Position numbers and translations under genes: made by a program. From Curvivirga aplysinae (GTDB taxonomy: Bacteria; Pseudomonadota; Alphaproteobacteria; UBA8366; Aestuariispiraceae): 35,664 nt of DNA. The stretch lies in contig NZ_SMMC01000190.1 of the NCBI RefSeq assembly GCF_009711445.1, positions 1 through 35,664 on the forward strand. Direction: 5' to 3'. Position 1 is the stretch's first letter; each line of letters begins with the position of its first letter. Positions 1 through 35,664 of the stretch are shown here, piece by piece. The notes beneath the pieces are model-generated. The model made no database searches and had not been told where the DNA came from. It worked only from the letters and a program-made list of their open reading frames with translations.

Positions 1-15
1 AATCCTTCTTCATCT

Positions 16-38
16 CACAAGTTTTTTTGTGGCATTTT
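16..38 (+). terminator. possible weak terminator of an upstream gene
   Basis: A short inverted repeat (CACAA at 16-20, TTGTG at 27-31) is followed closely by a T-run. It could end a gene lying before the window. The stem is only five base pairs, so this is a weak call. The rest of the first 102 bases holds no gene. Confidence 0.25.
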
Positions 39-63
39 TTTCTGGCTTTTTTCGAAGAATAGA

Positions 64-87
64 TTTATTAAATGAATGTTTAATAAA
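64..87. promoter_or_regulatory. perfect AT-only inverted repeat just before the TMADH-like gene
   Basis: The arms TTTATTAAA (64-72) and TTTAATAAA (79-87) are perfectly complementary across the six-base spacer TGAATG. The repeat ends 15 bases before the preferred start codon at 103 and covers an alternative in-frame ATG at 76. An AT-only stem would be weak in RNA, so a protein operator is the likelier reading. That is inference. Confidence 0.4.
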
Positions 88-102
88 ATCAGGATCAAAA
101 AA

Positions 103-2166
103 ATGTCCCGCAATCCAAATTATGACTTACTTTTTGAACCGGTAAAAATTGGCCCGGTCATAACTAAGAACCGCTTTTATCAAGTGCCTCATTGTACAGG
201 TATGGGATCAGATAGGCCAGAAACACAAGCAGGAATGCGCGGTATCAAAGCTGATGGCGGGTGGGGCGTGGTCAATACCGAATATTGTTCAATTCATCCA
301 AGTTCTGACGACACGCCTCATAGTCATTGCACGCTTTGGGATGACGGGGATATTCGCAATCTTGGAAAAATGGCAGAAAAAGTTCATGAACATGGAGCCT
401 TAGCTGGAGTAGAAATGTGGCATGGAGGCCCTGCTTCCAACAATTATATGAGCCGCATGCCTGCTATTGGGGCAACAAGCATGTATTCCTTCACAGGCCC
501 AATGCAATGCCGAATTATGGATATGCAGGACATCCGAAACTTACGCCGTTATCATGTAGATGCTGCCAAACGGGCCATGCAGGCAGAATTTGATATCGTT
601 TATGTCTATGCAGGCCATCACTATCTACTACACCAATTCTTGAGTTCACATACCAATAACCGATCCGATGAATATGGAGGTAGCCTTGAAAACCGTGTGC
701 GTATCGTCCGTGAAATTTTAGAGGAAGTTAAAGATGCTGTTGGGCATCGATGTGCTGTCGCCACACGCTTTTCAGTGGATAGTGGTTTAAGTACAAAAGG
801 CACAGAACCAGAAGACGAAGCCCGCGAAATGGTTTCCATTCTTGCCGATATCCCTGATCTTTGGGATGTAGTCATTGATGATTACAATATTGAAATGGGC
901 CCTTCCAGATTTGTTGGTGAAGCCCCAATGGAGCCTTTCGTTTCTTACGTCAAGAAAGTCACCAATATGCCCGTGGTAGGCGTTGGGCGTTTTACAACAC
1001 CGGACACAATGGCCCGCATGGTAAAGAAAGGTATTCTAGACTTAATTGGTGCCGCGCGCCCATCCATTGCCGATCCTTTTCTTCCCAACAAAATCAGCGA
1101 AGGTCGCGAAGACGAAATTCGTGAATGTATCGGATGTAACATCTGCTATGCCCATGACTTCCAAGCAGCTCCGTTACGCTGCACACAAAACCCAACAATG
1201 GGGGAAGAATGGCGTCGTGGATGGCATCCGGAAAAATTACCGCCAAAATCCAATGATGAACCTGTTTTAATTATCGGGGCTGGCCCAGCGGGGTTAGAAG
1301 CCGCACATATCCTTGGAAAGCGTGGTTATCCGGTCACATTGGCAGAAGCAACCAGTGAGCTAGGCGGACGCGCCCTTAAGGAAAGTACCCTACCCGGCAT
1401 GTCCGAATATGCACGGGTAAAAGATTATCGCATCTATCAATTACAACAAATGGCCAATGTGAATATCTATCTTGAAAGCCCTCTATCTGCGAGCGAGGTT
1501 CTGGAATTTGGTTTCTCAAGAGTAATTATTGCCACAGGCGCAAAATGGCGCCGCGATGGTATGGGCCGCAGTTATCAATTACCTTTATCCACCTATTCAG
1601 GCGAGACCCTGCTCACCCCTGATGATTTGATGGAAAATAAAAATCTACCTGAAAATGGCTCAACCGTCGTGTTTGATGATGAACATTATTATATGGCTGC
1701 CGTGATCGCAGAACGCATGGTAGAGCTTGGAAACGAAGTGACACTTGTCACTTCCGCGGGTCGTGTTGGCGATTGGTCAGAATATACAGGTGAACAATTC
1801 CAGACACAGGCACGTTTGATTGAACTCGGCGTAAAGATCATCGTCTCCCATACAGTTTCTGCGTATCAAGATAATGAAGTAACTGTTGATTGTGTCTATT
1901 CCGGTAATCAACAGAAGTTAAAGGCAACCAGTTTTATACCTGTTACTTCACGCATGCCCAATGAAGGTTTATATCGAGACTTGAAAGATAATCCAAAAGC
2001 GCTTGAAGAGGCAGGCATCACCCATTTATCCCGTATCGGAGATTGTGACGCACCACGCATCATCGCCGCTGCCGTCTATGATGGGCATCATATTGGTCGC
2101 ACTATTGATGATCCAGAAACAGAAGACGTCCCCTACAAGCGAGATCGTGCTTTGGTAGAGGTTTAA
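103..2166 (+). CDS. trimethylamine/dimethylamine/histamine dehydrogenase-family iron-sulfur flavoprotein
   Basis: This belongs to the FMN/[4Fe-4S]/ADP flavoprotein family that oxidatively removes alkyl or amine groups from small amines and passes electrons to electron-transfer flavoprotein. Residue numbers here count from the upstream ATG at 76. I prefer the ATG at 103 (residue 10) because AGGA lies 8 bases before it and the remembered TMADH protein begins there. The N-terminal TIM barrel has Cys40 in QVPHC, matching the TMADH cysteine that binds FMN covalently. It also has Tyr70 in NTEYC (TMADH Tyr60) and the YVYAGH motif matching catalytic Tyr169 and His172. The [4Fe-4S] cysteines are 351, 354, 357 and 369. 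A C-terminal nucleotide fold begins at GAGPAG. Two pocket residues differ: TMADH Trp355 is Asp361 here, and Trp264 aligns with a Tyr. As I recall, histamine dehydrogenase also has Asp at the first position. The family is secure and the substrate is open. Confidence 0.85.
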   Translation: MSRNPNYDLLFEPVKIGPVITKNRFYQVPHCTGMGSDRPETQAGMRGIKADGGWGVVNTEYCSIHPSSDDTPHSHCTLWDDGDIRNLGKMAEKVHEHGALAGVEMWHGGPASNNYMSRMPAIGATSMYSFTGPMQCRIMDMQDIRNLRRYHVDAAKRAMQAEFDIVYVYAGHHYLLHQFLSSHTNNRSDEYGGSLENRVRIVREILEEVKDAVGHRCAVATRFSVDSGLSTKGTEPEDEAREMVSILADIPDLWDVVIDDYNIEMGPSRFVGEAPMEPFVSYVKKVTNMPVVGVGRFTTPDTMARMVKKGILDLIGAARPSIADPFLPNKISEGREDEIRECIGCNICYAHDFQAAPLRCTQNPTMGEEWRRGWHPEKLPPKSNDEPVLIIGAGPAGLEAAHILGKRGYPVTLAEATSELGGRALKESTLPGMSEYARVKDYRIYQLQQMANVNIYLESPLSASEVLEFGFSRVIIATGAKWRRDGMGRSYQLPLSTYSGETLLTPDDLMENKNLPENGSTVVFDDEHYYMAAVIAERMVELGNEVTLVTSAGRVGDWSEYTGEQFQTQARLIELGVKIIVSHTVSAYQDNEVTVDCVYSGNQQKLKATSFIPVTSRMPNEGLYRDLKDNPKALEEAGITHLSRIGDCDAPRIIAAAVYDGHHIGRTIDDPETEDVPYKRDRALVEV

Positions 2167-2182
2167 ATCTAACACCAAGTAA

Positions 2183-2212
2183 AAAAGCCGGAGAAAATTT
2201 TCTCCGGCTTTT
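2183..2212. terminator. bidirectional rho-independent terminator
   Basis: A perfect 30-base palindrome (AAAAGCCGGAGAAAA and its complement) lies between two convergent genes. It has a GC-rich core flanked by A and T runs, so it can end transcription from either side: the TMADH-like gene on the plus strand and pyruvate carboxylase on the minus strand. Confidence 0.9.
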
Positions 2213-2232
2213 AATGTCACTAACAGTCAATC

Positions 2233-5200
2233 TTAGCCGATTTTCAAATTCACCAAAAGGTCTTTGGATTGAACTTGTGAACCAACATGCACGTTGATTT
2301 TTTCAACGACCCCATCAGCCTCTGCGTGGATTGCTGTTTCCATCTTCATTGCTTCAATAGATAGCAACACATCACCTGCATAAACTTCTTGGCCTTGTTG
2401 AACAGCAATACTAGAAATCATACCCGGCATTGGGGCTGGCACATGGGCTGGATTACCATCTTCCGCTTTCAAATGAACATTGGCAGAGGAAGCCAAAGAC
2501 TTATCTGCAATCTTCACTGTACGTGGTTGACCGTTCAGTTCGAAGAAGACTGTACGTTCACCGTCTTCATCCGCTTCACCTGTATTCAAGTAACGAACAA
2601 TCAAGGTCTTGCCTGCTTCAATTTCAACGGTGATTTCCTGCCCAGCTTCCATACCATAGAAGAAAGTTGCTGTTGGCAATACCGACACATCGCCATACAG
2701 CGCACGATGTTTGGAATAATCTTCGTATACTTTAGGATAAAGCTGATGTGCGGACACATCTTGTTCACCCACATGATCGCCAAATTTTTCTTTCATAGAA
2801 GAAAGGGCTGCATCCAGATCAACAGGTGGTAAATGCGCACCCGGACGATCTGTATTTGCTTTTTCGCCTTTCAAAATCTTCTTTTGCAATGCTTCTGGGA
2901 AACCACCAACCGGTTGACCAAGATCACCACGGAATAAGGCCACAACAGATTCAGGGAACGCGATTGGTTTATTTGGATCTTCTACATCCTGACGGGTCAG
3001 GTCGGAAGACACCATATAAATTGCCATATCACCGACAACTTTAGAACTTGGTGTTACTTTTACGATATCACCAAACATGTCGTTTACCTCAGCATATGCC
3101 TTGGCAACTTCAGGCCAACGATGTTCAATACCTGTGGCACGTGCTTGTTCACGAAGATTGGTATATTGACCACCCGGCATTGCATGTAAGTAAACTTCGG
3201 ATGCCCCAGAACGGATATCACTTTCAAAGCCTTCGTAATTCTCACGTACAGATTCCCAGTAACGAGAAATAGTACGAATAGCCTCTTCATCCAAGCCCGG
3301 ATCACGATCACTGTCTTTCAAAGCTGACACGATAGAACCAAGATTTGGCTGTGATGTCAGACCAGAGAAACTGTCCATCGCACTATCAAACGCATCCACA
3401 CCCGCATTCACAGCTGCTATTACAGAGGCCGCCGCAATACCGGAAGTATCATGTGTGTGGAAATGCAACGGGATACCAACTTCTTGCTTTAATTCTGTCA
3501 CAAGCTTGGAGATAGCCGCAGGTTTCGCAACACCCGCCATATCCTTAATACCAATGATATGCGCACCTGCTTTTTCAAGCTGCTTTGCCATATCAACATA
3601 ATATGCAAGGGTATATTTATTATCGCCTTCTGCTAGCATATCACCGGAGTAACAAATTGTACCTTCACAAAGGGATCCGGATTCAATCACAGCATCCATA
3701 GCAACACGCATATTTTCAACCCAGTTCAAACTGTCAAATACACGGAAGATATCCATACCAGCCGCAGAGGCTTCTTTCACGAAATGTTGTACCACGTTAT
3801 CTGGATAGTTTGTATAACCCACTGCGTTAGACGCACGTAGCAACATTTGGGTTAACATATTCGGCATTGCCTGACGCAAGCGAGACAAACGGTTCCATGG
3901 ATCTTCCTTCAAGAAGCGATAAGCCACATCAAACGTCGCACCGCCCCAACATTCCATCGAGAAGATTTCAGGCAACATGCGTGCATAGACTGGTGCAATT
4001 TGTAGCATATCAAATTCACGCATACGGGTCGCTAACAAGGATTGATGCGCATCACGCATGGTTGTATCTGTCACCAACGCTTTTGGTTCTGACAACATCC
4101 ATTTGGAGAAACCTTCCGCCCCCAATTCTTCAAGCTTTTGCTTGTAACCAGCAGGTGCAGCTGCCAGCATATCTACTTTCGGTACTTCCGGCATAGTCAG
4201 GCGTTTTGGTTTCAAACGACCTTCCACCTCAGGGTTCCCGTTTACAATTACGTCACCGACAAAACGCAACAAACGTGTGGCACGGTCACGACGTTTCGGG
4301 AAATGGAACAATTCAGGTGTATCGTCAATAAAGCGCGTTGTATATTCCGCTGTTTTAAACTTCGGATGATTGATCAAGTTTTCCAAGAAAGCGAGGTTAG
4401 TTGCCACACCACGGATACGATATTCACGTAACGCGCGATCCATACGGGATTGTGCTTCCTCTGGTGTTGCACCCCATGCGGTTACTTTTTCAAGCATGGA
4501 ATCAAAGAATGGTGTGATCACCGCGCCAGAATAAGCGGTCGAACCATCAAGACGGATACCAAAACCATTGGCGCCACGATATACTTTGATACGACCATAA
4601 TCAGGAATGAAATTGTTCTCAGGATCTTCTGTTGTCACACGGCATTGCATCGCATGGCCGCGCAGGTGGATATTTTCCTGCTGCGGGATACCACAATGAG
4701 AATCGCCAATTGTCGCTCCTTCTGCGATGCGAATTTGAGCCTTAACAATATCAATACCGGTTACAACCTCAGTTACAGTATGTTCCACCTGAATACGTGG
4801 GTTTACCTCGATGAAATAAAACTTATCTGTTTCAGCATCCATCAAGAACTCGACGGTACCTGCATTTTGATAATCAGCAGCATGTGCTAATTTCAAGGCC
4901 GCCTGACACAGAGAAGCACGACTTTCATCCGTCATATATAGACCTGGGGCACGTTCAACTACTTTTTGGTTACGACGTTGAACGGTACAATCACGTTCAA
5001 ATAAGTGGACAATATTACCATGACTATCACCAACGATTTGCACCTCGACGTGACGCGCATTACGAACCAATTTTTCAAGATAAACTTCATCATTACCAAA
5101 TGCGGCTTCAGCTTCACGACGTGCTGTTTCGACCTGATCCGCTAAACTGTCCGCCGATTCAATAACGCGCATGCCGCGGCCACCGCCGCCCCAGCTAGCT

Positions 5201-5694
5201 TTCAACATTAATGGATAGCCAACTTCATCGGCAAGTTTTTCAACTTCGGCGATATCACGTGGTAATGGACCAGTTGCCGGCATTACAGGTACATCGGCTT
5301 TTTCTGCCAATTCACGCGCCGCAACCTTACTTCCAAGTAAGCGCATTGTATCACCAAGTGGTCCAACGAAAGTCACACCTGCGGCACGACATTTATCTGC
5401 GAATTCAGGGTTTTCTGAAAGAAAGCCATAACCTGGATGAATGGCGTCAACGCCTTTGGTTTTAGCAAGCTGAAGAATATCATCCTGATCAAGATATGCC
5501 TGTACAGGCCCCTTACCTTCACCAATCATATAGCTTTCATCTGCTTTAAATCGATGCAGAGAAAAACGATCTTCATAGGAATAGATAGCTACTGTTTTGA
5601 TGCCGAGCTCGTTCGCAGCACGGAAAATGCGGATCGCAATTTCACCACGGTTAGCAACTAGCAGTTTTGTGATTGTTTTTGTCATTTTAATCAT
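2233..5694 (-). CDS. pyc: pyruvate carboxylase
   Basis: A biotin-dependent cytosolic enzyme that makes oxaloacetate from pyruvate, bicarbonate and ATP, refilling the TCA cycle. The 1153 residues match the usual single-chain length. In order they show an N-terminal biotin carboxylase (KLLVANRGEIAIRIFRAA), an ATP-grasp glycine loop (KASWGGGGRGM), and a carboxyltransferase barrel opening at LVTDTTMRDAHQSLLATRM. A C-terminal biotinyl domain follows, with the biotin lysine K1117 in EAMKM. AGGA lies only 4 bases before the ATG at 5694. A second in-frame ATG at 5685 (MTKTITK) is where many homologues begin, so the start is uncertain by three codons. The gene is transcribed alone, away from the ferredoxin reductase gene, and ends at the shared terminator. 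Confidence 0.97.
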   Translation of the reverse strand: MIKMTKTITKLLVANRGEIAIRIFRAANELGIKTVAIYSYEDRFSLHRFKADESYMIGEGKGPVQAYLDQDDILQLAKTKGVDAIHPGYGFLSENPEFADKCRAAGVTFVGPLGDTMRLLGSKVAARELAEKADVPVMPATGPLPRDIAEVEKLADEVGYPLMLKASWGGGGRGMRVIESADSLADQVETARREAEAAFGNDEVYLEKLVRNARHVEVQIVGDSHGNIVHLFERDCTVQRRNQKVVERAPGLYMTDESRASLCQAALKLAHAADYQNAGTVEFLMDAETDKFYFIEVNPRIQVEHTVTEVVTGIDIVKAQIRIAEGATIGDSHCGIPQQENIHLRGHAMQCRVTTEDPENNFIPDYGRIKVYRGANGFGIRLDGSTAYSGAVITPFFDSMLEKVTAWGATPEEAQSRMDRALREYRIRGVATNLAFLENLINHPKFKTAEYTTRFIDDTPELFHFPKRRDRATRLLRFVGDVIVNGNPEVEGRLKPKRLTMPEVPKVDMLAAAPAGYKQKLEELGAEGFSKWMLSEPKALVTDTTMRDAHQSLLATRMREFDMLQIAPVYARMLPEIFSMECWGGATFDVAYRFLKEDPWNRLSRLRQAMPNMLTQMLLRASNAVGYTNYPDNVVQHFVKEASAAGMDIFRVFDSLNWVENMRVAMDAVIESGSLCEGTICYSGDMLAEGDNKYTLAYYVDMAKQLEKAGAHIIGIKDMAGVAKPAAISKLVTELKQEVGIPLHFHTHDTSGIAAASVIAAVNAGVDAFDSAMDSFSGLTSQPNLGSIVSALKDSDRDPGLDEEAIRTISRYWESVRENYEGFESDIRSGASEVYLHAMPGGQYTNLREQARATGIEHRWPEVAKAYAEVNDMFGDIVKVTPSSKVVGDMAIYMVSSDLTRQDVEDPNKPIAFPESVVALFRGDLGQPVGGFPEALQKKILKGEKANTDRPGAHLPPVDLDAALSSMKEKFGDHVGEQDVSAHQLYPKVYEDYSKHRALYGDVSVLPTATFFYGMEAGQEITVEIEAGKTLIVRYLNTGEADEDGERTVFFELNGQPRTVKIADKSLASSANVHLKAEDGNPAHVPAPMPGMISSIAVQQGQEVYAGDVLLSIEAMKMETAIHAEADGVVEKINVHVGSQVQSKDLLVNLKIG

Positions 5695-6059
5695 CCCGTC
5701 CTAGCTTCCGGCTATTTATTTTTTTATGCCGAAAGGTGTTTGTCGTATCCCCACGCGCGCATTGTGCAATGCAGCAAAATTTTTGACAATCAAAAACCGC
5801 CAAAAACTTTGCCTCCTGATTTTCATAAATCAGGATTGCTGGAAAATAGCTAATTTTCACGCGGTTTGAATAAAAACTTTGCGACAAAATACAATAGGGT
5901 TACGGCAAAAATCACATATGATTAGAAAAAGCCGCCTCAATGAATCGCTTTTTCCTTATCGACCCCAATTAAATATTGCGATTTAAAATTATTGTCTTGA
6001 AGAAAAGAGTTTGCCATCTTACATCCAATTCAAATCCAAGGGTTTAAGAGAAAAAAGAT
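5695..6059. promoter_or_regulatory. 365-base divergent intergenic region between pyc and the ferredoxin reductase gene
   Basis: No convincing gene lies here. The region must hold the promoters for both flanking genes. I cannot pick -35/-10 pairs with confidence. The only clear structure is an inverted repeat, GAAAAAGC at 5925-5932 and GCTTTTTC at 5947-5954 with a 14-base loop. It is a possible hairpin or operator about 105 bases before the reductase start. Confidence 0.4.
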
Positions 6060-7373
6060 ATGACATTGAAAATTGCTGTTATCGGGGCCGGCCCTTCCGG
6101 CATTTATGTAGCCGAAGGCGTAAAAAAGAAATTACCTGATACAATGGTTGATTTTATTGAACGTTTACCCACACCATTTGGATTGGTTCGTTTTGGTGTT
6201 GCCCCGGATCATCAGGGGACAAAAAAAGTCATTAACCAATATGAAAAATTCTTTGATCAAGAAGGGATTCGTTTGCTTGGCAATGTCGAAGTTGGCAAAG
6301 ATATTTCTGTTCAGGTCCTTCAAGAACATTATGATGCTGTCGTTATTGCCAATGGCGCCCGCGAAGATAAAAAACTTGGAATCCCTGGGGAGGATTTAGA
6401 CGGTGTTTATGGCTCTGCTGCTTTTGTAAGTTGGTATAATAGCCATCCTGATTATAAAGATCTTTCCCCGATCCCCGAACATGCGAAATCGGCAATAGTC
6501 ATCGGTAATGGTAATGTCGCCATTGATGTGGCTCGTATTTTGGTTAAATCTGCCGAAGAAATGGCTGATTCCGATCTTGCGGATCATACACGAATAGCCA
6601 TTGATAACGCTTCGATTAGTGATGTAGTTATTGCAGGCCGCCGTGGCCCAGTAGAAGCAAGTTTTACTCCGCCCGAATTACGTGAATTGGGTAAATTGGA
6701 ACATGCATTGCCTGTCATAGAAGGCGCTGTTATTCCCGATGAACTACCTTCACATATAGATACGAGCCAGCCTGCAGGCCGTATTAAGGGCAAAGTATTG
6801 GATATCTTCAGAAGCTTCACGGAAATGAAACGTGATGGCAAAGATAAAACTATCCATCTTCAATTTCTTGCAAGTCCAACAGCTTTTCTAGGTGAAGGAA
6901 AAGTTGAGGCCGTTCAATTTGAGCGAATGGAGTTAAACGAAGACGGCAAACCAACAGGCACAGGGGAACTTTTTGACATCCCTGCTGATTTGGTTGTCTC
7001 GGCAATTGGCTATTATTCCCAGCCTTTAGAAGGCGTTCCATTTGACGAACAACTGGGCCGTTATCCAAATGAAGAAGGCTTGATCAAAGATAATTTATAT
7101 GTTGTCGGTTGGGGAAAACGTGGGCCATCAGGCACTATCCCAACAAACCGTCCATGTAGTTTTAAAACATCCCAAATTATAATGGATCAAGTGATAGCTG
7201 ATCCCGCGAAGCAAGGCGGTGCGGCAATAGACAAATTACTTGCTGATAAAGGAAGCAAGGTAACTACTTTTACCGATTGGAAAGCCATTGATGCGGTCGA
7301 AACCAAAACTGAGACACGCCAGAAAATTGCTTCCGTTGATGAAATGTTAGCTGCCATCGAAGAAGCCATATAG
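6060..7373 (+). CDS. adrenodoxin-reductase-type ferredoxin-NADP reductase (FprA-like)
   Basis: An FAD enzyme that moves electrons between NADPH and ferredoxin, for iron-sulfur cluster assembly, P450s or other ferredoxin-dependent reactions. The 437 residues start with the FAD-binding VIGAGPSGIYVAEGV, followed by the family signature PTPFGLVRFGVAPDHQGTK. A central NADP-binding VIGNGNVAIDVARIL precedes RRGPVEASFTPPELREL, typical of adrenodoxin reductase and FprA. Near the C-terminus GWGKRGPSGTIPTNR closes the FAD site. A purine-rich stretch precedes the ATG. The gene stands alone and converges on the methyltransferase gene with only ten bases between stops. No partner ferredoxin gene is in the window. 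Confidence 0.92.
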   Translation: MTLKIAVIGAGPSGIYVAEGVKKKLPDTMVDFIERLPTPFGLVRFGVAPDHQGTKKVINQYEKFFDQEGIRLLGNVEVGKDISVQVLQEHYDAVVIANGAREDKKLGIPGEDLDGVYGSAAFVSWYNSHPDYKDLSPIPEHAKSAIVIGNGNVAIDVARILVKSAEEMADSDLADHTRIAIDNASISDVVIAGRRGPVEASFTPPELRELGKLEHALPVIEGAVIPDELPSHIDTSQPAGRIKGKVLDIFRSFTEMKRDGKDKTIHLQFLASPTAFLGEGKVEAVQFERMELNEDGKPTGTGELFDIPADLVVSAIGYYSQPLEGVPFDEQLGRYPNEEGLIKDNLYVVGWGKRGPSGTIPTNRPCSFKTSQIIMDQVIADPAKQGGAAIDKLLADKGSKVTTFTDWKAIDAVETKTETRQKIASVDEMLAAIEEAI

Positions 7374-7383
7374 CAAAGAAGAT

Positions 7384-8031
7384 TTACTTTCGTACCAGTA
7401 TTGTAAATTCCTTCTTCGCTTTGTCTTCCAATAGGGTTAAATCACCAGATAATTCCTTCTTGCAGAAATTATAGATATCCTTCTTATCTGCATAATACGT
7501 CCATTCCAGACGCTTCTTCTGTTTGGCATCATGTAAATTGAAACCCATCCCCTTTTTGCTATGCTCAAAAAGATGTCGAAGGCTTTCTTTTACATAACTT
7601 GTCCAGATATCATCTTCTGCTGTCCCTTTCATGTTAAAGGTACCAGAGCAGAAGGAATAATCGCAAATCTGTTGTGTTTGATAGGACCAGTTAAAATGCG
7701 CGCGACTATCTGTTATGCGTGTCTTTGTGTTTACAATCATATCTCGACAGATATCTGATCCATAATATTTAAAACGCCCGTCATTAAACTTATCAACATT
7801 TAAATATTCAAATAAAGCACCATAACCACAACCCAGGTCATTGATGGTGATTTCCTGATCAGCATCTGTTTTGTTAATCACCTTACAAAGTGTGGCAAAT
7901 CTTTTTTCCTGACCTTTTGCATCAGCCCATAACACACCTGTTGGTGAGGGGCCATGTTCATTAAATTGCATACTGTAACCAGCAGCAACCAGCTCAAGAA
8001 ATGGCGGAATGTCATTATTGAAAATTAGCAA
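7384..8031 (-). CDS. class I SAM-dependent methyltransferase, substrate unknown
   Basis: A soluble 215-residue protein with the SAM-binding motif I INDLGCGYGALFEYL near residue 65, followed by the acidic strand YYGSDICRDMI (YGSD), as in Rossmann-fold methyltransferases. The start used is a TTG at 8031 with AGG about 7 bases upstream. The next ATG (in GYSMQF) would remove 20 residues and lacks a visible ribosome site. I do not recognise the target. The N-terminal EHGPSPTGVLW resembles methyltransferases I recall from other proteobacteria. It is divergent from the small-protein gene at 8139 and convergent with the ferredoxin reductase gene. Confidence 0.75.
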   Translation of the reverse strand: MLIFNNDIPPFLELVAAGYSMQFNEHGPSPTGVLWADAKGQEKRFATLCKVINKTDADQEITINDLGCGYGALFEYLNVDKFNDGRFKYYGSDICRDMIVNTKTRITDSRAHFNWSYQTQQICDYSFCSGTFNMKGTAEDDIWTSYVKESLRHLFEHSKKGMGFNLHDAKQKKRLEWTYYADKKDIYNFCKKELSGDLTLLEDKAKKEFTILVRK

Positions 8032-8138
8032 CGAATAACCTGTATTTTCGCGAAACTATGAAAATTTACTTTAACAAATCCATTTTATGCTATGCTGCGT
8101 AGAACATAACAAGATGATATTTAACAGGAGGACTTCAT

Positions 8139-8330
8139 ATGTTGTATTCTTTTGCCCCATTGGAAGCGGATCGCCTTAAAGCAATTCAAGCTTTGGAAAA
8201 AGAAGTTGGCGCACCATTGGTTGCCATGTCAGCGATCAAAGCAGAACCTGTCGATATGGACGAAGAAAAAATTGCAAAAATCAAAAAACTAGAAGAAGAA
8301 CTTGGTGTCGTACTGGTCGCTGTGCAGTAA
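8139..8330 (+). CDS. 63-residue protein with an internal duplication, function unknown
   Basis: A small acidic protein with a strong ribosome site (AGGAGG about 9 bases before ATG), so it is very likely translated. It consists of two copies of one unit. LKAIQALEKEVGAPLVAM (about residues 13-30) matches IAKIKKLEEELGVVLVAV (about residues 45-62), joined by an acidic linker. Each unit reads as an amphipathic helix followed by a short hydrophobic strand. There is no signal peptide, cysteine or known catalytic motif. It is divergent from the methyltransferase and upstream of the histidine kinase, with 81 bases between. I do not recognise the family. Confidence 0.75.
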   Translation: MLYSFAPLEADRLKAIQALEKEVGAPLVAMSAIKAEPVDMDEEKIAKIKKLEEELGVVLVAVQ

Positions 8331-8411
8331 GTTTATCACTTCTGAGATTATTGCAATCATCTAATATTCCAGCTAAGACAGAAAAATAAAATGTTTTAGC
8401 AGGGATAAAAG

Positions 8412-9833
8412 ATGATCCAAATTACGGATTGTGATAGACATCTACGGAAACAGAACCTTCAGTTTCCTGAAGACGTTCGCAAAGAGCTGAGATGGGAAGC
8501 GATCAAAACCCTTAATAAGCGCTCCCTTCCTGGTATTTTATTTTTATATGCTGGGTTGGTCTATCTTGGTCTTTACATTCCCGTCGCCAAGGGGCTGCCG
8601 GATCTTTTCGCAAATATATTTATAACCGGCTTGATCCTTGTCACCATTCGCCTTGTGACCTCCTATATCGTCTTAAACAACGACAACATCAAAAATCTCG
8701 AAATATTCGAAATCATATTTTTCGTAAGTATTTCTGCTATTAGTCTGTATTTTGGTTTGGCGATGGCAGGTATCCTATATATTTACGGCTTTCAATGGTT
8801 TTCCTGGTTATTTTTCGTTTACCTCACCTGTGTAACAGTTGGTGCTTTCTCCTCCTTTTGCTTCTGGCGAAAATTGGCCCTCACCTATATCATCCTAGTC
8901 ATGGCGCCTACAGCTATTTCAACCTTCTTAATACCAAGCAACCATGGAAGCATAGTAGGTATTTGTAGCCTCCTATATACGATGTTCATACTTATTCAGG
9001 TTCGGATTTGGAACAAAGAATATTGGGATAATCGTATCCACCAACATCTCCAAAATCAGCGAACAGAAGAACTTGTAGAAGAAAAAATTATTTCCGATCA
9101 AGCAAACCAGACAAAATCCAAATTCCTGTCGTCTATGAGCCATGAATTACGCACACCGCTAAATGCAATTTTAGGTTTCTCACAGCTTTTACGCATTAGT
9201 CGCCATAGTGACCTAAATGAATATCAACAAAAAAATGTGGATCAAATCATTCGATCTGGTGAACTATTGTTAGGCCTCATTGATAGTGTGTTGGATTTCT
9301 CACGCATGGAATCTGGACGCACACCTCTAAATCCAGAAGCATTTTTTCCCAATGAAGTTATGAGAGAAACCCTTGAAATGCTTCGTAACAATGCAAGAGA
9401 GAGAGAAGTCACTCTAAATGGAAAGAGGCAATCCAACACAGGGATTTATGCAGACCGATTACGCTTCAAACAAGTCATGGTCAACTTAATGACCAATGCC
9501 ATCAAATATAACAAAAGAGGCGGACATGTTGAGTTTGGTTGCATTGATCTTCCCAATGGAAATGTTGAGATCTATGTGGAAGATACAGGTAAGGGCATTG
9601 CTAAAAATCAACTAGAGAATATTTTTGAACCATTTGAGCGTCTGGATGCTGTCAATTCTCAAATCGAAGGAACAGGCATCGGGTTAACCATAAGCAAAAA
9701 GCTTATTGAAACCATGGGCGGCAAAATCCATGTCAGTAGCGAAGAAGGTATTGGCAGTAGATTTAGCATTGAAATGCAAGCTGCGGATCCCGATATGATA
9801 TCTAAGGAAGGGCGACCCGTATATGAGATTTAA
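8412..9833 (+). CDS. membrane sensor histidine kinase without receiver domain
   Basis: An inner-membrane sensor kinase of 473 residues. Residues about 39-198 hold roughly six hydrophobic segments with short loops, so the sensor part is mostly within the membrane. A helical linker leads to the HisKA domain with H-box SHELRTP, phospho-acceptor His244. The HATPase domain follows with N-box (MVNLMTNAIKYN), G1 (VEDTGKGIA) and G2 (GTGIGLTISKKL). AGGG lies before the ATG. There is no PAS, HAMP or receiver domain, and no response regulator gene adjoins it, so the partner is unknown. Its 3' end overlaps the lipoprotein gene by 11 bases, which suggests co-translation. Confidence 0.92.
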   Translation: MIQITDCDRHLRKQNLQFPEDVRKELRWEAIKTLNKRSLPGILFLYAGLVYLGLYIPVAKGLPDLFANIFITGLILVTIRLVTSYIVLNNDNIKNLEIFEIIFFVSISAISLYFGLAMAGILYIYGFQWFSWLFFVYLTCVTVGAFSSFCFWRKLALTYIILVMAPTAISTFLIPSNHGSIVGICSLLYTMFILIQVRIWNKEYWDNRIHQHLQNQRTEELVEEKIISDQANQTKSKFLSSMSHELRTPLNAILGFSQLLRISRHSDLNEYQQKNVDQIIRSGELLLGLIDSVLDFSRMESGRTPLNPEAFFPNEVMRETLEMLRNNAREREVTLNGKRQSNTGIYADRLRFKQVMVNLMTNAIKYNKRGGHVEFGCIDLPNGNVEIYVEDTGKGIAKNQLENIFEPFERLDAVNSQIEGTGIGLTISKKLIETMGGKIHVSSEEGIGSRFSIEMQAADPDMISKEGRPVYEI

Positions 9834-10461
9834 GACCATGTTTCGAATTCTTGCAATTTCATCTTTACTATTGATTGCGGCTTGTGCGCGCTTGACTGGA
9901 GATGTCCAATCCTTCTCAGAAATCACGGAAGACGATAAAACAAAAAGCTTAATCGTACAGCCCTTTCCGGAAGAATTACGAAGTAGTCTTGAATATAAAA
10001 CCTACAAAGAAAAACTGGAAAACCATCTTTCCGAACAAGGCTTTCAAATCGTCCAAGATGAAAAAGACGCAGACCTTATTGCTTTTTTCAACTACGGCAT
10101 AAATGACGGTATTGAGATTAAAGATAATAGTTATGGTTATCCATCCGTAACATTTGGAGGTGGATATGGTTCAAGCGGTGGTGGACATGTGAGTACCCGC
10201 TATACCATTCCGATCTATACAACAGGTGCCAGTTCCACTCGTACCTATGACAGCTATACGCGCAAGATTGCACTAGATATCGTCGTAAAAGACAGCTTGG
10301 AAAACGAAGCAGGCCCCACTGTACTTTACGAAGGTCGCCTACGCTCCAAAGGCCGATGCGGCGTTCTCTCCGAAGTGATGGATGAAATGCTCTCCCTCCT
10401 CTTTGAGAAATTCCCAGATCAAAGCGGAAAGGCCTCCATCAAACAGGAGGCTGATTGTTAG
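9823..10461 (+). CDS. DUF4136-like lipoprotein
   Basis: A 212-residue predicted lipoprotein. A basic N-terminus and hydrophobic stretch lead to the lipobox LIAAC with Cys21, so the mature protein is probably anchored in the outer or inner membrane facing the periplasm. The body has the DUF4136-like pattern: a YKTYKEKLENHLSEQGF segment, then DADLIAFFNYGI, then a glycine-rich stretch and a charged C-terminal helix. Function is unknown. The start at 9823 follows AAGGAAGGG and overlaps the kinase gene. A second ATG at 9838 would leave a shorter signal peptide. The stop codon overlaps that of the convergent tetR gene. Confidence 0.75.
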   Translation: MRFKTMFRILAISSLLLIAACARLTGDVQSFSEITEDDKTKSLIVQPFPEELRSSLEYKTYKEKLENHLSEQGFQIVQDEKDADLIAFFNYGINDGIEIKDNSYGYPSVTFGGGYGSSGGGHVSTRYTIPIYTTGASSTRTYDSYTRKIALDIVVKDSLENEAGPTVLYEGRLRSKGRCGVLSEVMDEMLSLLFEKFPDQSGKASIKQEADC

Positions 10462-11021
10462 GAAGATTGGCAAACCACTAAAATATTTGCCTTTAATACG
10501 GACAAATATTCATCTAGATGGCCCCGACTTTTAGCTTCCATTTTGATGAATGACAGTGAAATCATAATAAAGTCGGCATAAGTTTCAATATCCAAACCAT
10601 TTGCCTCAATTGGCGCCTTATAGGGTGATAGCAAATTGATTACTTCTTGAGTTAGCAACTTAATCGCCTCAGCCTTTTCTTTAGCAACAATCTCCACCAC
10701 ACCACTCAGGATATCTTTTGCATCTGGCAGGTTAGCTACCATCTCATAAGATTGTATCGCATAGACATTAAAAACTACATCCAATTGATCTGACAGTTTT
10801 TCTGATCCATAGGCATTTTGTTGAATTTCTTCCAACATCTGCGCCATGACGTATCGTGTTGTTCCACGCAAAACATCATTCTTATTCTTGTATAAATTAT
10901 ACAAAGTTTGGCGAACGACACCTGCTTCCTCAGCAATATCATTCATTGTTGTGCGTTTAACACCATAGCGTGACAGGACCCGAATTGCGGCTTCGATAAT
11001 TTCGATTTCATTTTTTTTCAT
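10458..11021 (-). CDS. TetR-family transcriptional regulator
   Basis: 187 residues. The N-terminal TetR helix-turn-helix is clear: AAIRVLSRYGVKRTTMNDIA, then EEAGVVRQTLYNLYKNKNDVL. The C-terminal two-thirds is a helical ligand domain without recognisable ligand residues. The gene is divergent from the short-chain dehydrogenase gene, the usual arrangement for a local repressor of itself and its neighbour. No clear ribosome site precedes the ATG. A -35-like TTGACA on the minus strand (11055-11050) would place transcription start very near the start codon, so a leaderless message is possible. Confidence 0.9.
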   Translation of the reverse strand: MKKNEIEIIEAAIRVLSRYGVKRTTMNDIAEEAGVVRQTLYNLYKNKNDVLRGTTRYVMAQMLEEIQQNAYGSEKLSDQLDVVFNVYAIQSYEMVANLPDAKDILSGVVEIVAKEKAEAIKLLTQEVINLLSPYKAPIEANGLDIETYADFIMISLSFIKMEAKSRGHLDEYLSVLKANILVVCQSS

Positions 11022-11030
11022 AGGGACATA

Positions 11031-11080
11031 TTGACAAAATATGCCTAAATGTCAATATAGACAAAATTACATTATTTGTC
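11031..11080. promoter_or_regulatory. two operator-like inverted repeats between tetR and the SDR gene
   Basis: The first repeat is TTGACA (11031-11036) with TGTCAA (11050-11055), spacer 13. The second is GACAAA (11060-11065) with TTTGTC (11075-11080), spacer 9. Both share the GACAAAAT element. The outer arms of the first repeat are also perfect -35 hexamers, one on each strand, so a bound repressor would block both divergent promoters. That reading is inference from position and symmetry. Confidence 0.6.
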
Positions 11081-11113
11081 CAAATGATGAGGTTAACTTG
11101 AGAGGAAATTACT

Positions 11114-12031
11114 ATGGCGAAACAGACCCGAGTGAAACTAAATTGGAATGCCGAAAATATCCCTGACCAGTCAGGACGCAGAGTTATAATTACGGGTGCT
11201 GCTACAGGCCTTGGTAAAGAAACAGCACGTGTATTAGCAAGCAAGAATGCCGAAGTGATCATTGCCGCAAGAAATAAAGCAAAAGCTCATAAGGCAATCG
11301 ACGACATTCATCGCGATTTTCCAAAGGCAAATGTAACTTTCCGACAGTTAGACCTTGCCGACTTAGCATCCGTTAAATCTTTTGCTAACGGCATTATCGC
11401 TGATTTTAATGAATTAGATGTGTTAATTAACAATGCTGGCATCATGATGTGCCCGAAAGCAACCACGAAGGATGGCAATGAGATTCAAATGGGAACAAAC
11501 CATTTTGGTCACTTCGCCCTAACAGGACAGTTATTACCCCTATTAGAAAAAGCAGAAGATTCCCGCATCGTAATTCTTTCAAGTATAGCCCATAAGATGA
11601 GCAAGATTGACTTGGATGATATCAATTGGGAAAAACGAAAATATAACACCAATATGGCTTATTATGACAGTAAACTTGCCGATCAACTTTTTGCCCATGA
11701 GTTAAATCGTAAGCTTGCCGATCGTCCTAATGCGCCTATGGTTACAATCGCCCACCCCGGCTGGACTGCTACTGATCTACAACGTCACAATGGTTTGGTT
11801 CGTTTCCTGAATATTTTCTTTGCCCAACAACCTAAAGATGGCGTTCTCCCAACCTTGCGTGCTGGTTTCGACAAAGATACAAAATCCGGCGACTTCTTTG
11901 GCCCTTCTGGCGCATTTGAAATGAAAGGACCACCCGTCAAAGTAAAAGCCACCAAGCAAGCTAATGACCTTGGCCTTGCTAAACGTCTCTGGACCATTTC
12001 AGAAGATCTAACAGGCATTCATTTCGCTTAG
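11114..12031 (+). CDS. short-chain dehydrogenase/reductase (retinol dehydrogenase/WWOX-like)
   Basis: A 305-residue NAD(P)-dependent oxidoreductase of the classical short-chain dehydrogenase fold. The cofactor motif TGAATGLG is near residue 27. The structural LINNAG is present, the catalytic Ser lies in VILSSIAH, and YYDSK supplies the Tyr-xxx-Lys pair. The closest remembered subgroup is the retinol-dehydrogenase/WWOX/protochlorophyllide-reductase-like set (TNHFGHFALTGQLLPLL). The substrate cannot be told. GAGGA lies about 8 bases before the ATG. It is probably controlled by the divergent TetR regulator through the repeats at 11031-11080. Confidence 0.9.
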   Translation: MAKQTRVKLNWNAENIPDQSGRRVIITGAATGLGKETARVLASKNAEVIIAARNKAKAHKAIDDIHRDFPKANVTFRQLDLADLASVKSFANGIIADFNELDVLINNAGIMMCPKATTKDGNEIQMGTNHFGHFALTGQLLPLLEKAEDSRIVILSSIAHKMSKIDLDDINWEKRKYNTNMAYYDSKLADQLFAHELNRKLADRPNAPMVTIAHPGWTATDLQRHNGLVRFLNIFFAQQPKDGVLPTLRAGFDKDTKSGDFFGPSGAFEMKGPPVKVKATKQANDLGLAKRLWTISEDLTGIHFA

Positions 12032-12081
12032 CCTATATCCCGACTTGTCTGGGGTTCCCCTCTTCCCATTCCTTCTCGAAC

Positions 12082-12116
12082 CCAAACAAAAGCCCCGCAG
12101 AATTCTGCAGGGCCTT
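12082..12116 (-). terminator. rho-independent terminator after gatB
   Basis: A hairpin centred on the perfect palindrome GCAGAATTCTGC (12097-12108) is extended by GGGC/GCCC arms with one mismatch. Read on the minus strand it is followed by CTTTTGTTTG, so it ends the gatCAB operon. It may also act on the convergent dehydrogenase transcript. Confidence 0.75.
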
Positions 12117-12144
12117 GTTACTTTTTTGGAAGAAAGTCGCAGGA

Positions 12145-13602
12145 TTAACCAGCCAGTTTCTCTTTCAAGATTTTATTAACTACGCCCGGGTTGGCTTTGC
12201 CTTGGGAGGCTTTCATGGTTTGACCAACGAACCAGCCGATAAGCTTTTCGTTACCACCACGATATTGTTCAACCTGACCCGGATTATTGGCAATAAGATC
12301 ATCAATGATAGCTTCAATAGCACCTGTGTCGGTGATCTGTTTTAAGCCTTTTTCTTCAACGATGTCTTTCGCCATTTTACCGGTAGAGAACATGTCGTCG
12401 AAAACGTCTTTCGCGATTTTACCGGAAATGGTGTCATCTTTAATCAAGCCAACCAATTGACCCAGATTTTCAGGTGTCACAGGGCTGTCTGTGATAGACA
12501 TATCCGCCTTGTTCAAACGACCAAATAATTCAGAGATCACCCAGTTCGCTGTTAGTTTTGGATCACCGCCTGCATCTACAGCCTGCTCATAATAAGCAGA
12601 GTTTTCTGTTTCTGCAGTCAATACACCCGCATCATATGCAGGCAGACCAAAATCGCTGATGAAACGGTTTTTCTTCACATCTGGAAGTTCCGGCAAGTCT
12701 GCCGCCAATTCATCCACCCAAGCTTGTTCCAGAATAACTGGCAACAAATCTGGATCTGGGAAGTAGCGATAGTCATGCGCGTCTTCTTTGGAACGCATGG
12801 AACGTGTGATGCCTTTTGCTGTATCGAATAGGCGTGTTTCCTGATCGATGGAGCCGCCTTCTTCAAGGATTTGAACTTGGCGTTTTGCTTCAAACTCAAT
12901 CGCTTGTTTCATGAAACGAAGGGAGTTCAGGTTTTTGATCTCACAACGTGTACCATATTCATCACCCGGCTTACGCACAGATACGTTAACGTCTGCACGC
13001 ATAGAACCTTCGGCCATGTTACCATCACAAGAACCAATGCAGCGCACGATGGAACGAATCTTTGAAACATAAGCAGCTGCTTCTTCAGGGCTGCGCATAT
13101 CTGGATCAGATACGATTTCCATCAAGCATACACCGGAACGGTTCAAGTCGATGTAAGATTGTGTAGGATGTTGGTCATGGATGGATTTACCCGCATCTTG
13201 TTCCAAATGCAGACGTTCCACGCCAATTTCCTTTGTTGAACCATCTTCAAGGTCGATTGTGACTTTACCACGTTTTACGATTGGCTCTTCAAACTGGGAA
13301 ATCTGATAACCTTGTGGCAAATCGGCATAGAAATAGTTCTTACGCGCGAATACAGATTTCAAGTTAATTTCACAGCCCATCGCAAGGCCAGTACGCACAC
13401 CTTGACGCACGCATTCTTTGTTTACAACTGGCAACATGCCCGGCATCGCCGCATCAACGAGGGATACCTGTTCATTCGGGTCCGCCCCGAATGTTGTAGC
13501 CGCACCAGAAAATAGTTTCGCGTTGGAAGATACCTGCGCATGGATTTCCAAGCCCATAACCACTTCCCAATCGCCTGTATTGCCTTTGATCATATAGGTC
13601 AT
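12145..13602 (-). CDS. gatB: Asp-tRNA(Asn)/Glu-tRNA(Gln) amidotransferase subunit B
   Basis: This subunit binds and phosphorylates mischarged Glu-tRNA(Gln) and Asp-tRNA(Asn), which GatA-derived ammonia then amidates. The 485 residues fit the family. The N-terminus has the GatB core ([21 protein letters not shown]) and the [21 protein letters not shown] signature. A C-terminal YqeY-like tRNA-binding region ends in [19 protein letters not shown] purine-rich site (AGAGAAGAG) precedes the ATG. It lies 24 bases after gatA and is the last gene of gatC-gatA-gatB. Confidence 0.98.
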
Positions 13603-13626
13603 TGCAATTCTCTTCTCTTTAATCTC

Positions 13627-15105
13627 TTAACCAGCCATGAATTGAGGTTTTGCCTCAAATCCAGCAGCTTGTTCCAGCGCGAAGGCTGTACGTAACACAG
13701 TTTCCTCATCAAATGGCTTACCCACCAATTGCAAACCAAGTGGCAAGCCATTGCTGTCCAAACCAGCAGGTACAGAAATACCCGGCAAGCCTGCCAAGTT
13801 TGCTGTCACTGTGAATACGTCATTCAGATACATGGAAAGCGGATCGCTATTCTCACCTTTTGCAAATGCCGCAGAAGGTGTGGAAGGTGTTAACAACACA
13901 TCGCAAGATTTCCATGCATTGTTAAAATCTTCGGCGATACGTGTACGTACTTTTTGTGCTTTCAAATAATAGGCATCATAGTAACCCGCAGAAAGTACAT
14001 AAGCACCAATCATCACACGACGTTTTACTTCGTCACCAAAGCCTGCCGCGCGGGTTTTCTCATACATATCATCCAGACTGTCGCCTTCATCACAAACACG
14101 AAGACCGTAACGAACACCATCGTAACGAGACAGGTTGGAAGAAGCTTCCGCTGGCGCCACGATATAATAAGCTGGTAGTGCATATTTTGTATGAGGCAAG
14201 GACACATCAACGATTTCTGCACCGGCTGCTTTCAACCATTCAATACCTTGTTGCCAAAGCTTTTCGATTTCCGCAGGCATGCCGTCCACACGATATTCTT
14301 TTGGAATACCAATGCGAAGACCTTTCACGCCATTCTCCAAGGAGGCTTCGTAATTCGGCACAGGCACATTTACAGAAGTCGCATCTTTTGGATCATAACC
14401 CGCCATTGCTTCCAACATGATGGAGGCATCACGTACATCGCGTGTCATTGGACCAGCTTGATCTAGTGAACTTGCGAAGGCCACAATCCCCCAACGGGAA
14501 CAACGACCATATGTCGGCTTAATACCAACGGTACCTGTCAATGCCGCAGGCTGACGAATGGAACCACCTGTATCCGTACCTGTTGCCGCTGCAACCGCAT
14601 GGGCCGCAACTGCCGCAGAAGATCCACCAGAAGAACCACCAGGCACCAAATCAGTGTTATCGCCTTCGCGTTTCCAAGGGTTAATAACATCACCATAGAA
14701 AGAGGTGATATTCGCAGAACCCATCGCAAATTGGTCAAGGTTCAATTTACCCAACATGGTCGCGCCGGATTTCCACAAATTTGTTGTTACTGTGGATTCA
14801 TATTGTGGTTTAAAACCATCAAGAATATGGCTGGCAGCAGTTGTCAAAACATCTTCGGTACAAAAAAGGTCTTTGATCCCCAAAGGGATACCTTCCATGA
14901 TACCGGCTTCGCCTTTGGCGATACGATCATCAGATGCCTTTGCCATTTCCAATGCTTTTTCAGGTGTTTCTGTAATAAAAGCATTTAATGGACGCGCCGC
15001 CTCAACAGCTGCGTTATATTCTGTCGCAAGTTCAACAGCACTAAATTCTTTATTCTTTAGACCTTCGCGTGCTTGGGCGATGGTCAGGCCTGTCAATTTA
15101 GTCAT
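13627..15105 (-). CDS. gatA: Asp-tRNA(Asn)/Glu-tRNA(Gln) amidotransferase subunit A
   Basis: The glutaminase subunit of GatCAB, which releases ammonia from glutamine and channels it to GatB. It is an amidase-signature enzyme of 492 residues. The Ser-cisSer-Lys triad is visible: Lys in PLGIKDLFC (about residue 78), and the serines in [13 protein letters not shown] and [19 protein letters not shown] precedes the ATG. Only 13 bases separate it from gatC, so the two are probably cotranscribed and co-assembled. Confidence 0.98.
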
Positions 15106-15118
15106 CTAACCTATCCCC

Positions 15119-15406
15119 TTATTCAACAACTTTAGGCACGGTGAAGAAGCCCATATTTGCATGTTCGCTATTTGCCAAAACACGATCAGGGTATCCACCA
15201 TCACTAACAACGTCATCACGCTGGAACATTTCATGCTCAATCGCAGATGTCATTGGCTCAACACCATCTGTATCTACTTCACCAAGCTGTTCAACAAAGC
15301 CGATGATTGTGTTTAGTTCACCAGCCAAAGGCTCCAATTCTTCTTCAGGCACGCGAATACGCGCCAATTTCGCAATTTTCGCGACTGTATTCTTATCGAG
15401 CGACAT
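15119..15406 (-). CDS. gatC: Asp-tRNA(Asn)/Glu-tRNA(Gln) amidotransferase subunit C
   Basis: A small subunit that wraps around and stabilises GatA-GatB. I start it at the ATG at 15406 (MSLDKNTVAKIAKLARI), giving 95 residues as usual for GatC. The open frame extends 24 codons further upstream without family similarity. GGAG lies about 9 bases before this ATG. Family features are KLARIRVPEEELE, the helix LNTIIGFVEQLGEVDTDGVEP and the conserved RDDVV. It is the first gene of the gatCAB operon. Confidence 0.95.
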   Translation of the reverse strand: MSLDKNTVAKIAKLARIRVPEEELEPLAGELNTIIGFVEQLGEVDTDGVEPMTSAIEHEMFQRDDVVSDGGYPDRVLANSEHANMGFFTVPKVVE

Positions 15407-15478
15407 CCGCTCCATCTCCATTTTCTTATGAGGCACAAAGTGCAAAATGATATGTGCAAGCCATATTGCCCGACACAT

Positions 15479-15635
15479 AAGTTTAAACCGTCGAGGAAAC
15501 TAACACCCTCTATTGGGGAACGCAACGCAAATACCATAATTTGATTTTGTTAATCATCACCTAAATTAACCATTTATTATATTTTTATATGTAAGGATGT
15601 CTCAGCTGCAAAACTTGGGGGAAGATTAATTACCT
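15479..15635. promoter_or_regulatory. divergent promoter region, gatC / PAS_5 gene
   Basis: This gap between gatC and the divergent PAS_5 gene contains no gene. It is AT-rich towards the PAS_5 side, with a GGGGGAAG ribosome site about 11 bases before the ATG at 15636. I cannot name specific promoter hexamers. Confidence 0.4.
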
Positions 15636-16073
15636 ATGAAGATCACAAATCTGGATAGTGTCCTAAAGTATTGGAAGGACAAAAAAGGTGAACGCCTCGC
15701 TCCTAGCCGCCAAGATATTGACCCCGTCGATTTCCCACGTATATGGCCAAATACAATCATGTATAAAGTGATCTACCCTAAGACCCCAGAGGAAAAGATC
15801 GATTTTCAGGTCACTCGGATGGGTGGAAATATTTCTAGTATATGGGGCTATGACCAAACAGGCTGCTACTTCAACGAAATATTCGTATCACCCTACAAAG
15901 AAAAAACCCGTGAACTTTTTGAAATTGCCATAAGGACGGCGCAGCCATCAATTGTCGAAACAGATGCAGGGTGGATGGGTAAGGATCATATTAAATATAA
16001 ACGCCTTACCCTTCCCTTATCAGATGATGGCCAAACCGTTAACCGACTATTTTTGTATCTTGTCTTTGAATAA
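15636..16073 (+). CDS. PAS_5-type PAS domain protein
   Basis: A single-domain 145-residue protein. The opening VLKYWKDKKGERLAPSRQDIDPVDFPRIWP matches the alphaproteobacterial PAS_5 pattern (LxxYW...R..PSR.DIDP.D.P..L). The later IDFQVTRMGGNISSIWGYDQTGCYFNEIF matches its FR..GT.I...FG.D.TG....E core. No output domain is attached, so it may be a free-standing sensor or adaptor. Its ligand and partner are unknown. It faces away from gatC and converges on the cytochrome c' gene with 12 bases between stops. Confidence 0.8.
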   Translation: MKITNLDSVLKYWKDKKGERLAPSRQDIDPVDFPRIWPNTIMYKVIYPKTPEEKIDFQVTRMGGNISSIWGYDQTGCYFNEIFVSPYKEKTRELFEIAIRTAQPSIVETDAGWMGKDHIKYKRLTLPLSDDGQTVNRLFLYLVFE

Positions 16074-16085
16074 ATTGGGCAGCTT

Positions 16086-16532
16086 CTAGTCTTTCTTAAA
16101 TTGCTTATGACAAGCACCGCATGTGCCGCCGATCGCCTTGAATGTGGCAATGACAGCATCTGGATCACCACCAGCATCATTTAAAGCCATACCAAGCTCT
16201 GACAGTTTGGTATTATAGCCTTTAAACTTATCCCATTCCTGCCAAATTTCAGGTAAAGCCTCACTTGGCCCATGAATAGAATCTTTAGGAAATTTAGAAA
16301 GCAAAACTTCGCCGGTATTTTGCTGGATAACCTTGGCTTGTTCTTTCACAACCTGACTATCCATTTCCTTTTGCCCCTTCACCATTGGAGCTAATGTTTT
16401 CATAACGGATTTTAGATTTTTCATCATATCCATACGCTCTTTCACAACACCCGTCGCCCCTTCATGGGCGAAAACTGCTCCGGCGATAAAAACGGCACTA
16501 ACAAAACTTGTTACAAATAGCTGACCACGCAT
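16086..16532 (-). CDS. cytochrome c' (periplasmic class II c-type cytochrome)
   Basis: A 148-residue exported heme protein. Residues 1-22 form a signal peptide likely cut after AVFA. The mature part is a four-helix bundle with the C-terminal heme site CGACH (Cys138, Cys141, His142) six residues from the end, the hallmark of class II cytochromes c. Near the mature N-terminus, VVKERMDMMKNL fits the R-xM helix that covers the open heme face in cytochrome c'. The family binds NO and CO and is linked to NO tolerance. That role is family knowledge, not seen here. It is monocistronic and divergent from ruvX. Confidence 0.92.
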   Translation of the reverse strand: MRGQLFVTSFVSAVFIAGAVFAHEGATGVVKERMDMMKNLKSVMKTLAPMVKGQKEMDSQVVKEQAKVIQQNTGEVLLSKFPKDSIHGPSEALPEIWQEWDKFKGYNTKLSELGMALNDAGGDPDAVIATFKAIGGTCGACHKQFKKD

Positions 16533-16648
16533 ATTCCTAATCCTCGTACGTTTATAATTTTCTTCTTATATAGAATGTCTTTTTTCTGAATGGAATAGAA
16601 AAGAATATTCCCGTTGCTTTTCACGCTATCGAAAGGCATAAGATCAGT

Positions 16649-17119
16649 ATGTTTGTAGAAGTTAAAGATATTGCAGGCCTCCTGCTACCGGGACAGACTT
16701 TATTGGGTCTGGATCTGGGTTCCAAAACCATTGGTATGGCGATTTCCGATCCGGCGATGCGCATTGCCTCCCCTATTGGGACAGTGAAGCGCACTAAATT
16801 CACGAAAGATATGGCAGAATTAGCCAAGAAGATTGAATTACATAATGTCGGTGGTTTGATTTTTGGTATGCCATTGAATATGGACGGTACTCAAGGCCCA
16901 CGCGCGCAATCCACCCGCCAATTTGCCTGGAACTTAAAGCATAACGGTATGGATTTACCAATTGCCCTTTGGGATGAACGTTTATCTACTGCGGCCGTTG
17001 AGCGTGTGTTGATTGAACAAGCCGACATGAACCGAAAACGGCGTAGTGAAGTCGTTGATAAAGCCGCCGCCTCCTATATCCTACAAGGGGCGCTCGATTT
17101 CATTATTGAGACTATGTAG
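16649..17119 (+). CDS. ruvX: RuvX/YqgF putative Holliday junction resolvase / pre-16S rRNA nuclease
   Basis: A 156-residue RNase-H-fold protein. LLGLDLGSKTIGMAISD near residue 24 carries the first catalytic Asp, LIFGMPLNMDG is the second conserved strand, and LWDERLSTAAVE and VVDKAAASYILQ supply the remaining acidic residues. The family is essential in many bacteria. It was first named a resolvase and later shown to act in 16S rRNA 5' maturation. AAGG precedes the ATG. It lies 21 bases before the AEC transporter gene and may be cotranscribed with it. Confidence 0.95.
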   Translation: MFVEVKDIAGLLLPGQTLLGLDLGSKTIGMAISDPAMRIASPIGTVKRTKFTKDMAELAKKIELHNVGGLIFGMPLNMDGTQGPRAQSTRQFAWNLKHNGMDLPIALWDERLSTAAVERVLIEQADMNRKRRSEVVDKAAASYILQGALDFIIETM

Positions 17120-17140
17120 CAATAACAAACAGATAAATCT

Positions 17141-18076
17141 ATGTTTTCGATTACCCTGACAATTGCCCCGGTCTTCCTACTTTTAATGGTAGGTTTCGGG
17201 TTACGTAAGTCAGGGTTCATTGGGCCGGAAGTTTGGGCTGGCCTTGATAAGATCGTTTATTGGGTTCTTTTCCCTGCGCTTTTATTTACCAAAACTTCCA
17301 TTGCCCCTTTGGGCGGTGATATTTTCTGGCCTTATTTAACAAGTTTAGAAGCAGGTATATTTCTAAGTGGTGTTTTCATCTGGCTGATGATTCCGCTTTT
17401 CAAGAAGAAATATAGCAAAGAATCCATGGGCTCCATTTATCAAGGGGCAATCAGATATAATACCTATATCGGCTTTGCGATTTTAGTTGCGATAGAAGGC
17501 CCGGAAGCTCAATTCCTTGGCGCCCTTGCTACCGCCGTGATGGTACCTTTTGTAAATGTGTTATGCGTCAGCACCTTAACCACATTACATGGCGACCCCG
17601 AGACCCACCTCTTTAAACGCATCATAAAGGAACTCTATCGTAATCCATTATTGCGTGCGATTGCCGCGGGTGTTGCTTGGAATTTAACAGGTTTAGGCCC
17701 CATTCCAGTTATCACTGACACTTTGGAATCCATGTCCAGTGCAACGCTTGCGATGGGGTTATTGAGTGTTGGTGCTGGCCTACAACTTCGTGCCCTTAGA
17801 ACCGCCAGTTTGCCAATCATCTTATCTTGCATAGGTAAATTCTTTATTCTGCCTGCCGTCACAGCATTGGGTTTATATCTATGGGGTATCACCGGATTAC
17901 CAGCCTTTACAGCTTTCCTATTTGCCTGTCTGCCAACAGCTGCATCGGGATACGCATTAGCCAAACAACTTGGCGGTGATGTACCCTTAATTGCTGGGTT
18001 GATCACAATCCATACCTTGGTTTCCATGGCGTTAATGCCATTTGTGATTTTACTGGCTCAATATCTTTATTTGTAA
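17141..18076 (+). CDS. AEC (auxin efflux carrier) family transporter
   Basis: A 311-residue inner-membrane transporter with about ten hydrophobic segments. It opens with the family's APVFLLLMVGFGLRKSGFI and continues with VYWVLFPALLF. The second half has the mirrored pattern, including KFFILPAVTALGLYLWGI and ACLPTAASGYALAKQLGGD. Members export or take up small carboxylates such as malate or malonate. The substrate here cannot be inferred. No strong ribosome site precedes the ATG. It directly follows ruvX, and this pairing may be accidental. Confidence 0.9.
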   Translation: MFSITLTIAPVFLLLMVGFGLRKSGFIGPEVWAGLDKIVYWVLFPALLFTKTSIAPLGGDIFWPYLTSLEAGIFLSGVFIWLMIPLFKKKYSKESMGSIYQGAIRYNTYIGFAILVAIEGPEAQFLGALATAVMVPFVNVLCVSTLTTLHGDPETHLFKRIIKELYRNPLLRAIAAGVAWNLTGLGPIPVITDTLESMSSATLAMGLLSVGAGLQLRALRTASLPIILSCIGKFFILPAVTALGLYLWGITGLPAFTAFLFACLPTAASGYALAKQLGGDVPLIAGLITIHTLVSMALMPFVILLAQYLYL

Positions 18077-18116
18077 GTTCTCTTTTCTTTATTGAAAATT
18101 AATTGATTGCAGGCAT

Positions 18117-18138
18117 ATATTGTCAAAATTGATAATAT
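18117..18138. promoter_or_regulatory. near-perfect 22-base palindrome before the second tetR gene
   Basis: The left arm ATATTGTCAAA and right arm ATTGATAATAT match as an inverted repeat at 9 of 11 positions. It ends 14 bases before the preferred tetR start codon at 18153. It is well placed for autorepression and for control of the downstream reductase gene. Confidence 0.6.
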
Positions 18139-18152
18139 ATGGAAGTTTACGT

Positions 18153-18731
18153 ATGGCGCGCCCAAGCTTAAAAGATCAACGCAGTGAAGAAATTCTTGAT
18201 GCCTATGTAATTTGTGCAGCCCGTTTTGGATTAGAAGGTGCGACTCAAGAACGTATTGCCGAACAGGCAGGTGTAAAGCGCACAATTTTACGCCATTACT
18301 TAGGCAATAAAGATGACATGCTAAAAGCCTTGGCTGTACATGTCATTGATCAGTTTCAAGGACAAACTGAGTTAATGGGTCAAGCTTTACAGACAACTCA
18401 CAAGAAAGAACAGCTATTAGATATCCTGTTTGCTTCTGGTGTTATATCTAATATGGATTTGGTACTCGTTTATCAGGCATTGGTTGCTCGTTCCGAACAA
18501 GATGTAGAACTAAAGCCTCTTTTGTTAAGTAGTTTAACAAATTTCATAAATTGTATAGAGATGTTTTTACAACGAACATCGTCATGTGAGGATGCAGATC
18601 GTATTTTTGCGGTCACACAAGGTGTGATTGCTATTTATTTCAACAAAGACGCTTATAATCCACTGCATCCTCCTCAAAGATGGAATGAAGGTAATATAAG
18701 AGCAGCTAATCTACTTCTTGAATTATTGTAA
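18153..18731 (+). CDS. TetR-family transcriptional regulator
   Basis: The preferred start is the ATG at 18153 (MARPSLKDQRSEEILDAY), with GGAAG 7 bases upstream, giving 192 residues. A TTG at 18120 would add 11 residues and run through the palindrome. The TetR helix-turn-helix is clear: AARFGLEGATQERIAEQAGV then KRTILRHYLGNKDDMLKALA. The C-terminal ligand domain has no recognisable ligand residues. The reductase gene follows 47 bases downstream on the same strand, so the two probably form a regulator-target operon. Confidence 0.9.
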   Translation: MARPSLKDQRSEEILDAYVICAARFGLEGATQERIAEQAGVKRTILRHYLGNKDDMLKALAVHVIDQFQGQTELMGQALQTTHKKEQLLDILFASGVISNMDLVLVYQALVARSEQDVELKPLLLSSLTNFINCIEMFLQRTSSCEDADRIFAVTQGVIAIYFNKDAYNPLHPPQRWNEGNIRAANLLLELL

Positions 18732-18778
18732 TACATCCCCTTTATTAGACGAATTAAACAAATTGCGAGAAATTAAAG

Positions 18779-19846
18779 ATGAATATTGGCTTCCTTAAAT
18801 CCAAAGTGAAAGAAATACGATCTGAACTTGAAAAGGATGCTAAAACTATCATCTTTGATATTCATCCCCAATATGCGAGTTTGTTTAACTGGAAATCAGG
18901 CCAACATGTGAATGTGCAACTTGATCCGCAAGGACAAGACATTCGCCGCAGTTATACGATCTCTTCCTCACATGTGCTTGGTGAAAGTCTCGCGATAACG
19001 GTCAAACGCATAAAAGACGGCGTCGCTTCCAATTACATAAATGATAAACTGAATGAAGCTGATGAAGTTTGGATAATGCCACCTAATGGAAATTTCTTTG
19101 TGGAACCAGATGCAAATGCCCACAGAAGTCATTATTTTTTCGGGGCTGGATCAGGCATTACCCCTCTCTTTTCCATGATTAAAACCATTATTGTTAAAGA
19201 ACCTAACTCTCAATGCTTTTTGCTATATGGAAATAAAAACGAAAATCAGATTATCTTTCATGATGCCTTAGAAGAGTTAAAAGAAGAGTATGAAGGACGT
19301 TTTGTTATCAAGCATATCCTCTCTGAACCAAACCAAACATCTGATTTTAAAGCTTGGCGTTTGGGACGTATAAACACAATAGCTGTTCAGGATTTCATTG
19401 CTGAAAACCCTTCCAACGCTCAAGATACAGAATATTACATCTGTGGTCCGGATAGCATGAACGAAGATGTCACAGATGCATTAAAAGATCTCAACATAGT
19501 AGAAACCCGAATCCATTTCGAAAGCTTCACCGCTAAATCAGGAAACAACCAAGACTCCGATATAATGATGGATAGCCGAATAGAGGTAAATCTCTATGGA
19601 CGTGTTGAGTATCTAAACGTGCCAGAAGGTCAATCTATATTGGAAGCCATGCAAGATGCACAGATGGACCCGCCTTACTCTTGTCAGTCTGGCCTATGCG
19701 GCAGCTGCAAAGCCCAATTAAAACAAGGCACTGTCACAATGGAAAACCCAGAAGCTTTAACTCCCAATGAAATTAATTACGGCACGATCTTGACTTGTCA
19801 GGCCAGAGCAACATCCGAGACTTTGGAAATCGAATTCGAAGATTAA
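18779..19846 (+). CDS. PaaE-like FAD/NAD(P)H oxidoreductase with C-terminal 2Fe-2S ferredoxin domain
   Basis: A 355-residue three-domain electron-transfer protein. The N-terminal ferredoxin-reductase barrel has the FAD motif RRSYTISS (R57, Y59, T60). The NAD(P)H domain starts at FFGAGSGITPLFSM and ends at YYICGPDSMNED. The C-terminal plant-type ferredoxin domain has cluster cysteines C302, C307, C310 and C340 (CQSGLCGSC...TCQA). This order is typical of reductase components such as PaaE and KshB, which feed mono- or dioxygenases. No oxygenase gene is nearby, so its partner is unknown. It sits behind a TetR gene and is probably controlled by it. Confidence 0.9.
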   Translation: MNIGFLKSKVKEIRSELEKDAKTIIFDIHPQYASLFNWKSGQHVNVQLDPQGQDIRRSYTISSSHVLGESLAITVKRIKDGVASNYINDKLNEADEVWIMPPNGNFFVEPDANAHRSHYFFGAGSGITPLFSMIKTIIVKEPNSQCFLLYGNKNENQIIFHDALEELKEEYEGRFVIKHILSEPNQTSDFKAWRLGRINTIAVQDFIAENPSNAQDTEYYICGPDSMNEDVTDALKDLNIVETRIHFESFTAKSGNNQDSDIMMDSRIEVNLYGRVEYLNVPEGQSILEAMQDAQMDPPYSCQSGLCGSCKAQLKQGTVTMENPEALTPNEINYGTILTCQARATSETLEIEFED

Positions 19847-19884
19847 AAAACTATCATTTTGATGAGTCATTTTCCTTGCAAAAT

Positions 19885-19901
19885 CCTATAATATTTATAG
19901 G
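19885..19901 (+). promoter_or_regulatory. perfect palindrome containing TATAAT before pyrB
   Basis: CCTATAA (19885-19891) and TTATAGG (19895-19901) flank TAT as a perfect 17-base palindrome. It contains an exact -10 hexamer TATAAT (19887-19892), and its right arm overlaps the pyrB ribosome site AGGG (19899-19902). It could be a -10 element inside an operator, or an RNA hairpin hiding the ribosome site of a longer transcript. No good -35 is visible at the right spacing. Confidence 0.5.
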
Positions 19902-19912
19902 GTGCACTTTTA

Positions 19913-20884
19913 ATGACTGATATCCATGACAGCACATTATTTCCCCACCCCCATCTTCTGGGCATAGAGGGACTTTCGCCTCAAGACATCACACAGATTC
20001 TTGATCTCGCAGATCATTATGCAGAGAGAAATCGCCAACGTAAGCCAAAGCTGACACGCATGAATGGCTTGAATGTGATTAATCTTTTCTTCGAAAATTC
20101 TACACGGACCAGTACCTCCTTCGAATTGGCAGGGAAACGCCTTGGTGCCGATGTGATTAATATGATGGCAAGCAGTAGCTCCATCAAAAAGGGCGAAACC
20201 CTTATCGATACAGCCATGACACTCAATGCCATGCATCCAGATGTTCTGGTTGTCAGAAACGGTGAGTCTGGTTCAGTCAAACTTCTTTCTGAAAAAGTAA
20301 AATGCGCTGTTATCAACGCAGGCGATGGACAACATGAACATCCTACACAAGCGCTTTTAGATGCCTTAACCATCCGTCGTCGCGTTGGACGCTTAAATAA
20401 TCTGACCGTTGCAATTTGTGGCGATATTGCCCATAGCCGCGTCGCACGATCCAACATCCATCTCCTTCATACAATGGGTGCGCGTGTACGTATTGTTGCT
20501 CCGCCAACTCTGTTACCAGGGGCTTCTGACAGATTGGGTGTCGAAGTTTATACAGATATGCGCGAAGGCTTGAAAGATTGCGACATCGTGATGATGTTAC
20601 GTCTTCAACTTGAACGTATGCAAGGGTCCTATGTCCCCTCAACACGTGAATATTTTCGCTTCTTTGGGCTGGATCAGGAAAAACTATCTTATGCGAAACC
20701 TGACGCTTTAGTAATGCATCCCGGCCCGATGAACCGTGGGGTAGAGATTGATGCTGATATCGCGGATCATGTAGATCGATCTGCTATTTTGGATCAAGTA
20801 GAAATGGGTGTCGCGGTACGTATGGCCTGCCTTGATCTGCTTACGCGTCCGATCCAAATTAAAGATGAAGAGAAAGGGGCATAA
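19913..20884 (+). CDS. pyrB: aspartate carbamoyltransferase catalytic subunit
   Basis: Catalyses carbamoyl phosphate plus aspartate to N-carbamoyl-aspartate, the first committed step of pyrimidine synthesis, in the cytosol. The 323 residues have the carbamoyl-phosphate site [20 protein letters not shown] (STRTS at 63-67), [18 protein letters not shown] and the aspartate loop region [21 protein letters not shown] lies near the C-terminus. AGGG lies about 10 bases before the ATG. No pyrI is present. The pyrC-like gene starts two bases after the stop, so the two are surely cotranscribed and perhaps form a complex. Confidence 0.98.
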
Positions 20885-20886
20885 CC

Positions 20887-22194
20887 ATGGCACACTCCCG
20901 TATTGCTTATATGAATGCCCGCTTACTTGACCCTGCATCCGGCCTTGACGCCACAGGGGCTGTATTGGTTGAAGATGGTGTTATAGCCGACTTTGGCCCA
21001 AACTTATTTAAAAGTGGCGCGCCTTCCGTTGATAAGGTTGTAGACTGTAAAGGCCTTTGTCTCGCACCCGGACTTGTTGATATGCGTGTTCAAATCCGTG
21101 AACCAGGCGATGAACATAAAGGCACCTATGAAACAGCGACTGATGCGGCAAGCGCGGGTGGCGTCACAACAATGGTAACCCTTCCAAAAACAAATCCAGT
21201 AATTGATGATGAGGCAGGCGTGCGTTACGTAGCACGTCGCGCACGTCAATTGAAGCGCACAAAAATCCATTCTTATGGTGCGATTACCCGAAATCTGGAA
21301 GGAAAAGAACTTACAGAATTCGGTATGTTAAGCGAGGCCGGTGCTGTTGCATTTACAGATGCGACCAAAGCAGTTGCCAATGCTGGTGTCATGCGCCGGG
21401 CCTTAAGTTATTCTACCGCCTTTGATTTGTTATTGGTACAACATGCGGAAGAGCCCAGCCTTGCATCCAGCGGCGCAATGAATGGCGGTGAATTAGCAAG
21501 CCGTTTAGGCCTACCTGCCATCCCGCGCCTTTCAGAAGTCATGATGGTTGAACGGGATTTACGCCTTGTTGAGATGACTGGTGCGCGCTATCACGCAGCC
21601 ATTATTACAACACGTGAATCTATTGATGTTATTCGCAGGGCGAAGCGCCAAGGTTTGCCTGTGACGTGCGGCACAGCACCGCATTATTTCGCCCTCAATG
21701 AAACAGCAGTTGGTGATTATCGTACCTTTGCAAAAGTTTCCCCGCCTCTACGTGATGAAATGGATCGTCGCGCTGTCGTAGAAGCTCTGGCTGATGGCAC
21801 AATTGATGTGATCAATAGCGATCACGCCCCCCACGATGCTGAATCAAAACGCTTGCCTTTTAATCAGGCTGCTTTTGGAATTGTTGGCCTAGAAACGTTA
21901 CTGACCATTTCCCTAGAACTATATCACAATGGGCATTTATCTTTGTTAGACGTAATCGGTTGCTTAACGAGTAAACCAGCTGATTTACTTAAACTATCTG
22001 GCGGTAAGTTGAAAATTGGCGGTGCGGCAGATCTGGTGATCTTTGATCCTGATCTACCATGGCAAATTAGTGAAAGCGACTTTAAAAGTAAGTCTAAAAA
22101 CACCCCCTTTGATAAACGTCCTGTACAAGGCAAAGTCAAAGCCACGATTGTGGATGGTCGTGTTTTATATAAAGACAAAGGCTTTTCGGCTTAA
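20887..22194 (+). CDS. pyrC: dihydroorotase homologue lacking the HxH metal ligands (PyrC/PyrC'-like)
   Basis: An amidohydrolase-fold protein of 435 residues with the class I dihydroorotase layout. Where active enzymes have D-x-H-x-H-x-R-E-P-G, this one reads DMRVQIREPG, with Arg67 and Gln69 in place of the two zinc-binding histidines. Other sites remain: VQHAEE, TAPHYFAL (the second His of the usual PHH is Tyr) and the catalytic Asp in NSDHAPH. The inactive PyrC' of pseudomonads, which supports aspartate carbamoyltransferase, has likewise lost metal ligands. I recall similar HxH-less proteins next to pyrB in other alphaproteobacteria, so this may be a lineage trait. Whether it is an enzyme or a structural partner of PyrB is open. 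Confidence 0.85.
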   Translation: MAHSRIAYMNARLLDPASGLDATGAVLVEDGVIADFGPNLFKSGAPSVDKVVDCKGLCLAPGLVDMRVQIREPGDEHKGTYETATDAASAGGVTTMVTLPKTNPVIDDEAGVRYVARRARQLKRTKIHSYGAITRNLEGKELTEFGMLSEAGAVAFTDATKAVANAGVMRRALSYSTAFDLLLVQHAEEPSLASSGAMNGGELASRLGLPAIPRLSEVMMVERDLRLVEMTGARYHAAIITTRESIDVIRRAKRQGLPVTCGTAPHYFALNETAVGDYRTFAKVSPPLRDEMDRRAVVEALADGTIDVINSDHAPHDAESKRLPFNQAAFGIVGLETLLTISLELYHNGHLSLLDVIGCLTSKPADLLKLSGGKLKIGGAADLVIFDPDLPWQISESDFKSKSKNTPFDKRPVQGKVKATIVDGRVLYKDKGFSA

Positions 22195-22221
22195 TAACAA
22201 AAATAATAAAGGATACTCCCT

Positions 22222-22845
22222 ATGGATTTTACACTCTCAATTGATTGGAGTCAGGACTGGCAAGCCATGCTTGGGGGGTATCTTTTAGGATCTATTCCAT
22301 TTGGTTTAGTATTGGCGTTTATCGGTGGTTATGGAGATATCCGAAAGATAGGTTCCGGAAATATCGGCGCAACTAATGTGTTGCGCACTGGTAACAAGCC
22401 TTTGGCATTGGCAACCTTACTGTTAGACAGCGGCAAAGGTGCTATCGCGGCATTACTATTTACCTATTTTTTTGGCCCGATGGCTGGATTGCTTGCAGGT
22501 ATAGCTGCCGTTGTTGGTCATAACTTTCCTATCTGGTTAAAATTCAAAGGCGGTAAAGGGGTCGCAACGACCCTTGGTACTCTCGCTGCAATATCTTGGC
22601 CTGTCGGCTTAGGGGCAGCTGTCACTTGGTTAATCATGGCAGTAGTGTTTCGTATTTCCTCCCTTTCAGCTTTAGTGGGGTTGGCTCTTGCACCTATATA
22701 TGCATGGTATTTTCAAAAACCTGAAGTCGCTGTTGGCGCTGCAATATTGGCAGTATTAGCCTGGATCAGACATCATCAAAATATTGCACGTATCCTAAAA
22801 GGTGAAGAACCAAAAATTGGAAAATCCAAAAAGAAAGAGAGCTAA
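22222..22845 (+). CDS. plsY: glycerol-3-phosphate acyltransferase PlsY
   Basis: An inner-membrane enzyme that moves an acyl group from acyl-phosphate to glycerol-3-phosphate, making lysophosphatidate for phospholipid synthesis. The 207 residues have several membrane segments and the three PlsY motifs: GSIPFGLVLA, KIGSGNIGATNVLRTGNK, and GHNFPIWLKFKGGKGVATTLG. The C-terminal tail is basic. AAAGGA lies 8 bases before the ATG. It follows pyrC by 27 bases and continues the pyr transcript. Confidence 0.97.
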   Translation: MDFTLSIDWSQDWQAMLGGYLLGSIPFGLVLAFIGGYGDIRKIGSGNIGATNVLRTGNKPLALATLLLDSGKGAIAALLFTYFFGPMAGLLAGIAAVVGHNFPIWLKFKGGKGVATTLGTLAAISWPVGLGAAVTWLIMAVVFRISSLSALVGLALAPIYAWYFQKPEVAVGAAILAVLAWIRHHQNIARILKGEEPKIGKSKKKES

Positions 22846-22925
22846 TCTAAGACGTCCTTGGTCATAGAGATAGAAAACAGCTCTTTCCCCTTCATTACCT
22901 ATGTAGATAGTTTGAGGGGGACAAT

Positions 22926-24062
22926 ATGAACAACATAACTACAAATTTAAGTCATGAAGAAAAACTGAGTCGCTTACGTCTCATTCGAAGTGAAAATATC
23001 GGTCCTATTACTTTCCGCCATCTGATCGCACGCTATGGAACAGCTAAGGAAGCTCTGAGAGCTATTCCAGATATCGCCAAACAAGGCGGAAGAAAGAAAC
23101 CATTTAAACTTTTCCCTTTATCTGCCGCAGAAAAAGAATGGTATCAATTGGACAAATTAGGCGGACAGTTTGTTTTTCTGGACAGTGCTGAATATTCCTT
23201 TTCCCTATCTCATGCTGAAACGGCCCCTCCAGTTCTATCAGTGATGGGACAACCTCATCTTCTAAATGAACGTATCATCGGAATTGTCGGTGGACGCAAC
23301 GCTTCCTTAAATGGTAAAAAACTTGCCCATCGTTTTGCCGAGGTATTAGGGGCAGAAGGATTGACTATCGCTTCCGGCATGGCACGCGGTATCGATACCG
23401 CAGCACATGAAGGTAGCATCAAATCAGGTTCAATCGCCGTTTCAGCAGGTGGTATTGATATCATTTATCCGAAAGAAAACTCGGATTTATACGCGCGCTT
23501 AAAATCCGAAGGATTATTGATTTCAGAAATGCCACTAGGATCAAAGCCACAAGCCCGACACTTTCCTAATCGTAATCGGATTATATCTGGATTATCTGAA
23601 GGCGTTCTTGTGCTGGAAGCAGCATTAAAATCAGGCTCACTTATCACCGCACGGTTCGCCAACGAACAAGGTAGAGAAGTATTTGCTGTTCCAGGCTCCC
23701 CTATGGATGCACGATCACGTGGTTGTAATGATTTAATCCGTCATGGAGCGACCATTACTGAAACGCCAGACGATATTCTAGATATCTTACAGACTCAAAA
23801 ACTAAACCTATCAGAATCTGCAAATCATGGCGCATTCGAAATCCCACTTGATCAGGTACCAGATTGTGATTTGAATAAATGGCGCGATAAACTTCTCGAT
23901 GCATTAAGCGCGGAACCAGTTTCAATAGATGATCTTATTCGTGATCTGGACGCTCCCGCTTCTGATATCATATGCCTGATTATGGAATTGGAAATTATAG
24001 GTCAGTTATATCGCCATTCGGGTAACAAAATAGCCAAAACAAGCAATGCGATTCCATTTTAA
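22926..24062 (+). CDS. dprA: DNA-processing protein DprA
   Basis: A cytosolic single-stranded-DNA binding protein that loads RecA in natural transformation. It is kept in many non-competent bacteria. The 378 residues have an N-terminal SAM-like helical region (LRLIRSENIGPITFRHLI) and the Rossmann-like core IGIVGGRNASLNGKKLA with SGMARGIDTAAHEGSI. HFPNRNRIISGLS, EAALKSGSLITARFANEQGR and VPGSPMDARSRGCNDLI follow. A C-terminal winged helix runs from about residue 315. GAGGGGGA precedes the ATG. It follows plsY by 80 bases, so it may share the transcript or have its own promoter. Confidence 0.96.
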   Translation: MNNITTNLSHEEKLSRLRLIRSENIGPITFRHLIARYGTAKEALRAIPDIAKQGGRKKPFKLFPLSAAEKEWYQLDKLGGQFVFLDSAEYSFSLSHAETAPPVLSVMGQPHLLNERIIGIVGGRNASLNGKKLAHRFAEVLGAEGLTIASGMARGIDTAAHEGSIKSGSIAVSAGGIDIIYPKENSDLYARLKSEGLLISEMPLGSKPQARHFPNRNRIISGLSEGVLVLEAALKSGSLITARFANEQGREVFAVPGSPMDARSRGCNDLIRHGATITETPDDILDILQTQKLNLSESANHGAFEIPLDQVPDCDLNKWRDKLLDALSAEPVSIDDLIRDLDAPASDIICLIMELEIIGQLYRHSGNKIAKTSNAIPF

Positions 24063-24285
24063 ATTAATTGCGTGACTAATTAATCTTTTTTTAACTTTTA
24101 ACTTGATCTCGAATCAGTTTTTTGATTCATTATCAAAACTTATGGGGCTATTTACTTGATTCTGAATAAAATTCTAATCAAGAATTCACTAATGTGTGAT
24201 AGGTGTGATGTACGTCACTGTTTCACGCGCCCTTATATAATATAAAGATTAAGGTTACTTAACGCTTATTTAGGATAAGGGACGC
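24063..24285. promoter_or_regulatory. regulatory region upstream of the DUF2336 gene
   Basis: This 223-base gap has no gene but several signals. GAATCA (24111-24116) and TGATTC (24123-24128) form a perfect inverted repeat. Three GANTC sites start at 24111, 24124 and 24158. A CRP-like site, TGTGA-N6-TCACT, spans 24204-24219. TATAAT occurs at 24236-24241. The CRP-like site is centred about 37-41 bases before the start expected from that -10, close to a class II activator position. Confidence 0.5.
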
Positions 24286-25386
24286 ATGTCGGACGTATCT
24301 TTCGAAAAACTGCTGCAACTTGCACAGCAACGCACATTAGACGGTAAAGGTGGTTTAGCTGCCTCTATTACCAAAATGTGTCTTCAGCCTGATACGAATC
24401 TGACCCCTGAAGAAACCCACCTTACCTTTGAAATTTTGCGTGAATTAATCGGCGAAGTCGAAATGGAAGTGCGCCGCTATGTGGCTGATTATCTTGCCCA
24501 TCGTGATGACGTACCAAGTGATATGCTTGAATTTCTTGCCAATGATACAATCCATGTCGCCTATCCTATTCTGGTTCATTCTCAACAATTAACCGACGAA
24601 TTTCTTGTTGATTTAATTGACCGCAAACAACGTGGCCATCATATGGCTGTTGCAGAAAGACCCAACCTGTCTACGTTGATTACGAATGCATTAATCCAAA
24701 TTAATGATGATATGGTTTCCGGAAAGCTATTAGAAAATCCGGGGGCCCAAATTACAGATGAGAATATGGATATACTCGTTGAACGTTCTTTGGATAATGT
24801 GCAATTACAAACCAAGCTATTAAGTCGCAAAGATATTCCAAACAGCATTGCGCAACGCATGTTTGTTTGGGTTGGCGAAGCAACTCGCCAATATATTCTT
24901 CGCAATTACAAAATTGACGAAGAACTGGCTAATGCAGCAATTTATGATGCTGTTGCAAATGCCCAGCAAGAGGGGGAAGAAGTGGACGCTTCCCCTGTGT
25001 CGCAACCGCCAAAAGACAAGTTATTCGGGGCGATTACTCAATCTATCTCCGATCGACTATATCAAGTCTTGATGACACAGGGACAGCAAGATTTTATTTC
25101 TGAGTTCGCTTATTCAACAGGCCTCACAATTGCCGTTACCGAAATGGTATTTGATGTGGCTCAGGTCAATACAGTTGCCATTGCCGCACGCGCAATTGGA
25201 TTTTCTGAGAATCAGTTCCGTGATTTGTTAAAACGGTTCCTTGCTGAGAAATATGAGGATTACGAAGACCGTCAACTGGTTCAAAAAGCTGTATCTTATT
25301 TCAACAAGGTCAGCCCAAGCAAAGCAGATACTTATCTGGAAAATTGGCGCCAATCTTCTGGCTCAATTGGGAAAACTTTACACTAA
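24286..25386 (+). CDS. DUF2336 domain protein, function unknown
   Basis: A 366-residue, apparently soluble, largely helical protein. The N-terminal half has the DUF2336 pattern known mainly from alphaproteobacteria: VRRYVADYLAHRDDVPSDMLEFLANDTIHVAYPILVHS, then LTDEFLVDLIDRKQRGHHMAVAERPNLS. These read as HEAT-like repeats with runs of paired helices. There is no signal peptide, membrane segment or catalytic motif. AAGGGA precedes the ATG closely. It separates dprA from topA, which I recall as adjacent in many relatives, and it has its own upstream regulatory region. Function is unknown. Confidence 0.85.
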   Translation: MSDVSFEKLLQLAQQRTLDGKGGLAASITKMCLQPDTNLTPEETHLTFEILRELIGEVEMEVRRYVADYLAHRDDVPSDMLEFLANDTIHVAYPILVHSQQLTDEFLVDLIDRKQRGHHMAVAERPNLSTLITNALIQINDDMVSGKLLENPGAQITDENMDILVERSLDNVQLQTKLLSRKDIPNSIAQRMFVWVGEATRQYILRNYKIDEELANAAIYDAVANAQQEGEEVDASPVSQPPKDKLFGAITQSISDRLYQVLMTQGQQDFISEFAYSTGLTIAVTEMVFDVAQVNTVAIAARAIGFSENQFRDLLKRFLAEKYEDYEDRQLVQKAVSYFNKVSPSKADTYLENWRQSSGSIGKTLH

Positions 25387-25422
25387 TTTTCATTGCCGCA
25401 TTGCAAAACTGCCTCAAGACAT

Positions 25423-25452
25423 GCTACATCGCGCAAAGATGTAGCTTCTTCC
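25423..25452 (+). terminator. hairpin after the DUF2336 gene
   Basis: A perfect 8-base stem, GCTACATC (25423-25430) and GATGTAGC (25438-25445), has a 7-base loop and is followed by the pyrimidine-rich TTCTTCC. It may be a weak terminator, or a processing site within a transcript reading on into topA. The T-run is poor. Confidence 0.4.
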
Positions 25453-25516
25453 TCATATTGAGAGAATCACATATTAGAAAAACAATACCTACCTATTGAA
25501 AGGCTTGATCTGGCGC

Positions 25517-28204
25517 ATGGCTGCGGAAAATGTACTGATTGTAGAATCACCGGCGAAAGCAAAAACCATCAATAAATATTTAGGTTCAGACTTCACAGTT
25601 CTGGCCTCATTCGGTCACGTCCGTGATCTGCCTTCCAAAGATGGTTCCGTTGACCCTGACAATGACTTTGCGATGCAATGGCAAGTCGATAGTAGCTCTA
25701 AAAAGCGCTTGGATGATATTGCAAAAGCCTGTAAGTCAGCGAAAAACCTTATGCTCGCGACTGACCCCGACCGCGAAGGGGAGGCAATTTCATGGCATTT
25801 ACAAGAAGAATTAGCGCGTCGCAAAGTTTTAAAAGATTTAAATGTCAGCCGTGTAGTCTTTAATGAAATTACCAAAAACGCAATTGTCACTGCGATTGAT
25901 CAGGCACGTGAGCTGGATCAAGATCTAATCGATGCCTATATGGCACGTCGGGCTTTGGATTACTTGGTAGGTTTCTCTATTTCACCTGTATTGTGGCGTA
26001 AACTTCCGGGATCACGTTCAGCGGGCCGCGTTCAATCTGTTGCCTTGCGGCTTATTTGTGATCGCGAAGCAGAAATAGAAGCGTTTCGCCCTGATGAATA
26101 TTGGAGTGTCGCAGCAAAATTAAGCGCGCCTAATGGCCAAGCCTTTGAAGCACGTCTTACACATTTTGACGGCGAAAAACTGGATAAGCTTTCACTTGGC
26201 AATCAAGGAATTGCTGAAACAGCCTTAAACGCTGTAAAAGCAGGCCAATATACGATTTCAGAGACTGAGAACAAAACAGTTCGTCGTAATCCTTATGCTC
26301 CATTTACGACTTCCACTTTGCAACAAGAAGCAAGTCGGAAATTAGGCTTTGGTGCGACCAAGACAATGACATTGGCTCAGCGCCTTTACGAAGGTACCGA
26401 CATTGGCGGCGAAACAGTAGGTTTAATCACCTACATGCGTACAGATAGTACTACATTAAGCATGGAAGCGATTAATTCCTCTCGCAATTTGATTCAAAAA
26501 GAATTTGGTGAAAATTACTTACCAAACTCACCACGTATCTACAAAACAAAAGCCAAAAATGCGCAAGAGGCCCATGAAGCCGTGCGCCCAACAGACCTGT
26601 CCCGTCATCCAAAGCAAATGGCAGCTTATCTGGATAACGATCAGTTACGCCTTTACGAGCTCATCTGGAAACGCACCATGGCGTCACAGATGGAAAGTGC
26701 TGTTTTCGACCAAATGAAAGTGGTAATTCCATCAAGCGATGGTCGTGTTACTTTGCGTGCAACAGGTTCTGTACTGAAATTTGATGGCTTCTTAACACTT
26801 TACACCGAAAGTAAAGATGACGACCCATCGGATGATGATGAAAATAGCAGACGCCTTCCACCGATGGAAAAAGGTGATACGACTCCGCTAAATGATGCGT
26901 CAGCTGAGCAACATTTCACCCAACCTCCGCCGCGCTTTACTGAGGCGAGTTTGGTTAAAAAGCTAGAAGAATTAGGTATTGGTCGTCCATCCACATACGC
27001 ATCCATCCTGAAACTTTTGCAGGACCGTGATTATGTGACATTGGATAAACGCCGTTTCCAACCACAAGAACGCGGTCGTTTGGTTACGAGCTTCTTAACA
27101 GCTTTCTTTGAGCGCTATGTTGATTACGGCTTCACAGCGTCGCTTGAAGAAAAACTGGATGACATCTCTGATGGCCAAAAAGACTGGAAAGCAGTCCTTC
27201 GTGAATTCTGGGGACCATTTCATGGTCAAACAGAAACAGCACTTGCTTTAACTTATGCTGAAGTACGTGAAGCAATGGATAAAGAGCTTGCTGTTCACTT
27301 CTTTAAACAAGATGAAGACGGTTCAACCGAAGCAGCACGTAAATGTCCCTCTTGCGGTACAGGCCGTATGGGACTGAATATTGGTAAATATGGTCCATAT
27401 TTATCCTGCTCAAACTATCCGGAATGTAAATATAACAAGAACCTCTCCATGGCATCCAATGACGATGGTGAAGAAGGTGAAGTTGTTGAACTACCAAAAG
27501 AACTTGGTGTTGATCCTGAAAGTGGGCAAATTGTTTCGCTTAAACAAGGCCCCTATGGTGTTTATGTTCAATTGGGTGAAGCTGAGAAAAAAGGCGACAA
27601 ACCTAAACGCGCATCTTTGTTGAAAACCATGAAACCATCCGGAATGGATCTGGATTTAGCGCTACGTTTGTTAAGCTTGCCTCGTGATTTGGGCACTCAC
27701 CCTGATTCAGGCGCTTTGGTCCAAGCTGGTGTAGGGCGCTATGGCCCTTATCTGAAACATGGCACAGCTTTCGTAAGCCTTCCTAAAGAAGATGATATTT
27801 TAACCATCGGTATGAACCGTGCGGTTGAAGTGATTGCACAAGCAGGCGATAAAGGTAAAGCAAATGCCAAGCGTGAACTCGGTGTTCATCCAGAAGACGG
27901 TAAAGCTATTCATCAGGGTGTAGGCCGTTTCGGCCCCTACGTGCAACACGGACGTACATATGCCTCTATCAGTAAATCCAGCGGTCTTGACCCGGAAGAA
28001 GTTACTTTGGAACAGGCACTAGAACTGATTGCAGCAAAGCTTGCCAAAGGCCCAAGTAAAAAAGGCGCCTCAAAAAAAGCCTCTGCGAAGAAAGCAAAAT
28101 CAAAGAAAGCTACTTCTAAGAAGGCTTCTGCGAAAAAAGCTTCTAAAAAATCAGCTGCAAAGAAATCCGCTGCAAAAAAGGCTGCAGCAAAGAAAGCGAG
28201 CTAA
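25517..28204 (+). CDS. topA: DNA topoisomerase I
   Basis: A type IA topoisomerase that relaxes negative supercoils. I start at ATG 25517 (MAAENVLIVESPAKAKTINK), giving 895 residues. The frame also has a TTG at 25496, and no ribosome site is ideally placed for either. The TOPRIM domain carries ATDPDREGEAISWHL. The catalytic tyrosine is Y306 in GLITYMRTDS. A four-cysteine zinc motif lies near residue 610 (CPSCGTG...CSNYPEC), and several zinc-less repeat units with GPYGVYVQ/GRYGPYLK/GRFGPYVQ cores follow. The last ~52 residues are almost entirely Lys, Ala and Ser, a histone-H1-like tail that probably helps hold DNA. The rnr gene starts three bases after its stop. Confidence 0.98.
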   Translation: MAAENVLIVESPAKAKTINKYLGSDFTVLASFGHVRDLPSKDGSVDPDNDFAMQWQVDSSSKKRLDDIAKACKSAKNLMLATDPDREGEAISWHLQEELARRKVLKDLNVSRVVFNEITKNAIVTAIDQARELDQDLIDAYMARRALDYLVGFSISPVLWRKLPGSRSAGRVQSVALRLICDREAEIEAFRPDEYWSVAAKLSAPNGQAFEARLTHFDGEKLDKLSLGNQGIAETALNAVKAGQYTISETENKTVRRNPYAPFTTSTLQQEASRKLGFGATKTMTLAQRLYEGTDIGGETVGLITYMRTDSTTLSMEAINSSRNLIQKEFGENYLPNSPRIYKTKAKNAQEAHEAVRPTDLSRHPKQMAAYLDNDQLRLYELIWKRTMASQMESAVFDQMKVVIPSSDGRVTLRATGSVLKFDGFLTLYTESKDDDPSDDDENSRRLPPMEKGDTTPLNDASAEQHFTQPPPRFTEASLVKKLEELGIGRPSTYASILKLLQDRDYVTLDKRRFQPQERGRLVTSFLTAFFERYVDYGFTASLEEKLDDISDGQKDWKAVLREFWGPFHGQTETALALTYAEVREAMDKELAVHFFKQDEDGSTEAARKCPSCGTGRMGLNIGKYGPYLSCSNYPECKYNKNLSMASNDDGEEGEVVELPKELGVDPESGQIVSLKQGPYGVYVQLGEAEKKGDKPKRASLLKTMKPSGMDLDLALRLLSLPRDLGTHPDSGALVQAGVGRYGPYLKHGTAFVSLPKEDDILTIGMNRAVEVIAQAGDKGKANAKRELGVHPEDGKAIHQGVGRFGPYVQHGRTYASISKSSGLDPEEVTLEQALELIAAKLAKGPSKKGASKKASAKKAKSKKATSKKASAKKASKKSAAKKSAAKKAAAKKAS

Positions 28205-28207
28205 AGT

Positions 28208-30592
28208 TTGGCCAAACCTCCAAAAATTGTAAAAAGGTCGGCTAAATCCAAAGCCCCTGCCCCTCTTCCTAGCAAACAGGAAATTTTGGATTTCATCAAC
28301 AATAGTGAAAAGCCCGTCGGCAAGCGAGAGCTGGCCCGGGCTTTCCATTTACGGGGTGACCAGCGTACGGAATTACGTGGGCTTTTAAAAGAACTGGCTT
28401 CGGAAGGGTCTATTGATAAAGGGCATCGTCGTAAGATGGCACCAAAAGGGGCGTTGCCTGATGTATTGGTCATTGAGGTTCATGAAGTTGACCCGGATGG
28501 GGATGCTTTTGCCAAGCCAGTTTCAACCAAACAACATGGTGATCTAGATGAGAATGTGCGCATCTTTATGAAGCCACATAGCAATCGAAATGCCCCTGCC
28601 CCTAAAATTGGGGATCGTGCTCTTGCCCGTTTAAAACGTATTGGTGACAAGTCTTACGAAGCAGAGATAATTCGAACACTTCATCCTGCAAAAGAAAAGG
28701 TGCTAGGACTACTTGAGGCTACAAAAGGTGGTTGTATTCTTCATCCAACTGATCGTCGTAGCAAGCTTGATTATTTTATTGCTGAGAATGATCTCAATGG
28801 CGCAAAAGCAGGACAACTTGCTTTGGTACAACCCATGGGTGGACAGCGGGTTTATGGGGCACAACAAGGTAAAATCACCGAAGTTATTGGTAGTTTCACG
28901 GATGCGAAAGCCTTCAGTCTGATTTCTATACATGCCCATGGCATTCCAATGGAATTTAGCGATGAAGTCCTAAAAGAAGCAGATGCATTGCCGGAACCAA
29001 CATTAGGTAAACGGACAGATTTACGTGATATTCCTTTGGTTACGATTGATGGGGATGACGCACGCGACTTCGATGACGCGGTCTTTGCAGAACCTGATAC
29101 GAACCCGGATAACCCCGGAGGTTGGCATCTTCTTGTCGCGATTGCGGATGTGTCCAACTATATCAAAACAGATGGTCCATTGGATAAATCCGCACAGGAT
29201 CGAGGAAATTCCGTTTACTTCCCTGATCGTGTTGTCCCTATGTTGCCAGAACAATTAAGTAACGGTTTATGTTCTTTGCGCCCTCATGAAGATCGCGCTT
29301 GTATGGCTGTACATATGTATATTGACCGTCATGGTAAATTGATACGCCATAAATTCATTCGGGGATTAATGCGATCAGCTGCCCGCTTGACTTATGAGCA
29401 GGCTCAAGATGCAATTGAAGGTCGCCTTGACGAAACCACTGAACCAATTATGGAAACGGTCATTAAACCGCTTTATGCGGCCTATCAGGCATTGGATGAA
29501 GCGCGTCAATCACGTGGTACATTAGAATTGGAAATCCCAGAGCGTCGGATCTTTGTAAATGATGCAGGAGAAGTTACCAAAATCCTACCTCGCGACCGCT
29601 TGGACAGTCATAAACTTATCGAAGAATTTATGATCACTGCCAATGTCGCTGCCGCCGAAGCTTTAGAAGCGAAAAATGCGCGTGCGATCATGTATCGTGT
29701 CCACGATGAGCCTAGTCTGGAAAAGATGGAAGCCCTGCGTGAAAGCCTTGAAGGTATGGGCCATAATATGACTAAGGGCGGCGTTATCACGCCACGTCAA
29801 TTTACAGGTATTCTCAAAAAAGTTGAAGGCACTGAACAAGCACAGATGATGTCTGACATTATTTTGCGCTCGCAAGCACAAGCGGTTTACGCACCTGAAA
29901 ATCTTGGACATTTTGGCTTGGCCTTACGTCGGTATTGTCATTTCACCTCACCTATTCGACGTTATGCAGATTTGTTGGTACACCGTGCCTTGATCAAAGC
30001 CTACAAGCTTGGTGATGATGGCTTAGAAGCAGAACAGGCTGATGAATTTGAAGATTTGGGTGAACATATCTCTCAAACTGAACGTCGTGCATCAGTTGCG
30101 GAACGCGAATGTAAAGACCGATATGTCACAGCTTATCTTTCAGAGCATGTCGGTGCAGAATTTAAAGGCCGTGTGAATGGTGTCACCCGCTTTGGACTAT
30201 TCATCACCTTGGATGAAACAGGTGCGGATGGTTTGATTCCAATCGCAACTTTACCAAATGATTATTTTATTCATGATGAAGTGCATCACGCTTTGGTTGG
30301 TCGCCAGACAGGGATGACCTATCGTTTGGGGGAGCCTGTCACCATATCGTTACGTGAAGCTGATGCCATTACAGGCAGCATGACTTTTGCTATTGTTGAT
30401 GGTGGCAAGGTAGATAAGAAACTACAGCGAAGTGTTGGTGGTAAATCTGGTTCTAGCGGACGTGGTGGTAAAAAACGCTTTAGCCGTAACAAAGATCAAT
30501 CATCATTTAAAAAAGATCGTAGCGAACGCTCAGAGAAAGCAAAAAGTCCATTTGCTAAAAAAAGCAAAAAAACACGTGGCAAAAGACGTTAA
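28208..30592 (+). CDS. rnr: ribonuclease R
   Basis: A 3'-5' exoribonuclease that degrades structured RNA. It has 794 residues in family order: an N-terminal winged helix (LPSKQEILDFINNSEKPVGKRELARAF), cold-shock-like domains, an RNB catalytic domain with DARDFDDAVF and RYCHFTSPIRRYADLLVHRAL, and an S1 domain (FKGRVNGVTRFGLFITLDE). A basic tail of about 65 residues closes it. The start appears to be TTG, three bases after the topA stop. No ATG lies in the early frame, and the first downstream ATG would remove the winged helix. The tight junction suggests translational coupling to topA. Confidence 0.96.
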   Translation: MAKPPKIVKRSAKSKAPAPLPSKQEILDFINNSEKPVGKRELARAFHLRGDQRTELRGLLKELASEGSIDKGHRRKMAPKGALPDVLVIEVHEVDPDGDAFAKPVSTKQHGDLDENVRIFMKPHSNRNAPAPKIGDRALARLKRIGDKSYEAEIIRTLHPAKEKVLGLLEATKGGCILHPTDRRSKLDYFIAENDLNGAKAGQLALVQPMGGQRVYGAQQGKITEVIGSFTDAKAFSLISIHAHGIPMEFSDEVLKEADALPEPTLGKRTDLRDIPLVTIDGDDARDFDDAVFAEPDTNPDNPGGWHLLVAIADVSNYIKTDGPLDKSAQDRGNSVYFPDRVVPMLPEQLSNGLCSLRPHEDRACMAVHMYIDRHGKLIRHKFIRGLMRSAARLTYEQAQDAIEGRLDETTEPIMETVIKPLYAAYQALDEARQSRGTLELEIPERRIFVNDAGEVTKILPRDRLDSHKLIEEFMITANVAAAEALEAKNARAIMYRVHDEPSLEKMEALRESLEGMGHNMTKGGVITPRQFTGILKKVEGTEQAQMMSDIILRSQAQAVYAPENLGHFGLALRRYCHFTSPIRRYADLLVHRALIKAYKLGDDGLEAEQADEFEDLGEHISQTERRASVAERECKDRYVTAYLSEHVGAEFKGRVNGVTRFGLFITLDETGADGLIPIATLPNDYFIHDEVHHALVGRQTGMTYRLGEPVTISLREADAITGSMTFAIVDGGKVDKKLQRSVGGKSGSSGRGGKKRFSRNKDQSSFKKDRSERSEKAKSPFAKKSKKTRGKRR

Positions 30593-30635
30593 GCTTTTCT
30601 TGATTTCTCAATAGACCAATCTGTAAAGCTGAGAT

Positions 30636-30658
30636 AAGATTCATCATCTTCGAATCTT
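30636..30658. promoter_or_regulatory. inverted repeat carrying two GANTC sites before the S41 protease gene
   Basis: AAGATTC (30636-30642) and GAATCTT (30652-30658) form a perfect inverted repeat with a 9-base spacer, and each arm holds a GANTC sequence. It lies directly before the ribosome site AAGGA. It may be an operator or a leader hairpin. The T-run needed for a terminator is absent. Confidence 0.35.
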
Positions 30659-30671
30659 TCAAGGAATTCCT

Positions 30672-32243
30672 GTGCTTACTAAAAGCCTAAATAATTATTG
30701 GCCACATGCGTTTGCCTTTCTGTCTCTTATGTTTCTTAATAGTTGTGCAAGCAAACCATCAGAAGATGCGTTATGGACTGAACTGGATCAGCAAGTTTTG
30801 TTGGAAGGGCTTGAAGGTCTCAATGACTACTATGTGGAAGATGTAAGTCTCAAAGAACTCTCGTTGAATGGTATACGCGCTGTTATCGCACCCGACCCTG
30901 ATTTATCAGTAACATTTACAGAGAATAAACTAACACTTTATTCTTCTGACGAAGATATTCACAAAGTTCACTTTAATCAGATTGATCTAAAATATCCTGC
31001 GTCCTGGGCAAAAGCGGGCTATGATATCATTCGTGTAGCACAAAAAACCTCCATTCTGTTGCAAAATAAATCGCCAGATCATCAATTGACGATTTATATG
31101 ACAGCGATGATACGGGAACTAGATCGTTTCACTCGCTATGCCTCACCTCAAGAAGCCCTTGCAATCCAGCAAAATCGAGATGGGTTTGGTGGCGTTGGAA
31201 TTACGATTGAGAAAAGATCAGCCACAACTCATATAGCGACAATCGAGGAAGGTAGCCCTGCGGCAAATTCACGCCTGCAAGTGGGAGATCGCCTAATCTC
31301 GGTCGACGGTATAACCTTAAATAGTCTTGGTATTGATGAAGTTTACACCTTAATCCGGGGTCCAATTAATCGTCAGGTTCGATTAGAAGTTCTCCATGAA
31401 GATATGGGACCTGAATCTTTTTCGATAAATTTAATTAGAAGTAAGATTTCACCAAATACAGTATTTTACGATGCAAATCTACTATACCCGATTATACGGA
31501 TTAGTAGCTTCAATAATAGCACAGCAGTTCGCATGGCTGAAGCAATCGCCAGAGCCAAAGATTATTCCGGAGATCAATTAAAAGGTATCATATTAGATTT
31601 AAGAGGGAATCCCGGCGGACTTCTACAAGAAGCTATCGATGCAGCTGATCTATTATTGGATCATGGTATTATGAGCCAGACCCGTGGCAGAAATCCACTT
31701 AGCTTCCAAAAATTTGAAGCTGAACCGGGGAATATTTTGGGAGATATACCCTTAATTATTTTAGTGGATGGAGCAACAGCCAGCGCTGCAGAAATTCTAG
31801 CAGCAGGCCTTCAAGATCAAAAGAGAGCTGTGATTGTTGGCGCAATAAGTTACGGAAAAGGCACCGTACAAAATGTCGTACCCCTATCTAATAATGGCGA
31901 GTTACAGCTTACTTGGGCGCGTTATCTTGCTCCTAATAACTATCATCTTCAAGATTACGGTGTTTTACCCAATATATGCACCGTTGACCAAGAAAACGGT
32001 ATTGCGGCTGTTTTAAAAACTTTGCGTGCACATCCCGATCAATCTCGCTTAGATTTCATAAACTTTAAACGAATGCAATTTGATCTTGATGGTGATCTGG
32101 ATCGCTTTAGAAATTCCTGTTTATGGGATGGTACAAATAGAGGTGAAGCAGACCCAGATATTGAAGCTGCTAAAACACTTTTATCTAATCCTGACCTTTA
32201 TGAAGATGCTTTGGCAATTTCTTACATCAGCCCTAATGGTTAG
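30672..32243 (+). CDS. S41-family (CtpA-type) carboxyl-terminal processing protease, lipoprotein
   Basis: A predicted envelope-anchored serine protease of 523 residues. The GTG start has AAGGA 6 bases upstream. A hydrophobic N-terminus ends in LNSC with Cys25, a slightly unusual lipobox with Asn at -2. A PDZ domain (about 168-255) begins at GFGGVGITIEKRS. The S41 core has IILDLRGNPGGLLQEAIDAA and the catalytic pair Ser371 (DGATASAAE) and Lys396 (SYGKGTVQ), 25 residues apart as in Prc. The family trims C-termini of envelope proteins, often murein hydrolases. The Nudix gene starts two bases after its stop. Confidence 0.93.
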   Translation: MLTKSLNNYWPHAFAFLSLMFLNSCASKPSEDALWTELDQQVLLEGLEGLNDYYVEDVSLKELSLNGIRAVIAPDPDLSVTFTENKLTLYSSDEDIHKVHFNQIDLKYPASWAKAGYDIIRVAQKTSILLQNKSPDHQLTIYMTAMIRELDRFTRYASPQEALAIQQNRDGFGGVGITIEKRSATTHIATIEEGSPAANSRLQVGDRLISVDGITLNSLGIDEVYTLIRGPINRQVRLEVLHEDMGPESFSINLIRSKISPNTVFYDANLLYPIIRISSFNNSTAVRMAEAIARAKDYSGDQLKGIILDLRGNPGGLLQEAIDAADLLLDHGIMSQTRGRNPLSFQKFEAEPGNILGDIPLIILVDGATASAAEILAAGLQDQKRAVIVGAISYGKGTVQNVVPLSNNGELQLTWARYLAPNNYHLQDYGVLPNICTVDQENGIAAVLKTLRAHPDQSRLDFINFKRMQFDLDGDLDRFRNSCLWDGTNRGEADPDIEAAKTLLSNPDLYEDALAISYISPNG

Positions 32244-32245
32244 CC

Positions 32246-32926
32246 ATGCGCCAAGCTGTTATCCCAAAACCTGCCGCTAGTTTGATTTTGCTGAGAGGCT
32301 CGCCAGAAAACCCCGAAGTCTTATTAGGAAAAAGACGTCATGATCTGCGCTTCATGCCCGGATATGCTGTCTTTCCCGGAGGTCGTGTTGACAAAGAAGA
32401 CATAGAAACTGCAAAACTTCTAGGGATAGATCTTACAGATTTACAGGGGATACGTGATAACCTGTCAGGTCAAGATTATCTCGCCCATTGCATGGCTGCA
32501 TGCCGAGAATGTATAGAAGAAACAGGCTATCTTCCTATAGGTAACGTCCCAATAAATAAAAATGTCGAGCATCCCTATTTAATTGCCTGCAAGAGTAATA
32601 ACTTCGGTGCCCTTGATTTACCCTTACCTTGTGTTGCCCAAGCAATTACACCGGAAGGAAGTCCCATCCGTTTTAATGCCCGTTTCTTCGTCCATATCGT
32701 AAAAGAAATTCCGCGCCCCTTTAAACCGGAGGGAGAGTTGATCGAGATTGATTGGTATAATGTAAAAAACGCTCTAAATACTCTTCCTATTGCAGATGTA
32801 ACGGAATTCGCATTGAAAGAATCTCTTCGATATTATCAAACATGTCTAATACCAGATCACCCTCCTTTACTGACCTATAGCTATGATGATTATAGTGTCA
32901 TTATTGATAGAGAACCTAAGCTGTAG
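32246..32926 (+). CDS. Nudix hydrolase, NUDT19-like
   Basis: A 226-residue cytosolic Nudix protein that should cleave a nucleoside diphosphate linked to another group. CoA or its derivatives are the known target of some NUDT19-type members. The Nudix box is split: VFPGGRVDKED (GG at 45-46) and CRECIEETGY (R87, E88, E91, E92, G94) are separated by an insertion of some 40 residues. That long insertion is why I place it with the NUDT19-like group. It begins two bases after the S41 protease stop and is surely cotranscribed. A functional link to proteolysis is not evident. Confidence 0.88.
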   Translation: MRQAVIPKPAASLILLRGSPENPEVLLGKRRHDLRFMPGYAVFPGGRVDKEDIETAKLLGIDLTDLQGIRDNLSGQDYLAHCMAACRECIEETGYLPIGNVPINKNVEHPYLIACKSNNFGALDLPLPCVAQAITPEGSPIRFNARFFVHIVKEIPRPFKPEGELIEIDWYNVKNALNTLPIADVTEFALKESLRYYQTCLIPDHPPLLTYSYDDYSVIIDREPKL

Positions 32927-32969
32927 GCCCTTTTTTTGAAGATTCTATAATATATCTTCTAAACTAGGC

Positions 32970-32997
32970 TTGACTTCAGCGTAGTAATCAGTATTTT
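32970..32997 (+). promoter_or_regulatory. candidate rpmG promoter
   Basis: TTGACT (32970-32975) and TATTTT (32992-32997) are separated by 16 bases. They lie about 70 bases before the rpmG start, after the end of the Nudix gene. This is plausible but unproven. Confidence 0.4.
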
Positions 32998-33066
32998 CGC
33001 GGCAGATTTATTTTAACCGCACTTGGTACAATTTTGTTCCGGTGCATTTTTTGCGGGACTACGATC

Positions 33067-33234
33067 ATGGCAAAACCTGCTACATTACAAGTTAAGTTGG
33101 TGAGCACAGCGGATACAGGCTTTTTCTACGTAACAAAGAAAAATCCTCGCAACATCACAGAAAAATTGGAAATGCGTAAATACGACCCACGCGTTCGTAA
33201 GCACGTTATCTTCCGTGAATCTAAAATGAAGTAA
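33067..33234 (+). CDS. rpmG: 50S ribosomal protein L33
   Basis: A 55-residue ribosomal protein starting at ATG 33067 ([22 protein letters not shown]), with GGGA about 9 bases upstream. The frame extends 11 codons further upstream, but those do not match L33. The core [20 protein letters not shown] is typical. It lacks the paired CxxC motifs of the zinc-binding form, so it is the zinc-independent type. It is monocistronic, with a strong terminator directly after. Confidence 0.98.
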
Positions 33235-33258
33235 TTTCTTCTTTATAGATTTTAAAAG

Positions 33259-33284
33259 AGGCTACCTTCGGGTGGCCTTTTTTA
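33259..33284 (+). terminator. rho-independent terminator of rpmG
   Basis: Stem AGGCTACC (33259-33266) pairs with GGTGGCCT (33271-33278), including one G-T pair, across a TTCG tetraloop. A run of T follows. Confidence 0.92.
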
Positions 33285-33399
33285 TTGCCTGATAAAATAA
33301 AACAGTATTGCCCTTAGTAATTTGATCAAAGTCAATGTTTCATCATCAGAGACTGGATATTATCACCCAATCAACAACAAATTTTATAGGGCTATAAAC

Positions 33400-33636
33400 A
33401 TGTCTCATGTACCTCATGAACTCGCAGATGAATTTCCAGAATATGTAGAAAAGATCCACGATCTAAAGACATCTAATGCACATTTCGCAAAACTTGCCGA
33501 TGAGTATCACGACATAAACAGAGAAATTCACCGCTTGGAAACACGTGTTGAAGCTGCGGATGAAAGCGTTGAGAAGGATTTACGCCATAAACGTTTGGCT
33601 TTAAAGGACGAGATTAATACTCTTCTACATGGTTAG
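33400..33636 (+). CDS. YdcH/DUF465 family small protein
   Basis: A 78-residue protein starting at ATG 33400 (MSHVPHELADEFPEYVEKIHDL), with AGGG 8 bases upstream. The frame is open 26 codons further, without family similarity. HVPHELADEFPE near the N-terminus and the long charged helix ending DLRHKRLALKDEINTLL match the DUF465/YdcH family, which forms a short coiled-coil hairpin. Function is unknown. It is flanked by terminators on both sides, so it is transcribed alone. Confidence 0.9.
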   Translation: MSHVPHELADEFPEYVEKIHDLKTSNAHFAKLADEYHDINREIHRLETRVEAADESVEKDLRHKRLALKDEINTLLHG

Positions 33637-33660
33637 GCTCTGACCAAGAATAATTATAAC

Positions 33661-33686
33661 AAAGGCCCTATGAAGGGCCTTTTTAT
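33661..33686. terminator. terminator between the ydcH-like gene and pleD
   Basis: A perfect stem, AGGCCCT (33663-33669) and AGGGCCT (33674-33680), has the loop ATGA and a T-run after it. It ends the ydcH-like gene. On the other strand CCTTTGTT follows the stem, so it may also serve pleD. Confidence 0.88.
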
Positions 33687-33708
33687 TAACAAAATTTTGC
33701 ACGCGTAA

Positions 33709-35148
33709 TTAATCCTGATCTGCATTCTCATAGCGAATAGCCGGATCCCCTTTTCCAACCATATCAAAGCCTGTTGGCACTGCAGCAACTACTGTGTTTC
33801 TCCCCTGCGCCTTGGCAAAGTATAATGCCGCATCTGCGCGTTTGAATAGCTTATCAGGCTCGTCACCATCCTTTTCAAGCTGTGTCAGCCCCATTGAGAT
33901 ACTCACACGAATACCTTTTTCACGTTCTGCGATCTTAAAGAGATGCTCACAAATTGAGTTTCTCAAGCGATCTGCAACAGCAGAACCAATCTCAAATTCG
34001 GTTTCAGGCATGACAACAACAAATTCTTCACCGCCCATACGTGCAACCATATCTACATTACGCAAACCATTCACAATGCGATTGGATAATTCCACCAAAA
34101 CTTCATCGCCCGCCTGGTGCCCGAAAGTATCATTAACCCCTTTAAAGAAATCGATGTCGAAAACAGCCAAAGTCATAGGTTTATCGGTTGCAAGATGTTT
34201 CTCAACCATCCCCCCTAGATGCGCTGTTACATAGCGTCGATTATATAAGCCTGTCAGCGCATCCGTAAGCGCCATTGCTAACGAGCGTTCATAATTGTCA
34301 CGTAAACGCTCCTGATAGCGTTGACGGCGTATCTGTGTTCTAGAGCGCGCTAATAATTCATTTCTATCAACAGGCTTTACAACATAATCATTAATTCCTA
34401 GATCAAGTCCTTTAGCAAGCCGTTCTGTATCATCTTCTTCAGCAATCATTAAGATCGGGATATTTCTTGTATCTTCGCGTGCACGAAGATGGCTAGCAAA
34501 ACGAAGTGAATCTTCATTACGCATATGTAAGTTAATAATGACCAGCTCAAAAACCTGATCTTTAATGGCTTCTTCTGCTTCGGCTAACGTCCCTGACGAG
34601 ACAACATTATCGTCATCTTTTGAAAGTGTTTCTAAGACTTTAACACGCTCCACCTGACTATCATCAATAACGAGAACAGAGGCATTTTTAACATCAACCG
34701 TGTTTACCAGTTTACGGTCACGTAACACGCCCAGCTGGTCTGATGTTTCTTCTCGTAAACGCCATTCATCATTTAACATTTTTAAGCGTACTAAAGATCG
34801 CACACGCGCAAATAACGCTTTATCGTTCACAGGTTTTGTCAGGAAATCATCTGCACCACATTCAAGGCCACGCACACGATCCGCACTATCGGAAAGCGCC
34901 GTCACCATCACGACCGGAATATGCATGGTATCTGGATCATTTTTAAGTATTTCACAGACCTCAAACCCGTCCATGCCCGGCATCATAACATCCAGTAAAA
35001 CAATATCTGGGTCATGCGTTTCCACTGCCTCAAGCGCAGAAGGCCCATCAGAAGCAGTAATCACATCAAAATATTCGCTGGTCAGTTTAGCTTCGAGCAG
35101 CTTAACGTTCGGCCTTAAATCGTCTACGACTAACACACGTGCAGTCAT
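33709..35148 (-). CDS. pleD: PleD-type response regulator diguanylate cyclase
   Basis: A 479-residue cytosolic protein that makes c-di-GMP when phosphorylated and controls polar development in Caulobacter. The first receiver has Asp53 in IVLLDVMMPG, the same position as in Caulobacter PleD. The second receiver reads LVIINLHM where an Asp would be, so it cannot be phosphorylated and probably serves in dimerisation, as in PleD. The GGDEF domain (about 290-460) has the active site GGEEF, with the product-inhibition motif RNVD five residues before it. GGGG precedes the ATG. It follows divK by 46 bases in the same operon. Confidence 0.97.
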   Translation of the reverse strand: MTARVLVVDDLRPNVKLLEAKLTSEYFDVITASDGPSALEAVETHDPDIVLLDVMMPGMDGFEVCEILKNDPDTMHIPVVMVTALSDSADRVRGLECGADDFLTKPVNDKALFARVRSLVRLKMLNDEWRLREETSDQLGVLRDRKLVNTVDVKNASVLVIDDSQVERVKVLETLSKDDDNVVSSGTLAEAEEAIKDQVFELVIINLHMRNEDSLRFASHLRAREDTRNIPILMIAEEDDTERLAKGLDLGINDYVVKPVDRNELLARSRTQIRRQRYQERLRDNYERSLAMALTDALTGLYNRRYVTAHLGGMVEKHLATDKPMTLAVFDIDFFKGVNDTFGHQAGDEVLVELSNRIVNGLRNVDMVARMGGEEFVVVMPETEFEIGSAVADRLRNSICEHLFKIAEREKGIRVSISMGLTQLEKDGDEPDKLFKRADAALYFAKAQGRNTVVAAVPTGFDMVGKGDPAIRYENADQD

Positions 35149-35194
35149 GCCATACCCCGTTTAACTCGCCCCTACCTGTTCGTTAAAAGAAATC

Positions 35195-35560
35195 TTATTG
35201 CAAGAATTTTTCAACGGTCTCAAGGAAGTGACTTACAGAAATCGGTTTTGCAATATACGCTTCGCAACCACCTTCACGAATTTTTTCTTCATCCCCCTTC
35301 ATCGCGAAAGCTGTAACAGCGATCACGGGAATTTCACGAAGATCATCATCTTCCTTAAGCCATTTTGTCACTTCTAACCCAGAAACTTCCGGAAGCTGAA
35401 TATCCATTAAGATAAGATCAGGTTTCTTTTCACGAGCCATCTTTAAGGCTTCCATACCATCACGAGTTTCAAGGATATCGTATCCGCGTGCCTCTAGCAG
35501 ATCATGAAAAAGTTTCATGTTCAGCTCGTTATCCTCAACGATCATGACTGTTTTACTCAT
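35195..35560 (-). CDS. divK: DivK-type single-domain response regulator
   Basis: A 121-residue receiver-only protein that relays the cell-cycle phosphosignal to kinases such as DivL and PleC/DivJ. I start at ATG 35560 ([22 protein letters not shown]), where GGAG and AGGG stand close upstream. The open frame extends 15 codons further. The phospho-acceptor is Asp53 in [13 protein letters not shown]. The conserved Thr/Ala (VTAFA) and Lys (AKP) residues are present. It is the first gene of a divK-pleD operon. Confidence 0.96.
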
Positions 35561-35605
35561 GATTTCCCTCTCCGAATTCTTTCGTGATTGACGAGAAATA
35601 CTCAT

Positions 35606-35664
35606 CTGGATTTCTTACTTCTTCTTTTTGAAGCTTTACCATATATAATTGCTACCTCGCAAAG
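35606..35664. promoter_or_regulatory. partial upstream region of divK
   Basis: The last 59 bases hold no complete gene. On the minus strand a TATATA stretch near 35640 could be a -10 element of the divK promoter, with its -35 lying at or beyond the window edge. Confidence 0.25.

Follow-up and report, generated by a model that had tools for sequence, protein, structure and literature searches.

The small gene and its distribution

The DNA analyzed here, a stretch of 35,664 nucleotides from Curvivirga aplysinae (referred to as the window), contains a short open reading frame at positions 8139–8330 of the + strand, and raises the question of whether this frame is a genuine gene and what kind of protein it would encode. 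The frame starts with ATG and specifies a 63-aa product, MLYSFAPLEADRLKAIQALEKEVGAPLVAMSAIKAEPVDMDEEKIAKIKKLEEELGVVLVAVQ. A ribosome-binding site, AGGAGG (8126–8131, + strand), is separated from the start codon by a 7-nt spacer. The original prediction described a translated-looking frame behind a good ribosome site, and both features were borne out. Sequences matching AGGAGG over 4–6 bases were present upstream of the chosen starts, all of them ATG, in 19/19 members of the family examined. The gene was assigned on the basis of its translation, its homologues and the selection acting on its frame, and it has a single match in its own genome.

Substitutions between homologues were commonest at third codon positions in all 11 gene pairs subjected to ungapped comparison. 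The dN/dS ratios ranged from 0.04 to 0.32 over these pairs, with dS above 1, i.e. near saturation, in 8 of the 11. For instance, the pair g6a/g6f shows codon-position differences of 7/0/18 (dN/dS 0.07), and the pair g6b/g6d differences of 6/3/26 (dN/dS 0.05). The + frame of the small gene is under purifying selection. A spurious open reading frame might be suspected from the short length and from the absence of a curated family, but the frame, start codon, ribosome site and codon-position bias are conserved across genera, and the probability of such an artifact is negligible. The gene is genuine and lineage-restricted, and there is hardly any doubt about the existence and anatomy of its family.

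Homologues with a conserved frame, on which the original prediction had staked its case, were found in related genomes. Within the order (43 genomes searched), they are present in 14/14 genomes of the window's own family, representing 7 genera, with one match each, and in 0/29 genomes from the three other families. That no sampled genome of the window's own family lacks the gene points to a real role in the cell. In an evenly drawn sample of the class, a homologue was found in 6/387 genomes, all belonging to the window's own family, and in a sample of the phylum in 1/299, namely the window's own genome; in many of these genomes the best 16 and the best 20 first-look candidates, respectively, were scored.

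Outside the family, a pattern scan of named genomes identified, among the matches listed, at least three Leisingera strains and at least one Rhodobacteraceae MAG. The MAG copy is identical to that of locus L016 and was left out of sequence set A1. In the genus of the first-found Leisingera strain, 18/21 genomes carry a homologue; the Leisingera protein has 65 aa. A sample of the family of this strain gave three matches in 295 genomes, the best 21 first-look candidates being scored in many of them: the strain itself, a diverged member in genome G692 (locus L047) and a chance match in G840. The last, a stretch of 26 residues inside a 466-aa frame, was dropped. The L047 gene (L047:1495–1689, − strand) is a true member, in which the Gly conserved elsewhere in the first unit is replaced by Asp. 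Distant members may be missed by the candidate-limited class, phylum and Leisingera-family searches and by the scan of named genomes. Plasmids, phages and viral contigs yielded no relative of the small protein (the viral scan relied on one peptide pattern).

In a 29-row tree with a midpoint root, the Leisingera proteins nest inside the window's family, beside g2, g5 and g1, with modest supports (91/63, 90/82 and 85/68) and a long-branch warning on the tree. This placement fits a single horizontal transfer to the Leisingera ancestor.

The upstream regions of the genes were also compared. A TAT(A/G)NT box was found at −70 to −16 in 13/19 members, compared with 1.2 expected from shuffled sequences; the pattern was picked after viewing the sequences, and the 13 positives include three near-identical ones. 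The box starts 33–67 bases upstream of the gene and is missing in the remaining 6/19 members. In the window, two overlapping copies of TATGCT (8086–8096, + strand) constitute a weak candidate for a −10 region. A TATA(C/G)T box, read by eye, lies upstream of all 18 copies from the Leisingera genus. A sigma-70 consensus scan of the window gave no above-chance promoter here and one site elsewhere (1.4 expected). No EcfG-type stress promoter pattern was detected within 300 bases upstream of the 19 members, and no Rfam match was obtained in the window at gathering scores. The small gene probably has its own promoter in most genomes of the family, as judged from these motifs, while that of the window's copy is only putative.

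Internal duplication and predicted structure

The protein had been described as two copies of an 18-residue unit joined by an acidic linker. Its division into two related halves, each composed of a helix, LE..(V/L)G and LVA(M/V), was upheld. The 18-residue unit was ruled out, since self-alignment gives a period of 32 residues: this is the best offset in 18/19 members (33 in the remaining one). The best ungapped self-alignment of the window protein pairs residues 8–30 with 40–62 (score 44), a score matched by none of 2000 shuffled sequences. For each of the 18 other members, 0/300 shuffles met its own self-alignment score. When profiles of the two halves, built from 15/19 members (four close duplicates were left out of the half-by-half alignments), were compared with each other, the probability was 97.96% and the E-value 2.9e-13.

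The matching core of the two copies spans 22–27 residues. In the window, the core of copy 1 (APLEADRLKAIQALEKEVGAPLVAMS) is encoded at 8154–8231 and that of copy 2 (VDMDEEKIAKIKKLEEELGVVLVAVQ) at 8250–8327, both on the + strand and aligned with each other at an offset of 32. With this period and core length, little of the protein falls outside the two copies, and the supposed acidic linker belongs to the beginning of copy 2. The consensus over 30 units from 15/19 members is A.L....L.AI..LE.ELG..LVAV, in which unit positions L14, E15 and A24 are invariant (30/30 aligned units). Each unit consists of a short N-terminal segment, a 14-residue helix with the invariant L-E, a Gly helix stop and LVA(V/M). 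The protein as a whole therefore represents a tandem duplication and fusion of a 32-residue unit.

Relatives of the single unit were sought with a 26-position profile in 289 genomes, with up to 29 candidates scored per genome. Matches at E ≤ 0.05 were obtained in 75/289 genomes, four of which represent members of the family. Among these best candidates, no small gene consisting of a single unit was found in the 289 genomes. Apart from the small gene itself, none of the matches covers the unit from end to end, and all lie in open frames of at least 141 aa.

An AlphaFold2 model of the window protein (pLDDT 90.2, pTM 0.51) contains strands at residues 2–5 and 30–33 and helices at 10–23 and 42–55. 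A second model, of a Leisingera member with 23 sequences, is weaker (pLDDT 80.4, pTM 0.46) and reproduces both helices, with no strand of at least three residues. With strands 2–5 and 30–33 lost, the models agree only on the two helices, which occupy equivalent positions, and not on a tertiary fold. The predicted helices at 10–23 and 42–55 are credible. The first model gave no PDB or BFVD match at E ≤ 0.001 (Foldseek) and no match with Z ≥ 2 among 50 chains (VIA-align). An unsettled overall fold might be expected if the small protein needs a partner or itself. Self-pairing is plausible, with low pTM values (0.51 and 0.46) in both models.

Resemblance to known protein families

The original prediction named no family for the protein, and this held up: at the level of sequence profiles it has no convincing match in Pfam, NCBIfam, PHROGs or PADLOC. 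The window protein (P0001) reaches none of the Pfam cut-offs shown, and no NCBIfam family matches it. Searches of NCBIfam with 23 members returned four weak families, the best E-value (0.0036) being that of a LysR model in one member. Three members scanned against PHROGs gave a best E-value of 0.0035 over 19 residues, and the three scanned with PADLOC gave no match. The best E-value in a PDB profile search was only 0.083. As judged by titles and the openings of abstracts, a literature search returned no relevant publication.

The most consistent resemblance is to the LysR-type helix-turn-helix domain (HTH_1, PF00126), weakly matched by all 17 A1 members at E ≤ 0.1, with the best E-value of the 17 scanned (1.6e-4) for P0001. 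The next Pfam E-value, 9.5e-4, is that of ZSWIM1-3_C, matched by 4/17 members. The likeness to LysR proteins extends from helix 3 to strand 1, where both share I..LE..LG..L(V/F) over about 14–16 residues; in P0001, two stretches fall within an E-value threshold of 1. The protein could therefore be conceived as a derivative or mimic of the recognition-helix/first-wing-strand piece of LysR, acting on LysR-type regulators or on DNA. Also consistent with this idea are the NCBIfam LysR match and the LysR frames found in many genomes by the single-unit profile. Outside the family, the matches to this profile were partial: they typically cover unit positions 10–23 of 26 and lie for the most part in frames of about 300 aa. 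Of the 26 loci inspected (L053–L078), 20 are LysR-like by eye and three have no readable match.

However, P0001 scores 22 bits against PF00126, below the curated cut-off of 26.6, and its best stretch covers profile positions 32–47 of 60, which does not amount to a complete winged HTH. By eye, the first HTH helices and the wing Arg of LysR proteins are absent. The small protein differs from the LysR domain further in its two copies with a 32-residue period and in its acidity: the computed pI is 4.67 for the window protein, below 5.4 in 16/19 members and below 6.3 in all 19, which is poorly suited to DNA binding. Moreover, Pfam confirmed L053 as LysR, but equally confirmed that two other loci matching the unit in the same way encode pyruvate kinase (L062 and L066) and one an acyl transferase (L065, Acyl_transf_1), as expected of a generic helix-Gly-strand signature. 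For these reasons the HTH_1 match was rejected as evidence of homology, and an origin from, or mimicry of, LysR seems unlikely.

The sequence A(I/V)R.LE..LGRP occurs near the centre of loci L062, L066 and L065 and is almost the helix-Gly-strand signature of the small protein and of LysR. A signature common to LysR, pyruvate kinase and acyl transferase, which are unrelated, most plausibly reflects local convergence. In the pyruvate kinase barrel (PF00224; L062 and L066), AI(R).LE..LGRPI is followed by a hydrophobic strand, as in the small protein, but the segment lies within an enzyme of roughly 470 aa and there is no evidence of homology. A parallel of a different kind is provided by NCBIfam NF047377 (HspR fused homodimer type), which shares the idea of two copies of a dimerizing unit per chain; it was weakly matched by 2/23 members (best E-value 0.013), and the sequence match is not convincing.

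The invariant Glu of the unit, E20 and E52 in the window protein, could also be taken to form a pseudo-symmetric pair in a small ligand- or metal-binding protein, given that none of the 30 aligned units lacks the Glu of L-E-x-x-(L/I/V)-(G). Nevertheless, the same residue occurs in the LysR, pyruvate kinase and acyl transferase matches (the search pattern required Glu), and it may thus be a mere helix or salt-bridge residue. In addition, His is found in some members without being conserved, and Cys in 2/19. A ligand- or metal-binding function is consequently rather improbable.

Genomic context and possible role

The neighbors of the small gene vary from genus to genus. The commonest shared one is a convergent gatB, found in 6/14 genomes of the family, the window included. 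In the window it is located at 12145–13602 (− strand; GatB_N and GatB_Yqey domains), 3.8 kb from the small gene; in 5/13 other family loci the spacing is 40–75 bases (four loci) or about 0.7 kb (the fifth). Three genera (g1, g2 and g5) share the wider order pyc – FNR-like reductase – variable slot – small gene – gatB. In L022 the slot is taken up by an AMP-binding enzyme; in L025 it encodes a MASE1-PAS-GGDEF protein, so that in this locus a GGDEF signalling protein adjoins the small gene. In the window, the variable slot around the small gene extends over 6060–13602, from the FNR-like reductase to gatB. It holds a methyltransferase gene, and the interval from the small gene to gatB encodes a histidine kinase, a DUF4136 protein, a TetR regulator and a short-chain dehydrogenase. 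The histidine kinase (HisKA and HATPase_c domains) and DUF4136 genes (8412–10461) overlap by 11 bases and likely form a two-gene unit. The DUF4136 gene product has, by eye, a lipoprotein-like start.

The original prediction linked the small protein to this kinase or to the methyltransferase. Three observations would fit a link of this kind: the kinase gene begins 81 bases downstream on the same strand, which makes co-transcription in C. aplysinae conceivable; other methyltransferases (Pfam-confirmed), too dissimilar to match that of the window, are encoded 1.9 kb (L026) and 7.2 kb (L031) from the small gene; and the GGDEF signalling protein of L025 is its direct neighbor. However, the window's methyltransferase has no match in any of 18 other loci, 13 of them family loci (tblastn, E 1e-3), and kinase-like matches occur in only 3/18, none of them adjacent (2.5–5.3 kb off, 27–33% identity); the loci compared reach at most 4 kb per side for Leisingera and the MAG and 1.5 kb for L047, and L029 and L033 end at contig ends. 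The positions of the methyltransferase in the variable slot and of the kinase between the small gene and gatB make both orphan genes look like local insertions. Family-wide co-occurrence with either gene was therefore rejected, and it is unlikely, indeed highly improbable, that one of these neighbors is the partner of the small protein.

Our preferred reading, to which we assign a probability of about 0.4, is that of a small acidic, pseudo-symmetric protein that self-associates or binds a partner as an adaptor or regulator. The 32-residue unit may once have been homodimeric, and its fusion would have fixed two units within a single, pseudo-twofold symmetric chain. Self-association or the docking of a partner could then be mediated by the hydrophobic LVAV edges, by the paired invariant E20 and E52, or by both. 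The acidic protein, in which no transmembrane or signal segment was recognized by eye, would presumably be cytosolic and serve as a small adaptor or regulator.

A bolder proposal, which we consider possible yet doubtful, is that the family represents a new minimal alpha/beta fold: a 32-residue peptide that was duplicated and fused, moved horizontally to Leisingera, and completes an oligomer via its LVAV strands. If true, it would be a natural example of a fold arising from a repeated short peptide. The family itself is new and real, with a clean internal duplication, and is ordinary as a category. Built in its entirety by tandem duplication of a 32-residue peptide, its protein is an unusually clean example on which ideas about the origins of small folds can be tested.
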